Shown: piece by piece, positions 1 to 64,000 of the stretch
Numbering within the stretch: the first letter of the stretch is position 1
Layout: each line of letters begins with the position of its first letter
Assembly: GCA_009937615.1 (NCBI GenBank)
Contig: JAACFB010000020.1
Location: 1-64,000, forward strand
DNA: 64,000 nt
Direction: 5' to 3'
From: Gammaproteobacteria bacterium
GTDB taxonomy: Bacteria > Pseudomonadota > Gammaproteobacteria > Steroidobacterales > Woeseiaceae
The notes under the pieces: generated by a model
Database searches by the model: none
What the model was told of the DNA's origin: nothing
What the model saw: only the letters and a program-made list of their open reading frames with translations
Program-made: the position numbers and the translations under genes

Positions 1-290
1 GCACGATGATCGGCCAGCTTCTCTTTATATTTCCTGACGCGGCGATCGAGCTTATCGACAAGACCGTCGATCGCGGCATACATATCTTCTTCGGTAGCAT
101 CAGCATAAATCTTACCGCCGTTTACAGAAACCGTTGCTTCCGCCTTATGTCGTAGTTTTTCAACCGTAAGGATGCAATGCACGTCAGATACGAGGTCAAA
201 GTGTCGTCCGATCTTTTCAATTTTGGTTTCAACATAACCACGGAGGGAATCGGTTACCTCAACGTGATGGCCTGAAACACTTAATTGCAT
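1..290 (-). CDS. hpf: Ribosome hibernation promoting factor, short HPF/RaiA family (partial)
   Basis: The first 96 codons are visible; the 3' end lies beyond the window edge. The product begins MQLSVSGHHVEVTDSLRGYV and continues with the conserved KIEKIGRHFD, KAEATVSVNGGKIYADA, EEDMYAAIDGLVDKLDRRV and KYKEKLADHR stretches, a textbook HPF N-terminal fold. The family binds the 30S decoding region and promotes inactive ribosome dimers in stationary phase. The ATG is preceded by GGAG about 7 bases upstream. It follows rpoN on the same strand, the order found in most gammaproteobacteria, where ptsN and rapZ usually come next. Whether it is the short or the long form cannot be seen. Confidence 0.93.
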   Translation of the reverse strand, partial: MQLSVSGHHVEVTDSLRGYVETKIEKIGRHFDLVSDVHCILTVEKLRHKAEATVSVNGGKIYADATEEDMYAAIDGLVDKLDRRVRKYKEKLADHR

Positions 291-426
291 AGTTTTCTCC
301 CATACTCATGTAGAGTTTCGTATGAACCCTGCCTTATCGTTACCGCGCAGCTGCCGGGCCGGGTTCATTTTATTTGTCGGGTTCAGGATAGCAGTACTTT
401 CAGTCTCCGTGTGCTGTGTTTGATAC

Positions 427-1818
427 CTATGCCGGTCGTTGCCGGCGCTCGCTAGACGCCGCGATATTCATAGCCTCACGGTACTTTGCGACCGTTCTCC
501 TGGCAACTGAAATTCCCTGCTCTGCCAGCAGACTGGCAATTTTGTTGTCGCTCAGGGGCTTTGCGGGATTTTCGGCGCCGATCAGTTTGCGAATTTTCGC
601 GCGAACCGAGGTCGACGACTGATCTTCGCCGCTCATCGAAGCGAGGTGCGACGAAAAAAAGTACTTGAATTCGAATACACCGCGAGGCGTGTGCATATAC
701 TTATTGGTCGTTACACGCGAAATCGTTGACTCATGCATGCCGATTTCCTCCGCGATGTCTCTCAGCACCATGGGTTTCATCGCCTCGTCACCGTGCTCCA
801 GAAAGTCGGTTTGTCGCGATACGATACATGTTGCAACCTTCATCAGGGTTTCATTGCGAATTTCAAGACTGCGAATCAACCAACGGGCTTCCTGGAGCTG
901 CGTGCGCAGCACAGCGTGATCGCCGCTGCCGCGCAGAAGTCGTGCGTACTGCTGGTTCACCGACAAACGCGGCACACCGGTCGGGCTGATTTCGACCTGC
1001 CAACGATTGTCGATTTTGCGAACGAAGACGTCGGGCACGATGTACTCGGCGGCGGTCGGGCTTACCGCGAGGCCTGGTTTTGGATTGCAGCTTTTGACGA
1101 GGGCGACAGCGGCATGCAGGTTTTCCTCGGATGTGCGCAGGCTGCGCCGCAACTCGCCGTACTCACGATTAGCGATGAGATCGAGGTGGCCGTCAGCCAG
1201 TTCGATCGCCAGCTTCAGCCCGGGCGTCGTATCGTCAAGCTGTCGTAATTGCAGGACGATGCATTCAGACAGAGACCGCGCGCCGATGCCGATCGGGTCC
1301 AGGCCCTGCACCTTGACCAGCGTTTGCTCGATCTCCTGCGGTGATATTCCGGCTTCATCGTCGAGGGCTGCCGCGATTTCATCCAGGTCTGCGGTGAGGT
1401 AGCCGTCATCGTTGATGGAATCGATGATTGCCTCGCCAATCAACGTCTCGCGGGGTCCGAAATTTTCCATCTCCAGCTGCCAGAGCAGGTGTTCGCGCAG
1501 CGTTTGTCCGGACTCGTCGGCAAATTCGCTGATCGGCCGGCCTTCGCCGTTCCAGCCGCTATCGGCGATACCCGCTGTTGAACTGGCTTGCCAGCTGTCC
1601 TCGGCGCGAATCGTCTCGACTTCGGCCGTCGTTTCAGCGCTCGTGCGCGGCACATCCGGCAAATCCTCCATCTCGAGCATGATGTTTTCCTCGAGAGCAT
1701 CCTGAATCTGGGCATTCAGGTCCAGAACCGGAAGCTGCAACAGACGAATTGCCTGCTGCAGCTGGGGCGTCATTGTCAGCGTCTGACCGAGTTTTAGCTG
1801 CAATGATGGTTTCAACAT
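427..1818 (-). CDS. rpoN: RNA polymerase sigma-54 factor RpoN
   Basis: A 463-residue sigma-54. Region I (residues 1-45, MLKPSLQLKLGQTLTMTPQL onward, Gln/Leu-rich) is the activator-responsive part. A core-binding region follows, then a helix-turn-helix at about 356-379 and the RpoN box ARRTVAKYR at 439-447, which reads the -24 promoter element. The frame stays open to 1959, inside lptB, but the family always starts at MLKPSLQL, so 1818 is chosen. It lies 61 bases after lptB in the lpt-rpoN-hpf cluster. A likely target is in this window: the consensus sigma-54 promoter of the pilin gene at 47743-47758, beside the NtrC-type activator PilR. Confidence 0.97.
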   Translation of the reverse strand: MLKPSLQLKLGQTLTMTPQLQQAIRLLQLPVLDLNAQIQDALEENIMLEMEDLPDVPRTSAETTAEVETIRAEDSWQASSTAGIADSGWNGEGRPISEFADESGQTLREHLLWQLEMENFGPRETLIGEAIIDSINDDGYLTADLDEIAAALDDEAGISPQEIEQTLVKVQGLDPIGIGARSLSECIVLQLRQLDDTTPGLKLAIELADGHLDLIANREYGELRRSLRTSEENLHAAVALVKSCNPKPGLAVSPTAAEYIVPDVFVRKIDNRWQVEISPTGVPRLSVNQQYARLLRGSGDHAVLRTQLQEARWLIRSLEIRNETLMKVATCIVSRQTDFLEHGDEAMKPMVLRDIAEEIGMHESTISRVTTNKYMHTPRGVFEFKYFFSSHLASMSGEDQSSTSVRAKIRKLIGAENPAKPLSDNKIASLLAEQGISVARRTVAKYREAMNIAASSERRQRPA

Positions 1819-1879
1819 ATGCCCAAGTATTCGGCAGAGCTGCGCGTCTGCGTGACGATGAAATTGTTGCCAGTTTGCC

Positions 1880-2605
1880 TCAGAGTTTGAACTCCTGTCC
1901 GAGATATACTTCTCGAACGTGATGATTCTCCAAAATCTGGTCGGGCGAGCCCGATGCAATCAGGCTGCCGTCACTCAGTATATAGGCTCTGCCACAAATT
2001 CCGAGCGTTTCCCGGACGTTGTGATCGGTGATCAGAACGCCGATCTTTCGTTCACATAAGTGCTTGATAATTCTTTGAATATCGAGCACCGATATTGGAT
2101 CGACGCCCGCGAATGGCTCGTCTAACAAAACGAACAGGGGATTCGCGGCCAGCGCCCGGGCGATCTCGACGCGGCGTCGCTCGCCGCCTGATAAGCTGAT
2201 ACCGAGGCTGCTGCGGACATGGCCGACATGCAGTTCCTCGAGCAGGTTTTCGAGTTCTTGTTCGCGACCGGCCCTATCGAGATCGTCACGAATCTCGAGA
2301 ATCGCGAGGATGTTCTGTTCGACGGTCAGCTTGCGGAAAATAGACGCTTCCTGCGGGAGGTAGCCGACACCGAGCTTGGCCCGGCGATGCATGGGCTGCG
2401 CCGTCAAATTTTTGCCATCGAGCAGAATCGTGCCGCTGTCTGCAGCGATAAGGCCCACGATCATGTAGAACGCCGTGGTCTTGCCGGCGCCATTCGGGCC
2501 GAGCAGGCCCACGACTTCACCGCTTTTAATTTCCAAGGACAGGTTTTTTACAACTTTGCGCAGCTTATAGCTCTTGGAGATATCCTGAACGCTCAAGATA
2601 CTCAC
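1880..2605 (-). CDS. lptB: LPS export ABC transporter ATPase LptB
   Basis: A 241-residue ABC ATPase that powers LPS extraction from the inner membrane together with LptF/LptG (not in this window). Visible motifs are Walker A GPNGAGKT (36-43), the Q-loop Gln85, signature LSGGE (138-142), Walker B FVLLDEP (158-164) and the switch His195 in ITDHN. The start is a GTG that overlaps the lptA stop codon by four bases (GTGA), which implies translational coupling. Length and motifs are normal for LptB, and the lptC-lptA-lptB order excludes a generic ABC ATPase. Confidence 0.97.
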
Positions 2606-3243
2606 TGGCCCGTTTCCTCTCCGCCCGCATCCTCCTCCGCACCGACTGCTTCGTCGTCACCGGCCGGCGCATCCGCAGGCGTATAGGTAATCTTGACCTT
2701 CTCGTCTCCCGAGCCCGCAGATTGCGCCTTTATTCGCTGTTCCCGAATGTTGTAGACGAGAAAGCTCGACGTGATCTGGTTGCCACCTTCCGTGATTTTA
2801 GCTTGGTCAGAAAACGCGACGACGCCGGAATCGAGATCGTATTCAACGGTTCCGGCTTCTGCATACGTCACTTCATCACTGCCGGGTCGCTTGAGTTCAA
2901 AAGTTGCAGGTGAGCCGTGAATGGTCGCAAGCCGCAGACGATGATCGGAGAATTGCAGATCGGCCACATCACATTCGATATGACCGTCTTCCACATCGAT
3001 GACCACATTGCCCTCAAATCGCCAAACGCTGTCCTGGAAGTCGAGCTTACTTGCCCGGCCTTCGTCCGCTTCGATGCCGATAGTGCCTTGTGTCAAACGC
3101 AGACCACTGAACATCAGCATCGAGCTCTTGCCGTCGTAGTCCGTCGAATCTGCGTCCAGGGAAATGGGCAGCCGCAAATTGGGGTCTTGTGCCGAAGCAA
3201 GGCCGGGCAGGCAAAGTAGCAATAGCAGAATGGCGCGAATCAT
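2602..3243 (-). CDS. lptA: LPS transport periplasmic protein LptA
   Basis: A 213-residue OstA/LptA-family beta-jellyroll protein that bridges LptC and LptD across the periplasm. It has a signal peptide ([19 protein letters not shown]), and the mature part carries the family pattern from [18 protein letters not shown] onward. The C-terminal 25 or so residues are Ala/Gly/Glu/Asp-rich and probably disordered, which is longer than in E. coli. The frame is open to 3288, but starting there would put 15 residues before the signal peptide and overlap lptC; the ATG at 3243 leaves a 19-base gap. No strong ribosome-binding site is seen. Confidence 0.92.
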
Positions 3244-3262
3244 CGTAAGTATGCCGGTGCCG

Positions 3263-3823
3263 TCAGGGCACGAATTTACCGCTGACATTGGACTTCAACG
3301 TAAGTTGATTGTCTTTTAGCGATGCCAGCATCCCGGTCGCCGTCAGGCTTCGCGTGCCGATCCGTATTTGTACCCGCTGATCGGTCTCAGCGAGATAGTT
3401 TTCCGGCTCGAGTTCGAGATACTGGGTACGGAGTTCCGTCTCATCTCCCGAGAAGCCCTCGCTGCTAACGGCTGAAACATGACCTCGCAAAAGCACGCGT
3501 TTCTCGGTTTGGTGGATCGCCGCCGTATCGGCGATGATAGCCCAAGGCACCTCACTTTGCGGCGAGTAGTTAATTTTTACGTCCGTGAACCAGATGCGAT
3601 CGTCACTTTGTTGTTCCGCGCTTTCGGCCTGAATTTCATACAACAAGTGGCCATCGGGACCCGTGCCCAGAATGCGCGCTGACTTGAGGTAATAGCCGCG
3701 CGTTACGGCATCGAATGCCGCAACGACAGGCTCCTCGCCGCGATTCTGTCGCGCAAGGTACCAGCTCGCCAGTGCACCGGCGGTTAACAGCGCCAAGCCC
3801 ACGATGTTGCGCGCCGCCAGCAT
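3263..3823 (-). CDS. lptC: LPS export system protein LptC
   Basis: A 186-residue bitopic inner-membrane protein. One membrane segment near residues 6-24 (NIVGLALLTAGALASWYL) is followed by a periplasmic jellyroll that receives LPS from LptBFG and passes it to LptA. Sequence support is the LptC pattern after the anchor (YYLKSARILGTGPDGHLLY, then LLRGHVSAVS and ELRTQYLELEPE). The ATG shares four bases with the kdsC stop (ATGA), so it is probably coupled to kdsC. Upstream in-frame sequence lies inside kdsC and looks like shadow translation, so it is excluded. Confidence 0.94.
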   Translation of the reverse strand: MLAARNIVGLALLTAGALASWYLARQNRGEEPVVAAFDAVTRGYYLKSARILGTGPDGHLLYEIQAESAEQQSDDRIWFTDVKINYSPQSEVPWAIIADTAAIHQTEKRVLLRGHVSAVSSEGFSGDETELRTQYLELEPENYLAETDQRVQIRIGTRSLTATGMLASLKDNQLTLKSNVSGKFVP

Positions 3824-4326
3824 CAGGACTCGTCTCGCGCTGCCAAGACCAGGTCGCAGACCTCGCGGACGGCGCCAAAGCCTCCTCTGGCAAGGGTAGT
3901 GTAGTCGCATTGTTCGCGTACACTGTTGACAGCATTGGCGACGGCAACTGCATAACCAACCTTTGTGAGCAAGGGTAGATCGGGAACATCGTCGCCCACA
4001 TAGACGCACTCGGCGTCAGCAATTCCGAGTTCGGCGGTAATTGTGCTGAATGCGGCGATCTTGTCGTTGCAGCCCTGCACAACACGCATCACTCCGAGTT
4101 CGTTCATCCGTCGCTCGACCGCCTCCGACCGCCGCCCGCTGATGACTACAACCTCGATTCCGGCGGCCAGCAATTGCCGCACCCCGAAACCGTCTTGCGT
4201 GCAAAAAGCCTTCGACTCGCTACCGTCGTCGGACAGGTAAAAGCGACCATCGGTAAACACGCCGTCGACGTCGAAAGCCACAAGCCGCACGCCGCAAAGG
4301 TGATTTTCTGCAGCTGCAGCGCTCAC
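3823..4326 (-). CDS. kdsC: 3-deoxy-D-manno-octulosonate 8-phosphate phosphatase KdsC
   Basis: A 167-residue C0-type HAD phosphatase that converts KDO-8-phosphate to KDO, the inner-core sugar of LPS. The nucleophile motif is DVDGVFTDG (Asp19, Asp21). Motif II is VISGRRSEAVERR, and the late Mg-binding motif is VGDDVPDLPLL. Length is typical of a capless tetrameric KdsC. The start is GTG, overlapping the kdsD stop codon by four bases. It sits between kdsD and lptC, so it is one step of a KDO-then-LPS-export operon. Confidence 0.96.
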   Translation of the reverse strand: MSAAAAENHLCGVRLVAFDVDGVFTDGRFYLSDDGSESKAFCTQDGFGVRQLLAAGIEVVVISGRRSEAVERRMNELGVMRVVQGCNDKIAAFSTITAELGIADAECVYVGDDVPDLPLLTKVGYAVAVANAVNSVREQCDYTTLARGGFGAVREVCDLVLAARDES

Positions 4327-5306
4327 ATGATTCCCGCGCGAAACAAGTCGTGGATATTCAGAGCGCCAACGAGACGGGCTTCATCGTCGGCAACGAGCAG
4401 CGACATGATCTTGTTTTCCTCCATCAGCCGCACCGCTTCGACCGCGAGCACGTCAGCCGAAATCGTCTTGCAATTCCGGTGCATGATCGCGTCCATGCGC
4501 GTTGTATGCACATCGACACCGGCGTCGAGCGCACGCCGTAAGTCGCCATCGGTAAAAATACCAAGAATTCGGCGGTGCTCGTCGACGATTGCGGTCATGC
4601 CGAGCCCTTTTTCCGTAATCTCCATCAACCCGTCTTTGAGGCTTACGTCGGGCGTTACGGAAGGCATTGCGTCGTCGGTACGCATCACATCGGCGACCCG
4701 CAGCAGTAGCCGCTTGCCGAGGCTGCCGCTCGGGTGGGAGCGCGCGAAATCTTCGGCCGTGAAGCCACGAGCCTTGAGCAATGCGACAGCGAGCGCATCG
4801 CCCATCGCGAGCGTGGCGGTGGTGCTCGCCGTCGGTGCGAGATTCAATGGACAGGCCTCTTCGACGACACTGACGTCCAGGTGCGCATCGGCGGCCGCGG
4901 CAAGCGTAGACTTCGGGTTGCCGGTCATCGAAATGAGCCGCGCACCCATGCGTTTGACGAGCGGCAATATCGTCACGATTTCGTCCGTTTCCCCGGAGTA
5001 AGAAACCGCCAGCAGCGAGTCCTGTTCCGTGATCATGCCCAGGTCGCCATGGCTGGCTTCGGCCGGGTGCATGAAGAAAGCCGGAGTGCCCGTGCTGGCG
5101 AGCGTTGCAGCGATCTTGCTGCCTATATGACCGGACTTGCCCATCCCCGTAACCACGATGCGGCCAGGTGTGTCCAGACAAAGACGGCAAGCTTTGACGA
5201 ATGCATCGTCGAGTCTCGACCGCAGCAAGTCGACCGCCCGGGATTCAATATCGAGCACCTCGCCTGCGAGCGCGAGCAAGTCTTCGTTAGTCAGTTCTAC
5301 CTCCAC
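4323..5306 (-). CDS. kdsD: D-arabinose-5-phosphate isomerase KdsD
   Basis: A 327-residue isomerase that makes arabinose-5-phosphate from ribulose-5-phosphate, the first committed precursor of KDO. The N-terminal SIS domain shows GMGKSGHIGSKIAATL, FFMHPAEASHGDLG and SYSGETDEI. Two CBS domains fill roughly residues 205-327. The start is GTG (MEVELTNEDLL) and the gene ends in the 4-base overlap with kdsC. It is the first gene of the KDO/lpt run after the antiporter gene. Confidence 0.96.
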   Translation of the reverse strand: MEVELTNEDLLALAGEVLDIESRAVDLLRSRLDDAFVKACRLCLDTPGRIVVTGMGKSGHIGSKIAATLASTGTPAFFMHPAEASHGDLGMITEQDSLLAVSYSGETDEIVTILPLVKRMGARLISMTGNPKSTLAAAADAHLDVSVVEEACPLNLAPTASTTATLAMGDALAVALLKARGFTAEDFARSHPSGSLGKRLLLRVADVMRTDDAMPSVTPDVSLKDGLMEITEKGLGMTAIVDEHRRILGIFTDGDLRRALDAGVDVHTTRMDAIMHRNCKTISADVLAVEAVRLMEENKIMSLLVADDEARLVGALNIHDLFRAGIM

Positions 5307-5339
5307 AAAGTGCTCTCAGCGCTTGATCCAGCGAACATT

Positions 5340-6305
5340 CTAAACGTTTTGCAGCACTACGTAGCTATCGTAGGCGATAAATGCCACCAGCAAGGCCAAA
5401 CCCTCTATGCGCGATAGCTCGTTCTTGCCGTCGTAGTCGTAGGTCATGGCGAACAAAACCAGTGTGAATGCAACCATGACGAAGACATGCAGCGACAAAA
5501 CGATCGGTGCCAGTTGCAACGGCGCGATGATCGAGGCAGCGCCCAACACAGCGAGTAGATTAAAGATATTCGAGCCGACAATATTGCCGATCGCAAGCCC
5601 GTACTCGCCCTTCATTGCGCTGACCAGGGACACCGCGAGTTCCGGCAGGCTGGTCCCGAAGGCAACCAACAGGATCCCGATGACCACCTCGCTGACGCCC
5701 AGCAAACGGGCGATTTCGATCGACCCATCGACCAGCAAGCGGGCGCCGAAAAGCAGCGTCACGATACCAACCAGTAACCAGAATATTGCCAGCGGCGTAC
5801 GGACGTCCGAAGGAATCTCTGCTTCGAAGTCCTGCTTGATGGGATCGGACGGCGCGGACCGCACACCGAGTCGCGTCAGCCAGATCATGACGATAACAAG
5901 GCCAGTGAGCATGACCAGGCCGTCGACGCGACTGAGCTTCGAGTCGAGGAATAACGATACGGTCAGCAGGGTGACGGCGAGCAGCGCCGGCATCTCGCGG
6001 CGCAGCGTCGCCGAGCGCAGCTGGATCGGTCGGACGATGGCTACACAGCCGAGAACCAGACCGATATTGACAATGTTCGAGCCGATCGCGTTACCAACGG
6101 CGAGTCCCGGTTCACCGCGCAGCGCGGCAACTATAGATACCAGGATCTCGGGCGCCGAGGTTGCGAATGCAACGATCGTCAGGCCGATGAGCAACGGCGG
6201 AACACCAAAGTTGCGGGCCGCCGATGCCGCACCGTGCACGAACCGGTCTGCGCCCCATATCAGGAGCACAAGGCCGGCAAGTACTTCGAGGCTGTTAGCG
6301 AGCAT
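5340..6305 (-). CDS. Calcium/sodium antiporter, CaCA family (YrbG-like)
   Basis: A 321-residue membrane protein with about ten hydrophobic segments in two inverted halves. Each half holds the family's ion-binding alpha repeat: GLTIVAFATSAPEILVS with GNAIGSNIVN, and ILLVAFGTSLPELAVS with GNIVGSNIFN. The Ser-x-Pro-Glu carboxylates and Gly-Ser-Asn motifs are intact, so an Na+/Ca2+ or related cation exchanger is expected; the ion is not proven. The frame continues to 6398, but the extra residues are polar, and the ATG at 6305 directly precedes the first membrane helix. In E. coli the homologue yrbG also precedes kdsD. Confidence 0.9.
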   Translation of the reverse strand: MLANSLEVLAGLVLLIWGADRFVHGAASAARNFGVPPLLIGLTIVAFATSAPEILVSIVAALRGEPGLAVGNAIGSNIVNIGLVLGCVAIVRPIQLRSATLRREMPALLAVTLLTVSLFLDSKLSRVDGLVMLTGLVIVMIWLTRLGVRSAPSDPIKQDFEAEIPSDVRTPLAIFWLLVGIVTLLFGARLLVDGSIEIARLLGVSEVVIGILLVAFGTSLPELAVSLVSAMKGEYGLAIGNIVGSNIFNLLAVLGAASIIAPLQLAPIVLSLHVFVMVAFTLVLFAMTYDYDGKNELSRIEGLALLVAFIAYDSYVVLQNV

Positions 6306-6475
6306 AGAGTATCGATCCGCCGAGACAGGTTGATTGTAGTTCGTCTGTTCGCAGTGAAAAGCTGCGATGAGCCCGACACGACCGGCTATGATACACAATC
6401 AGAGCAGGGCAATGGGAAGCCCCTTCGATTCCCGGTACACTGCGCGCCCGGGAGATTACGACACGGTCAGAAATT

Positions 6476-6718
6476 ATGGATCCAGGCGAGATTAAACGAC
6501 TGATAGAAGCGGGTTTCAATAGCCCGATGGTTGAAGTTGTCAGCGACGACAATACTCACTTCCAGACAACGGTCGTTGCGGCGGAGTTCGAGGGCAAGCG
6601 TCCGCTGGCACGTCATCAGCTGGTTTATCGCACGCTGGGTGGGCTGGTCGGAAATGAAATTCATGCGCTGTCGATACGGGCGCTCACCCCCGAAGAGTGG
6701 CAACAGCAGACGGGCTGA
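6476..6718 (+). CDS. ibaG: BolA family protein IbaG
   Basis: An 80-residue BolA-type protein. The signature LARHQLVYRTLG carries the RH-x-x-VY pattern, and His is the usual ligand when BolA proteins bind a [2Fe-2S] cluster with a monothiol glutaredoxin. It lies six bases upstream of murA, the pairing seen in E. coli (ibaG-murA) and Pseudomonas. It probably shares the upstream region at 6306-6475 with the divergent antiporter gene. Its role (iron-sulfur handling or acid response) is inferred from the family. Confidence 0.9.
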   Translation: MDPGEIKRLIEAGFNSPMVEVVSDDNTHFQTTVVAAEFEGKRPLARHQLVYRTLGGLVGNEIHALSIRALTPEEWQQQTG

Positions 6719-6721
6719 TAA

Positions 6722-9090
<2,369 letters not shown>

Positions 9091-9109
9091 GTCGTAGTGG
9101 CTACCTGCC

Positions 9110-9139
9110 TAGCCAAGTCAGGCACGGCCCGTGTATAAT
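9110..9139 (+). promoter_or_regulatory. Sigma-70 type promoter of petABC
   Basis: A perfect -10 TATAAT lies at 9134-9139, with a fair -35 TAGCCA at 9110-9115 and an 18-base spacer. It leaves a leader of about 140 bases before petA. petA itself has a good ribosome-binding site, TAGGAG at 9273-9278. Confidence 0.6.
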
Positions 9140-9284
9140 GGCTAATTGATCCCGGGCCGATTGTCATCCTGACGCCAAACCGGGTCTGCTGCAAATCTAC
9201 CAGTATCGATATAAAACAAAAAACGCGCTGATAAAGAGGCTCCAGGAACCACCCCTTTCTCAGCCGGGCGTATAGGAGTGCCTG

Positions 9285-9878
9285 ATGAACGACGACGCTG
9301 ATCGTCTGGATCGAGACAGACGTCACTTTCTGACCATTGCGACCGCTGTAACCGGGTTGGCTGGCGCAGGAGTAGCGGCAATTCCGTTCCTTTCTTCGCT
9401 GAAGCCGAGCGCTCGGGCGCAGGCGCTTGGCGCGCCGGTGGAAGTGCCGGTCGGGTCGATGCAGCCCGGCGAAATGGTGCGCGTGCTCTGGCGTGGCAAG
9501 CTGGTTTTCGTGCTGCGACGAAGCGAAGATATGCTCGATCGTCTGCCGGACGTTGTCGATCAGCTCAGGGATCCGAACTCCGAGGTTGTCGAGCAGCAGC
9601 CACAGTATGCCGCCAACGGCTTTCGGTCGGTCAGGCCGGAATTTCTCGTTGTCGAGGGATCCTGCACCCATCTCGGTTGCGCGCCGATTCAGGACTTCGA
9701 GGTACGACCCAGTGAGAACTGGGAGGGCGGATTCTTCTGCCCCTGTCACGGATCGAAATTTGACCTGGCGGGACGAGTATTCAAGGGTGTGCCGGCACCA
9801 ACGAACCTGCGTGTTCCGCCGCACCGCTTCGTCAGTGATGACCTGATTCTGATCGGTCAGGATACGGGAGCAGCGTAA
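9285..9878 (+). CDS. petA: Ubiquinol-cytochrome c reductase iron-sulfur (Rieske) subunit
   Basis: A 197-residue Rieske protein of the cytochrome bc1 complex. The N-terminus carries a twin-arginine motif (RRHFLT, residues 12-17) followed by a hydrophobic anchor, as expected for Tat export of a folded cluster protein. Cluster ligands are Cys127 and His129 in CTHLGC, and Cys152 and His155 in CPCHGS; Cys132 and Cys154 form the usual disulfide. It transfers electrons from quinol at the Qo site to cytochrome c1. The stop codon overlaps the petB start (TAATG). Confidence 0.97.
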
Positions 9879-11128
9879 TGGCAAGGATCGAAGCTGAAGT
9901 CGGCAAGCCGCAGGGTGGCTTCATGAAGTGGATCGATGACCGGTTCCCCTTTACGGAGACAATGAAGTATCACGCCACCGAATATTACGCCTCCAAGAAT
10001 TTCAATATCTGGTACGTCTTTGGTGTCCTCGCCATGGTCGTGCTCGTCATCCAGTTGCTGACCGGCATATTTCTGACGATGAACTACAAACCGGCGGCCG
10101 CTGAGGCGTTCGCATCGGTCGAGTACATCATGCGCGATGTGGAGTGGGGCTGGCTGATTCGTTACATGCATTCAACCGGAGCATCATTTTTCTTCATTGT
10201 CGTGTACCTGCACATGTTCCGCGCAATGCTGTATGGCTCCTACAAGAAACCACGTGAATTGATCTGGTTGATCGGCATGCTGATATTTTTTGTTCTCATA
10301 GCCGAGGCGTTCGCGGGGTATCTGCTTCCTTGGGGGCAGATGTCGTACTGGGGCGCGCAGGTCATTATCTCCCTGTTTGGCGCGATTCCCGGCATTGGGG
10401 AAGCGCTGGTCGAGATCATCCGCGGTGACTATTCGATTTCGGATATCACGCTGAATCGGTTCTTCGCTTTGCATGTGATCGCCCTGCCGCTGGCCCTGAT
10501 CGCTCTCGTCTTCGTGCATATCGTTGCGCTGCACGAGGTGGGCTCAAATAACCCGGACGGTGTCGACATCAAGAAACACAAAAGCCCCGACGGTGTGCCG
10601 CTCGACGGTGTTGCGTTCCACCCGTATCACACCAGCAAGGATCTCGTGGCGATCATTGTCTTCTTGATCATCTTTTCCGGCGTCGTATTTTTCGCGCCGG
10701 AAATGGGTGGCTACTTTATCGAGCACGCCAACTTCGAGCCGGCCAACATGACGGCGACGCCCGAGCACATTGCCCCGGTCTGGTACTTCACGCCGTTTTA
10801 CGCCATTTTACGTGCCGTGCCCGATAAGCTAGGAGGTGCGATATTGATGGCGGCGGCAGTTTTGCTGCCGGTGTTCCTGCCCTGGCTGGACAGGGCGCGC
10901 GTCAAGTCGATCCGTTATCGCGGATGGATCTACAGGTCGGCGCTGGGGACGTTTGCGGTTACATTTCTCGTGCTCGGTTGGCTTGGCACGATGCCGGCCG
11001 AAGGTATCTACGTCAACGCGGCAAGAATTTTTACCGCTCTTTATTTCGCGTTCTTCCTGTTGATGCCTTACTACACGACGGTCGACAAGACGAAGCCCGT
11101 GCCGGACAGGGTGGTCTACCATGGGTAA
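9878..11128 (+). CDS. petB: Cytochrome b subunit of the bc1 complex
   Basis: A 416-residue, multi-span cytochrome b. It has the heme-ligand histidines in helices B and D (HSTGASFFFIVVYLH and LHVIALPLALIALVFVH regions), the PEWY-like Qo loop region (APVWYFTPFYAILR) and a full C-terminal half, so this is the long bc1 form rather than the split b6/subunit IV form. It houses both hemes b and the Qo and Qi sites of the Q cycle. Translation is coupled to petA by one shared base and to petC by an 8-base overlap. Confidence 0.97.
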   Translation: MARIEAEVGKPQGGFMKWIDDRFPFTETMKYHATEYYASKNFNIWYVFGVLAMVVLVIQLLTGIFLTMNYKPAAAEAFASVEYIMRDVEWGWLIRYMHSTGASFFFIVVYLHMFRAMLYGSYKKPRELIWLIGMLIFFVLIAEAFAGYLLPWGQMSYWGAQVIISLFGAIPGIGEALVEIIRGDYSISDITLNRFFALHVIALPLALIALVFVHIVALHEVGSNNPDGVDIKKHKSPDGVPLDGVAFHPYHTSKDLVAIIVFLIIFSGVVFFAPEMGGYFIEHANFEPANMTATPEHIAPVWYFTPFYAILRAVPDKLGGAILMAAAVLLPVFLPWLDRARVKSIRYRGWIYRSALGTFAVTFLVLGWLGTMPAEGIYVNAARIFTALYFAFFLLMPYYTTVDKTKPVPDRVVYHG

Positions 11129-11888
11129 CGTAAAGATGCTGGCGCGACTCTTAACAATCCTGGCGGTCTTTGGCGTGGTCTCGGCGCATGCCGCGGGCGG
11201 TGCCAGCTTGCCGCTGGGTAAGGCCGACATAGATCCTGGCAATATCAATTCACTGCAGCGTGGCGCGCGGAATTACATGAACTACTGTTCCGGCTGCCAT
11301 TCGGCCAAGTATGTGCGCTTCACTACGATCGGCGAATATCTCGAATTGTCCGAAGAGCAGCTTGCCGATAATCTGATGTTCAATGCCGAAAAAACATTTG
11401 AGACCATTCGGTCCGCCATGCCCGAGGCCGATTCGCGGCGCTGGTTCGGGGTTGCGCCGCCGGATCTGTCGTTGATGGCGCGGTCAAAAGGCGTGGACTA
11501 CATATACAACTTTCTCAAGGGATTCTACCTGGATCCTGCGAGCCCAACGGGCGTCGACAACCTCGTTTTAACCGGCACCAGCATGCCGCACGTACTTTGG
11601 GAGCTGCAAGGTTATCAGGATGCTGTTTTTCTTGAGCACACCGATGAGTCGGCGGACGGAGCGACCACGACGCGGCATTTCGACGGTTTTGAAGCAGTAA
11701 CGGCCGGCACGATGGACGAGGAAGACTACGATTCTTTTGTGCGCGATACCGTCAATTTCCTCGCTTACATCGCGGAGCCCAACCGTGCGGAACGACGCAT
11801 GCTTGGCATGTGGGTAATCATTTACCTGTTTGTGTTCCTGATTATCGCCCGCATGCTCAAGAAGCAAATCTGGAAAGATGTCAGCTGA
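11121..11888 (+). CDS. petC: Cytochrome c1 subunit of the bc1 complex
   Basis: A 255-residue c-type cytochrome. It has a signal peptide (KMLARLLTILAVFGVVSAHA), the heme-attachment motif CSGCH (Cys56, Cys59, His60) and a C-terminal membrane anchor at about 225-245 (MWVIIYLFVFLIIARML). The distal heme ligand is probably one of the methionines in SAMPEADSRRW or GTSMPHVLW. It accepts electrons from the Rieske centre and passes them to soluble cytochrome c. Cytochrome-maturation genes are not in this window. Confidence 0.96.
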   Translation: MGNVKMLARLLTILAVFGVVSAHAAGGASLPLGKADIDPGNINSLQRGARNYMNYCSGCHSAKYVRFTTIGEYLELSEEQLADNLMFNAEKTFETIRSAMPEADSRRWFGVAPPDLSLMARSKGVDYIYNFLKGFYLDPASPTGVDNLVLTGTSMPHVLWELQGYQDAVFLEHTDESADGATTTRHFDGFEAVTAGTMDEEDYDSFVRDTVNFLAYIAEPNRAERRMLGMWVIIYLFVFLIIARMLKKQIWKDVS

Positions 11889-11925
11889 ACCGGTTCCAGC
11901 ATGATCACAACAAGGATTCATACAT

Positions 11926-12555
11926 ATGGCTGTTATTGCCAATAGACGCTCAGTAATGACTCTGTTTTCGCGACCGACCGACATCCACAGCCATCGGACG
12001 CGACTGGTGCTTGCCGAGAAGAACATCAACATCGAGATTGTGAACGTCCAGGGTAGTGAACTTCCCGAGGACCTCATGGATCTCAATCCGTATCACACCG
12101 TGCCGACACTGGTCGACCGTGATCTGACGCTTTATGACTCGCGCGTTATCATCGAGTATCTCGACGAGCGCTTTCCGCACCCGCCGCTGATGCCGGTTGA
12201 TCCCGTCATGCGGGCGCAGTTCCGGCTTGCCTTGTTCCGGATCGAAACGGACTGGTATTCGCTTGCCGAGGAAGCCGAGTCCATGAGCGACGGAAGGCTC
12301 AGCAGCAAGTCGCGCAAACTTTTGCGGGAAAGCATCCTGCAGAGTGCCGAGTTGTTCGGCGCGAGACCGTATTTCTTGAGCGAGGAATTCTCTCTGGTCG
12401 ACGCGAGTATCGCGCCGATACTGTGGCGTTTGCCCATGTACGGAATAGAATTGGGTAGCCAGGCGGAGTCGATCGAGAAGTACATGACGCGTGTCTTTGC
12501 GCGGCAGTCTTTCCAGCGCAGTCTGACCGAGCTCGAACAGGAAATGCGCCTGTAG
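11926..12555 (+). CDS. sspA: Stringent starvation protein A (GST-fold)
   Basis: A 209-residue glutathione-transferase-like protein. An N-terminal thioredoxin-fold half (VMTLFSRPTDIHSHRTRLVL, NPYHTVPTLVDRDLTLYDS) is followed by an all-helical half. SspA binds RNA polymerase and redirects transcription in stationary phase; it lacks GST activity. The petABC-sspA-sspB order is conserved in Pseudomonas and relatives and supports SspA over a general GST. The start codon is in ATATGGC. The conserved Pro-His-Pro surface loop is present as PHPPL after YLDERF. Confidence 0.92.
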   Translation: MAVIANRRSVMTLFSRPTDIHSHRTRLVLAEKNINIEIVNVQGSELPEDLMDLNPYHTVPTLVDRDLTLYDSRVIIEYLDERFPHPPLMPVDPVMRAQFRLALFRIETDWYSLAEEAESMSDGRLSSKSRKLLRESILQSAELFGARPYFLSEEFSLVDASIAPILWRLPMYGIELGSQAESIEKYMTRVFARQSFQRSLTELEQEMRL

Positions 12556-12724
12556 CTGATTGCTGAGCGGCTGCCCGGGGCTGCCGCATAATCGCCGTTG
12601 CAGTTCGCGGCGAAGCCAGACCCCGCCCCGCCGTTTGCAGCCTCATCTTGCGTTATGTCACCAATCAATCAAAGCGCCCAAACAGTGGTAAGCTAGGGCT
12701 CTGGAACATCAGGGCTTGCTAATA

Positions 12725-13129
12725 ATGACGAATCCAAGCCGATCGAAAAGGCCATACCTTATTCGTGCGATGCACGAGTGGATGGGCGACAACGGTCACA
12801 CACCCCATATAGTCGTCGATGCTTCCATCGATGGGGTCAATGTGCCGCGCGAGCACATCAAGGATGGCAAGATTATCTTGAATATCAGCGACACCGCGGC
12901 TCACAATCTCAAGCTAACGAATGACGGCGCGAGTTTTCGGGCCCGTTTTTCGGGGGTGCCGTTCGATGTCTGGGTACCGATGCGCTCGGTACTCGGCATC
13001 TATGCGAGGGAGACAGGGCAGGGCATGATCTTCTCGCACGATGCTGAAATTGCGTCCGGTCAGCGAGTCGATCCAGGCGATGACGTCGAGGCGCCGCGCA
13101 AGCGCGCGCACCTGAAAGTTGTCAAATAA
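12725..13129 (+). CDS. sspB: ClpXP protease specificity-enhancing factor SspB
   Basis: A 134-residue SspB. The folded domain (SKRPYLIRAMHEWMGDNG, HIVVDA, VNVPREHIKDGKIILNIS, ARFSGVPFDVWVPMRSVLGI, YARETGQGM) binds ssrA-tagged proteins. A flexible linker leads to the C-terminal ClpX-docking tail RAHLKVVK, which is the family's XB motif. It delivers trans-translation products to ClpXP. A TTG three codons upstream is also in frame; the ATG at 12725 was preferred. The 169-base gap after sspA may hold its own promoter, though no clear one was seen. Confidence 0.93.
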   Translation: MTNPSRSKRPYLIRAMHEWMGDNGHTPHIVVDASIDGVNVPREHIKDGKIILNISDTAAHNLKLTNDGASFRARFSGVPFDVWVPMRSVLGIYARETGQGMIFSHDAEIASGQRVDPGDDVEAPRKRAHLKVVK

Positions 13130-13198
13130 GCGCCGCTGCGCGACCTGACATATTGCGGTCGTTCGATGCCAGGGCCTCTGCATCGGGGATCCCGGTTT

Positions 13199-13585
13199 CT
13201 ATAATGCGGAGTCGCCGGGTCGGAATGCGTCCCGTATCCATTCGATGGTCTCGGACCCGTCCTGATCGGCATCGATAGCCACCACGTCGAAGCGAACCAG
13301 CAAACTCGACGACTCCGGATGCTTGGCGAGAAATAGGGCCGCTGTACGAATCAATTTTTGCTGCTTGCGCGCATCGACGGTCAGTCCCGCGCGCGCCAAC
13401 CGGTGGCCGCCGCGGTAGCGCACCTCGACGAACACGAGGCAGTCCTTATCGCGCATGACCAGGTCGATTTCGCCCAGGCGGCAGCGGAAATTACGAGTGA
13501 CGGATTGCAGTCCCTCGCGTTTGAGGAAGCGGCCGGCCAGCGCCTCGGCAGCGGCGCCTACAACTCGCGTGTTGCGTCGAACCAC
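13199..13585 (-). CDS. yraN: YraN family (UPF0102) endonuclease-like protein
   Basis: A 128-residue protein with the PD-(D/E)XK nuclease-like core: GEIDLVMRD, then VFVEVRYR. Adjacent conserved parts are GRFLKREGLQ, RNFRCRLGEID and DARKQQKLIRTAALFL. Its function is unknown in most bacteria; a Holliday-junction or DNA-processing role is only suggested by the fold. The start is GTG and overlaps the end of lpoA by 28 bases. lpoA-yraN is a widely conserved pair beside rsmI. Confidence 0.88.
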   Translation of the reverse strand: MVRRNTRVVGAAAEALAGRFLKREGLQSVTRNFRCRLGEIDLVMRDKDCLVFVEVRYRGGHRLARAGLTVDARKQQKLIRTAALFLAKHPESSSLLVRFDVVAIDADQDGSETIEWIRDAFRPGDSAL

Positions 13586-15540
13586 GTCTCGTCGTCAGCC
13601 GATTCGGGCATCAGCATTTCAGGCGCATCGCTGATGTCCTCGATCGGCCCGCCGACATTATCTGCATCCGGCATTGCCAGAGGCTGGCCATTCTGAAACT
13701 GCGCCCATACGAGGCGCCTGCGAACGCGGCCATCCTCGTCGAGGAATAGTCGGCCGGTGGCGCCGTCGATTTCCGGCATCGCTCCAGCCTGCGTCGTAAA
13801 AAGAGCGGCAATCAACTGGTAGGCGTCGTAACCCATGGCGTGCAGCCGGCCCAGTTGACGCTCCTCGGGCCAGTATTCACGGTAAAGCGGCGGCAAATGA
13901 TTGAGCCAGTTGTGTGGCGCGATGATCCACGGCGTGTCGGCAAACATGATGCCATTGAGATCGGCGTTGGAACGGCCATCCAGCGCGTAGATAGACGATG
14001 TCGAGTAAACCGGCAAATCGCCCGAGTAATGAAATTTCAGCTGCGATTTCAACAGGCGGCCGGCCGGAGCGTCTGCAGCGAGAAATATGAATTCGCTGTC
14101 CTGTCGCCGGCGCGGGTCGAACTGCAGCGGTGCGCGCAGGTTGGCACGCAGCCGCTGGTATCTCAGCACGCTGCCCGATAGCGCCATTAAATCCTCGATC
14201 GTATTGGAAAAGTCCGGATTGGCCGGCGTGTAGCTACGATAGTCGAGCAATGTTCCCCCGCCCACCTCGAACTCGCTCGCAAAGCTCGACAGTACGCGGC
14301 GTCCCCAGTCGTTATTGGGCACCAGTGCGACGGCCCTCGTATAACCGTCGTTGAGCGCCCGTTCAGCCGCCGAACGGGCCTCGTCCTCTGGCGCCAACGC
14401 GAACTGATAAAGCCCGGGAGGCGCGAGCGTGTCGTCGGGAAGGTAGTTCAGCGTGAGCACCGGTACCGGCACGAGAATGTCGTTGGCCAGTTCGACTACG
14501 CTGTTCCTGAGCAATGGCCCGATAACGAATTCAGCGCCGTCCGCGACCGCTGCAGAGTAGGCTGCGCTCGCTCCGCCTTCGGCGTTGACGTCGTAAACAC
14601 GAACTGTCTGCGGTTCGTCGAGGCCTGACAGCGCCGAAAAATAGGCGCCCATGAACCCGTTCTGGATGGCTTTTCCGGCGGCTGCCGCGCGACCGGTCAG
14701 CGGCAGGAGCAGCGCTATCCGGCGCGGATAATCGAGGATCATGGCGTCGGGCAGCTGAAGTCTTTCGATAATCATCATCGCCGGATGGCCGGCGTTCCCG
14801 TCGCGCCAGCGGACCGCGCCATTCGACCAGCCGATACCCTGTTGGCCGGTCGATGTCGCGAGGGATCCAAGGGTCAGCCAGCCCCTCGTAGTCGCATCGA
14901 GCGTCGCTTCCGCGCCGGCCCGTAATATCTGCGGATCACTGACCAGCAGTCCTTGCCACAGCCGCCACCGGTTTTGTTCGATGCTGCGCGGCTCGCTGAG
15001 CCACGCTTCGCGCTGGATCATCAATTCAACGGCGCGGCGTGGATCATCCTTCTGAAACCAGGCGTCAGCACGCAGCGCCTCGACACGTAATCGATACTTC
15101 AAAGACAGTGGCTCCCGACTCATCGGCTCGAGAATGCCGAGCGCCGCATCGGGATCGCCCCGGTACAGGGACAGCGCCGCCGAATTCGTACTCCAGAGCT
15201 GCCGCAGCTCAGTGTCTTTCGGTGGCAAAATACTCGCGAACGCATTGCGCGCCCGAGCCACGTCTCGCGCATCGAGCCACTGCTCGACGGCGAGTAACGT
15301 CAGGCGGTCCCGGTTCATTCCGCCCGCGTCGGCGGCGAGGCCGATATAAACCGCGGCAGCCTCCGCGTGTTCTCCGTTCAGCGCCAGTCTCTCAGCCCGG
15401 GTTTCGTCCGGCTCGCGGCTGCCCCAGCTGCTGAATCCCGTGGTTTCGCAGGCGCAAAGTGCAAGCGTCAACGCCAATAATGCGGCGCACCTTGCCAATG
15501 AACTCGTAACGCGGGCAGGATGTCTTGAAGGTTTCATCAT
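13558..15540 (-). CDS. lpoA: Penicillin-binding protein activator LpoA (LppC family lipoprotein)
   Basis: A 660-residue outer-membrane lipoprotein. The lipobox is LALCAC with Cys31 as the lipidated residue. The N-terminal half (to about 250) is TPR-like helical repeat. The C-terminal half resembles periplasmic ligand-binding proteins (RIALLLPLTGRAAAAGKAIQ, then FVIGPLL and AVALVPNNDWGRRVLSSF). In E. coli LpoA activates PBP1A from the outer membrane. Its cognate PBP is not in this window. It is divergent from rsmI, an arrangement conserved in gammaproteobacteria. Confidence 0.93.
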   Translation of the reverse strand: MMKPSRHPARVTSSLARCAALLALTLALCACETTGFSSWGSREPDETRAERLALNGEHAEAAAVYIGLAADAGGMNRDRLTLLAVEQWLDARDVARARNAFASILPPKDTELRQLWSTNSAALSLYRGDPDAALGILEPMSREPLSLKYRLRVEALRADAWFQKDDPRRAVELMIQREAWLSEPRSIEQNRWRLWQGLLVSDPQILRAGAEATLDATTRGWLTLGSLATSTGQQGIGWSNGAVRWRDGNAGHPAMMIIERLQLPDAMILDYPRRIALLLPLTGRAAAAGKAIQNGFMGAYFSALSGLDEPQTVRVYDVNAEGGASAAYSAAVADGAEFVIGPLLRNSVVELANDILVPVPVLTLNYLPDDTLAPPGLYQFALAPEDEARSAAERALNDGYTRAVALVPNNDWGRRVLSSFASEFEVGGGTLLDYRSYTPANPDFSNTIEDLMALSGSVLRYQRLRANLRAPLQFDPRRRQDSEFIFLAADAPAGRLLKSQLKFHYSGDLPVYSTSSIYALDGRSNADLNGIMFADTPWIIAPHNWLNHLPPLYREYWPEERQLGRLHAMGYDAYQLIAALFTTQAGAMPEIDGATGRLFLDEDGRVRRRLVWAQFQNGQPLAMPDADNVGGPIEDISDAPEMLMPESADDETWFDATREL

Positions 15541-15573
15541 TATCCAAGCGACAGCAAAGGCAAACGGTACTTT

Positions 15574-16422
15574 ATGAGTGGCACGCTATTCGTGGTGGCG
15601 ACACCGATCGGTAACCTGGAAGATCTGACACCGCGAGCACGCCAAACGCTCGCCCAGGCGGACCTCATCGCCGCTGAGGATACTCGGCACACGGGCCGAT
15701 TGCTATCGCATTTCGGTATCAAAACACCGCAATTCGCGCTGCACGATCACAATGAGGAGCACGTCGTCGAAGTGCTGCTCGCCGATCTCGTCGCCGGCCG
15801 GTCAATCGCCCTGGTGAGCGACGCGGGTACGCCTTTGATCAGCGATCCCGGCTATCGACTCGTGCGCGCCGCGCACGAGCACAGGATCACGGTATCACCC
15901 GTGCCGGGTGTCAGCGCCGCAACCGCCGCGCTGTCCGCAGCCGGGCTCGCAACCAACCGCTATTGTTTCGAAGGATTTCTTCCGGCAAAGAAAAATGCGA
16001 GGCGCGCCAGGATCGACGAGCTGCGCCATGAGCAACGCACAATCGTGTTGTACGAGTCAGTGCATCGCGTGGCTGATTGTCTGGCGGATCTCGTCTCGGC
16101 GTTCGGCGCCGAACGCGCGGCTTTTGTCGGTCGCGAGTTGACGAAGCTGCATGAGCAATGCGTGCACTCTACGTTAGGCAGCCTGGCCGCAATGATTGAA
16201 AACGGATCGATTCCCACTAAAGGGGAGTTCGTCATCGTGGTTGCCGGTTCTGACGCCAGGCTGACTTCGTCGCTCGATGTCGATCGACTGCTTGTCGAAC
16301 TCGCAGGCGTATTGCCGGGCAACGAGGCGGCCAAGCTGGTTGCCCGGGCCACTGGCGAGAAGCGCAACGCACTGTACAAACGACTGCTCGAACTGAGGGG
16401 CGATGCCGCGGACGAGTCCTGA
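15574..16422 (+). CDS. rsmI: 16S rRNA (cytidine-1402-2'-O)-methyltransferase RsmI
   Basis: A 282-residue tetrapyrrole-methylase-fold (SPOUT-unrelated) SAM methyltransferase. Family motifs seen are VATPIGNLEDLTPRA, AEDTRHTGRLLSHFGI, ALVSDAGTPLISDPG, VSPVPGVSAATAALSAAG and YESVHRV. It modifies the ribosomal P-site nucleotide C1402 with RsmH, which is encoded nearby (17750-18679). The gene ends inside a perfect 10-bp inverted repeat (16406-16436) that has no T-run. Confidence 0.96.
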   Translation: MSGTLFVVATPIGNLEDLTPRARQTLAQADLIAAEDTRHTGRLLSHFGIKTPQFALHDHNEEHVVEVLLADLVAGRSIALVSDAGTPLISDPGYRLVRAAHEHRITVSPVPGVSAATAALSAAGLATNRYCFEGFLPAKKNARRARIDELRHEQRTIVLYESVHRVADCLADLVSAFGAERAAFVGRELTKLHEQCVHSTLGSLAAMIENGSIPTKGEFVIVVAGSDARLTSSLDVDRLLVELAGVLPGNEAAKLVARATGEKRNALYKRLLELRGDAADES

Positions 16423-16436
16423 GAGTTCGTCCGCGG
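16406..16436 (+). repeat. 10-bp inverted repeat at the end of rsmI
   Basis: CCGCGGACGA (16406-16415) and TCGTCCGCGG (16427-16436) form a perfect stem whose loop contains the rsmI stop codon. No T-run follows, so it may protect the 3' end or act as a weak stop rather than as a classical intrinsic terminator. Confidence 0.5.
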
Positions 16437-16552
16437 TCCGCCCTGATCCGTCCGGCTTCGCCGGTTCACGATGGTTGGCAATTGAAGACTGCTCTCACGG
16501 GTCTTCACGGATGCAGGCGTGCGGTCGACAACCGGCAAGCCGGAATATGCTG

Positions 16553-16558
16553 TAGAAT
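16553..16558 (+). promoter_or_regulatory. Probable -10 element for rnpB
   Basis: TAGAAT ends ten bases before the predicted 5' end of the RNase P RNA, which is the right spacing. A good -35 at 17 bases is not visible; TCGACA at 16525-16530 is a close match but 22 bases away. Confidence 0.4.
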
Positions 16559-16567
16559 TCGCAGTCC

Positions 16568-16903
16568 GAGAACGTCGGAGTCGGCGAGACAATCGCTGTA
16601 GCGCTTGCGCTGCGGAGGAAAGTCCGGGCTCCATCGGACAGGGCGCCAGGTAACGCCTGGAGGGCGTGAGCCCATGGAAAGTGCCACAGAAAACAAACCG
16701 CCGGGCTTTGCCCGGTAAGGGTGAAAAGGTGCGGTAAGAGCGCACCGCGCGACTGGTAACAGCTCGCGGCACGGTAAACCCCGCCTGGAGCAAGACCAAA
16801 TAGGGGACTTCCGGGTAGGTCGCTAGAGGCAGTCGGTGACGGCTGTCCCAGATGAATGGTTGTCGCTCACAGAACCCGGCTTATTGCCGGCTCCGACTTT
16901 CTC
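16568..16903 (+). ncRNA. rnpB: RNase P RNA, bacterial type A
   Basis: The catalytic RNA that trims tRNA 5' leaders. Universally conserved blocks are present in order: GAGGAAAGTCCGGGCTCC near 16614, GGTAACGCC, ACAGAAAACAAACCGCC, GGTAAGGGTGAAA, GTGCGGTAAGAGCGCACCGC, AGATGAATG and ACAGAACCCGGCTTA. The ends were placed by the terminal helix: GAGAACGTCGGAGTCGGC at the 5' end pairs with GCCGGCTCCGACTTTCTC at the 3' end. The rsmI-rnpB-mraZ order matches Pseudomonas. The segment between AAATAGGGG and CCGGGTAGG is only four bases, so P16/P17 and the dependent P6 seem to be absent. Confidence 0.95.
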
Positions 16904-16942
16904 GATATTAGATAATATAATAAAATCAAATAGTTACTGAGT

Positions 16943-16988
16943 TGGATCGCGGTTTCGCCGGGATCCGTGCGCAGCCTGCGCATTTTTG
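16943..16988 (+). terminator. Intrinsic terminator downstream of rnpB
   Basis: Two hairpins follow rnpB. The first, 16943-16965, has arms GGATC/GATCC and CGG/CCG. The second, 16968-16982, has stem TGCGC/GCGCA with a 5-base loop, followed at once by TTTTTG. The second has the form of a rho-independent terminator and would separate rnpB from the dcw cluster. Confidence 0.7.
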
Positions 16989-17167
16989 TCCCGAAAAGCT
17001 CGCAAATCCAGTCCTGTCGCCGTTTAGCGACTCAAAATTCGGCAAATGTCGAAGAAAATTGGGTAAGTTATTGTTTTCTTTGCGCCAGGCTTGCCACATT
17101 TCGCCCGAATTAGGCCATTGGAAAGTCCCTAAGTCCCTGTACAACAAGAATTAATTAGTAACGGTTA
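16989..17167. other. AT-richer spacer between rnpB and the dcw promoter
   Basis: No convincing gene was found. The stretch is visibly richer in A and T than its surroundings. It holds a small hairpin (GTCGC/GCGAC, 17016-17031) and a tandem AGTCCCT duplication near 17125-17140. Its role is unknown. Confidence 0.5.
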
Positions 17168-17196
17168 TTGACGCTCCCGACGCCGCGACCTTATAG
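17168..17196 (+). promoter_or_regulatory. Sigma-70 promoter of the dcw cluster (Pmra)
   Basis: The -35 TTGACG (17168-17173) and -10 TTATAG (17191-17196) are separated by exactly 17 bases. The predicted transcript starts near 17203 and has a leader of about 80 bases before mraZ. The promoter position rules out an in-frame upstream TTG at 17168 as the mraZ start. Confidence 0.8.
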
Positions 17197-17205
17197 TGTT
17201 GAAAA

Positions 17206-17230
17206 GTGGAAAAAAGTGGGAGGAAATGGG
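17206..17230 (+). promoter_or_regulatory. MraZ operator: three direct repeats
   Basis: GTGGA (17206), GTGGG (17216) and ATGGG (17226) recur exactly every 10 bases, one helical turn, with 5-base spacers. This is the TGGG-type triple repeat that MraZ is known to bind upstream of its own gene in E. coli and mycoplasmas. It begins a few bases after the predicted transcription start, so bound MraZ should repress the whole cluster. Confidence 0.8.
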
Positions 17231-17284
17231 CATCCAGCCCGGGATTCGCGCCAGAAGAGCGGAGCCGGGGCCGTCCGCATCGTT

Positions 17285-17734
17285 GTGTTCCGAGGAGCCA
17301 CCAAAGTCGCGTTGGACGCCAAAGGGCGTATGGCAATACCGACCCGGTATCGGGAGCGGTTGGCCGCCCGTTGTGACGGTGAAATGGTCATTACGGTCGA
17401 CAAGGATCACTGCCTCCTGATTTACCCATTGCCTGACTGGGAAGAACTCGAGCGAAAACTTGTGCGGCTTCCGAGCATGCACAAGGTCGCGCGGCGAATT
17501 GTCCGGATTATGGTCGGTTATGCAACCGAGGTCGACATCGATCGAAGCGGTCGGATCCTGGTATCGCGCGAATTGCGGGATTTCGCCGGGCTCGACAAGC
17601 AGGCGGTACTGATCGGCCAGGGTAACAAGTTTGAGTTATGGGATGAGGAGACCTGGATCGGAAAACGGGATGCTTGGCTGGCCGAGGAAGACGACGGCGA
17701 CCTGCCAGCCGACCTCGAGTCGATCTCCTTCTAG
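17285..17734 (+). CDS. mraZ: Transcriptional regulator MraZ
   Basis: A 149-residue protein made of two SpoVT/AbrB-like (MraZ) halves: FRGATKVALDAKGRMAIPTR near the start and ATEVDIDRSGRILVSRELRD near residues 79-98. It forms ring-shaped oligomers and represses the dcw cluster. The start is the GTG at 17285, giving VFRGAT aligned with the family MFRGA; the frame is open upstream to 17168, but that would lie in the promoter. The C-terminus is acidic (EEDDGDLPADLES). Its operator is 55-79 bases upstream. Confidence 0.94.
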   Translation: MFRGATKVALDAKGRMAIPTRYRERLAARCDGEMVITVDKDHCLLIYPLPDWEELERKLVRLPSMHKVARRIVRIMVGYATEVDIDRSGRILVSRELRDFAGLDKQAVLIGQGNKFELWDEETWIGKRDAWLAEEDDGDLPADLESISF

Positions 17735-17749
17735 GTTACGCACCAACGC

Positions 17750-18679
17750 ATGAGCGGCAACGTGCATACGCCGGTGCTGCTGGGGCCGGTCCTAGAGGGG
17801 CTCGGCATAAAAGAAGACGGTTTGTACGTTGACGCAACATTTGGACGCGGGGGACATAGCGGCGCAATTCTCGAGCGATTAGGTGCAAGAGGTCGGCTGA
17901 TCGCAATTGACCGTGACCCTCAGGCGATCTCCTCGGTTTCCGAAGTGCTCTCCGACGATCCAAGATTCGAATTAATAAGAGGCGAAATTGCACAACTGGC
18001 GAAAATCATCGGGGCGCGGGGTCTTATGGGGCAGGTCGATGGGCTGCTCTTCGACCTGGGCGTTTCGTCACCCCAGCTCGATGAAGCCGAACGAGGCTTC
18101 AGCTTTCGTCGCGATGGGCCGCTCGACATGCGCATGGATCCGGATACGGGTGTCTCAGCTGCAGACTGGCTCGAATCCGTGGAAGAGAGAGAGTTGCGGA
18201 GAGTAATCAAACAGTATGGTGAGGAGCGCCATGCCGCGCGCATTGCGCATGCGCTCGTCGTGGCTCGAAGCACTGCCCCAATTCGGCGCACCGGACAGCT
18301 CGCGGCTATCGTGGCATCGGTCGTCCCGCCGCACGCCCGAAAAAAGCATCCCGCGACAAAGACCTTCCAGGCAATCCGCATTTTCATCAACGGCGAGCTC
18401 GAACAGCTCGCCTCAGCGCTCGACCAGTCACTCGAAGTGCTGAAAAAAGGCGGCCGGCTCTGCGTGATCAGCTTTCATTCGCTGGAAGATCGGCTGGTGA
18501 AGCGGTTCATTCGCGATGCCTCGCGGGAGGCTGAACAATACCGCGGCTTGCCCTCTGTGCCCGAGCAGTATCGAGCGAAACTCGCCCCGATCGGCAGGGC
18601 AATATCGGCGACGGCCGAAGAGATTAGCGCGAACGTGCGAGCGCGCAGCGCGCACTTGCGAATTGCGGAGCGCCTGTAA
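17750..18679 (+). CDS. rsmH: 16S rRNA (cytosine-1402-N4)-methyltransferase RsmH (MraW)
   Basis: A 309-residue Rossmann-fold methyltransferase. Motifs: HTPVLLGPVLEGL, DATFGRGGHSGAILERLG (SAM loop), AIDRDPQAI, LFDLGVSSPQLDEAERGFS, MRMDPD and VISFHSLEDRLVKRF. It adds the N4-methyl group to C1402, the same nucleotide modified by RsmI (15574-16422). It starts 15 bases after mraZ, and its stop shares one base with the ftsL start (TAATG). Confidence 0.97.
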   Translation: MSGNVHTPVLLGPVLEGLGIKEDGLYVDATFGRGGHSGAILERLGARGRLIAIDRDPQAISSVSEVLSDDPRFELIRGEIAQLAKIIGARGLMGQVDGLLFDLGVSSPQLDEAERGFSFRRDGPLDMRMDPDTGVSAADWLESVEERELRRVIKQYGEERHAARIAHALVVARSTAPIRRTGQLAAIVASVVPPHARKKHPATKTFQAIRIFINGELEQLASALDQSLEVLKKGGRLCVISFHSLEDRLVKRFIRDASREAEQYRGLPSVPEQYRAKLAPIGRAISATAEEISANVRARSAHLRIAERL

Positions 18680-18966
18680 TGTCCGTTACTGCCGACCGTC
18701 AGCCGCTTCTGCTCGTAGTCGTCTTTTCCATCGTCTGTGTATTGAGCGCCATGGCGCTGGTATTTACGAAGCATGAGTCGCGGAAGCTGTTCGTCGAGCT
18801 CGAGCAGCTCACGCAGGAGCGGGACGACCTGAACATCGAGTGGGGTCAGCTGCAGATCGAGCAGAGTACCTGGGCAACGCATGCCCGCATCGAGCAGGTT
18901 GCCAATGACGACCTGTCCCTGGTGCGGCCGCAACCAACCGAAATCTTCGTGATCGAAAAGCCATGA
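18679..18966 (+). CDS. ftsL: Cell division protein FtsL
   Basis: A 95-residue bitopic membrane protein. One membrane helix (about residues 9-28, LLLVVVFSIVCVLSAMALVF) precedes a leucine-zipper-like coiled coil (ESRKLFVELEQLTQERDDLN and on). It forms a complex with FtsB and FtsQ and relays the septal activation signal to FtsWI. Sequence identity in this family is low; identification rests on size, topology and position between rsmH and ftsI. It overlaps ftsI by four bases (ATGA). Confidence 0.93.
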   Translation: MSVTADRQPLLLVVVFSIVCVLSAMALVFTKHESRKLFVELEQLTQERDDLNIEWGQLQIEQSTWATHARIEQVANDDLSLVRPQPTEIFVIEKP

Positions 18967-20690
18967 CGCGCGGCGCAGAAACAAAACAGCAGGCCGCGAA
19001 TCGCTTTTTGCGCAGGCTGACCCTGGTAAGCGCGTTCTTTGCGCTGTTTGCGGCGTCCCTGATCGCGCGTGCCGTGCATCTCCAGGTACTCAACAAGGAG
19101 TTTCTGAATCAGCAGGCCGACTCGCGCCACTTGCGCACTGAGCGGATTTCGGCGCACCGCGGCACGATCACCGATCGCAATGGCGAGCCGTTGGCGATCA
19201 GCACGCCGGTCGACAGCATTTGGGCGAATCCGAAAAAGCTCGCGCCTGCGGTCGACAATGTGCCACAGCTCGCTGGAATCCTGGGACTCGACTCGCAGCT
19301 TCTTATGCGGCGTATCACCCGCAGCATGGACAAGGAGTTCCTGTACCTCAGGCGACATGTCAGTCCCGAAAAGGCCGACGAAGTGCTGGCGCTCAAGTTG
19401 CCCGGCGTCAACGTGCAACGCGAATACCGGCGTTACTACCCGGCGGGCGAGGTGACCGGCCATCTCGTGGGATTCACCGATATCGACGATGATGGCCAGG
19501 AGGGGCTTGAGCTGGCTTTCAATCACTGGCTCGCCGGAGAGTCGGGTGCGAAGCGCGTCCTCAAGGACCGCCTCGGTCGTTCCGTTGAGAATGTTGAAAG
19601 CATACGGCCGCCGTATCACGGCAAAGACTTGCGCTCGAGCATCGATCTTCGCATCCAGTACGTTGCCTATCGAACACTTAAGGCGGCCATTCAATCCTAC
19701 AAGGCCGAGGCCGGCTCGATTGTCGTACTCGATATCCACACCGGCGAAGTTCTCGCGGTGGTCAACCAGCCTACCTACAACCCGAATGATCGCTCGCAGT
19801 ACTCGGCGGAACGCTATCGCAACCGTGCGATCACCGACATCTTCGAGCCCGGTTCGAGCATCAAGCCGCTCATTGTTGCCGCGGCGTTAGAGAGCGGCGA
19901 GTACCGCCCGAGCAGCATCATCGACACCGCACCCGGTTACGTCACGGTCGGTGCCAAGAAAATCGAAGACAGCCGCAATCTCGGGCGCGTCAGCCTGACG
20001 ACTATCCTCGCGCGATCCAGCAATGTCGGCGTGACAAAACTCGCCATGGAACTGCAGCCGGACCAGCTCTGGAACACGATGACCCGTTTCGGGCTCGGGT
20101 CAATGACGTCGAGTGGTTTCCCGGGAGAATCGGCTGGACTGCTGACACACTATAACCACTGGCAGCCGATCAGCCAGGCGACTCTTGCCTATGGCTACGG
20201 CGTGTCCGTCACGCCGCTGCAGCTGGCGCAGGCTTATGCCGTACTCGGCAGTAACGGCATAGCGCGCCCGATATCACTTGTAGCCTTGGACCAGGCCGCA
20301 GGCGGAGAACGCAAGCTGTCCAAGGACTCCGCGACGGCGGTCCGCCGCATGCTCGAAGAAGTCGTGCGTCCGGGCGGCACCGGGACGAAGGCTGCCGTGA
20401 CAGGTTACCGCGTTGCCGGAAAAACGGGCACCGCATGGAAATTTGCGGCGGGTGGATATTCCGAGGACAAGTACATCTCGATATTTGCCGGGCTCGCGCC
20501 GGCGAGCAATCCTCGCCTTGCCGCGGTCGTAGTTATCGACGAACCCAACGGCGAGCTTTACTACGGCAGCGACGTGGCGGCCCCCGTGTTCGCCAATGTC
20601 ATATCCGAGTCACTGCGCCTGCTTGCTGTCGCACCCGATGCGTTACCGGCCAGGGATCCGAACAGCATTATGCAGGCAATGAGTCGATGA
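18963..20690 (+). CDS. ftsI: Peptidoglycan D,D-transpeptidase FtsI (PBP3)
   Basis: A 575-residue class B penicillin-binding protein for septal cross-linking. A cytoplasmic tail and membrane anchor (about 16-38) come first, then the non-catalytic pedestal, then the transpeptidase. Active-site motifs are SSIK with nucleophile Ser298, SSN at 352-354 and KTGT at 487-490. The C-terminus is short. It ends in a 4-base overlap with murE. Length is close to E. coli PBP3 (588). Confidence 0.97.
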   Translation: MTRGAETKQQAANRFLRRLTLVSAFFALFAASLIARAVHLQVLNKEFLNQQADSRHLRTERISAHRGTITDRNGEPLAISTPVDSIWANPKKLAPAVDNVPQLAGILGLDSQLLMRRITRSMDKEFLYLRRHVSPEKADEVLALKLPGVNVQREYRRYYPAGEVTGHLVGFTDIDDDGQEGLELAFNHWLAGESGAKRVLKDRLGRSVENVESIRPPYHGKDLRSSIDLRIQYVAYRTLKAAIQSYKAEAGSIVVLDIHTGEVLAVVNQPTYNPNDRSQYSAERYRNRAITDIFEPGSSIKPLIVAAALESGEYRPSSIIDTAPGYVTVGAKKIEDSRNLGRVSLTTILARSSNVGVTKLAMELQPDQLWNTMTRFGLGSMTSSGFPGESAGLLTHYNHWQPISQATLAYGYGVSVTPLQLAQAYAVLGSNGIARPISLVALDQAAGGERKLSKDSATAVRRMLEEVVRPGGTGTKAAVTGYRVAGKTGTAWKFAAGGYSEDKYISIFAGLAPASNPRLAAVVVIDEPNGELYYGSDVAAPVFANVISESLRLLAVAPDALPARDPNSIMQAMSR

Positions 20691-22201
20691 GCATGCCGGC
20701 TGAACATCTGACCGCAGCGATGACCCTGGATGATTTGCTGCACGGGTATGCGGACGCGCCGGCAATCCCGGTGTCCGGTATCGCCAGCGACAGCCGCCTG
20801 CTGCAGCCGGGTGACCTGTTCCTGGCTTGCAGCGGCGAGAGTGGCCACGGCCTGGATTACATCGACGATGCATTACGGGTCGGCGTTGCGGCCGTTGCGT
20901 TCGACGCATCCACGGCTTCGCCGCCCGCGGGCGGCGGCAAAGTGCCGGTCATTGCGGTACCCGACCTGGCGCAGCATCTTGGGGCGCTCGCTGATCGATT
21001 CTACGGGTCGCCATCACAGGCCGTGCGCGTTGTCGGCGTAACCGGGACAAATGGCAAGACGACCGTTGCCTGGATGATCGCGCAATGCCTTGATCGCCTG
21101 GAACACACCTGCGGCTATGTCGGCACGCTCGGGCATGGCATTCGTGAGTTGGCTGGCGGTGAGGGTTTAACCACGCCAGGCAGCGTCGAGCTGCATTCGC
21201 GACTGTCAGAATTCAGGGATGCCGGGGCGGATTACGCCGCGGTAGAGGTCTCATCGCATGCATTAGCCCAGAAGCGTATCGACGGGTTCACTTTTGACAC
21301 GGTCGTTTTTACGAATCTCAGCCGAGACCACCTCGATTATCACCGGGACATGGAGAGTTACGGTAATACGAAGGCCCGCCTGTTCTTGGACTATGCCGCC
21401 CGCTACCGGATCGTCAACCTCGACTCGGAATTCGGTGCCCGGCTCGCGGCGCGGTTCGGGCGGGACGTTGTCATCGTATCGGCGGATGTTGACCGTGTTG
21501 CTGATGGCCGACCTTATGTCTTCGTACGCTCGATCGATGCGACGGCGACCGGGTCCCGGGTCAAGGTAAGCACGTCGTGGGGCGACGGTGAATTCATGTT
21601 GCCGGTGCCGGGCGATTTCAATGTCGAAAATGCCGCCGCCGCCCTGGCGTTTCTGCTGTGCCACGAAGTGACATTGGTCCAGGCCTGCAGCGCGCTTGCC
21701 GAGGTCGAGGCGCCACCGGGCCGCATGCAAAGAGTACCCGCTGCGGATGGCCTGCCTTCCGTTTACATCGACTACGCGCATTCGCCGGAGGCCCTGGAGG
21801 TCGTGTTACGCGCGCTGAGGACGCACTGCGCCGGCCAGCTATGGTGCGTTTTCGGCTGCGGCGGTGACCGCGACGCGGGCAAGCGCCCGCTTATGGGCGA
21901 GGTCGCGGAGCGCTGCGCCGATCGCGTTATTCTGACGAGCGACAATCCGCGAGGCGAGGCGCCCGACCGGATCATCGCAATGATTGCCGCCGGACATTCG
22001 AATCCGGACGAAGTGACGATCATCGAGGATCGGGCCAACGCGATTGCCCGGGCCATAAAGGAAGCCGGACCCCGGGACCTGGTCCTGATCGCGGGTAAGG
22101 GCCACGAGCGCTATCAGCTCATCGGTGGCGAGCGGCGCGATTTTTCGGACTTCGAGGTCGCGGCCGAGAACCTCGTATCGCGAGCGGAGGCAACGGAGTG
22201 A
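20687..22201 (+). CDS. murE: UDP-MurNAc-tripeptide synthetase MurE (meso-DAP adding)
   Basis: A 504-residue Mur ligase. The ATP loop is GVTGTNGKTTVAWM, and the mid-domain carries YAAVEVSSHALAQKR. The substrate-selecting motif DNPRGEAP shows the Arg typical of enzymes that add meso-diaminopimelate rather than lysine. The frame is open well upstream into ftsI, but the ATG in the ATGA overlap with the ftsI stop gives the normal MurE start. It ends in a GTGA overlap with murF. Confidence 0.97.
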   Translation: MSMPAEHLTAAMTLDDLLHGYADAPAIPVSGIASDSRLLQPGDLFLACSGESGHGLDYIDDALRVGVAAVAFDASTASPPAGGGKVPVIAVPDLAQHLGALADRFYGSPSQAVRVVGVTGTNGKTTVAWMIAQCLDRLEHTCGYVGTLGHGIRELAGGEGLTTPGSVELHSRLSEFRDAGADYAAVEVSSHALAQKRIDGFTFDTVVFTNLSRDHLDYHRDMESYGNTKARLFLDYAARYRIVNLDSEFGARLAARFGRDVVIVSADVDRVADGRPYVFVRSIDATATGSRVKVSTSWGDGEFMLPVPGDFNVENAAAALAFLLCHEVTLVQACSALAEVEAPPGRMQRVPAADGLPSVYIDYAHSPEALEVVLRALRTHCAGQLWCVFGCGGDRDAGKRPLMGEVAERCADRVILTSDNPRGEAPDRIIAMIAAGHSNPDEVTIIEDRANAIARAIKEAGPRDLVLIAGKGHERYQLIGGERRDFSDFEVAAENLVSRAEATE

Positions 22202-23559
22202 ACTCGATGCTCTCGTCCGCCGCAACCGTCATGCTGGGCACGCTGCACGGCAGCGATGCGGCATTTGATGGCGTGAGCATCGATACCCGTACTCTCTGCC
22301 CCGGCGAACTGTTCTTTGCGCTCGAAGGCCCTAATTTCGACGGCGGCGACTTTGTCGGCGAGGCGGCGGCCAGGGGCGCGGCTGGCGCCGTCGTCTCGAG
22401 CCTGGTCGACGAGAACATTGCCCAGGTTAAAGTCGAGGACACTCGTCTTGCGTTAGGCGCGCTGGGCAGCGCCTGGCGGCAGCAGCAGGCTGTGACCGTC
22501 GTCGCTATTACAGGCAGCAACGGTAAGACAACCCTGAAGGAATTAACCGCGGCCTGCCTGCAGCAGTCGGCACCGACGCTTGCCACAGCGGGAAATCTCA
22601 ATAACGAAATCGGCATGCCGTTGATGCTGCTGCGCCTGCAGCCGTCCCACCAGTACGCGGTTATCGAAATGGGAGCGAACCACGCAGGCGAGATCGCATA
22701 CCTGACGGCATTGGCGAAGCCTGATGTCGTCGTCATCACCAATGCGGCTGCAGCGCACCTGGAGGGATTCGGCTCCATCGAAGGTGTCGCACACGCGAAA
22801 GGCGAGATCCTGCAGGGAGAAAAGCGCCCGGACTGCGCCGTGCTGAATGCTGATGACGACTACTTCGCGTACTGGAGGTCTCTGGTTGACGACATCGACG
22901 TACTGAGCTTCGGTTTCGGCGCCGGAGCGGATGTGCGAGCTGACGAGATTTTCGTTGACAAGGGTGTGACCCGGTTCCTGCTGCAGATCCGAAATACGGT
23001 CGTGCCTGTCTCACTGCAGCTCCCGGGTATTCATAACGTGCGTAATGCCTGTGCGGCAGCTGCGGCTGCAACCGCGCTTGGCGTTTCGCCGGACGACATT
23101 GCAAGAGCGCTCGAGGCCGTACAGCCGATCAGTGGGCGCCTGCAGCCGCTGGAGGGCCACAACGGCGCCACGGTTTACGACGATACCTACAATGCAAATC
23201 CGCTTTCGGTACTCGCGGCGGGAGAGTTTCTCGCATCCCTTCCGGGAGAGGGTTTCTTCGTGCTGGGCGACATGAAAGAGCTTGGCCAGGACGAACTGCG
23301 AATGCATACGGAGGTCGGCAAAGGGCTGAAGGATGCGGGTATCAGCCGCCTGTTCGCCATGGGCGAGCTTTGCCGCGACGCGGTTGATGCTTTCGGTCCG
23401 GGAGCGGTCTGGTATGCCTCGATCGAGGCACTTACGGCAGGCGTACTCGAGCACATGACACACGAAGTGAACGTGCTCGTAAAAGGCTCGCGGTCGATGC
23501 GCATGGAGCGTGTCGTCAATGCGTTGCTGGCGTCCGAAAAACTGAGAAGAGAGGCCTGA
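22198..23559 (+). CDS. murF: UDP-MurNAc-tripeptide:D-Ala-D-Ala ligase MurF
   Basis: A 453-residue Mur ligase that adds D-Ala-D-Ala to complete the pentapeptide. Seen are [18 protein letters not shown], the ATP loop [51 protein letters not shown] and [20 protein letters not shown]. The start is GTG, overlapping the murE stop (GTGA). A methionine four codons later is the alternative. Two bases separate its stop from the mraY start. Confidence 0.97.
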
Positions 23560-23561
23560 CA

Positions 23562-24656
23562 ATGCTGCTCTATCTCACCAATTATCTGGCGCAGTTCGAG
23601 TCGGGCTTCAACGTCTTCAATTACCTGACAATGCGGGCCATTCTCGGCGCGCTGACTGCACTGATCCTGTCATTCATCATCGGCCCGCGCATGATCAAAA
23701 AACTCAGCGTGAATCAGCTGGGCCAGCCTGTTCGGCAGGAGGGCCCGGAGACGCACCTGCTAAAGGCGGGAACGCCGACCATGGGTGGCGCACTGATCCT
23801 GACTGCGATAGCAGTCAGCACCGTGCTTTGGGCCGATCTCGAGAACCACTTCGTCTGGGTGGTCCTGTTCGTCATGCTGGCGTTCGGCATCATCGGCTAT
23901 GTCGATGACTACAAGAAACTCATACTGCAGAACCCGGACGGTATTTCGGCAAAGCAGAAGCTGTTCTGGCAATCGGCCGCAGCGATTGTTGCCGCCGTAG
24001 CGCTCTACCTATTTGCCAAACAAGATGGCACGTTGGACACGGCCACCGAACTGTTGATTCCTTACTTCAAGGATTTGACGATTCCGATCGGCATGTTCCA
24101 GATCGTCATAACGTATTTCTTTATTGTCGGTTTCAGCAACGCCGTAAATTTGACCGACGGCCTTGACGGACTTGCGATTATGCCGACCGTCCTGGTAGGC
24201 GGCGCACTCGGAGTGTTCGCGTACGTAACCGGAAACGTCAATTTTTCCGGCTATCTCGGCATTCCGTATGTTGCTGGCAGCGGCGAGATTCTTGTGTTTT
24301 GCGCGGCGCTCGCCGGGGCCGGGCTCGGTTTCCTGTGGTTCAACACCTACCCGGCCCAGGTTTTCATGGGCGACATCGGCGCTCTGGCGCTTGGCGCCGC
24401 ACTGGGCGCGGTTGCGGTCATGGTACGCCAGGAAGTGGTGCTCGCGATCATGGGGGGCGTTTTCGTTATCGAAACGCTGTCCGTGATGATCCAGGTTGCT
24501 TCGTTCAAGTTGACCGGCAGGCGCGTGTTTCGCATGGCGCCGCTGCATCATCACTTCGAGCTTAAGGGTTGGGCCGAGCCAAAGGTCATCGTCCGGTTCT
24601 GGATAATCACGGTCATCCTCGTGTTGATCGGTTTTGCGAGCCTGAAAATCCGATGA
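23562..24656 (+). CDS. mraY: Phospho-N-acetylmuramoyl-pentapeptide transferase MraY
   Basis: A 364-residue integral membrane enzyme with about ten helices. It attaches phospho-MurNAc-pentapeptide to undecaprenyl phosphate, giving lipid I. Conserved motifs are [19 protein letters not shown] (the Asp pair), [27 protein letters not shown] and [12 protein letters not shown]. It overlaps murD by four bases. Confidence 0.98.
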
Positions 24657-25996
24657 GCGCCGTGAAGAAAACGAAGTCGGCGCGCAGGGATCTCGTCCTT
24701 GGTCTGGGTGCCACGGGACTCTCGATTGCACGTTACCTGCGCCGAAGCGGCAGTGATGCGCTGTTTGCGGATACCCGGGAAGAGCCACCGGGCATGCAGG
24801 CGCTGGAGAGACTGTGGCCGGGTGCCGATGTGTTGCTCGGCGAGACGAAACTGCCCCGCGGCATCGATCGGATCATCGTTTCGCCCGGCATTGCTGACGA
24901 TTGCCCGCTGCTGCGCGCGGCACGCAAGGCCAAAGTCGAGGTGATCTCGGACATCGAGATATTCGCCCGCGAGGCTACGGCGCCGTTTGTCGCGGTCACG
25001 GGCTCAAATGGCAAGAGCACGGTGACGACGCTGCTTTATCACATGTGCCGCGCGTCGGGGCGCGCCACGCTTGCCGGAGGCAATCTCGGCGAGCCCGCCC
25101 TGGATTTGCTCGATGAGGCCACGCCTGATCTGTATGTACTTGAATTGTCGAGTTTCCAGCTGCAGCGCACGAAAACGCTGCCGGCAGCCGTCGCTGTGTT
25201 GCTAAACGTATCTCCGGATCATCTCGACTGGCATGCCAGCGAGGACGAGTACCGCGCGTCCAAGTACCGAGTTTATCGAGAGGCCGAAGCGGCGGTCGTT
25301 AATCGGGCAGACCGGCAGGCGGCAGAGGAGGCTCGACACGTTGACAAGCTCGTGAGCTTCGGCTTCGACGAACCGGCAGACGGCCATTATGGAATCAGGT
25401 ACGAGGACGAGGTCGCCTACCTGGCGTCTGGCGATACCCTGCTGATCGCGGTTTCAGATCTCGCAATGTACGGCTCGCATAACCAGGCTAACGCGCTCGC
25501 CGCCCTTGCGGCTGGCGATTTACTCGGCCTCGACATGCCGGCAATGCTGCAGGTTCTCAACGAGTTCCCCGGGCTGCCGCACCGCATGCAGTTCGTTGCG
25601 AGAAAGGGCGCGGTCAACTACATCAACGATTCCAAAGCCACGAACGTCGCGGCTGCCGTGGCATCGATTGAGTCAGTCGAGGGCATGCTCGTCTTGCTTG
25701 CCGGGGGAGAAGGCAAGGGCGGTGACTTCAGTGAACTTGCCGCGGCCGTCGAACCCAAATTGCGTGCCGCGGTTCTGCTCGGAACCGATGCCACAGCGAT
25801 TGCCGATGCGCTCGACACCGTCATGCCGGTCTATTTCGCCGAGGATATGCAGGACGCGGTCAGCCAGGCGGCGGTATACGCCGAGCCCGACGATACCGTG
25901 CTGCTTGCACCGGCCTGCGCGAGTTTCGATCAGTTTGAAAACTACGCGGCGCGAGGCGACGCCTTCCGTCACGCGGTCGAGGCGCTGCAACGATGA
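24653..25996 (+). CDS. murD: UDP-MurNAc-L-alanine:D-glutamate ligase MurD
   Basis: A 447-residue Mur ligase adding D-glutamate. An N-terminal Rossmann domain ([19 protein letters not shown]) is followed by the ATP loop [54 protein letters not shown] and [20 protein letters not shown]. The start is the ATG in the 4-base overlap with mraY; the longer open frame lies inside mraY. It overlaps ftsW by four bases. Confidence 0.97.
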
Positions 25997-27177
25997 CTGC
26001 GAGAACCGCCACCATGCCGTTCCCGGCCCGGCTCAGGACTGAGCTGAAGATCGACTCGGTACTCCTGTTGATCGTTCTTGCGTTGCTGCTCGGCGGCCTC
26101 GTGATTCTGGCGTCGGCCTCGATCACGGTCTCGGACAAGGTCGTCGGAGAGCCTTTCTTCTATGTCGAGCGGCAGCTTCTGGCCGCGGCTATCGGCATCG
26201 CCGCAGCGGCAGTCTGTCTCTACATCCCGATGCACATATGGCGGAGCCTGAATCCACTGCTCCTGCTGGCCGGCATCGCGCTGCTCTGCGTCGTATTGAT
26301 CCCGGGAGTTGGCTACGAGGTAAACGGGAGCCGGCGCTGGGTCCGGATCGGCTTTATGAATCTGCAGGTATCGGAGCCTGCCAGGCTGTGCCTGCTCCTG
26401 TATCTGGCCGGCTACGCCGTGAGACAGCAGAGAGCGCTGCGTGAGCGGTTCGTCGGCTTCCTGAGGCCGATGTTCGTGCTGAGCGTGGGCTGTGCGTTGC
26501 TCCTCGCCGAACCGGACTTCGGCGCCGCTATTGTATTGCTGGCAACGGCACTGGTGGTCCTGTTCGTTGCCGGTGCGCGCATTCGCGATTTTGTCGTTTT
26601 CTTCTCGACGGCGGTTCTCGCTATGACGGTTTTGGCGTTGACGTCACCGTACCGGATGAAACGCGTGACTGGCTTCCTGGACCCCTGGTCAGATCCGTTC
26701 GATTCGGGTTTTCAGCTGACCCAGTCACTGATCGCAATAGGTCGCGGCGAATGGTTTGGCGTCGGCCTTGGCGACAGCGTTCAAAAACTGTTTTACCTGC
26801 CCGAGGCGCACACCGACTTTGTATTCGCGGTGTTTGCCGAAGAATTCGGGCTGCTCGGCTCGGCGGTCATGATCGCCCTGTTTTTGGCACTACTCTGGCG
26901 CGTATTCAAACTGGCGTTGCGTGCCGCTCATGCCGAGCGTTTCTTCGAAACCTACGTTGCCATCGGTATTGGCACCTGGCTCGGCCTGCAGGCCTTTATC
27001 AACGTGGGCGTCAATATGGGGCTGCTGCCGACAAAGGGCCTGACTCTGCCCTTGATCAGCTATGGGCGCAGCAGCCTGATTGTCACGCTGCTGGCAGTGG
27101 GTCTGCTGCTGCGCATTCATCATGAACTTGAAGTGGATGCTCGGCCCGCGAATCGCAAACGCGGAGGCGCACGATGA
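25993..27177 (+). CDS. ftsW: Septal peptidoglycan glycosyltransferase FtsW
   Basis: A 394-residue SEDS-family membrane protein with about ten helices. It polymerises lipid II at the septum in partnership with FtsI. Family motifs include NGSRRWVRIGFMNLQVSEPARL, LLAEPDFGAAIVLLATAL, PYRMKRVTGFLDPW, LPEAHTDFVFAVFAEEFGLL and GLLPTKGLTLPLISYGRSS. The invariant catalytic Asp is in the extracellular loop HTDFVF. The murD-ftsW-murG position distinguishes it from RodA. Confidence 0.97.
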   Translation: MTARTATMPFPARLRTELKIDSVLLLIVLALLLGGLVILASASITVSDKVVGEPFFYVERQLLAAAIGIAAAAVCLYIPMHIWRSLNPLLLLAGIALLCVVLIPGVGYEVNGSRRWVRIGFMNLQVSEPARLCLLLYLAGYAVRQQRALRERFVGFLRPMFVLSVGCALLLAEPDFGAAIVLLATALVVLFVAGARIRDFVVFFSTAVLAMTVLALTSPYRMKRVTGFLDPWSDPFDSGFQLTQSLIAIGRGEWFGVGLGDSVQKLFYLPEAHTDFVFAVFAEEFGLLGSAVMIALFLALLWRVFKLALRAAHAERFFETYVAIGIGTWLGLQAFINVGVNMGLLPTKGLTLPLISYGRSSLIVTLLAVGLLLRIHHELEVDARPANRKRGGAR

Positions 27178-28262
27178 GCGCCCGGCCGATACTCGTAATG
27201 GCAGGCGGCACCGGTGGCCATGTTTATCCGGCCCTCGCGGTCGCCCGCGCGCTCGAGGCGCGTTCGCAGAGCATTGTCTGGCTCGGCACGCACCGCGGGC
27301 TCGAGGCGGAAGTCGTTCCCGCGGCGGGCATCGATATCGAATGGATCAGCGTAAAGGGGCTGCGCCGCAAGGGGCCTGCTGCGTTGCTGGTCGCACCGTT
27401 CCAGCTCGGCTGGGCCCTGCTGCAGGCCCTGACCGTTATTTTGCGTCGTCGTCCGACTGCCGTTCTCGGCATGGGCGGCTTCGTCTCAGGCCCGGGCGGG
27501 CTCGCCGCCTGGCTGACCCGACGGCCGCTCGTGATTCACGAGCAAAATGCGGCTGCCGGCCTTACTAACCGTCTTCTGGCGCGTCTTGCCCGGGTTGTGC
27601 TGCAAGCCTTCCCGGGCAGTTTTAATTCCAGAGTCAACGCGGAAACCGTGGGTAACCCGGTTCGCGAGGACATCGCCGCGGTCGCGAGCCCTGCTGATCG
27701 ATACGCGGGTCGAAGCGGGCCGCTTCGTCTATTGGTGCTTGGCGGCAGCCAGGGTGCGCTGGCGCTGAACCGGGCGGTGCCGGCAGCACTGGCCTTGCTG
27801 CCAGCAGACCAGCGGCCGGTAGTGCGGCACCAATGCGGCAGGCTTACGCTCGATGCGGCGCGCAGCGAATATGAGCAACGAGGCATCGACGTCGAGCTGC
27901 TGCCCTTTATCGATGACATGGCGTCGGCTTATGCCTGGGCTGACTTGGTTGTTTGCCGCGCCGGGGCATTGACGGTCGCAGAGCTCTGCGCCGTCGGATT
28001 GCCGGCCTTATTCATACCCTATCCTGCCGCCGTCGACGACCATCAAACTGCGAACGCGCGGCCTATGGCTGATGCTGGAGCGGCGGTCATCATCGACGAA
28101 AGCCTATTGAGCGCGGAGGTCCTGGCCGGACAGCTCAAGGCCTGGCTTTCGAACCGGAGCGAGCTGCAGGCCAAAGCCGAGCGTGCGCGCGGATTGGCGA
28201 AACCAAATGCCCTGTTGCGCATCACCGAGTTGTGCCTGGAACAGGCGGGAGTCGCGGCATGA
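27174..28262 (+). CDS. murG: Lipid II synthase MurG (GlcNAc transferase)
   Basis: A 362-residue GT28 glycosyltransferase that adds GlcNAc to lipid I on the inner face of the membrane. Glycine-rich loops are [19 protein letters not shown] and [17 protein letters not shown]. The donor-site region is [38 protein letters not shown] is also conserved. The gene has 4-base overlaps with ftsW before and murC after. Confidence 0.97.
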
Positions 28263-29683
28263 TCCGGCGCATGCGACGAATTCACCGCGTGCACTTCGTT
28301 GGAATCGGCGGTTCCGGCATGTCCGGGATAGCCGAGGTCATGCTGAGTCTCGGGTACGCGGTCCAGGGATCGGACCTGAAAGCCAACGAGCAAACCCGCC
28401 GCCTCGAAAAACAGGGCGCTACGGTCTTCATTGGCCACGCGGCCGAAAATATCGAAAGTGCCGATGCCGTCGTCGTATCCAGCGCGGTCGATGAAACCAA
28501 TACCGAGGTTGCCGCAGCGCGGGAGCGACTGATGCCGGTTGTCCCGAGGGCGGAAATGCTCGCAGAGCTGATGCGCTTTCGTTACTCGATAGCCGTCGCC
28601 GGCACGCATGGAAAAACCACGACGACGAGCCTCGTCGCGAGTGTGCTCGCGGAGGGTGGGCTGGATCCAACCTTCGTTATTGGCGGTCGGCTGAAGAGTG
28701 CCGACGCCAATGCCAGGCTGGGCCAGGGTGATTTTCTCGTCGCCGAGGCCGACGAAAGCGATGCATCCTTCGTCCACCTGAAACCGATGCTCGCGATCGT
28801 AACCAATGTCGATGCGGATCATATGTCGACCTATGACGGCGATATCGACAAGCTTCGCAGCGGATTCGTCGAATTTCTGCATAACCTGCCGTTTTATGGC
28901 CTCGCGGTCGTATGCACTGACGATCCGGGGGTTAATGCAATCCTGGGCAGTATCGGCCGGTCTGTCGTTACCTATGGCATCAATGCGGATGCCGATATTC
29001 GCGCCGACAATATCGAGTTTTCGGAAGGATTGACGCGGTTCGACGTCATACGGTCCGGTGATCGCGAGCCTCTGCAGATCTCCTTGCGCTTGCCGGGGCT
29101 GCACAACGTGCGTAATGCGATGGCGGCCATAGCCGTTGCCGATGAACTACAGATCGGGGACAACTCGGTGGTTCAGGCGCTCGCTAAATTCGAGGGTATC
29201 GACCGGCGCTTTCAGAGCCTCGGGGAAGTCGATACCGCGGCCGGCAAGGTCCTGATGATCGACGATTATGGCCACCACCCCACGGAAATTGCGGCGACGC
29301 TTGCTGCAGCCCATACCGGTTGGCCCGATCGGCGCGTCGTGCTTGTGTTCCAGCCGCATCGCTATACCCGGACCCGTGATCTGCTGGATGACTTTGCCAC
29401 CGTCCTGTCGGCAGCCGACGTCGTGATCGTTCTCGATGTTTACGCGGCAGGCGAAGCGCCCATCGCGGGGGCTGACGGGCGGGCGATTGCCCGCGCGGTG
29501 CGAACGCGCGGGGCTGTCGAGCCGGTTTTTGTGAAATCTCTCGACGCGTTGCAGCCGGTCCTCGAGAGCCTGCTGGAAGACGGCGATCTGTTGCTGACAA
29601 TGGGCGCCGGCGATATTGGCGCCTATGCGGCCGGTCTGCCTGATCGCCTGCGCCGCAAGCCTGCGCTGAAGGTGCACAAATGA
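28259..29683 (+). CDS. murC: UDP-N-acetylmuramate:L-alanine ligase MurC
   Basis: A 474-residue Mur ligase that adds L-alanine to UDP-MurNAc. Motifs: [78 protein letters not shown] and [10 protein letters not shown]. The start is the ATG overlapping the murG stop; the frame extends nine codons further upstream, inside murG. It ends ATGA with murB. Confidence 0.97.
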
Positions 29684-30582
29684 TGGCCGCCGCGACGACG
29701 AACGATACCGTGCAGGGCGAACTGCGCGAGAACGAGCCGATGAGCCGGCACACGTCCTGGCGCGTGGGCGGTCCCGCCGATCTGTTTTTCGTGCCGGGCA
29801 GTCTCCAGGATCTGTCGCGGTTTTTGCGTGAGCTCGAACCACGGGTTTCCATTTTCTGGCTTGGCGTCGGCAGCAATCTGCTCGTACGCGACGCTGGTAT
29901 CCGCGGCGTTGTCATCTCGGCATCGCGCATTCTCAGGGATCTTGAGAGAGTCGGGCCTTACCTCGTTCGAGCCGGAAGCGGCGTGCCGTGCACACAGCTC
30001 GCGCGCCAGTGTCTGCGCTGGGGTCTGGCCCCGGCAGAGTTTTTCGCAGGCATCCCCGGCACCGTCGGCGGTGCGCTGGCAATGAATGCGGGCGCCCACG
30101 GCGGCGAGACATGGGAACGCGTGGAATCAGTACGCACGATCGATCGTCACGGTGAGATCCATACGCGCGGGCCGGCCGACTATACGGTTGCCTACCGCAG
30201 CGTAACCGGACCCGCCAACGAATGGTTTATCGAGGCGAAGCTGCGATTCGATGCCTCGGCGACGGCGAGCAAGGCAGTTCTGGACGACATGCTGGAACGC
30301 CGCAAGCTGACACAGCCGCTGGGGCTGCCGAGCTGCGGATCGGTTTTTCGCAATCCTCCCGGCGATCATGCCGCACGGCTGATAGAGGCTGCCGGCCTGA
30401 AGGGTTATCGGGTCGGCGGTGCAGAAGTATCGGCGAAACATGCGAACTTCATTATCAATCGTGCCGGGGCGACGGCAACCGATATCGAAGAGCTGATCGC
30501 GCACGTGCGCCAGACGGTGATCGATACGCACGGCGTCGAGTTGATCCATGAAGTTCGAATCATCGGCGAGGCCGGTCCATGA
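29680..30582 (+). CDS. murB: UDP-N-acetylenolpyruvoylglucosamine reductase MurB (type II)
   Basis: A 300-residue FAD-dependent reductase that turns the MurA product into UDP-MurNAc. FAD-binding motifs are [28 protein letters not shown] and [20 protein letters not shown]. The catalytic Ser is in [20 protein letters not shown]. Length and this motif mark the shorter type II MurB, unlike the type I E. coli enzyme (342 residues). It overlaps both neighbours (murC, ddl) by four bases. Confidence 0.96.
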
Positions 30583-31580
30583 AGTACGTCGCACCAATGG
30601 ACGAGCAGCGCCAAGTTGTCAGGTCGGCGCGAGACTTCGGCCGTGTCGCCGTGATGCTCGGCGGTCTCTCGAGCGAACGAGAAGTATCGCTCAATACAGG
30701 TAAGGCGGTACTCGAAGCGCTGCGGTCTCGGGATGTTGACGCCAGCGCCTGGGATCCGGTTGATCACAGCCTTGCGGAGTTCGCAACGGCTGGATTCGAT
30801 CGGGTTTGGATAGCTCTGCACGGTCCGGGTGGCGAAGACGGCGCCTTGCAGGGTGCGCTGCAGTGGCTCGGCGTTCCCTTTACGGGTAGCGGCGTCATGG
30901 CCTCGGCGATTGCGATGGACAAAATTCGCAGCAAACGTCTGTTCGACGCATGCGGCATACCGACGCCCGACTATCGTGTGATTCGAGAGCCCTCGGACGC
31001 CGAATCTGCGGCAGAAGCATTCGGTTTTCCACTCATCCTCAAGCCGTCCGGCGAGGGCTCGAGCGTCGGCATGAGCAAGGTGCTGGCAGTCGAGGAGTTG
31101 CCCGATGCGGTTGCTCTAGCGCTCAGCTTTGGCGGAGCAGCGCTTGCCGAGCGCTGTATCGTTGGTGATGAAGTGACCGTAGGTGTCCTGCAGGGCGAGG
31201 CGCTGCCCAGCATCCGTATCGAAACACCGCGCGTGTTTTATGACTACCGCGCCAAGTACGAATCGGATCGCACCGCTTATTACTGCCCCGGAACAGATGA
31301 TGCCGAATCCGAACGGCGGTACGCAGAACTTGCGCTGGCCGCGTTCGCCGAACTGGGCTGTTCCGGTTGGGGGCGAGTGGACTTCATGACGGGCAACGAC
31401 GGTCAGCCGCAGGTTCTCGAGGTCAACACCGTGCCGGGTATGACAAGTCACAGTCTCGTGCCAATGGCCGCGAAGAAGGCCGGCATCGATTTCGAAGAAC
31501 TCTGCTGGCGAATCCTGGAAACGAGCGCTGCTCGTGACATTCAACAAGCCCAAGTCGAGGTAGCGGCCAATGACGCGTAA
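30579..31580 (+). CDS. ddlB: D-alanine:D-alanine ligase
   Basis: A 333-residue ATP-grasp ligase that supplies D-Ala-D-Ala for MurF. Motifs: VAVMLGGLSSEREVSLNTG, ALHGPGGEDGALQGALQWLG, FTGSGVMASAIAMDKIRSK, FPLILKPSGEGSSVGMSKV and GWGRVDFM followed by VLEVNTVPGMTSHSLVP. It starts [10 protein letters not shown] in the overlap with murB; a second Met at residue 7 is possible. It overlaps ftsQ by 11 bases. Confidence 0.97.
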   Translation: MKYVAPMDEQRQVVRSARDFGRVAVMLGGLSSEREVSLNTGKAVLEALRSRDVDASAWDPVDHSLAEFATAGFDRVWIALHGPGGEDGALQGALQWLGVPFTGSGVMASAIAMDKIRSKRLFDACGIPTPDYRVIREPSDAESAAEAFGFPLILKPSGEGSSVGMSKVLAVEELPDAVALALSFGGAALAERCIVGDEVTVGVLQGEALPSIRIETPRVFYDYRAKYESDRTAYYCPGTDDAESERRYAELALAAFAELGCSGWGRVDFMTGNDGQPQVLEVNTVPGMTSHSLVPMAAKKAGIDFEELCWRILETSAARDIQQAQVEVAANDA

Positions 31581-32382
31581 ACAGGCACGGCGCAGGAAGC
31601 AGAAAAAGACGTCCAGCATAAAAATGCCCAGCATACGCATCGGTCTGATCTTGACGCCGCTGGCAGCTATCGGGGCCGTTGTCGGTACGTATTATCTGAG
31701 CGCGAATGTGCTTGATCGGCCAATTCGATCGATCGAAGTCAATGGATCATTCCAGCGCGTTACCGCCCTTCAGATCGAAGAGGCAATCAGCGATGAACTG
31801 GGTGACGGCTTTGTGACCGCCGATCTCGGCGCCATCCAGCGACGCATCGTTGCCTTGCCGTGGATTGACCAGGCAACTGTTGCGCGGCGCTGGCCGAGCC
31901 GTCTGCGGGTTACCGTTTCCGAGCAGGTGCCCGCGGCGATCTGGGGAGAGCGCGGTTTGCTCAATGTCCGGGGCGAACTGTTCGTCAGCGATGCGCGGCA
32001 CATTCCGGCGGAATTGCCAAGACTCAGCGGTCCGGAAGATCGCGCGGCCGAAGTCGCCACGCGATACCTCGAGGTTCGCGAACGGTTGATACCCGTCGGG
32101 CTCGATTTGCGTCGCGTGCACCTCGATCCCCGCGGCGCGTGGGAAATGACGCTGAATAACGGCGTGGAGATTCGGCTCGGCCGCCGCGACATCGCGGAGC
32201 GAACCGAATTGTTTCTCGATATCGTCGCCGACATCATTACGAGCCGCGCCAACGACATCGATTACGTCGATATGCGCTACAGCAACGGCTTTACGATCGG
32301 CTGGCACAGTGGTTCGGACACGCCCGCTCCACAACCGCAACACGGCGATAGCGGGCTGTTGGCGCTCAGAGGCGGCCGCTGA
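31570..32382 (+). CDS. ftsQ: Cell division protein FtsQ
   Basis: A 270-residue bitopic protein. A basic cytoplasmic tail (TRKQARRRKQKKTSS) and a membrane helix (about 25-45) precede the POTRA domain (IRSIEVNGSFQRVTALQIEE, with LPWIDQATVARRWPSRLRVT) and the FtsQ beta domain. It scaffolds the FtsQLB complex that licenses septal synthesis. The stop codon is directly followed by the ftsA ATG with no spacer. Confidence 0.95.
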   Translation: MTRKQARRRKQKKTSSIKMPSIRIGLILTPLAAIGAVVGTYYLSANVLDRPIRSIEVNGSFQRVTALQIEEAISDELGDGFVTADLGAIQRRIVALPWIDQATVARRWPSRLRVTVSEQVPAAIWGERGLLNVRGELFVSDARHIPAELPRLSGPEDRAAEVATRYLEVRERLIPVGLDLRRVHLDPRGAWEMTLNNGVEIRLGRRDIAERTELFLDIVADIITSRANDIDYVDMRYSNGFTIGWHSGSDTPAPQPQHGDSGLLALRGGR

Positions 32383-33621
32383 ATGTCCAAGCGCGCTGAC
32401 AGCAACCTGATCGTTGGCCTCGATATCGGCACATCCAAGGTCGTGGCGATCGTCGGTGAGATCAACGAGGGCGGCATGATCGAGGTTGTCGGCATTGGCT
32501 CGCACCCGTCGCGCGGACTGAAGAAAGGTGTGGTCGTCAATATCGAGTCGACCGTGCATTCGATTCAGCGGGCCGTCGAGGAAGCCGAACTCATGGCTGG
32601 TTGCGACATTCACTCGGTGTATACCGGCATTGCCGGGAGCCACGTGCGCAGTCTGAACTCACACGGCATTGTCGCGATCCGTGACAAGGAAGTCAGCGCC
32701 GGAGACGTGGACAGGGTCATCGATGCGGCTCGTGCCGTCGCAATTCCGGCGGACCAGAAGATCCTGCACATCCTGCCGCAGGAATTCCTGATCGACAGCC
32801 AGGAGGGTATTCGCGAGCCAGTGGGAATGTCGGGCGTCAGGTTGGAGGCGAAGGTGCACATGGTCACCGGCGCAGAAAGCGCAGCACAGAACATCGTCAA
32901 ATGCGTTCAGCGATGCGGCCTCGATGTCGATGACATCGTGCTCGAGCAGCTCGCATCGAGTTACTCCGTGCTGACCGACGACGAGAAAGAACTGGGATCG
33001 TGCATCGTCGATATCGGCGGCGGCACAACCGATCTTGCTGTTTTCCTGGGCGGCGCGATCCAGCACACGGCCGTGATACCCATTGCGGGCGACCAGGTGA
33101 CCAACGACATCGCCGTTTCCATGCGCACGCCAACGCAATACGCAGAGGAAATAAAAATCAAGTACGCCTGCGCGCTATCGCAGCTTGCGAATCCCGACGA
33201 GACCATAGAAGTGCCGAGTGTCGGCGAGCGGCCGCCGCGCCGTCTTGCGCGCCAGACGCTCGCTGAAATCGTCGAGCCGCGCTACGAAGAGTTGTTTGGT
33301 CTTGTGCGTGATGAGCTCAGGCGCAGCGGATTCGAAGAATTGATTGCGGCCGGAATCATCATTACGGGGGGTAGCGCAAAGATGGAAGGCGCGGTCGAAC
33401 TTGCTGAGGAGGTCTTCCACATGCCGGTGCGGCTCGGCTCGCCCCAGTACGTCGAGGGTCTCATGGATGTCGTGCGCAACCCCATCCATGCAACCGGCGT
33501 CGGGTTGCTGCTTTACGGTTACGAGAACCTGAAACGCCGCGGCAGCCGGAGCACACCGATCAGCAGCAACCTGGGGGAGGTCTGGGAACGGATGAAGGCC
33601 TGGTTCAGTGGACAGTTTTAG
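32383..33621 (+). CDS. ftsA: Cell division protein FtsA
   Basis: A 412-residue actin-fold ATPase that tethers FtsZ to the membrane. Seen are LIVGLDIGTSKVVAIVGEI (phosphate 1), the 1C subdomain, CIVDIGGGTTDLAVFLGGAI (phosphate 2) and AAGIIITGGSAKMEGAVELA (adenosine). The C-terminal amphipathic membrane-targeting helix is VWERMKAWFSGQF. It begins at the base after the ftsQ stop. Seventy-eight bases separate it from ftsZ. Confidence 0.97.
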   Translation: MSKRADSNLIVGLDIGTSKVVAIVGEINEGGMIEVVGIGSHPSRGLKKGVVVNIESTVHSIQRAVEEAELMAGCDIHSVYTGIAGSHVRSLNSHGIVAIRDKEVSAGDVDRVIDAARAVAIPADQKILHILPQEFLIDSQEGIREPVGMSGVRLEAKVHMVTGAESAAQNIVKCVQRCGLDVDDIVLEQLASSYSVLTDDEKELGSCIVDIGGGTTDLAVFLGGAIQHTAVIPIAGDQVTNDIAVSMRTPTQYAEEIKIKYACALSQLANPDETIEVPSVGERPPRRLARQTLAEIVEPRYEELFGLVRDELRRSGFEELIAAGIIITGGSAKMEGAVELAEEVFHMPVRLGSPQYVEGLMDVVRNPIHATGVGLLLYGYENLKRRGSRSTPISSNLGEVWERMKAWFSGQF

Positions 33622-33699
33622 AAATACCGGCGGGACATTGCCGGCGGATGATAACGGGGAATACCCCATCAAGAGGTCTGAGAAGCGGAGGAAGTATAA

Positions 33700-34842
33700 A
33701 TGTTTGAATTAATGGATGCGCACAGCCAGAGTGCTGTGATCAAAGTTATTGGCGTCGGTGGTGGCGGCGGCAATGCGGTCGCGCATATGGTTGACACCGG
33801 GATCGAAGGTGTCGACTTCATCTGCGCGAATACCGACTCGCAGGCGCTGAAAAGTGCCCGTGTGCGGACAGCGCTGCAAATCGGATGCAACATCACCAAG
33901 GGACTGGGCGCGGGTGCGAGCCCGGAAGTCGGTCGGCAGGCGGCCATGGAGGACCGTGACAGGATCATCGAGGTGATCGAGGGCGCCGACATGCTGTTTA
34001 TCACGGCAGGTATGGGCGGCGGCACCGGAACCGGCGCGACGCCCGTCGTTGCCCAGGTAGCCAAGGAACTCGGTATCCTGACGGTCGCGGTGGTCACCAA
34101 GCCGTTTCACATGGAGGGCGCTAAGCGGATGTCAATCGCCGACCAGGGCATCGCGGAACTCGGCAAGTATGTCGACTCCCTGATCACGATACCGAACGAG
34201 AAGTTGCTGACGGTGCTCGGCGGAGAAACGACGCTGCTCGATGCCTTCCGGTCAGCGAACCAGGTGCTGCAGGGTGCCGTGCAGGGTATCGCCGAACTCA
34301 TCACCCGACCGGGGCTGATCAACGTCGACTTTGCAGACGTCAGAACGGTTATGGCCGAGATGGGGATGGCGATGATGGGTTCGGGAACGGCATCCGGTGA
34401 AGATCGGGCGCGCGAGGCCGCCGAAGCGGCGATTTCCAGTCCGCTGCTCGAGGACATTAACCTGGCTGGTGCCAACGGCATTCTCGCTAACGTCACGGCC
34501 GGCATGGATCTCTCGATCGGCGAGTTCCAGGAAGTGGGCAATACCATCAAGGAGTTTGCTTCGGCTGATGCCACCGTGGTCGTTGGTACGGTGATCGACC
34601 CCGATATGACGGATCGGATCCGGGTCACGGTTGTTGCAACAGGTCTCGGAAAGGCCGCAACTGGCGCTGACGCGCCGATGCGCATCGTAAAGCGCGCATC
34701 CGCCACTTCAGAGCCGAATTACAACGGCCTGGATAAGCCAACCGTGCAACGTAAACGGGCCGTTGGCGATGGCCTGGAAAATGCGGGCCTGCAGGAGGAC
34801 CTGCTGGATATTCCGGCGTTCCTCAGGCGCCAGGCTGACTGA
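33700..34842 (+). CDS. ftsZ: Cell division GTPase FtsZ
   Basis: A 380-residue tubulin homologue that forms the Z-ring. The GTP loop GGGTGTG lies at 106-112, after [14 protein letters not shown], and the T7 loop [11 protein letters not shown] is present. The conserved C-terminal peptide is [12 protein letters not shown], the docking site for FtsA, ZipA and ZapD-type partners (zapD is at 41061-41864). A strong ribosome-binding site, GGAGG, lies 10 bases or so before the ATG. A strong GC-rich hairpin follows the gene. Confidence 0.98.
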
Positions 34843-34875
34843 TACGAAGGTCAGTCAGAGTAAAACCTCCGCTTC

Positions 34876-34900
34876 GCCGGCCCGGGTTCACCGGGCCGGC
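34876..34900 (+). terminator. Strong GC-rich hairpin after ftsZ (possible terminator)
   Basis: GCCGGCCCGG (34876-34885) and CCGGGCCGGC (34891-34900) form a perfect 10-bp stem with loop GTTCA, 33 bases after the ftsZ stop. No T-run follows, so it is not a canonical intrinsic terminator; it could pause polymerase or stabilise the dcw mRNA end. Confidence 0.5.
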
Positions 34901-34982
34901 AAACTTCCTGCCCGCCACCGCAAGCAATTACCAATCAACCTGATTGTTCCAACCTAACAGATTGAATTCTTGATGTTTTTCG

Positions 34983-34997
34983 AGGTTATGGTAACCT
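34983..34997. repeat. Inverted repeat upstream of lpxC
   Basis: AGGTTA and TAACCT flank TGG as a perfect 6-bp palindrome, 32 bases before the lpxC ATG. It could be an operator or lie over the -10 region; no clear promoter was found to decide. Confidence 0.35.
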
Positions 34998-35028
34998 TTC
35001 CGCAACTCGCGGATACGTCAGCGCGTCC

Positions 35029-35937
35029 ATGCTAAGACAACGAACAATCAAAACGGCTATACGCGCAACGGGCGTAGGCCTGCACACAGGCGAAAAGGTC
35101 TACATGACCCTGCGGCCTGCGGCCGAAAACTCCGGCATTACCTTCCGCCGCGTCGACCTTGATTCCCCCGTGGATATCCCTGCAGACGCACGGCTGGTCG
35201 GTGAGACAATGCTGGGCACCACGTTGATCAAGGACGGCGTCAAGGTAGCAACCGTCGAACACCTGATGTCGGCACTCGCCGGCCTGGGTATCGACAATGT
35301 CAACGTCGATCTTTCGGCGCCCGAGGTGCCGATAATGGACGGCAGCGCCGGCCCCTTCGTCTTCCTGCTGCAGTCAGCCGGCATCGAGGAACAGAACGCG
35401 CCGAAGCGATTCGTGCGCATCAACAGGAAAGTGCGCGTCGAAGATGGTGATAAGTGGGCCGAACTCCTTCCTTTCAACGGCTTCAAGGTCAACTTCGAGG
35501 TGTACTTCAACCACCCCGTGTTCAACAAGCTCAAGCAGCACGCGACCATTGATTTTTCGTCGACGTCATTCCTAAAGGAAGTCAGCCGCGCACGGACATT
35601 TTGTTTCCTGCGGGACGTTGAGGCATTACGCGAGCGCAATCTTACGTTGGGCGGCAGCATGGACAATGCGATCGTGCTCGACGACTATCGCATTTTGAAT
35701 GAGGACGGTTTGCGATACGCGAACGAGTTCGTCATCCACAAGGTTCTCGATGCGATCGGCGACATCTATCTCCTCGGTCACTGCGTGATTGGTGAGTTCA
35801 GAGCGTTCAAGTCGGGGCACGATCTTAACAACAAGTTGTTGCGTGCGTTGCTCGCAGAGGAAGCCGCCTGGGACGAAGTCACGTTCGCCGATTCACGCAA
35901 GTCTCCGATCTCGTATGCAACGCCCTCGTATGCCTGA
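35029..35937 (+). CDS. lpxC: UDP-3-O-acyl-N-acetylglucosamine deacetylase LpxC
   Basis: A 302-residue zinc deacetylase, the committed step of lipid A synthesis. The first zinc ligand is His78 in [10 protein letters not shown] (E. coli His79); the other ligands lie in [14 protein letters not shown], and the catalytic-pocket His is in FKSGHDLNN. The start [20 protein letters not shown] matches the family start. It follows the dcw cluster as in E. coli and Pseudomonas. It is convergent with dciA; no SecM-like gene follows. Confidence 0.98.
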
Positions 35938-35990
35938 ATGGCGGACCTTAGCGCGATAAAAAGCGCCAAGGCACTGCACCTCCTGAAGCA

Positions 35991-36302
35991 TTAGCTGTCG
36001 GTCGTTGTTCTGCAGACGCGTATCTCGCAGGCGTCAACTTTTGAATCCGTCTCGCGCGCCGCTGCGATCAGAGTTCCGGACTCGAAACGCAGCCGGGATG
36101 CCCACGCCGAAGAACTGACGAGCACGATGAGGCGGCTGTCGTCGCGAATATTGGCCGCAACGATGCTGTTCGCTTCGTCTGCCGGGAGCGATTTCTGCAG
36201 GATCTGCACCAGGTCGCCCATTTCGCGGGCGTGCCGGATAATATCGCCTAACTCCTCGTTATTATTAGGATTTAGTAAACTCTCGAGGCGTTTTATGGGC
36301 AT
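35991..36302 (-). CDS. dciA: DciA family helicase-loading protein (DUF721)
   Basis: A 103-residue DUF721 protein. The diagnostic C-terminal half is VAANIRDDSRLIVLVSSSAW followed by ASRLRFE, matching the KH-like domain of DciA. In bacteria lacking DnaC, DciA loads or supports the DnaB helicase at replication origins. The same gene sits between lpxC and an M23 gene in Pseudomonas. It is convergent with lpxC and divergent from the M23 gene. No good ribosome-binding site was seen. Confidence 0.82.
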   Translation of the reverse strand: MPIKRLESLLNPNNNEELGDIIRHAREMGDLVQILQKSLPADEANSIVAANIRDDSRLIVLVSSSAWASRLRFESGTLIAAARETDSKVDACEIRVCRTTTDS

Positions 36303-36346
36303 AAAAAGTGTGACGCAGTTGGCGATTTCGGCGCTTTTTCGGCGAC

Positions 36347-36375
36347 TTGGCTCACCGTTGGGGACACGCTATCTT
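36347..36375 (+). promoter_or_regulatory. Possible promoter for the riboswitch-M23 transcript
   Basis: TTGGCT (36347-36352) and TATCTT (36370-36375) are 17 bases apart, each matching four of six consensus positions. Transcription would start near 36382, about 25 bases before the riboswitch core. Confidence 0.4.
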
Positions 36376-36404
36376 GTAATAAAAACCGACATTATGCATA
36401 TTGT

Positions 36405-36500
36405 TGTTCTCGACAAGGGCAAACCCGGTGAAAAACGGGGGCGCAAAACCACCGGTCTAAGGGAATCTATCCTATGACAGCGGGGCTTCCGAAGTGACTC
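36405..36500 (+). promoter_or_regulatory. Cyclic-di-GMP-I (GEMM) riboswitch
   Basis: The aptamer core is read directly in order. AAGGGCAAACC is at 36415-36425 and a GAAA loop at 36430-36433. Next comes GGGGCGCAAAACCACCGG, then TCTAAGGG, and then CCTATGACAGCGGGGCTTCC ending near 36490, followed by GAAG. These match the GEMM-I consensus blocks (GGGCAAACC, GAAA tetraloop, GGGaCGCAAAGCC, CCGGcCTAA, AGCxGGG), including the tetraloop helix and the second helix closed by AGG/CCT. It is on the same strand as the M23 gene, with about 115 bases between it and the ATG. The expression platform is not obvious; two further hairpins (36505-36541 and 36553-36571) lie between. Confidence 0.85.
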
Positions 36501-36552
36501 ATTACCGCAGGAACGGAAAAATAAGACAACACCTGCTGCGGCCTGGCTGCTG

Positions 36553-36571
36553 TTCGTCAACAATTGACGAA
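36553..36571 (+). repeat. Perfect 8-bp hairpin upstream of the M23 gene
   Basis: TTCGTCAA and TTGACGAA flank CAA. The following run is A, not T, so it is not a terminator on this strand. It lies between the riboswitch and the ATG at 36616 and may be part of the expression platform. Confidence 0.45.
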
Positions 36572-36615
36572 AAAAACAACAATAAATCGACTCAATTATG
36601 TTCAGGGCACTCTCG

Positions 36616-37548
36616 ATGAATGTGGTGATCTTTGGCAACGGTTTCGCCCGGCCAAGACAGCTGAATCTTTCCGGCGTATCAGCAGGGGCTTGTGCCTTTG
36701 TGTTTGCGGTCATTGTCTCGGCCGCGGGATTTGCCGGCGGCTACTGGTACTCGACCATGACGGGGTCGGGCATCAGTGTTAACGACGTCGCCGATCTGAG
36801 CGATGAACTGCAATTGCAGCGGGACAATATCTCGACGATACGGCAGGCCAACGAAGATACACTCGACGCCCTGGCTATCAGGATTGCGCAAATGAATGCG
36901 CGGGTAATCCGCCTTGATGCGCTCGGTCGCCGCCTGACGGAGATGGCCGAACTGGAAGAGGGCGAGTTTGACTTTGGGTCGGAGCCGGCGCTCGGTGGTC
37001 CTGAAGAGCCGGCTGCTGCGGGCTCGAACGTTGCCATACCGGACGTCGTCGAGGCGATGCAGTCACTCGACAATCGGCTCGATGATCGGGAGGCTCAGCT
37101 AGGCGTGCTCGAAAGCCTGCTGATGAACCAGAATCTCAAGGCACGCGTCTACCCGCAGGGGCGCCCGGTCAACTCGGGCTGGATATCGTCCTATTTCGGC
37201 AAGCGGACCGACCCGTTCACCGGCAAGCCCGCAAATCATACGGGCATCGACTTCGCAGGCAAAATGGGTGCTGAAGTGATTGCCGTGGCGGATGGCGTCG
37301 TCACGTGGTCCGCTGACCGGTACGGGTACGGGGTCATGGTGGAGATCAACCACGGTAACGGCTATGCGACACGTTACGCACACAACTCCGAAAACCTGGT
37401 CGCGGTCGGCGATGAGGTCAGGAAGGGTCAGATCGTGGCGCTGATGGGCGAGACAGGACGGGCGACGGGACCAAATCTGCACTTCGAGGTGCTCAAGAAT
37501 GGCCGGCGCGTTAATCCCGTCAATTTTACCCGCGCGTCGTCTCAGTAA
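36616..37548 (+). CDS. Membrane-anchored M23 (LytM-type) peptidase
   Basis: A 310-residue protein with one N-terminal membrane helix (about residues 18-42), a periplasmic coiled coil (about 55-100, ELQLQRDNISTIRQANEDTL), an Ala/Glu-rich linker and a C-terminal M23 domain (about 185-305). Metal and catalytic residues are present: NHTGIDFAG, ATRYAHNSE and GPNLHFEV. So it is predicted to be an active peptidoglycan endopeptidase rather than a degenerate EnvC-type activator. The ATG at 36616 has AGGG eight bases upstream; an earlier ATG at 36598 has no such site. A homologue lies at the same place, between the DUF721 gene and secA, in Pseudomonas. A cyclic-di-GMP riboswitch precedes it. Confidence 0.88.
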   Translation: MNVVIFGNGFARPRQLNLSGVSAGACAFVFAVIVSAAGFAGGYWYSTMTGSGISVNDVADLSDELQLQRDNISTIRQANEDTLDALAIRIAQMNARVIRLDALGRRLTEMAELEEGEFDFGSEPALGGPEEPAAAGSNVAIPDVVEAMQSLDNRLDDREAQLGVLESLLMNQNLKARVYPQGRPVNSGWISSYFGKRTDPFTGKPANHTGIDFAGKMGAEVIAVADGVVTWSADRYGYGVMVEINHGNGYATRYAHNSENLVAVGDEVRKGQIVALMGETGRATGPNLHFEVLKNGRRVNPVNFTRASSQ

Positions 37549-37684
37549 GCCCTTTATCGAGCGACGTCACCGGCGTCCTCGAGAACCCGGAAATCACCCA
37601 TAGTTCCTGAGTTTCGTTACAATAGCGGGCTTTGCTCGCGAGGATGCCGGCGGGCTTTAGTCCGAACCTCATGCAGGAGCCCAT

Positions 37685-40621
37685 GTGGCCAACTTTCTGA
37701 CTCGAATTTTCGGTAGTCGCAATCAGCGACTGCTTCGCAATTACTCCAAAATCGTCCGCAGGATCAACTCATTCGAAGAGGGTCTGAAGGCTCTCGACGA
37801 TTCTGCGTTGCGTGCCAAGTCGGATGAGTTCAGGAAGCGTTTTGCCGACGGCGATTCCCTGCAAGACCTGCTGCCGGAAGCCTTTGCGGTAGCCAGGGAG
37901 GCGGCGGTTCGGACGCTGGGTATGCGGCCTTTCGACGTACAGCTGATCGGCGGCATGGTGCTGCACGATGGCAATATTGCCGAGATGCGAACCGGTGAGG
38001 GCAAGACGCTGGTTGCGACCTTACCAGCGTACCTCAATGCGATGAGCGGCGCCGGCGTGCATATCGTTACGGTCAATGAATACCTGGCACAGCGAGATGC
38101 TGACTGGATGCGGCCCGTTTACGAGTTTCTGGGGCTTACCGTCGGCGTGTCCAGAAGCGGCCAGACCCAGGAGGAAAAACGCGAGGCCTACGGCAGCGAT
38201 ATCACCTACGCTACGAACAACGAGCTCGGTTTCGACTACCTTCGGGACAATCTTGCGTTTTCTCTTGAGGATAAGGTGCTACGCAAACTCAATTTCGCGA
38301 TTGTCGACGAAGTTGACTCGATCCTCATTGACGAAGCGCGAACGCCGCTGATCATCTCCGGGCCCGCGGAAGCCAGCACCGATCTTTATGCCCAGATCAA
38401 CAAGCTGATACCCAGGCTCAAACCGCACGCAGAGCCCGACGGGTCGACCAACTTCGACATTCCTGCGAAACGAGTGAGACTCGTTGACGAAAATGGCAAG
38501 CCCGTCACTGCCCAAGGCGAGGACGGATCGGACACCGACGTCATGAGCCTCGAGGACGCCGTCGACATCGGGGAGTCGCGCCAGGCCGACGTCGTTCTCG
38601 TCGATGACAGCGACAAGATTGCGGCCTGCAGGCTGGCCAAAAGAGGTCACTTTACAACGGACGAAAAGGCCAAACAGGCGCACGTTACCGAGGAAGGGCA
38701 TCAGCAGGTGGAGACGCTGATGACGCGCGCCGGCTTGCTGAAAGAGGGCGAGACGCTTTACGACGCGGGCAATATACGCCTGCTGCATCACCTCAACGCC
38801 GCGCTGCGCGCGCACGCGATCTATCAACGGGATGTCGATTACATCGTGAAAGACGGCGAAGTCGTGATCGTCGACGAATTTACGGGCCGGACGATGCCGG
38901 GACGGCGCTGGTCGGATGGTTTGCACCAGGCCATCGAGGCCAAGGAAGGTGTCGCCATCAAGCAGGAAAATCAGACCGTCGCGTCGATTACGTTCCAGAA
39001 CTATTTTCGCCTGTACAGCAACCTGTCGGGAATGACGGGTACCGCGGATACGGAGGCCTTCGAGTTTCAGCAGATCTACGGACTCGAAGTCGTCGTGATC
39101 CCCACACATCGGCAGATGATTCGTGACGATGCGCCGGATCTTGTCTATCTCACGCAGAAGGACAAGTTCGAGGCGATCATCGAGGACATCATGGACTGCA
39201 GGGAGCGAGGCCAGCCAGTACTCGTCGGCACGACATCGATCGAGACCTCGGAGTTACTGTCGAGTTTGCTGAGCAAACGTAAGATCGACCATGAAGTGCT
39301 GAATGCGAAACAGCATGAGCGTGAAGCGATTGTTGTCCAGCAGGCCGGCAAGCCTGGCGCGATAACGATCGCGACCAACATGGCGGGCCGCGGCACCGAT
39401 ATCGTGCTCGGTGGCAATCTCGACGCCGAGTTAGCTGCGGCCGGCGAGGGGGCGGATACCGAGGCTATTCGAGCCGCATGGCAGCAGCGCCACGACGCTG
39501 TGATCGAGTCCGGCGGACTGCATATCATCGGGACCGAGCGCCACGAGTCCCGGCGCATCGACAACCAGCTGCGCGGCCGCTCAGGCCGGCAGGGCGATCC
39601 GGGATCGAGCCGCTTTTACCTGTCGATGGAAGATACCCTGATGCGGATATTCGGCGACCCGGATCGGACCAAGTCGTTGCTGGCGCGTGCGGGAATGCGG
39701 GAAGGCGAGGCGATTGAAAGCAAGTTGCTGTCGCGGCAGATCGAGCGCGCCCAACGCAAAGTGGAGGCGCACAACTTTGATATTCGTAAGAACCTGCTCG
39801 AATACGACGATGTTGCCAATGACCAGCGGAAGGTCGTATACCACCAGCGCTCCGAGCTCATGGAGGCTGACGAAATCGAGGAATCGGTTGCCGCCATTCG
39901 AGATGAAGTGATCGCCGATACCGTTCAGCAGTACATTCCGCCGGGCAGTCTCGAGGAACAGTGGGATGCAGATGGGCTGACCCAGGCCCTCGAGTCGGAC
40001 TTCGGCTTACGCCTCGATATTTCGCGCTGGGTTCGTGAAGACAAGACGCTCAACGACGAGGGCATCGTCGAGCGCTGCGTCGAGGAAGCCCAGCAGGCGT
40101 ACAAGAAGAGAGAGAGCTCTATCGGCAGCGAACTCATGCGCAATGTCGAAAAGCAGGTCATGCTGCGGCAGCTCGATTTTCACTGGAAGGAGCATCTCGC
40201 CGGCATGGACCACCTGCGGCAGGGTATCGGGTTGCGTTCATACGCGCAGAAAAATCCCAAGCAGGAATACAAGCGCGAGGCGTTTGAGATGTTTGGTGCC
40301 ATGCTGGATCAGGTCAAGCACGACACCATCAGCATACTGACCCGTATTCGGATACAGGGCGAGCAGGATCTGGATGATACGGCTGAACGCCGGCGCGCGG
40401 CAGCGGCGATGCGCTTTCAGCATGCAGAAGCTTCAGCGCTGGGCACCGGCGCGGCCGGGGCGCCGCCGGCAGCAGGCCAGCAACAGGCCGGTCCGGTGGC
40501 GGCACCGCCTCCGGAGCCGGTTGCGCCGTTCGTGCGCGAGGGCCGCAAGGTGGGGCGCAACGAACCTTGTCCCTGCGGTTCGGGCAAGAAATTCAAGCAG
40601 TGCCACGGCAAACTGGGCTGA
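37685..40621 (+). CDS. secA: Preprotein translocase ATPase SecA
   Basis: A 978-residue motor that drives secretory proteins through SecYEG. Walker A is RTGEGKT (102-108), Walker B is [14 protein letters not shown], and the second ATPase half has [13 protein letters not shown] and [12 protein letters not shown]. The C-terminal zinc motif [14 protein letters not shown] binds SecB or ribosomes. The protein is longer than E. coli SecA (901). Most of the excess is an acidic, valine-rich insertion at about residues 245-320, between INKLIPRLK and FTTDEKAKQ. The start is GTG with AGGAG five bases upstream; the overlapping ATG at 37683 soon hits a stop. No SecM-like arrest gene precedes it. Confidence 0.97.
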
Positions 40622-40631
40622 ACTGAAAGCC

Positions 40632-41033
40632 GTGCTCAAGCACTACCACGTCGCAGCCGGCATCCTGCGTGACCCGGCAGGGCGGGTTCTGATTGCCGAG
40701 CGGCGATGCAGCGGCCCTTTCAACGGTCTTTGGGAGTTCCCGGGCGGCAAGATCCGTCCCGAAGAGACGCCTCTGGATGCCCTGCATCGGGAGCTGGACG
40801 AGGAGCTTGGCATACGGATTGTGGCGAGTGAGCCATTCATGGATCTGCACCATGAGTATCCCGACAGGACCGTCAAGCTTGAATTCTTCGTCGTCAACCA
40901 ATGGCAGGGCGAGCCCGCTGGCCAGGAGGGCCAGCAGATCAGCTGGGTGACTGTCTCCGAACTGGATGTGGAACTGCTGTTGCCCGCCGACGCGCCCGTC
41001 GTGGAGGCATTGCGGGGTTTTCCGGATCGCTGA
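40632..41033 (+). CDS. mutT: 8-oxo-dGTP diphosphatase MutT (Nudix)
   Basis: A 133-residue Nudix hydrolase that removes mutagenic 8-oxo-dGTP. The Nudix box GGKIRPEETPLDALHRELDE followed by ELGI fits GX5EX7REUXEEXGU exactly. GPFNGLWEFPGGK and the Asn in FFVVNQWQGEP are typical of MutT. The start GTG (VLKHYHVAAGIL) is ten bases after secA; an upstream CTG is possible, and no strong ribosome site is seen. secA-mutT adjacency is common in gammaproteobacteria. A 7-bp hairpin (41022-41038) covers the stop codon. Confidence 0.9.
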   Translation: MLKHYHVAAGILRDPAGRVLIAERRCSGPFNGLWEFPGGKIRPEETPLDALHRELDEELGIRIVASEPFMDLHHEYPDRTVKLEFFVVNQWQGEPAGQEGQQISWVTVSELDVELLLPADAPVVEALRGFPDR

Positions 41034-41060
41034 TCCGGACGCCGATGTTCGCTTGCTCGA

Positions 41061-41864
41061 TCAGCAAATGCTGAGTTGAAACGGCACGTCGTGCCCGGTC
41101 TGGACGGCACGTTTCTCGATCGTTGACCACTCCAGGAAACGCACCGTAAATCGATGCTGGCTGCCGCTGATTTCGGGGTACAGCGAACTGTCATCGCTAA
41201 GGTTTACGCGCAGCAGGCGGCAGTGCGCATCCTTTTGCATGTTGTGCTGGTACATGCCGTTGATGGCCAGCTTGTCGACAGGTTGTGCGCTTTCGCGAAT
41301 AAGCCAAAGGACCTCCGTGACTGCGTCGCACAGCGGGCGGAGCGGGCTGATCCAGTTCGCGACGTCCTGCTGCCGACGAGAGTAAGGCTGACGTAACCAA
41401 TGGCTGTACTCGGGAAGATCGAATTCGCAGGTGCCCCCGGGAATCGCGCTGCGGTTCTTGATCGCGTTGAGAAAGTCGGATTCTTTCAGCGGCTGCAGAA
41501 ACTTCGCTCCAATTGCATCGACTTCCGCGCGGCTTTCGATCAGGTTCCGAACCAGCGTATCCAACCTGCCGCTGTCTACGCCGGGCTGGCTCTGAAAGCG
41601 CTGCAGGACGCCGAGTTGATGATCGAGTTCTTTATGGACTTCGCTCCGTACGTCGCCGCGCGCCAGTATCGCCATGACCTCGAGCAGACCGGCCACGGTA
41701 GCCCGGGTCGACCAGACACTTTCCAGGTCGCTGTTGTAAAGCAGTTGCTGGTAAAGAAATTCGATGCGCATAAACGTCCGCATGCGCTCGGAGACGGGCT
41801 GCTCATAGTGCCCGTGCCCGTCCGTAGCGGCGTGATCAGCCAGGTTACTCGCAGGTTTTGCCAT
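41061..41864 (-). CDS. zapD: Z-ring associated protein ZapD
   Basis: A 267-residue DUF1342 protein. Conserved stretches are YEQPVSERMRTFMRIEFLYQ, LLEVMAILARGDVRSEVHKE, LNAIKNRSAIPGGTCEFDLP and GMYQHNMQKDAHCRLLRVNL. ZapD crosslinks FtsZ filaments through the FtsZ C-terminal peptide, which is intact here. It forms a run with coaE on the minus strand, as in E. coli (coaE-zapD), 14 bases after the coaE stop. Confidence 0.95.
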   Translation of the reverse strand: MAKPASNLADHAATDGHGHYEQPVSERMRTFMRIEFLYQQLLYNSDLESVWSTRATVAGLLEVMAILARGDVRSEVHKELDHQLGVLQRFQSQPGVDSGRLDTLVRNLIESRAEVDAIGAKFLQPLKESDFLNAIKNRSAIPGGTCEFDLPEYSHWLRQPYSRRQQDVANWISPLRPLCDAVTEVLWLIRESAQPVDKLAINGMYQHNMQKDAHCRLLRVNLSDDSSLYPEISGSQHRFTVRFLEWSTIEKRAVQTGHDVPFQLSIC

Positions 41865-41878
41865 CGGACTATTCTGCG

Positions 41879-42538
41879 CTACCGCTTGCCTTCAGGCAAA
41901 TTCGCCCGGGCTTTTTTTGCAAGTTGCAGGTACATCTCGTGGAGAGCGTCAACCTGGCTGCGAGTGGCCTCCAGGCTGGTGTCATTGTCGATGACATCGT
42001 CGGCGATCGCGAGCCGGGACTCCCGGCTGGCCTGGGCGGCGAGCATTCGCTGCGCCTGCTCGTCAGACTCGGCATCTCGTGCCACAAGCCTCTGAATTTG
42101 AAGACTTTCATCGCAATCAACGACCAGGATGCGATCCATCTGATGCCGGAGAGGGGATCCCGTTAGCAGCGGTACTACTATGATCTGATAATCGCCACCG
42201 GCTTCGGTTGCCTGCCGGAGCGCTTCCCTCTGAATGCGCGGGTGCACGATGGCTTCGAGCGTCCGCCTGTGCTTCTGATCAGCGAAGATCAGCTTGCGCA
42301 TCGCAGCCCGGTCCAGAGCGCCTGACGAATCGAGTACCTCATCGCCGAATGCTTCGCGTATTTCTGCGAGTGCCGCCTCGCCCGGCATCACGACCTGGCG
42401 TGCAATGACGTCAGTATCGATTACCGGAACACCGTGTGCTGCGAACATCTCGGCTACTGTCGATTTTCCGCTGGCGATGCCCCCGGTTAATCCGATCCGG
42501 AGCGGGGCGGGGGCCGACTTGTCCGTTCCTGAATCCAT
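41879..42538 (-). CDS. coaE: Dephospho-CoA kinase CoaE
   Basis: A 219-residue P-loop kinase for the last step of coenzyme A synthesis. The P-loop is GGIASGKS (19-26), followed by VIDTDVIARQVVMPG, HPRIQREALRQ and VVVPLLTGSPLRHQMDRILVVD. In many homologues PLL is followed by Glu (PLLFE); here it is Thr-Gly (PLLTGS), a small deviation. The pilD stop codon is immediately before its ATG. The pilD-coaE-zapD order is conserved in gammaproteobacteria. Confidence 0.95.
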   Translation of the reverse strand: MDSGTDKSAPAPLRIGLTGGIASGKSTVAEMFAAHGVPVIDTDVIARQVVMPGEAALAEIREAFGDEVLDSSGALDRAAMRKLIFADQKHRRTLEAIVHPRIQREALRQATEAGGDYQIIVVPLLTGSPLRHQMDRILVVDCDESLQIQRLVARDAESDEQAQRMLAAQASRESRLAIADDVIDNDTSLEATRSQVDALHEMYLQLAKKARANLPEGKR

Positions 42539-43423
42539 TTACAGGAATCTGTCCAGATAGGCGTTCGTGATCGACTCGCCATAGAGCATCGCGATCCACC
42601 CCGCTGCGGCCAGGTAGGGACCGAACGGGATTGGCAGCTGCCGATCCCGGCCGCGAAAGACGATCAATGCAATACCCACAGCGGCGCCAACGACAGCCGA
42701 CATCAGGATAATTGTTGGCAAAGCCTGCCAGCCCAGCCAGGCTCCCAGCGCGGCAAGCAGCTTGAAATCGCCATAGCCCATGCCTTCCTTGCCGGTGATC
42801 AACTTGAAAAGCTGGTAAACGGTCCACAGGCTGAGATAGCCGGCAATGGCGCCGATGATGGCGTCTTGTGGCGCAATGAAAAGGGTCTCGGCCCCACCAA
42901 GGGGATGGAAAAGACTCAGGGAGAGGCCAATCCAGAGCAGCGGCATGACGATGGTGTCCGGGATTATCTGGTGGTCGAAGTCGATCATGCTTACCGAAAT
43001 CAGGGCGAACGTCATCGTCACCGCCATGGCTGCTTCCCAACCGAAACCGAAACGCCAGGCCGCAACCGCTGCCAGAGCAGCGGTGCCGATCTCGACTAGC
43101 GGGTATCGAACCGAAATGCTTGCTCTGCAGTTTGCACATTGTGCGCCGAGCAGGAGGTAACTCAGTACCGGTATGTTCTGCCACGGTTGAATCTCCTTGC
43201 CGCAGGAGGGGCAACGTGACCGGGGTACGATCAGGTTGAAACGGCCCTTCGGAACCTCGGTTGCGGGCAGTTTCGCGATTTCCTCGGCCTGGGCGCGCCA
43301 TTCACGTTCCATCATGATGGGCAGGCGAAATATCACGACATTGAGGAAGCTGCCGATGATGAGCGCAAATGCAAACACGACGGCGATGAAGACGCCTGGG
43401 GACTGGATAAAGAGTTCCGTCAT
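42539..43423 (-). CDS. pilD: Type IV prepilin peptidase/N-methyltransferase PilD
   Basis: A 294-residue integral membrane aspartyl protease that cleaves and methylates type IV prepilins. The N-terminal methyltransferase region has a zinc-type pair, CPSCGKEIQPWQ and CANCRASISVRYP. The two protease Asp residues lie in MIDFDHQIIPD and GYGDFKLLAALG (GxGD). It serves the pilins encoded upstream at 46641-47678 and any type II secretion pseudopilins. A terminator separates it from pilC, so it may have separate expression. Confidence 0.97.
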   Translation of the reverse strand: MTELFIQSPGVFIAVVFAFALIIGSFLNVVIFRLPIMMEREWRAQAEEIAKLPATEVPKGRFNLIVPRSRCPSCGKEIQPWQNIPVLSYLLLGAQCANCRASISVRYPLVEIGTAALAAVAAWRFGFGWEAAMAVTMTFALISVSMIDFDHQIIPDTIVMPLLWIGLSLSLFHPLGGAETLFIAPQDAIIGAIAGYLSLWTVYQLFKLITGKEGMGYGDFKLLAALGAWLGWQALPTIILMSAVVGAAVGIALIVFRGRDRQLPIPFGPYLAAAGWIAMLYGESITNAYLDRFL

Positions 43424-43449
43424 TTTTGTCTCCGATGTCTACGCTGAAG

Positions 43450-43490
43450 CATAAACGAAAGCGGCGTCCGGAGAAGCCCCCGGACGCCGC
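43450..43490 (-). terminator. Intrinsic terminator downstream of pilC
   Basis: Read on the minus strand, an 11-bp perfect stem, GCGGCGTCCGG/CCGGACGCCGC (plus-strand 43461-43471 and 43480-43490), is followed by TTTCGTTTAT. It lies 26 bases after the pilC stop and before pilD. Confidence 0.8.
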
Positions 43491-43515
43491 TGCAAAGCTA
43501 CCGTAGCGTGCGATG

Positions 43516-44736
43516 TTAGATAACCGAACCCATCTTGAAGATCGGCAGGTACATGGCGATGACGAGACCACCGACCAGGACGCCTAGAATTCCCATGATT
43601 ATCGGCTCGAGCAGGCTCGACAGATTGTCCACGGCGTTATCGACGTCTTCCTCGTAGAAATCCGCGACCTTGGATGACATGTCGTCAAGCGAACCCGATT
43701 CCTCACCCACCGCGATCATCTGAATGACCATGTTCGGGAACAGGCCCGTACTCTCCATGGCCTGCTGCAGGCGCTGGCCCGTTGATACCTCGTCGCGCAT
43801 TTCAAGAACGCCTATTTCGTAGACGATATTGCCAGTGGCGCCGGCAACGGATTCCAGCGCCTCGACGAGCGGCACACCGGCCGAGAACATCGTTGACAAG
43901 GTACGCGCATAGCGGGCAATCGCAGCCTTTTGCAAAATCGGACCGATGATAGGGATCTTAAGAGACAGGCGGTCCAGGAAATGGCGCATTTTTCGGGAAC
44001 GCTTATGGAAATAAATGAACGCGCCGATCGCCGCGCCAATCAGGATGGCGATGTAAAAGCCTTGCGCGCGAACGAATACTGACAGGTCGATGACCATGCG
44101 CGTGAAGGTCGGCAGGTCTGCGCCAAAGCCCTTGAACAGATCTTCGAAAGCCGGAATCACAAAAATCAGCAGGATCGTCGTTACGATGAAAGCAACCACG
44201 AGGACTGCGGCCGGGTAGGTCAGGGCCTTCTTGATTTTCTTTTTCAGGGCCTCGGTCTTTTCCTTGTAGGTCGCGATCTTGTCGAGCAGCGTCTCGAGCG
44301 CGCCCGCCTGTTCGCCGGCTTCGACGAGGTTGATGAAAAGATCGTCAAAGTACAGCGGGTGTTTTGCCAGTGATTCGGCGAGCGCGCTGCCGCCCTCGAC
44401 GTCCGCTTTGATCGTTAAGATCAGTTTCTGCATGGCCGCATTGTCGTGGCCACTGCCGACGATCTCGAACGCCTGTACCAGCGGAATACCCGCAGACAGC
44501 ATGGTGGCGAGCTGGCGGCTGAAAATGGCGATGTCGCCCGGTTTGATCGAACCGCCACCGCCAAACAATCCGCGGCTTTGTTTCCTGATGCGGCTCGGCA
44601 CGACGCCCTGGCGGCGCAAATCGGCGCGAACGGCGGCTTCGTCTGCGGCGAGGCTCTTGCCCTTGACCTTGTTGCCCTTTCTGTCCGTGCCTTCCCAGAC
44701 AAACGGCACATTGCCCATAGCTGCTGTTTCGGCCAT
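43516..44736 (-). CDS. pilC: Type IV pilus inner-membrane platform protein PilC
   Basis: A 406-residue GspF/PilC-family protein with two repeated cytoplasmic domains and three membrane helices. Seen are FVWEGTDRKGNKVKG, FSRQLATMLSAGIPLVQAFE, then FARTLSTMF-type repeat (RYARTLSTMFSAGVPLVEAL) and the C-terminal LLEPIIMGILGVLVGGLVIA. It links the PilB motor to pilin addition at the base of the pilus. It follows pilB by 28 bases on the same strand. Confidence 0.96.
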   Translation of the reverse strand: MAETAAMGNVPFVWEGTDRKGNKVKGKSLAADEAAVRADLRRQGVVPSRIRKQSRGLFGGGGSIKPGDIAIFSRQLATMLSAGIPLVQAFEIVGSGHDNAAMQKLILTIKADVEGGSALAESLAKHPLYFDDLFINLVEAGEQAGALETLLDKIATYKEKTEALKKKIKKALTYPAAVLVVAFIVTTILLIFVIPAFEDLFKGFGADLPTFTRMVIDLSVFVRAQGFYIAILIGAAIGAFIYFHKRSRKMRHFLDRLSLKIPIIGPILQKAAIARYARTLSTMFSAGVPLVEALESVAGATGNIVYEIGVLEMRDEVSTGQRLQQAMESTGLFPNMVIQMIAVGEESGSLDDMSSKVADFYEEDVDNAVDNLSSLLEPIIMGILGVLVGGLVIAMYLPIFKMGSVI

Positions 44737-44764
44737 CGTATTCGTCCGCTAATGAGGTAAATAA

Positions 44765-46480
44765 CTACTCAATTGTAACCCGATTGATCTCTTCAAGGCT
44801 GGTGATCCCTTCCTTGACTTTATTCAATCCTGCACGTCGCAAATCGATGACGCCTTCACTCGCCGCCTGGTCGGCGATCTGAATGGCGTTACCGCCTTCC
44901 ATGATGATCCGTCCCATGGTTTCCGATACTTCCATCACCTGGAACAGGCCTATGCGGCCCTTGTAGCCATCGTTGCAGCTCTTGCAGCCTTTGGGCGCGA
45001 AGATTGTCAGGCCCTCCTCGAGATCCTCGGCTTCAAATCCTTCTTTTTCGAGCGCCTCGCGAGGTATATCCCTGACTTCCTTGCAGTTATCACAAAGACG
45101 GCGTGCCAGCCGCTGGGCAATGATCAGGCTCACCGACGTCGCAATCGCATACGGCTTGACGCCCATGTCCACGAGACGCGTCAGCGTGCGTGGCGCGTCG
45201 TTAGTGTGCAGTGTCGACAGCACGAGGTGACCGGTCTGAGCCGCCTTGATCGCGATCTCGGCGGTCTCGAGGTCGCGAATTTCGCCGACCATGATGACAT
45301 CTGGATCCTGGCGCAAAAATGCCTTGAGCGACGATGCGAAGGTCAACCCGACTTTCGGATTGACGTTCACCTGGTTGATGCCCGGCAGGTTGATTTCCGA
45401 AGGGTCCTCGGCCGTCGAGATATTGCGGTCCTCGGTATTGAGGATGTTCAGGCCGGTGTACAACGACACGGTTTTACCCGAGCCGGTCGGGCCCGTGACG
45501 AGAATCATGCCGTATGCTTTACTGAGATGCTTCTCGTACAGCGCGCGCTGATGATCGTCATAGCCGAGCATTTCGATGCCCAGCTTCGCGCTCGAGGGAT
45601 CGAGAATACGCAGTACGATCTTTTCGCCGAACAGTGTCGGGCAGGTATTGACGCGAAAGTCGATTGCGCGATTTTTTGAAAGCCGCATCTTGATGCGCCC
45701 GTCCTGCGGCACCCTGCGCTCGGCGATGTCCATACGGGACATGACTTTCAGGCGCGCACAGACCTTCGTTGCCAGCGCAACGGGCGGCTGTGCGACTTCC
45801 GACAGGACGCCATCGAGCCGCGTCCGCACTCGGAAGTATTTTTCATACGGTTCGAAGTGGACATCGGAAGCGCCGCGCTTGATTGCATCGAGCAAGATCT
45901 TGTTGACGAAGCGCACAACCGGCGCATCCTCGATGTCGTCGCGAGTGATGTCGTCCGGCTCATTGTCACCGGACACATCAAGATTCTCGAGATCGAAGTC
46001 GTCGTCTCCGAGCGAGTCCATCGTCGTATCGACGGCCTCGATGGCCTTGACGATTCGCTCCTCGAGCTTGTCCTGTTCCACGACGACCGGATCGATCCGG
46101 AGGCTCGTCTGGAACTTGATGTCGTCGATCGCCTGCAGATTCGTGGGATCGGAAATCGCGAGAAATAAACGGTGACCACGTTTGACGAGAGGTAGCACAC
46201 GATGCTTGTTGAGCAATTTCTGATCGACGGCTCGCAGAACGTCCAGGTCGACCTCGACTGCGTCGAGATCGAGTAGCGGCACGCCGAACTCATGGGATGC
46301 GGCGATGGCAATAGCGCGAGCGTTCGCGAGTTCTTTGTTGACCAGGTAGGCAACGAGCGGCACCTTCTCTCTTTTCGCCGCTTCCGTGGCCTCGAGAAGC
46401 TTGTCCTCCGCGATCAGCCCGTCCTGAACGAGCCGCCGTGGTAAGCCTGCGAGCGTCGATTGTGATGCGGTTGCTGCCAT
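44765..46480 (-). CDS. pilB: Type IV pilus extension ATPase PilB
   Basis: A 571-residue GspE-family motor. The N-terminus (about 13-60) resembles an MshEN domain (LPRRLVQDGLIAEDKLLEA, VPLVAYLV), a fold that binds cyclic-di-GMP in MshE. Then come the N2 domain, Walker A GPTGSGKT near residue 330, the Asp box, Walker B and LSTLHTNDAPRTLTRLVDMG. The tetra-cysteine zinc region is CDNCKEV and CKSCNDGYKG. The retraction ATPases PilT/PilU are not in this window. Confidence 0.96.
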   Translation of the reverse strand: MAATASQSTLAGLPRRLVQDGLIAEDKLLEATEAAKREKVPLVAYLVNKELANARAIAIAASHEFGVPLLDLDAVEVDLDVLRAVDQKLLNKHRVLPLVKRGHRLFLAISDPTNLQAIDDIKFQTSLRIDPVVVEQDKLEERIVKAIEAVDTTMDSLGDDDFDLENLDVSGDNEPDDITRDDIEDAPVVRFVNKILLDAIKRGASDVHFEPYEKYFRVRTRLDGVLSEVAQPPVALATKVCARLKVMSRMDIAERRVPQDGRIKMRLSKNRAIDFRVNTCPTLFGEKIVLRILDPSSAKLGIEMLGYDDHQRALYEKHLSKAYGMILVTGPTGSGKTVSLYTGLNILNTEDRNISTAEDPSEINLPGINQVNVNPKVGLTFASSLKAFLRQDPDVIMVGEIRDLETAEIAIKAAQTGHLVLSTLHTNDAPRTLTRLVDMGVKPYAIATSVSLIIAQRLARRLCDNCKEVRDIPREALEKEGFEAEDLEEGLTIFAPKGCKSCNDGYKGRIGLFQVMEVSETMGRIIMEGGNAIQIADQAASEGVIDLRRAGLNKVKEGITSLEEINRVTIE

Positions 46481-46640
46481 GGATGAATAAGTCGCTCGGT
46501 CGTTATTCTCAACGACACAGTCTCACTGATCTAAGTCCCCGGATCAACTGGATTTTGTGCGGCCAGTCACAGATAAGCGATTTCACCAGTTCAAACCGCC
46601 CGAAATACCCGAAATCTGCAGTAAGGCAGCCACTTCGGGA

Positions 46641-47138
46641 CTACTCGCGGCAGCTCGAGGGCAGGTATCGGGCGTCGACCGTTGGCGCCAGGTATTCCGT
46701 GGTAACGCCGCCGCCCGTCATCAGTATGGCGCCCGGGGGGGCCTCGGCAGTGCCGCACCGCCAAATCACGCTGCCGCCGACATGGATATACGGCGTCGCA
46801 GATAACGTGCGCCCGAAGATTTCCTGGTGGGCGTCGTTGCCGAACATTATATCAACACGGCCGTTAACGACCTCGACCTGACTGACGAATTTACCAACCG
46901 TATCAGTGGCAAGCGGCGTCATGCCGGCTGCCGATCGGTCCGCTGGCGGCATGCCGGTCATGTTGAATGCGTCAGCCACGGGGACCTTGGCCCCGATGGC
47001 CATGTTCAGGGCTTCGGCGATTTGGGCGCGAACCGTGTAGGTCTGGTAGGCCGCGACCGCCATCGACGCCAGGATGCCGATGATCGCAATAACGATCATC
47101 AGTTCGATCAGCGTGAAGCCGCGGTTGTCCCTGCTCAT
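46641..47138 (-). CDS. Second type IV pilin, lacking Pro22
   Basis: A 165-residue prepilin. The leader MSRDNRG ends at the PilD site before [16 protein letters not shown]; Glu5 is present. At mature position 22, where nearly all type IV pilins have Pro, the sequence reads Ala ([12 protein letters not shown]). Two cysteines (CGTAEAPPG and SSCRE) can form the C-terminal disulfide loop. The ATG at 47138 has AGGA 7 bases upstream. It lies directly after an intrinsic terminator that follows the first pilin gene. It could be a minor or alternative pilin rather than a major subunit. Confidence 0.85.
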
Positions 47139-47153
47139 CTTGTCATCCTGGCC

Positions 47154-47187
47154 GGAAAAAAAAGCCCCGGACAAACGCCGGGGCTTT
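47154..47187 (-). terminator. Intrinsic terminator between the two pilin genes
   Basis: On the minus strand, AAAGCCCCGG/CCGGGGCTTT forms a 10-bp stem (plus 47178-47187 and 47161-47170) with a 7-base loop, leading into a run of eight T residues. It follows the first pilin gene by 47 bases. The second pilin's ribosome site begins just after the T-run. Confidence 0.9.
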
Positions 47188-47234
47188 GTTGACACTAAGA
47201 CCTAGCAATAGTGCTTACCCTGCTCTTAGCTACC

Positions 47235-47678
47235 TTAGGTCGCAGCAGTGCGGCAAGCGGCCGGCAAGTGCTTGTTTTCGATGCCGTCGCCCGCGCAAGT
47301 CCACTGCACGGAGCCAGCGCCCCCGGCCGTTGTCGGCGTCAGAGTGAGAGTACCGGAGGCCAATGCGGTATGTGCCGCGGCCTGGCCGTAGGAGACGTTG
47401 AGCTGGGTTCCGTCAAACGTAACCTCACTCACGTACTTGCCAACGATCGTCGTTCCGTCAGCGAGGCCCGCGGTGGTGTTGTCAGCAGGAAGGGCGCCCT
47501 TGTCCTGGTAGTACTCGGTAACGGCTGCCTTGGCGCCGCCCGACAGGTTCAGGCCTTCAGATACCTGTGCGCGAATCGTGTAGTCCTGGTAAGCAGGAAT
47601 AGCGATGGCGGCCAGAATGCCGATGATCGCAACGACGATCATCAGTTCGATCAATGTAAAACCTTGTTGCTTCTTCAT
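47235..47678 (-). CDS. pilA: Major type IV pilin PilA
   Basis: A 147-residue prepilin with a short basic leader (MKKQQG) and the class IVa mature N-terminus [20 protein letters not shown] with Glu5 and Pro22 (IPAYQDYT). The head domain carries a C-terminal disulfide pair (WTCAGDG and AACRTAAT). The ATG at 47678 has GGAG 8 bases upstream; the open frame further upstream is untranslated leader. It has its own sigma-54 promoter at 47743-47758 and a strong terminator, so it is probably the abundant subunit. The pilA-pilB-pilC-pilD order resembles Pseudomonas. Confidence 0.95.
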
Positions 47679-47742
47679 TCGTCTATCTCCGTGAAAATTG
47701 ACTGTTTTTCGAGTACGGCGAAACCGCCAGTCCAATAGACTA

Positions 47743-47758
47743 AGCAAGTGCCGTGCCA
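47743..47758 (-). promoter_or_regulatory. Sigma-54 promoter of pilA
   Basis: On the minus strand, TGGCACG (-24) is followed by four bases and TTGCT (-12), a full match to the TGGCACG-N4-TTGCW consensus with GG and GC ten bases apart. Transcription should start near 47732, giving a leader of about 55 bases. RpoN (427-1818) and the activator PilR (47926-49236) are both in this window. Confidence 0.9.
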
Positions 47759-47858
47759 ACTTAGGTAAAAATCACATAGACTATTGTTTTTATGAGAAAT
47801 AACTGAGGTAGCTCTGTGCGGCGGGTATGGCTTAGGGTTACGGTGAATGCGCAACGAC

Positions 47859-47882
47859 TGTCACAATGTGACAAATTTTGTC
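47859..47882. promoter_or_regulatory. Candidate PilR-binding TGTC repeats
   Basis: TGTC at 47859, GACA (TGTC on the other strand) at 47870 and TGTC at 47879 are about 10 bases apart. The first two form the palindrome TGTCACAATGTGACA. They lie about 100-125 bases upstream of the pilA -24 element, the usual position for enhancer sites of NtrC-type activators, and Pseudomonas PilR recognises TGTC-containing sites. Confidence 0.5.
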
Positions 47883-47925
47883 AGGCACTCGGCTCGCCGC
47901 GCCGCGAAGTGCCCCGACCAAGAGT

Positions 47926-49236
47926 CTAGGCGTCGATGCCCAGTTTCGTGATCCGGTACCGCAGCTGCCGGAATGTCAGACCGAGCAACTTGGCGGCCGC
48001 GGTCTTGTTGTAACGGGTCTTCTCCAACGCCTCGACGATCGCCTGGCGCTGCACTTCCTCGACCTGGTTGCCGAGATCGGTTGCCGTGAAGGTCGGGGTT
48101 TCCGGGTTGGCGCCGCCGGATGGTCGCATGTGCAGGTCGGCCTCGCTGATCGTGCCGCTCGTGCACAATGTGACGGCACGTTCGAGCATGTTCTCGAGTT
48201 CACGCACGTTGCCCGGGAACGAGTAGCCGAGCAGCGCTCGCCGCGCGCTGCCGTCGAGCGTCGCGGTCGAGTCAAGCTTCCGCAATATCGACTCGGCCAG
48301 TTCGATGACGTCATCGCCTCGATCCCGCAGTGCGGGTACGTGCAGTTCGATGACGTTGATCCGGTAATACAGGTCTTCGCGGAAGGCCCCGCTTGCCACC
48401 ATGTCACCGAGGTTCCTGTGTGTCGCCGATAAAATGCGGGCATTGACCGACTCCTCCCGGGATGCACCCACGGGCCGGACGGTTTTCTCCTGGATGACCC
48501 GCAACAGCTTGACCTGCATCGGCAGCGGCAGGTCGGCGATCTCGTCGAGGAACAGCGTGCCGCCGTCGGCGCTTTGCATGAGCCCGATCTTGTCACGGAT
48601 TGCGCCCGTGAAACTGCCCTTGCGGTGACCGAAGAACTCGCTTTCCATGAGCTCTGCCGGGACTGCACCGCAGTTGACCGGCACGAAGGGCCCGTCGCCC
48701 CTCGGCCCGCTGTCGTGGATCAGCCTGGCCACGAGTTCCTTGCCGGTCCCGGATTCGCCGGAAATGTGCACCGGTGCCTGTGAGCGCGCAACCCGGTCAA
48801 CCATCTCACGAAGCTCCTGCATTCTGTGGGACCTGCCGATAAGCTGCGATGGCTGACCCGTCGTCTCGGGTGAGACTTTGAGTGCGTTCTCGACGATGCT
48901 GCGAAGTTGACCCAGGTCCAGCGGCTTCGAGATGAAGTCGAAGGCGCCGAGCTTGAGGGCCTTCACCGCGGTTTCGACGTTGCCATGTGCGGTAATGACC
49001 GCCACCGGAACCTCGGCGGCGTTAGTCTGCATCCACTCGACCAGCTCAAGACCGTCTCCGTCGGGAAGTCGCATATCCGTGAGGCAGATATCTATCTGCC
49101 CGGCGCCGAGGATCGTTTTTGCGGTGGCGATATCGGCTGCGGTCTCGGTCTCGATATCCATGCGACCGAGCGTCAGCTTCAACAGCTCGCAGATATCGGG
49201 TTCGTCATCGATGACAAGAGCGCGTGGCTGATTCAT
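47926..49236 (-). CDS. pilR: Sigma-54 activator PilR (NtrC-family response regulator)
   Basis: A 436-residue regulator. The receiver has phospho-acceptor Asp54 (LTDMRLPDG). The AAA+ domain has Walker A GESGTGKE (160-167) and the sigma-54 loop as GSFTGA (207-212, Ser instead of the more frequent Ala). A Fis-type helix-turn-helix ends the protein (NKTAAAKLLGLTFRQLRYRI). It activates the pilA promoter about 165 bases downstream of its stop codon. It overlaps pilS by four bases. The name rests on its place beside pilA and on its pairing with a six-helix kinase. Confidence 0.93.
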   Translation of the reverse strand: MNQPRALVIDDEPDICELLKLTLGRMDIETETAADIATAKTILGAGQIDICLTDMRLPDGDGLELVEWMQTNAAEVPVAVITAHGNVETAVKALKLGAFDFISKPLDLGQLRSIVENALKVSPETTGQPSQLIGRSHRMQELREMVDRVARSQAPVHISGESGTGKELVARLIHDSGPRGDGPFVPVNCGAVPAELMESEFFGHRKGSFTGAIRDKIGLMQSADGGTLFLDEIADLPLPMQVKLLRVIQEKTVRPVGASREESVNARILSATHRNLGDMVASGAFREDLYYRINVIELHVPALRDRGDDVIELAESILRKLDSTATLDGSARRALLGYSFPGNVRELENMLERAVTLCTSGTISEADLHMRPSGGANPETPTFTATDLGNQVEEVQRQAIVEALEKTRYNKTAAAKLLGLTFRQLRYRITKLGIDA

Positions 49237-50924
49237 GCGCGGCTACCTGAGTCCCAGCGATCGGGATCGGCAAAAACGATACGAAAGATGCTGCCTCCAC
49301 CCGGACGATCAAGGTACACCAGCGTGGCCCGGTTCAGTTCGCACAGTTCGCGCGAGATATACAGGCCTAGACCGGTGCCGCCGGATCGCTCGGTATAAAA
49401 AGGTTCGAACATCTTCTCCGCCGTGGAAGCATCGACGCCGCGACCATGGTCGAGCACCTCGACGTAGGGCCGGCCCTGGCCCTGAGCCCGCCCGGCCTGA
49501 ATTTCGACGAGGATGCCACCGGTTTCACTGGCATATTTGATGGCATTGTCACAGAGATTCCAGAGCACCTGCCGCAAATGACTGGGATCCATCCTGGCTT
49601 CCAGGTCATCGTCGACGGCGCGGATCGCGAGCTCACCTTCCTGAAGCTCCAGCGTTCGGGAAAATTCCCGACCGAAATCCTCCAGCCATGGACCGAGCCT
49701 CAGCTGCTCCGGCTGGCTCGATTCCCGCCGCGATAGCTGCAGCACGTTGTCGATGATGTGGCTGACACGGCTCGAATGCGTGCGAATGATGTCGGTCAGC
49801 CGTTTGTCGGCATCGGCCATGGCGTCAGACTCAGCCAGCAACTGTGCTGCATGGCTCATCGCGCCGACCGGATTGCGGATCTCGTGGGCGATGCTGGCGC
49901 TGAGCCGACCCAGCGAGGCGAGTTTCGATTGCTGAACCCGCTCATTCATCAGGCTCGCATCTTCGAGAAAAATCAGTATCGGCCCGTCGCGTTGGTCATC
50001 CCGGCTCAGTGGGGCCAGGTGGGCGGTTACGGGTACGCTGCCGCTCGTCGTCGTCGTCACGGTAAATTCGGGGTGCGACGCGAGCGAGAAATCCGTGCGC
50101 CAGCGGTCAATATAGTGCGCAAGAGGCTCGAAGACGCTCCCTAAAGGCAGGTTACTGATGTCCTCCGGAGCCCCGAGGAGCTGCGATGCCGATGCATTGC
50201 TGAGCCGGACCTGGTTGTCTGCATCGATCACGACGATGCTCTCACGCAGGTGCTGCACGATGTACTCGTTGAGCTGTGACAGATTGCGCAGATCGACGCC
50301 CCGCTGCAGCGCCAGGGCCTCGCTGGCCTGAATTCGCCTGCCTAACGGCCGGGCGGCGATCGCAATCGAAAAAATGACGGCGCTGAGGATGCCGGCGGCC
50401 GGGTAATTCGCGGTCGTCGAAACGCCCGACAGCTGTGAATAGGTATGCTCGCCGAGTATCGCGAATGTCGTGATTGCGGCGAGAACGGTCGGGTGCTGGA
50501 ACGGCAACACCAGGCTGCCCGCGCCAATAAAAATGATCAGGAGGCCGCCCAGGCCGCTCTCGATGCCGCCGCTCGCATGCATCAGTAATGTGATCGCCGC
50601 GATGTCGACGAGTGACTGCGTTATCGCCTGGCTGCCGACCTCGAGCCATCGCTGCCGCAGCGATACCGCGGCGAGTAAAGCAAATACGAGATAGCTCGAC
50701 GTGATGGCAGAGAAAAGCGTCGGGAACCGGTCGCCAAATACTCGCGGTTCACCGCCAAAGATAAATACGACGAGAAGACCAGCCGCGATCAGAACGCGAA
50801 AAAGGTTCAGCGTACCGAGAACGCGCCAGGCAAGGTCCGGTTCCTCAGCCGCGCGCTGCAGCAAGGCATCCTGCGTGCCGCGAAAGGTCCGTTTGCCGCT
50901 GACTTCCGTCGTTCCCTGGTTCAT
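49233..50924 (-). CDS. pilS: Sensor histidine kinase PilS
   Basis: A 563-residue membrane kinase. About six N-terminal membrane helices occupy residues 35-195. A PAS-like domain follows (LRESIVVIDADNQVRLSNAS, about 225-325), then the dimerisation domain with phospho-His347 (ASIAHEIRNPVGAMSH) and the ATPase (CDNAIKYA, DHGRGVD, GGTGLGLYISREL). In Pseudomonas PilS senses PilA levels in the membrane and regulates PilR. It is divergent from sucC across about 200 bases. Confidence 0.93.
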   Translation of the reverse strand: MNQGTTEVSGKRTFRGTQDALLQRAAEEPDLAWRVLGTLNLFRVLIAAGLLVVFIFGGEPRVFGDRFPTLFSAITSSYLVFALLAAVSLRQRWLEVGSQAITQSLVDIAAITLLMHASGGIESGLGGLLIIFIGAGSLVLPFQHPTVLAAITTFAILGEHTYSQLSGVSTTANYPAAGILSAVIFSIAIAARPLGRRIQASEALALQRGVDLRNLSQLNEYIVQHLRESIVVIDADNQVRLSNASASQLLGAPEDISNLPLGSVFEPLAHYIDRWRTDFSLASHPEFTVTTTTSGSVPVTAHLAPLSRDDQRDGPILIFLEDASLMNERVQQSKLASLGRLSASIAHEIRNPVGAMSHAAQLLAESDAMADADKRLTDIIRTHSSRVSHIIDNVLQLSRRESSQPEQLRLGPWLEDFGREFSRTLELQEGELAIRAVDDDLEARMDPSHLRQVLWNLCDNAIKYASETGGILVEIQAGRAQGQGRPYVEVLDHGRGVDASTAEKMFEPFYTERSGGTGLGLYISRELCELNRATLVYLDRPGGGSIFRIVFADPDRWDSGSRA

Positions 50925-51125
50925 CGATAAATTGCTACCTGTTTCAGTGGCCGCGCAGTGCGACGTGTCGATTGTAGACTAAGGTCGGTCAATCGTAACG
51001 TCAGCAACGGAAATTGGTTTTGCGTCAACTACGGGTTTGTTCCAGAATACGTCCGATTCTGTACGTCTCGCCGCATCTAGACAGTGCGCCATGCCACATC
51101 TCCTACAATAAAGACAACGCCAGCG

Positions 51126-52286
51126 ATGAATCTTCACGAGTACCAATCGAAGCGGCTTTTCGCCGAGTACGGCATTCCGGTGCCGCGCGGGATTGCGGCC
51201 AAGAGCCCGAACACAGCCGTTGATGCCGCGAAGAAACTCGGTGGCGACCTCTGGGTCGTCAAAGCACAGGTCCACGCCGGCGGACGAGGCAAGGCGGGCG
51301 GGGTCAAACTGGCGCGCAGCAGCGCCGAGGTGCATCGCTACGCTGAAGCCATGCTCGGCAGCCGCCTGGTCACCCATCAGTCGGGGCCGGACGGATTGCC
51401 GGTCAATATCGTGTACATCGAAGAAGGCTCTGAAATCGAGCGTGAACTTTACTTGTCCATGCTCGTGGATCGCGAGGTCAGCCGCGTCGCCTTTATCGCG
51501 TCGGCCGCAGGTGGAATGGATATCGAACAGGTCGCCGCCGAGACGCCGGAGAAAATCTTTACGATCGCGATCGCGCCGGATGCCGGCCTGCAGGACTACC
51601 AGGCACGGCAACTGGCATTCGGGCTGGAGCTGGACAAGAAACAAATGCGCCAGTTTGGAAACCTGATAAAGCGCATGTATCAGCTGTACCTCGAGTGTGA
51701 TGCCAGCCTCGTCGAGGTCAATCCGCTGATCGTTACGAAATCCGGCGACGTGCTGGCGCTGGACGCGAAGATCAACATCGAGACCAACGCGCTGTACCGC
51801 CAGCCGAAGCTCGTCGAGTTGCGCGATATCACGCAGGAAGATGACAAGGAGCGTGAAGCGGCGGCGCACGATTTGAACTACGTATCGCTCGACGGAGATA
51901 TCGCCTGCATGGTCAACGGGGCCGGATTGGCCATGGCGACGATGGACCTGATCAAGCTGCACGGTGGCGAACCCGCGAATTTCCTCGACGTTGGCGGCGG
52001 TGCGACGAAAGACCGGGTCGCCGAAGCCTTCAAGCTGATTCTTTCCAATGAGAACGTCGCGACAATACTCGTGAACATCTTCGGCGGCATCGTTCGCTGC
52101 GACCTGATTGCGGAGGGCATTATCGCCGCCGTAAAGGAGGTGGGCGTCAGCGTGCCGGTCGTCGTGCGCCTCGAGGGTACGAATGTCGATCAGGGCCGCG
52201 AGCTGTTGGCCAATAGCGGTCTCGACATTATTTCCGCCGACGATCTGACCGATGCCGCCAGGAAGGCGGTCGCCGCAGCGGCCTGA
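51126..52286 (+). CDS. sucC: Succinyl-CoA synthetase, beta subunit (ADP-forming)
   Basis: A 386-residue ATP-grasp subunit of the TCA-cycle enzyme that makes ATP or GTP from succinyl-CoA. Motifs: [86 protein letters not shown] and [16 protein letters not shown]. The ATG at 51126 matches the family; the in-frame upstream extension does not. It is 11 bases from sucD. The sucAB genes usually upstream are absent; pilS is there instead. Confidence 0.97.
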
Positions 52287-52297
52287 AGAGTCCAGCT

Positions 52298-53170
52298 ATG
52301 AGTATTCTTGTCGATAAGGACAGCAAAATCGTTTGCCAGGGCATTACCGGCAGCCAGGGCACCTTTCATACACAGCAGTGCATCGAATACGGTACGCGGG
52401 TCGTTGCCGGTGTGACGCCGGGCCGCGGCGGCGAGGAACATATCGGCGTACCGGTCTTCAACACGATGCGCGATGCCGTTCGTGAGACGGGGGCGGATGT
52501 CAGCATGATCTACGTGCCGGCGCCGTTCGCCGCCGATGCGATTCTCGAGGCTGCCGATTCAGGCATTGGTCTCGTCGTCTGTATCACCGAGGGCATTCCG
52601 GTACTGGACATGGTGCGGGTCAAGTCGGCACTTCGAGATTATGACTGCCGCCTGATAGGACCCAACTGCCCGGGCATCATCACGCCAGAAGCCTGCAAGA
52701 TTGGCATTATGCCCGGATTCATCCACAAGCCGGGACGCATCGGCGTCGTCTCGCGGTCGGGCACCTTGACTTACGAGGCCGTCTACCAGACGACGCAAAA
52801 CGGCCTGGGCCAAAGCACCTGCGTCGGCATTGGCGGCGATCCCGTGCGCGGCATGAACTTCATCGACTGCCTCGAGCTGTTCGAAGCGGATCCGGACACG
52901 GACGGGATCATTATGGTGGGCGAAATCGGTGGCACGGACGAAGAGGCAGCCGCGGAATTCATCCAGTCGAATGTTTCCAAGCCCGTTGTTGCCTATATTG
53001 CGGGCGTAACGGCGCCGCCTGGCAAGCGCATGGGCCACGCCGGGGCTATTGTCGCGGGCGGCAAGGGCACCGCGGACGACAAGTTTGCGGCGCTCGAAGC
53101 TGCCGGGGTTGCGACGGTACGGTCACCCGCCGAACTGGGCAGCAAGATACAGGAAGTTCTCGGCAGCTGA
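52298..53170 (+). CDS. sucD: Succinyl-CoA synthetase, alpha subunit
   Basis: A 290-residue CoA-binding subunit, carrying the phosphorylated histidine. Seen are [55 protein letters not shown] (region), [59 protein letters not shown] and the phospho-His segment [14 protein letters not shown]. It pairs with SucC. Confidence 0.97.
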
Positions 53171-53202
53171 CCGGGCCTGCGCGTAGTGGCCGCGATTAAG
53201 CG

Positions 53203-54834
53203 ATGACGAAAAAAGTGAAAGTCGCCCTGGCTCAGATCGACCTGGCCGTGGGTGCGGTTGCTGCAAATACCGCAAAAATCATCGACTACTCGAAGCGAGC
53301 GCGCGACGAGTTACGCGCCGATCTCGTCGTTTTTCCGGAGCTCAGCGTCTGTGGATATCCGCCCGAGGACCTGCTGCTGCATGCCGGTCTCCGCCGGCGA
53401 ACGGAAAAGGCCATCGCGGACATTCGTGATGCGGTAAGCGGTATCGCGGTTGTTGTCGGCTTCCCCGAGTACGAGGACGACACGATATATAACAGCTGCG
53501 TGGCACTGGCTGATGGCGAGACGCTGTGCAGTTACCGCAAGCAGCTGCTGCCGAACTACAGCGTTTTTGACGAGGAGCGATACTTTACCGCGGGCAGGCA
53601 GGCGGCCGTTTTTCATCTCAAAGGCGTCACAATTGGGCTGGCGATTTGCGAAGACATCTGGCGGCCTGGTCCTGTCGCGGCCGCTCGAGCCGCGGGCGCG
53701 CAATGCGTGATTGCGATCAATGGTTCACCCTACGAAATAAATGCACAGGCGAACCGGGAGCAGACGGCGCGTGCGCGAGTTTCCGAGTCGAAGATCGGCC
53801 TGCTGTACGTCAACATGGTCGGGGGGCAGGACGAGCTCGTGTTTGACGGCGGTAGCTTTGCAATGCGCGCCGATGGCGACCTTTGTTTTCGGGCTCCCGC
53901 ATTCAGCGAGGATCTATACGAGGTAACGCTATCGGCTGCAGCCGATGAACTCGATATCGACAAGAGCCGTATCGACGAACCGGAATCGGTGGAGGCAAGT
54001 GTCTATCGTGCGCTGGTTACCGGAACGCGGGACTACGTCGACAAGCACGGCTTTGCCGGCGTCGTCATCGGCTTATCGGGAGGCGTCGATTCGGCCGTGG
54101 TACTTGCCATTGCCTGCGATGCGCTTGGTCCCGATCGGGTGCGCGCAGTCATGATGCCGTTCCGCTATACCTCAAAGATGAGCCAGGAGGACGCGGCTCT
54201 GCAGGCGACGACGCTCAGCATACGCTACGACATCATTCCGATTGCCCCGATCTATGATGCGACGACTACGCAGCTGGAGCCAATCTTCAAAGGGCGTGAA
54301 CAGGATGTGACCGAAGAGAATATCCAGGCGCGTTGTCGCGGCCTGCTGCTAATGGCTATCTCGAACAAGACCGGATGGATGTTGCTGACCACGGGTAACA
54401 AAAGTGAAATGGCGGTTGGTTACGCGACCCTTTACGGCGACATGGCGGGTGGTTTTGCGCCGATCCAGGACTGTAGCAAAACGATGGTCTACCGGCTTGG
54501 ACACTACCGGAATACGCTCGGCCAGGTCATCCCTCAGCGCGTATTGACCCGGGAGCCTTCGGCCGAACTTCGACCTGATCAGAAAGACAGCGATTCCTTG
54601 CCCGATTACGCGATTCTGGATCCGATCCTCGAGGCGTTCATCGAGGAAGACCTGTCCGTCGATGAAATTGCCGAGCGTGGTTTCGATCGCGAAACCGTTA
54701 TTCGTGTTCTGGAGATGGTCAGGCGAAATGAGTACAAGCGACGTCAGTCGCCGCCCGGAATTCGCATCAGCAGCCGTGCGTTCGGTCGCGACTGGCGTTA
54801 CCCGATAACATCGGGTTACCGCTTCCCGGAATAA
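53203..54834 (+). CDS. nadE: Glutamine-dependent NAD+ synthetase NadE
   Basis: A 543-residue two-domain enzyme. The N-terminal nitrilase-type glutaminase has the triad Glu46 (FPELSVCGYPPED), Lys113 (YRKQLLPNY) and Cys149 (LAICEDIW). The C-terminal synthetase has the ATP P-loop SGGVDS (292-297), TTGNKSEMAVGYATLYGDMA and the C-terminal KRRQSPPGIRIS. It makes NAD+ from deamido-NAD using ammonia from glutamine, so it does not depend on free ammonia as E. coli NadE does. It is 32 bases after sucD and convergent with bamD. Confidence 0.97.
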   Translation: MTKKVKVALAQIDLAVGAVAANTAKIIDYSKRARDELRADLVVFPELSVCGYPPEDLLLHAGLRRRTEKAIADIRDAVSGIAVVVGFPEYEDDTIYNSCVALADGETLCSYRKQLLPNYSVFDEERYFTAGRQAAVFHLKGVTIGLAICEDIWRPGPVAAARAAGAQCVIAINGSPYEINAQANREQTARARVSESKIGLLYVNMVGGQDELVFDGGSFAMRADGDLCFRAPAFSEDLYEVTLSAAADELDIDKSRIDEPESVEASVYRALVTGTRDYVDKHGFAGVVIGLSGGVDSAVVLAIACDALGPDRVRAVMMPFRYTSKMSQEDAALQATTLSIRYDIIPIAPIYDATTTQLEPIFKGREQDVTEENIQARCRGLLLMAISNKTGWMLLTTGNKSEMAVGYATLYGDMAGGFAPIQDCSKTMVYRLGHYRNTLGQVIPQRVLTREPSAELRPDQKDSDSLPDYAILDPILEAFIEEDLSVDEIAERGFDRETVIRVLEMVRRNEYKRRQSPPGIRISSRAFGRDWRYPITSGYRFPE

Positions 54835-54838
54835 AAAC

Positions 54839-55618
54839 CTACTTCGTAGTCGGGAAATTCATCGCCAGGACGCGCCGCGTATCATCGGCGAGATCGTGCA
54901 TGCCGAGTTTTTCATAGGCTTCAGCCATGATCTTTAGCGATCGGGCATTCGTATCGGCGCCGTTGTACTCCTCGAGAGCGTTCTTTGCACGATTAACGGC
55001 AGCGACATAGGCGCCGCGGCGCAGGTAATAATCCGCGACGTGGTTTTCATAGGCGGCAAGTCGATTCTTGAGGAACAGCATTCGCTGCTCCGCATCTTCA
55101 GCATATTCGCTCGCCGGGTACCGCTCTACGAGCCGCCGCAACGCCGAATAGGATTCAGCGACGTCCTTCGGCGGCCGCTCGGTAATGTCCTTCTTGAAGC
55201 GGCGTTCGAGAAAGCCCGCTTCCGATTCGAAATAAGCCAAACCCTTGATGTACAGCGCGTAATCGACGCGCGGGTGAATCGGATTCTCGCGCATGAACGT
55301 ATCGGCGGCGTCGATGGCCTGTTCCTTTTGCCCGCTCCGGTAGTACGCGTACATGAGTTCGAGCTGAATCTGCCGGCTCAGATCGCTGAATGGATAACGC
55401 GCCTGGATTGCTTCAAAAATCTGAATGCCGCGGCGGTAATTATTGCGGGCGATCGCCTCCTTGGCTTCCTCGTAGGCACTGGTCAGGTTGCCAATCTCGG
55501 TCTGTTCTTCCTCGTTGCCGGCGCAGGCAGCGAGCAGGCCAAGCGCGCCCAGCAACAGCAGCGGGCGCAGCCGTTCCTGCGCACGGGAGAAAGCATTAAG
55601 GTGTTTCGTGGTCTTCAA
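54839..55618 (-). CDS. bamD: Outer membrane protein assembly factor BamD
   Basis: A 259-residue lipoprotein with five TPR-like repeats. The lipobox is GLLAAC, and the mature part contains YEEAKEAIARNNYRRGIQIF, EAIQARYPFSDLSRQIQLEL, YAYYRSGQKEQAIDAADTFM, NPIHPRVDYALYIKGLAYFE and RYPASEYAEDAEQRM. It is an essential partner of BamA in folding outer-membrane proteins. The start is taken as TTG at 55618 with CAGGGG about 8 bases upstream; a longer frame to 55690 would overlap rluD. It is convergent with nadE and divergent from rluD. Confidence 0.93.
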   Translation of the reverse strand: MKTTKHLNAFSRAQERLRPLLLLGALGLLAACAGNEEEQTEIGNLTSAYEEAKEAIARNNYRRGIQIFEAIQARYPFSDLSRQIQLELMYAYYRSGQKEQAIDAADTFMRENPIHPRVDYALYIKGLAYFESEAGFLERRFKKDITERPPKDVAESYSALRRLVERYPASEYAEDAEQRMLFLKNRLAAYENHVADYYLRRGAYVAAVNRAKNALEEYNGADTNARSLKIMAEAYEKLGMHDLADDTRRVLAMNFPTTK

Positions 55619-55674
55619 TCGTCGTGCCCCTGAGCCGGCCAAGTCGGCCAGTATACCGTAGACTATGGGGCACG

Positions 55675-56628
55675 ATGAACGCCGATCCAACAGTTAAGTC
55701 GATCCCCGTAGCGCTGGCCGGTCAACGGTTGGACCAGGCATTGGCCAGGATGTTTCCCGAGTATTCGCGCAGCCGGCTGAAGGCCTGGCTGCTCGACGGG
55801 GCCATTACCGTGGACGGCTCCTCGCCGAAGCCGCGTGATCCGGTCAGCGGAGGCGAGCAGGTCGTGCTGCGCGCGGTCCCTGACGCGACTACCGTTGCCG
55901 ATCCCGAGCCGATCAGCCTTGACGTCGTCTACGAGGACGCAGCGCTCATGGTTATCAACAAACCCGCCGGCCTCGTCGTCCATCCGGGCGCCGGTAACGC
56001 CCGTGGAACGCTGATGAACGGACTGTTGCATCATGCCGCAGAGCTCGAGCAGGTACCGCGTGCCGGCATCGTGCATCGCCTCGACAAGGACACCAGCGGC
56101 CTGTTGTTAATAGGCAAGACACTCGTGGCGCACACGGCGTTGGTGCGCCTGCTCGCCGAACGGCGCATCGCCCGTAACTACCTCGCCGTTTGTGGTGGCG
56201 TGTTGACCGGCGGCGGCCGGATCGACGCGCCAATCGGTCGCCACCCGGTGGACAGAAAGCGAATGTGTGTCAGGCAGGACGGGAAACCGGCCGTGACCCA
56301 CTACACAGTCATCGAGCGCTTTGCTGCGCATACCTATGTCAGCGTCGTGCTCGAAACGGGGCGCACGCACCAGATACGCGTGCACTTCGCGCATCGGCGT
56401 CACGCGCTGCTGGGTGACCCCGTGTACGGCGGGAGGCTGGCGTTGCCGGCAGGCGCCAGCGAGCCGCTGAAGACCGCGCTCCGTGCTTTTCGGCGACAGG
56501 CGCTGCACGCCGTGAAACTCGAGCTGGAGCACCCCGAAAGCGGTGCACGGCTGAGTTTCACGGCGCCACCGCCGGCCGATTTTGCGGCGCTGCTTGAAGT
56601 GCTGCGCGCAGACGCCGATGAACGCTGA
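55675..56628 (+). CDS. rluD: 23S rRNA pseudouridine synthase RluD
   Basis: A 317-residue enzyme making pseudouridines in helix 69 of 23S rRNA (positions 1911, 1915, 1917 in E. coli). It has an N-terminal S4 RNA-binding domain (QRLDQALARMFPEYSRSRLK) and a catalytic RluA domain with Asp137 in HRLDKDTSG. LETGRTHQIRVHFAHRRHAL and GDPVYGG are also conserved. RluC or RluA remain possible, but length, the S4 domain and the bamD-rluD-pgeF-clpB neighbourhood fit RluD. The start is the ATG at 55675. Confidence 0.95.
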   Translation: MNADPTVKSIPVALAGQRLDQALARMFPEYSRSRLKAWLLDGAITVDGSSPKPRDPVSGGEQVVLRAVPDATTVADPEPISLDVVYEDAALMVINKPAGLVVHPGAGNARGTLMNGLLHHAAELEQVPRAGIVHRLDKDTSGLLLIGKTLVAHTALVRLLAERRIARNYLAVCGGVLTGGGRIDAPIGRHPVDRKRMCVRQDGKPAVTHYTVIERFAAHTYVSVVLETGRTHQIRVHFAHRRHALLGDPVYGGRLALPAGASEPLKTALRAFRRQALHAVKLELEHPESGARLSFTAPPPADFAALLEVLRADADER

Positions 56629-57268
56629 GTGCCTGTCAGCCGACTGGCCTGCCCCGGACAGCATCGTCGCCGGCACGACACTGCGGATGAGCGGGAGTTT
56701 CCAACTGCCGGCAGAACCCCTGTGGCTCAGGCAGGTCCATGGCGCTGATGTGGTGTACCTGACGCCTGGCGAGGTGGACGCAGAACCGCCAGCGGCAGAC
56801 GCCAGTATTGCGGGCCATCCCGGCGCGATCTGCGCGGTGCGCACCGCCGATTGTCTGCCGCTGCTGCTATGCGCGGCAGACGGCAGCGAGATCGCCGCGG
56901 TTCATGGTGGCTGGCGGGGCCTGGCGGCGGGCATCGTCGGCAACACGGTGCGCGCAATGTCCACGGCGCCGGCTCGATTGCTGGCGTGGTTGGGCCCCGC
57001 AATTTCTCAGCCTGCGTTCGAGGTGGGTGACGAGGTGCGCGAAGCTTTTCTGATGCAGGACGCGGTGGCTGAGGCCGCGTTTATGCCAAATCCCCGCGGT
57101 CGTTGGCAGGCCGATCTGTACCTGCTCGCGCGCCAGCAGCTTTCGGCAGCTGGTGTCGACGCGGTCTTTGGCGGCGGCCTGTGCACGTATTCGGATCCGA
57201 AACGGTTCTTTTCTTACCGGCGCGAGGGCCAGACCGGGCGACTCGTGAGCTTCGTCTACAGGCCTTGA
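56618..57268 (+). CDS. pgeF: Purine nucleoside phosphorylase/polyphenol oxidase family protein PgeF (YfiH)
   Basis: A 216-residue member of the DUF152 family. Metal-site residues are His41 (RQVHGADVV), Cys79 (RTADCLPLLL) and His96 (VHGGWRGLAAGI). In E. coli the YfiH protein hydrolyses wrongly built UDP-MurNAc-L-Ser; human relatives act on purine nucleosides, so the exact substrate is an inference. It overlaps the rluD end by 11 bases. Its stop codon lies inside the -35 of the clpB heat-shock promoter. Confidence 0.9.
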   Translation: MNAECLSADWPAPDSIVAGTTLRMSGSFQLPAEPLWLRQVHGADVVYLTPGEVDAEPPAADASIAGHPGAICAVRTADCLPLLLCAADGSEIAAVHGGWRGLAAGIVGNTVRAMSTAPARLLAWLGPAISQPAFEVGDEVREAFLMQDAVAEAAFMPNPRGRWQADLYLLARQQLSAAGVDAVFGGGLCTYSDPKRFFSYRREGQTGRLVSFVYRP

Positions 57269-57291
57269 AATCCGGCGCGGCGGCGCTATCT
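57264..57291 (+). promoter_or_regulatory. Sigma-32 (heat shock) promoter of clpB
   Basis: CTTGAAA (57264-57270) is a perfect -35; CGCTATCT (57284-57291) matches five of seven informative bases of CCCCATNT; the spacer is 13 bases. Transcription would start near 57297, 38 bases before the clpB ATG. The -35 overlaps the pgeF stop codon. Confidence 0.8.
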
Positions 57292-57334
57292 CAGAAGCAG
57301 TTATCAGGATTCGCAGCGCGAAAACGAGGTTCAT

Positions 57335-59914
57335 ATGCGTTTGGACAAACTCACCAGCAAATTTCAGATGGCGCTCGGCGAGGCGCAGTCGCTGGCTGTC
57401 GGCCGGGACCACCAGTTCATCGAGCCGGCGCACGTCATGGTGGCGCTCCTCGATCAGCAGGGCGGCAGCGTTCGCGGATTGCTGACGAAGGCCGGCGTCA
57501 ATACCAACCTGCTGCGCTCCCAGCTTGGAGATGCCGTGGATAGGCTTGCCAAGGTTGAGGGTGCGGGCGGCGAGGTGCATATCAGTAACGATCTGAGCCG
57601 CCTGTTCAATATCACGGACAAGCTCGCGCAGAAGCGCGATGACCAGTACATATCCAGCGAACTGTTCGTGCTCGCGGTCATGGACGATAAATCGCCGCTG
57701 CTCAATATCATGCAGCAGGCTGGCGCGGTCAGAGGCGCCATCGAAAAGGCGATCGACGACCTGCGCGGCGGGCAGCAGGTCAATGATCCGAATGCCGAGG
57801 ACACGCGCCAGGCGCTCGAGAAATACACGATCGACCTGACCGAGCGTGCCGAACAGGGCAAGCTCGATCCGATCATCGGTCGCGACGACGAGATTCGGCG
57901 CACGATCCAGATTTTGCAGCGCCGCACGAAGAACAACCCGGTGCTCATTGGAGAGCCCGGCGTCGGCAAAACCGCAATCATCGAAGGGCTCGCTCAGCGC
58001 ATTGTCAACAACGAGATACCCGAGGGACTGCGCAACAAGCGCATCCTGTCCCTCGACATGGGGGCTTTGATCGCGGGCGCCAAATTCCGCGGTGAATTCG
58101 AGGAGCGCCTCAAGGCCGTGCTGAGCGACCTGGCCAAGCAGGAGGGACAGATCATTCTGTTCATCGACGAGCTGCATACGATGGTCGGGGCCGGCAAGGC
58201 CGAGGGCTCGATGGACGCCGGCAATATGCTCAAGCCGGCACTGGCGCGCGGCGAGCTGCACTGCGTCGGCGCCACGACGCTCGATGAGTACCGCAAGTAC
58301 CTCGAAAAAGATGCCGCACTCGAGCGCCGGTTCCAGAAAGTGCTGGTCGAAGAGCCTACGGTCGAGGACACGATCGCGATCCTGCGTGGCCTGAAAGAGC
58401 GCTACGAGGTCCACCACGGCGTTGAAATTACCGATCCGGCGATCGTTGCCGCGGCGACCTTGTCGCATCGCTACATCAGCGATCGTCAGCTGCCGGACAA
58501 GGCGATTGACCTGATCGACGAGGCCGCATCCAGGATTCGTATCGAGATCGATTCGAAGCCAGAGGCGATGGATCGCCTCGAGCGCCGCATCATCCAGTTG
58601 AAAATCGAGCGGGAGGCTCTCAAGAAAGAGTCCGACGACGCCTCGCGCAAACGCCTCGAGGATCTTGAGGCTCAACTCGCCGATCTCGAAAAGGAGTTCT
58701 CGGATCTCGAAGAGGTTTGGAAAGCGGAGAAAGCCGCGATGCAGGGCGCCACGCACATCAAGGAGGAGCTCGAGCGCGCTCGCGTTGAACTCGAAACCGC
58801 CCATCGTGCCAATGACCTTGCGCGCATGTCGGAGCTGCAGTACGGCCGCATCCCGGACCTCGAGAAGCAGCTTCAAAGCGCTGTCGATGCCGAGAGCAAG
58901 GAAAATGTTTTGCTGCGCAACAACGTGACCGACGAGGAGGTGGCGGAAATTGTGTCCAAGTGGACGGGCATTCCGGTCGCCAAGATGCTCGAGGGTGAGA
59001 AAGACAAGCTGTTGCAAATGGAGTTGGTCTTACAGCAAAGGGTTGTCGGCCAGGCTGAGGCCGTCACTGCCGTCGCAAACGCGATCCGGCGTTCGCGCGC
59101 CGGCCTGTCGGATCCGCGGCGCCCGATTGGTTCGTTCCTGTTCCTCGGGCCAACCGGTGTCGGTAAGACCGAGCTCACCAAGGCGCTCGCCAACTTCATG
59201 TTTGACACCGAGGATGCGATGGTGCGGCTGGACATGTCCGAGTTCATGGAGAAACACTCGGTAGCGCGGCTGATTGGCGCGCCGCCGGGTTACGTCGGCT
59301 ATGAAGAGGGTGGCTACCTGACCGAGGCCGTGCGCCGACGCCCGTATTCGGTGATCCTGCTGGATGAGGTCGAGAAAGCGCATCCCGACGTGTTCAACGT
59401 GTTGTTGCAGGTGCTCGATGACGGCCGCCTGACGGACGGCCAGGGCCGCACCGTCGACTTCCGAAACAGCGTCATCGTGATGACCTCCAATCTCGGTTCA
59501 CAAATGATCCAGGAAATGGCCGGCGAGGAAAATTACGACGCGATGAAATCGGCGGTGATGGAAGTCGTCGGTACTCATTTCCGGCCCGAATTCATTAACC
59601 GTGTCGACGACGTCGTTGTTTTCCACCCGCTGAGTCGCGAGCATATCCGGCTGATTGTCGATATCCAGCTGGGCTACCTGCACGACCGGCTGGCCGACCG
59701 TGACATGCGCATACACCTGTCACAGGCCGCGCGCGACAAGCTGGCCGAGGCCGGCTTTGATCCGGTCTATGGCGCACGGCCGCTGAAACGTGCGATTCAG
59801 CAGCAGGTCGAAAATCCGCTGGCGCAGGAGATTCTCCAGGGCAAATTCAAGCCTGGTGATGTCATCGAAGTCGAGGTCGCTGACGATCGTCTCGACTTTC
59901 AGAACGCCGCTTAG
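57335..59914 (+). CDS. clpB: Protein disaggregase ClpB
   Basis: An 859-residue Hsp100 that rescues aggregated proteins with DnaK. The N-domain (1-140, [20 protein letters not shown]) is followed by AAA1 with Walker A GEPGVGKT near 206, the coiled-coil M-domain (about 410-530, [20 protein letters not shown]) that binds DnaK, and AAA2 with Walker A GPTGVGKT near 605. Lack of a ClpP-binding loop and presence of the M-domain separate it from ClpA/ClpC. It has a predicted sigma-32 promoter. rluD-pgeF-clpB is the E. coli order too. Confidence 0.98.
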
Positions 59915-60010
59915 GCCGCCACTCGGCCGGAGATCGTGTTTAGGTGGCACTTCAGCAGGGCACAATGACATATAATGCGCGGCGTTTCTGCCGCTGTTGA
60001 GGAACACCGA

Positions 60011-60364
60011 GTGCCGATATACGGATACGCCTGCAAGAATTGCGATCACACGCTTGATGCGCTGCAAAAAGTCGGAGACGCTCCGCTCGTCGATTGCCCG
60101 GAGTGTGGCGAAACGGCGCTCAAGCGCCTGCTGTCCGCGCCCCGCTTCCGCCTGAAAGGGCAGGGGTGGTATGAGACGGACTTCAAGAAGGGCAACCAGC
60201 GCAACCTTGCCGGCGAAGAAAGTTCCGCTAAGAAAGAAGACAAGCCGGCAGCCGACAAATCGCCCGCCGAAAAGAGCGCAGACAAGCCGGTAGCCGGCAA
60301 ATCGCCCGCCGAAAAAAGCGCAGACAAGCCGGCGTCGTCGGTAAAGCCGGAAAGCGCATCCTGA
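60011..60364 (+). CDS. FmdB family zinc-ribbon protein
   Basis: A 117-residue protein. The N-terminal FmdB domain (MPIYGYACKNCDHTLDALQK, DCPECGETALKRLLSAPRF) has two CxxC pairs forming a zinc ribbon. From about residue 70 it is a Lys/Ala/Glu/Pro-rich, low-complexity tail with two and a third copies of a 14-residue repeat. The start is GTG. The function of FmdB proteins is not firmly known; they are often near aspS, as here. It lies 97 bases after clpB. Confidence 0.88.
   Translation: MPIYGYACKNCDHTLDALQKVGDAPLVDCPECGETALKRLLSAPRFRLKGQGWYETDFKKGNQRNLAGEESSAKKEDKPAADKSPAEKSADKPVAGKSPAEKSADKPASSVKPESAS
60239..60333 (+). repeat. 42-bp tandem repeat in the FmdB gene
   Basis: Copies begin at 60239 and 60281, with a partial third at 60323. 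They differ at only a few positions and encode DKPAADKSPAEKSA and DKPVAGKSPAEKSA. Because the unit is a multiple of three, copy-number change keeps the frame. Confidence 0.9.
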
Positions 60365-60374
60365 TGAGCGCTCG

Positions 60375-61019
60375 ATGAAACGCCTGCGTCGATATCTCGT
60401 AGCCGGCATACTCGTCTGGCTCCCGCTTGCCGTGACGTATCTGCTGCTCCGCTTCCTGATCGGGGTCATGGACAAGACGATGACGCTGCTGCCCGCGGCC
60501 TACAGGCCCGAGGCCTGGCTCGGCGTTGCGATTCCGGGACTTGGCGTCATCCTGACGATCTTCGTATTAGTCGTTACCGGCCTGTTGGCTGCCAATATCG
60601 TTGGCCGTAGCGTTGTGGGTGGCTGGGAGTCCCTGCTGGAGCGTATTCCCGTGGTCCGGTCGATCTATTCGGCAGCAAAGAATTTTGCCGAGATCGTCTT
60701 CTCCGATTCGGGCAACGCGTTCAAAAAGGTCCTGCTCGTCGAGTACCCGCGCAAGGGCGTTTTTACACTGACGTTCCAGACAGCGACCGAAATCGGCGAG
60801 ATTCAGGCGCGAACCGGCGAGGACGTCATCTGCTGCTTCGTTCCGACGACCCCGAATCCGACATCCGGATTCATCATCATCGTGCCGAGGAAGGACGTTA
60901 TCGAACTGGACATGGAGGTGGACGAGGCCGTCAAGCTAGTCATGTCGCTCGGTGTCGTCGTCCCCAAGTGGTCGAAGGATCCTACCGGCGAACTACCCTT
61001 GAAAATGCCGGAGGAATAG
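60375..61019 (+). CDS. DUF502 family membrane protein
   Basis: A 214-residue membrane protein with two clear helices: residues 6-30 (YLVAGILVWLPLAVTYLLLR) and 50-80 (IPGLGVILTIFVLVVTGLLA). The rest (IPVVRSIYSAAKNFAEIVF, LVEYPRKGVFTLTFQTA, FVPTTPNPTSGFIIIVPR) is the conserved DUF502 region. No function is established. It lies between the FmdB gene and aspS, an order widespread in gammaproteobacteria. Confidence 0.9.
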   Translation: MKRLRRYLVAGILVWLPLAVTYLLLRFLIGVMDKTMTLLPAAYRPEAWLGVAIPGLGVILTIFVLVVTGLLAANIVGRSVVGGWESLLERIPVVRSIYSAAKNFAEIVFSDSGNAFKKVLLVEYPRKGVFTLTFQTATEIGEIQARTGEDVICCFVPTTPNPTSGFIIIVPRKDVIELDMEVDEAVKLVMSLGVVVPKWSKDPTGELPLKMPEE

Positions 61020-61118
61020 CGGAGCTTTGGCTGCCGGCTACCAGGCCCGCTGGTTGTATCTTCACCCGTCACGCCGTACCATTCCGCCTCTTTTTTCGGG
61101 GCAATCCCGGGGCAAAAC

Positions 61119-62894
61119 ATGATGCGCAGCCACTATTGCGGAGAAGTTGACGAAACCCTCATCGGCGAGGAAATCGCCGTATGCGGCTGGGTGCACCGGC
61201 GTCGCGATCATGGCGGCGTGATCTTCGTCGATCTGCGCGATCGCGAGGGGCTGCTGCAGATCGTCTTCGATCCTGATCGGGCCGACATATTCGCCGAGGC
61301 GGAGCGCATCCGCGGCGAATATGTTCTCGCCGTGAAAGGCCGCGTTCGTCAGCGGCCGGAAGGCACGATAAATCCGAACATGAAGACCGGCCGGGTCGAG
61401 GTTCTGGTTCACGAACTGACCGTGCTCAACCGCTCCGAGACGCCACCTTTTCATCACGACGAACAGGCGAACGAAGAGCTGCGCCTTACCTACCGGTACC
61501 TCGATCTGCGCCGTGAGGCGATGCTTGGCAACCTGCGCCTGCGTCACAACGTAACCAGGGCGATGCGCCACTTTCTCGACGCCAACGGCTTCGTCGATGT
61601 CGAAACACCGATGCTGACCCGCGCGACGCCCGAGGGCGCTCGCGACTACATTGTTCCGAGCCGCACCAATCCTGGTAAATTCTTTGCTTTGCCGCAGTCG
61701 CCGCAGATTTTCAAGCAGCTGCTGATGATGTCCGGTCTCGATCGCTACTACCAGATCGTGCGCTGCTTCAGAGACGAAGATTTGCGGGCGGATCGTCAGC
61801 CGGAATTCACGCAGCTCGATGTCGAAATGAGTTTCGTCGATGAGGCCGACGTTACGGGCGCTATGGAAGAACTCGTTCGGCACATCTTCAAAGATGTACT
61901 CGACGTCGAATTGCCGTCGCCGTTTCCGCGCATGACCTACGCTGAGGCCATGCAGCGGTTTGGTTCGGACAAGCCCGACCTGCGTATCGACCTCGAGCTC
62001 GTTGAAGTCTCCGATCTCATGGACGCCGTCGAGTTCAAGGTGTTCGCGGGGCCGGCCAGTGATCCCGATGGCCGGGTTGCGGCTTTGTGCGTGACGGGTG
62101 GCAATGAACTGACGCGTCGGGAGATTGATGACTACACGGCTTACGTGGGCCGTTTTGGCGCCAAGGGTCTTGCGTATATCAAAGTCAATGACGTGAGCGC
62201 GGGCCGCGATGGCCTGCAGTCACCCATCCTCAAGTTCCTGCCCGACGAGGCCGTGGCCGGAATTATCGAGCGCACGGGAGCGAAAACCGGCGATCTTATC
62301 TTCTTCGGCGCAGATAAGGCCCGCATCGTAAACGACGCGCTCGGCGCACTGCGCGTCAAGATCGGTGAGGATCGCGGCCTTGTCGCCGACGGCTGGTCGC
62401 CGCTCTGGGTCGTCGACTTTCCGATGTTCGAGAAAGATGCCAGGACGCAGCGCTGGACTGCGCTGCATCATCCGTTTACCGCTCCGGCCGTTAACGATGC
62501 AGACGCATTGCGTGCGGATCCGGGGCATTCGCTGTCGCGTGCCTACGATATGGTGCTCAACGGCTCCGAGATCGGTGGCGGATCCATTCGTATCCATGAC
62601 CAGAGCATTCAGTCGGCCGTCTTCGATCTGCTCGAAATCAGCAAGGAAGAGGCTGAAGAAAAGTTCGGCTTCCTGTTGCGTGCCCTGGAGTTCGGTTGCC
62701 CGCCACATGGAGGTATCGCGTTCGGGCTTGATCGAATCGTGATGCTGATGGCAGGTGCCGAGAGTATCCGTGACGTCATCGCATTCCCGAAGACGCAAAC
62801 GGCCAGCTGTCCCCTGACGAATGCGCCGGGCGAAGTCTCGGCCGAGCAGCTCAAAGAAGCCGGCATTCGTTTACGGACGCCGCGCACGTCCTAG
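61119..62894 (+). CDS. aspS: Aspartyl-tRNA synthetase AspS
   Basis: A 591-residue class II synthetase of the bacterial type. The N-terminal OB fold ([20 protein letters not shown]) binds the anticodon. Class II motif 2 is [20 protein letters not shown] and motif 3 is [19 protein letters not shown] domain insertion lies between (about 290-410). Two adjacent ATGs (61119 and 61122) are possible starts. The gene is 99 bases after the DUF502 gene. Whether it is discriminating or also charges tRNA-Asn cannot be decided from sequence alone. Confidence 0.97.
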
Positions 62895-62918
62895 GAGCGC
62901 TTCCGGCGTCTGAACAGA

Positions 62919-63374
62919 TTGGCCGAAGATAAACATTCCAGGCTGCGCCGGCCGTTATCCGTTCTCGTCGTCGTCCATACCGATGATGGCCAGGCGTTAC
63001 TGTTACATCGTCCTGAGCCGTTCAATTTCTGGCAATCGGTGACCGGGAGCCTGCAGGATGACGAAACACATTCGGAGGCCGCAGTCCGCGAGCTGCGCGA
63101 AGAGACCGGCCTGACAAACGAAGGCCGTCTCGAGTACGCTGGGATAAGCAGAACATTCGTTATCGATCCACGCTGGCGCGACCGGTTTGCGCCGGGGGTC
63201 GTCGAAAACCTCGAATTCGAGTGGCGGTACAGGCTGCCGGCGGCAGTCGACATATCGCTGTGCCCCGCGGAACATTCGGACTATATCTGGCTGCCGCTCG
63301 AGGAAGCCGCCGACAAGGTCTGGTCGTGGACGAACCGGGACGCGCTGCTCGCACTGGCTGATGAGCACAATTAA
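62919..63374 (+). CDS. nudB: Dihydroneopterin triphosphate diphosphatase NudB (Nudix)
   Basis: A 151-residue Nudix hydrolase in the folate pathway. LRRPLSVLVVVHTDDGQALL and FWQSVTGSLQDDETHSEAAV precede the box GSLQDDETHSEAAVRELREE with TGL. The end is EHSDYIWLPLEEAADKVWSW. aspS-nudB adjacency is the gammaproteobacterial norm and supports NudB over other Nudix types. The start is read as TTG at 62919; no nearby ATG fits and no strong ribosome site was seen, so it is uncertain. Confidence 0.87.
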   Translation: MAEDKHSRLRRPLSVLVVVHTDDGQALLLHRPEPFNFWQSVTGSLQDDETHSEAAVRELREETGLTNEGRLEYAGISRTFVIDPRWRDRFAPGVVENLEFEWRYRLPAAVDISLCPAEHSDYIWLPLEEAADKVWSWTNRDALLALADEHN

Positions 63375-64000
63375 CAACGTCGTCTGTGTCCATGGTTTCT
63401 GGTCGCACGGTGCCGGAATGTTGCTGATCAAGAAACGGCTCGAAAACGAGTATGGCCTGCGGGTGCTGCTCTTCAGCTATCCGTCGGTTCGCGGCAGCCT
63501 CGACGCCAATGCAGCAGCGCTCTCACGATTCATTCACGAACGCTGCCTGGACGGAACGCATATCATTGGGCACAGCCTCGGTGGCGTGATTGCATTACGG
63601 ATGCTGGCAAATAATCAGGATGCCGCCCCGGGCAGGCTCGTGTGCCTGGGCTCGCCGTTGAGTGGTTCGCGTGCCGCGGATTTCCTGAGCCAGCAGAACT
63701 GGGCCGAACCGATACTTGGACGCTCGCTCAAGGCCGGCGTCGTCCACACCGCGGCAAACGAATGGGGAAACCACGTCTGTGAAAAGCGCGAGGTCGGCAT
63801 TATCGCTGGTACCGTGCCGCTGGGATTCGGCCAGCTCGTCGCCAGTTTCGATGAGCCGAACGATGGCACCGTTGCAGTGTCCGAAACCCGCCTCGCGGGT
63901 GCGCGAGACCACCTGATCATGGCTGTCAGTCACAAGGGAATGCTGGTTTCGAACGCGGTCGTGGATCAGACCGCGGCATTTCTGAAGCGCGGCGAATTCT
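63361..64000 (+). CDS. Alpha/beta hydrolase, lipase-like (partial)
   Basis: 213 codons are visible; the 3' end is cut by the window edge. The frame begins MSTINNVVCVHGFWSHGAGM. The oxyanion-hole region is VHGFWSHG. The nucleophile elbow is IIGHSLGGVIAL, a putative acid Asp is in SFDEPNDGTVAVSETRL, and a His in AVSHKGML follows, so a Ser-Asp-His triad is plausible. The Ser-elbow and the length suggest a small lipase or esterase of the PGAP1/DUF676-like type; the substrate is unknown. It overlaps nudB by 14 bases, so it is probably co-transcribed. Confidence 0.8.
   Translation, partial: MSTINNVVCVHGFWSHGAGMLLIKKRLENEYGLRVLLFSYPSVRGSLDANAAALSRFIHERCLDGTHIIGHSLGGVIALRMLANNQDAAPGRLVCLGSPLSGSRAADFLSQQNWAEPILGRSLKAGVVHTAANEWGNHVCEKREVGIIAGTVPLGFGQLVASFDEPNDGTVAVSETRLAGARDHLIMAVSHKGMLVSNAVVDQTAAFLKRGEF

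Follow-up and report, generated by a model that had tools for sequence, protein, structure and literature searches.

A c-di-GMP-I riboswitch that may gate a short upstream reading frame overlapping the start of a secA-adjacent M23 gene in Woeseiaceae-type bacteria

A c-di-GMP-I riboswitch upstream of an M23-family gene next to secA appears, with a probability that we put at about 0.68, to gate translation initiation on a short leader reading frame (hereafter referred to as the uORF), which would relay ribosomes to M23. The locus lies in a stretch of 64,000 nucleotides (hereafter referred to, at its full length, as the window), which was compared with related genomes. Sequence comparison established the presence of the aptamer, its linkage to M23, the uORF start, the open frame and the overlap of the uORF with M23, without clear selection on the peptide. 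In the proposed mechanism, one strand of an aptamer helix doubles as the ribosome-binding site of the uORF, the start codon of which abuts the aptamer. At low c-di-GMP concentrations, ribosomes would load onto the uORF, translate its roughly 40 codons, terminate at an ATGA overlap and reinitiate on M23. At high concentrations, the aptamer would close, the uORF site would be buried, the arrival of ribosomes would stop and M23 production would fall, so that the relay would work as a translational OFF switch. M23 expression probably depends on uORF translation. An earlier note on this DNA had proposed that a c-di-GMP riboswitch controls M23; the aptamer is indeed found upstream of the gene in 79 of 80 loci, but control looks indirect, passing through the short uORF.

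The locus comprises, in order, lpxC (35029-35937), the gene for DciA in the opposite direction, the aptamer, M23 and secA (Table 1). As the DciA gene is divergent, transcription of the aptamer presumably originates in the preceding 105-bp gap. The earlier note was correct in placing an M23 gene (PF01551) after the aptamer and secA 136 bases 3' of it. Translation of M23 could formally begin at ATG 36598, but relatives share only the equivalent of ATG 36616, which is therefore the most likely start. At six related loci (L059, L060, L061, L062, L064 and L065), the end at which the lpxC match begins gave incomplete hits to the Xoo8 sRNA family (RF02243), which are truncated there and do not reach the gathering score. 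Elsewhere in the window, an RNase P RNA of bacterial class A was recognized at 16577-16898 (+; 323 bits).

Table 1. Features of the aptamer-M23-secA locus, in window coordinates.
Feature	Position	Strand	Basis or remark
DciA ("DUF721")	35991-36302	-	PF05258 match
Promoter-like block: TTGTAA (36374-36379), 17 nt, CATATT (36397-36402)	36374..36402	+	immediately 5' of aptamer
c-di-GMP-I aptamer (RF01051)	36408..36493	+	76.8 bits
GGGG, Shine-Dalgarno-like, uORF	36482..36485	+	aptamer 3' helix strand, 8 nt before GTG
uORF, GTG start abutting aptamer, 41 codons, stop TGA 36617-36619	36494..36619	+	sequence comparison
AGGG, Shine-Dalgarno-like, M23	36604..36607	+	8 nt before ATG
ATGA, uORF stop/M23 start overlap	36616..36619	+	
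M23-family protein, 310 aa	36616..37548	+	PF01551, E 7.6e-33 (scored on longer frame from 36598)
TACAATA, promoter -10-like box before secA	37618..37624	+	
secA, GTG start	37685..40621	+	ORF; SecA adjoins M23 in relatives

A cmscan of the 64-kb window with Infernal returned a significant, untruncated match to RF01051 (E 2.5e-13; gathering score of the family, 35) over the full length of the model, with the sequence and the two-hairpin structure expected of the class, in agreement with the GEMM-I core motifs recognized by the earlier note. Two overlapping members of the same clan excepted, no further Rfam family was found between 35900 and 37700 at E ≤10. The source genome has 14 GGDEF matches and eight c-di-GMP-I matches at E ≤0.001, six of them above the cut-off, with the M23-locus aptamer ranking second. 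Five of the eight (L001, L003, L005, L006 and L007), four of which exceed the cut-off, cluster within 40 kb on a single contig (G000:C69 77792-117334); among four ORFs tested downstream of these clustered aptamers, one matched He_PIG, one matched SCPU (spore coat U) and two had no Pfam match. At a related locus (L134), a second c-di-GMP-I match (16-129, -; 51.6 bits with model R1) lies near M23 on the opposite strand.

The residues aligned with Vc2 G20, A47 and C92, in a numbering that we have ourselves placed onto these aptamers, were kept in 80/80 loci, as judged with a loose pattern. These three residues are described as ligand contacts (PMC4744006). The window RNA is predicted to bind c-di-GMP. 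The cGAMP (GEMM-Ib) variant, which has A rather than G at the G20 equivalent, was rejected, as the window has G at this position and the pattern matched in 80/80 loci. Both the GAAA tetraloop and its P3 receptor are present in the window aptamer; over the 80 loci, both were present in 57, both absent in 15 and the pair was mixed in eight (several unparsed). Loss of the P2 GAAA loop accompanies loss of the P3 receptor (e.g. L044, L047, L050, L054 and L055), a paired loss that looks like a swapped tertiary contact. A second model of the clan, RF03167 (c-di-GMP-I-GGC), scored highest at 17 of the 46 related M23 loci with a match (L048, L060 and 15 others), three of the 17 matches (L068, L090 and L091) falling under its gathering score. 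The c-di-GMP-I-GGC ligand class was rejected: the G in the CGCGAA of its consensus, which corresponds to A47, reads A in 47/47 aligned aptamers, window included, and because A replaces the characteristic G, the RF03167-scoring aptamers are read as ordinary c-di-GMP-I. Automatic annotation could therefore assign the wrong ligand class, given that RF03167 outscores RF01051 on aptamers lacking its G.

The closest named relatives include many Woeseiaceae or Woeseia MAGs, others being named only as Gammaproteobacteria or Proteobacteria. Matches to c-di-GMP-I were obtained in 54 of the 60 genomes of the relative set, source genome counted. The aptamer lies 5' of M23, on the same strand, in 79/80 named loci, the exception (L184) beginning at a contig end. 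Within the relative set, it was found upstream at 35/35 same-genus secA-adjacent M23 loci besides that of the window, including L068, which scores 54.0 bits with RF03167, under that model's gathering score of 59; one genome of the same genus (G036) gave no match in the M23 search of this set. Two genomes of about 1.5 Mb (G004 and G011) have a single c-di-GMP-I match each, and in both a match is present at the M23 locus (L070 and L071). In other families of the order, the aptamer was found at 11 of 20 secA-adjacent M23 loci (L090 and L091 below gathering) and nine were without it; one locus without an aptamer call (L076) retains a remnant of 17.8 bits. Three further M23 copies away from secA (L093-L095) have no aptamer. 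Beyond the order, M23 matches were obtained in 128/229 genomes of the class sample, and the 108 loci drawn from the 126 outside-order genomes with such a match yielded no aptamer (0/108, at both E ≤0.01 and E ≤0.1) with a search model built from this order's aptamers, which could miss a very divergent one. SecA lies downstream on the same strand in 27 of the 28 outside-order loci at which the neighbour was checked (with about 1.2 kb between M23 and SecA in L197), the 28th being cut by a contig end. The contrast between 79/80 named loci and 0/108 outside the order identifies the aptamer, on this sequence comparison, as a lineage-specific gain: it was added to an older lpxC-M23-secA locus within a single order, some members of which lack it. 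The suggestion in the earlier note that a conserved M23 locus has gained the aptamer thus holds.

The spacer between aptamer and M23 varies in length from 94 to 152 nt over 80 loci (the window and 79 named loci), and its alignment contains triplet-sized gaps, with a start codon abutting the aptamer. This start codon lies 0-3 nt 3' of the aptamer in 79/80 loci (GTG in 53, ATG in 15 and TTG in 11). In those 79 loci, the frame stays open over 31-50 codons and ends in a stop that overlaps the start of M23, by four bases in 70 and by one base in nine. Stop codons occur at 1/3124 codons in the uORF frame of the spacers, 157/3128 in the M23 frame and 269/3127 in the third. In the failing locus (L176), a stop closes the frame 17 nt before M23; in another (L167), the codon aligned with the M23 start reads ATA. 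Among the 36 loci of the same genus in the relative set, which overlap in source with the 80-locus set, 35 show the stop/start overlap, and in L054 the stop directly precedes an ATG; in L046, L053, L056 and L061, codon 1 is GCG or ACG, followed by ATG. Eight of the 11 aptamer loci from other families of the order have an overlapping uORF; of the others, L084 has a uORF ending 4 nt short, L090 has an abutting ATG whose frame continues into M23, and L078 lacks a uORF start. The ATGA by itself is weak evidence, because 32 of 37 M23 loci lacking an aptamer call also read it at the M23 start. Overlapping ORFs of at least 30 aa were found in only three of these 37 loci (L076, L196 and L209), and a start at -2 to +4 in 5 of 24 non-M23 aptamer loci, mostly of the same lineage (25 loci, less L007, which was left out because of a contig end), although the windows and start choices of these controls differ slightly from those of the 80-locus analysis, making the comparison inexact. 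Two of those five starts open frames that nominally overlap a long ORF, in our judgement away from its real start. With only 5/24, an abutting start was rejected as a general platform of this lineage. The anatomy of a riboswitch-controlled coupling uORF, a short frame running from the switch and overlapping the gene start, was thus found in 79/80 loci.

A GGGG or GGAG lies within the 3' strand of the aptamer in 80/80 loci, at 8 nt from the uORF start in 66/79 and at 9-11 nt in 13/79. As this site forms a strand of an aptamer helix, closure of the aptamer should bury it. M23 has a Shine-Dalgarno-like site of its own, most commonly GGGG or GAGG in relatives, and might initiate alone. Two other platforms were rejected. 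No terminator-like site was found on the + strand between 35900 and 37800, M23-secA gap included, and folding of the whole leader resembled that of shuffles (z of 0.03 and -0.70), speaking against an intrinsic terminator. A hairpin over the M23 Shine-Dalgarno site was too weak on related sequences (best helix, 257/320 pairs; shuffle mean 245, maximum 253). A silent uORF might, however, expose the leader to Rho, in which case c-di-GMP would act by transcription termination rather than through lost reinitiation. With the uORF silent, some 120 nt of leader would carry no ribosomes, the + strand offers no terminator-like site, and the same alternative is named for the uPPE2 frame of Mycobacterium tuberculosis (PMC11260477); the stop/start overlap, however, would have to be explained in some other way, and we consider Rho a doubtful explanation.

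With unconstrained folding of the 80 loci, the mean pairing probability of the uORF site was 0.76 (0.65 when all aptamer partners are counted, 0.30 for the native strand). Because the site is already paired without ligand, folding energetics leave the direction unsettled; the predicted ligand-free folds permit an OFF switch but fall short of proving it. The same relay could operate as an ON switch, the ligand freeing the uORF site from alternative pairing such that M23 would rise with c-di-GMP. Such a reading draws on the extensive pairing of the site outside its native helix and on Vc1, through which c-di-GMP promotes expression (PMC4744006). The site nevertheless belongs to a helix needed by the bound aptamer, and we regard an ON switch as unlikely. 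We lean towards OFF as the direction of the proposed uORF relay.

The block TTGTAW-N17-CATAKT immediately precedes the aptamer in 80/80 loci. A generic sigma-70 scan did not report the TTGTAA-N17-CATATT of the window, which we nevertheless infer to act as a promoter; because the block directly precedes the aptamer in all 80 loci, the transcript probably begins at about the first aptamer base. A second promoter-like box, TA[GCA]AATA, follows the M23 stop within 257 nt in 75 of 77 usable loci, against 1/77 after one shuffle, and secA thus probably has its own promoter, making shared control by readthrough unnecessary. The earlier note had suggested that readthrough might place secA partly under the same signal. 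This idea is weakened by the box and by the variable length of the M23-secA gap (109 to 251 nt over 68 parsed loci), although the + strand has no terminator-like site between M23 and secA to exclude readthrough; direct control of secA by the riboswitch is improbable.

We examined the substitutions in the uORF in 79 pairs of sequences of equal length and 70-97% identity, which are not independent. Changes were distributed over the three codon positions as 463/594/542, with no third-position excess, and the pooled dN/dS was 0.74, lying between the values for the same stretch in the two shifted frames (0.99 and 0.59). By comparison, codons 1-40 of M23 gave a dN/dS of 0.19 and a strong third-position excess. 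The uORF peptide is rich in Arg (16%), varies in length from 31 to 50 aa and has no invariant alignment columns; the start codon aside, uniformity is highest in the C-terminal columns, which coincide with the M23 Shine-Dalgarno stretch. The frame is thus kept in these sequences, but the peptide hardly so, and the dN/dS of 0.74 together with the lack of third-position excess suggests that selection maintains translation across the spacer, with no clear action on the peptide. There may be weak constraint on the peptide, compatible with a dN/dS of about 0.75. A hairpin within the uORF (GCAAGUU...AACUUGC) is clear in the group with 119-nt spacers (28 sequences among L105-L183; consensus energy of -9.0, with column shuffles at -0.55). 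It is slight in the group with 122-nt spacers (41 sequences; -0.7 against 0.0), and was rejected as part of a general mechanism. On balance, we favour a relay in which only the frame counts: the peptide would drift, the start, openness and overlap would be kept, and selection would act on ribosome delivery, the arrangement having arisen within one order. That the uORF encodes a functional small protein or a SecM-like arrest peptide, itself the target of the riboswitch, would suit the strictly kept frame, the Arg-rich composition and the position upstream of secA, which in Escherichia coli is preceded by secM, but is very improbable given the substitution pattern, the lack of invariant columns and the variable length.

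The product of M23 may not be an ordinary peptidase. In the window protein, HxxxD is present as HTGID, whereas HxH reads N-L-H. Asn replaces the first His of HxH in 70/70 Woeseiaceae-type M23 proteins read by pattern (nine of the 79 were unread), with the remainder of the H...D / H / HxH pattern intact, whereas this His is kept in 27/28 outside-order proteins by reading of the printed motifs (the pattern itself read 9/28). This His is needed in LytM-type enzymes. Membership of the M23 domain family stands, and by sequence the protein comes closest, among solved structures, to M23 peptidases (e.g. 3slu and ShyA), but peptidase activity is uncertain, and altered or lost catalysis is possible. 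The cell-wall cleavage envisaged in the earlier note is therefore in doubt, although its family assignment is not. The H-to-N change was rejected as a companion of the riboswitch: aptamer-bearing L080, L081, L082, L084, L090 and L091 keep His, and aptamer-less L076, L079, L083, L085, L086, L087, L088 and L089 read Asn.

By its anatomy, the closest working analogue is the B12 riboswitch-ppe2 system of M. tuberculosis. There, uPPE2 translation is reported to be essential for PPE2, with an AUGA overlap, termination-reinitiation and a translational OFF switch (PMC11260477). Both systems have a riboswitch-linked short uORF with a stop/start overlap, known here from anatomy, but they differ in ligand, aptamer and phylum. 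According to the same study, the PPE2 ORF lacks a Shine-Dalgarno motif (PMC11260477), whereas M23 has one; here, furthermore, the uORF ribosome site lies inside the aptamer and the frame is kept in 79/80 loci without clear peptide conservation. Vc2 of Vibrio cholerae, of the same aptamer class, is described as a translational OFF switch that masks a ribosome-binding site (PMC9262584), similar to the repression proposed here, but in the passages available its masked site is distant from the aptamer domain and no uORF is described (PMC9262584). In Erwinia amylovora, c-di-GMP acts on cell aggregation and on EagA, a c-di-GMP-dependent M23 endopeptidase of the MepM type (PMC7705223), which likewise links c-di-GMP to an M23-family protein, as proposed here. 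The effect is, however, transcriptional, and EagA is a LysM-bearing MepM homologue of the znu cluster rather than the secA-adjacent M23; the passages available describe no aptamer at the gene (PMC7705223). Searches of the open literature found no report of a c-di-GMP riboswitch with an M23 peptidase and none of a Woeseia riboswitch, and, among the matches listed for c-di-GMP riboswitches and peptidoglycan endopeptidases, titles and abstract openings do not name this locus.

Annotation usually runs from an aptamer to the next annotated gene, whereas the start that seems to be regulated here is that of a short frame between the two. If confirmed, the c-di-GMP-I expression platform would consist of a ribosome site within the aptamer plus a coupling uORF, a type of platform described, among the papers listed from the open literature searched, only for a B12 switch, and about 80 natural variants are available for testing it. 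The locus is also a clean example of a frame that is maintained although its peptide is not clearly conserved. Confirmation would place a secA-adjacent protein under the control of c-di-GMP in Woeseiaceae-type bacteria.
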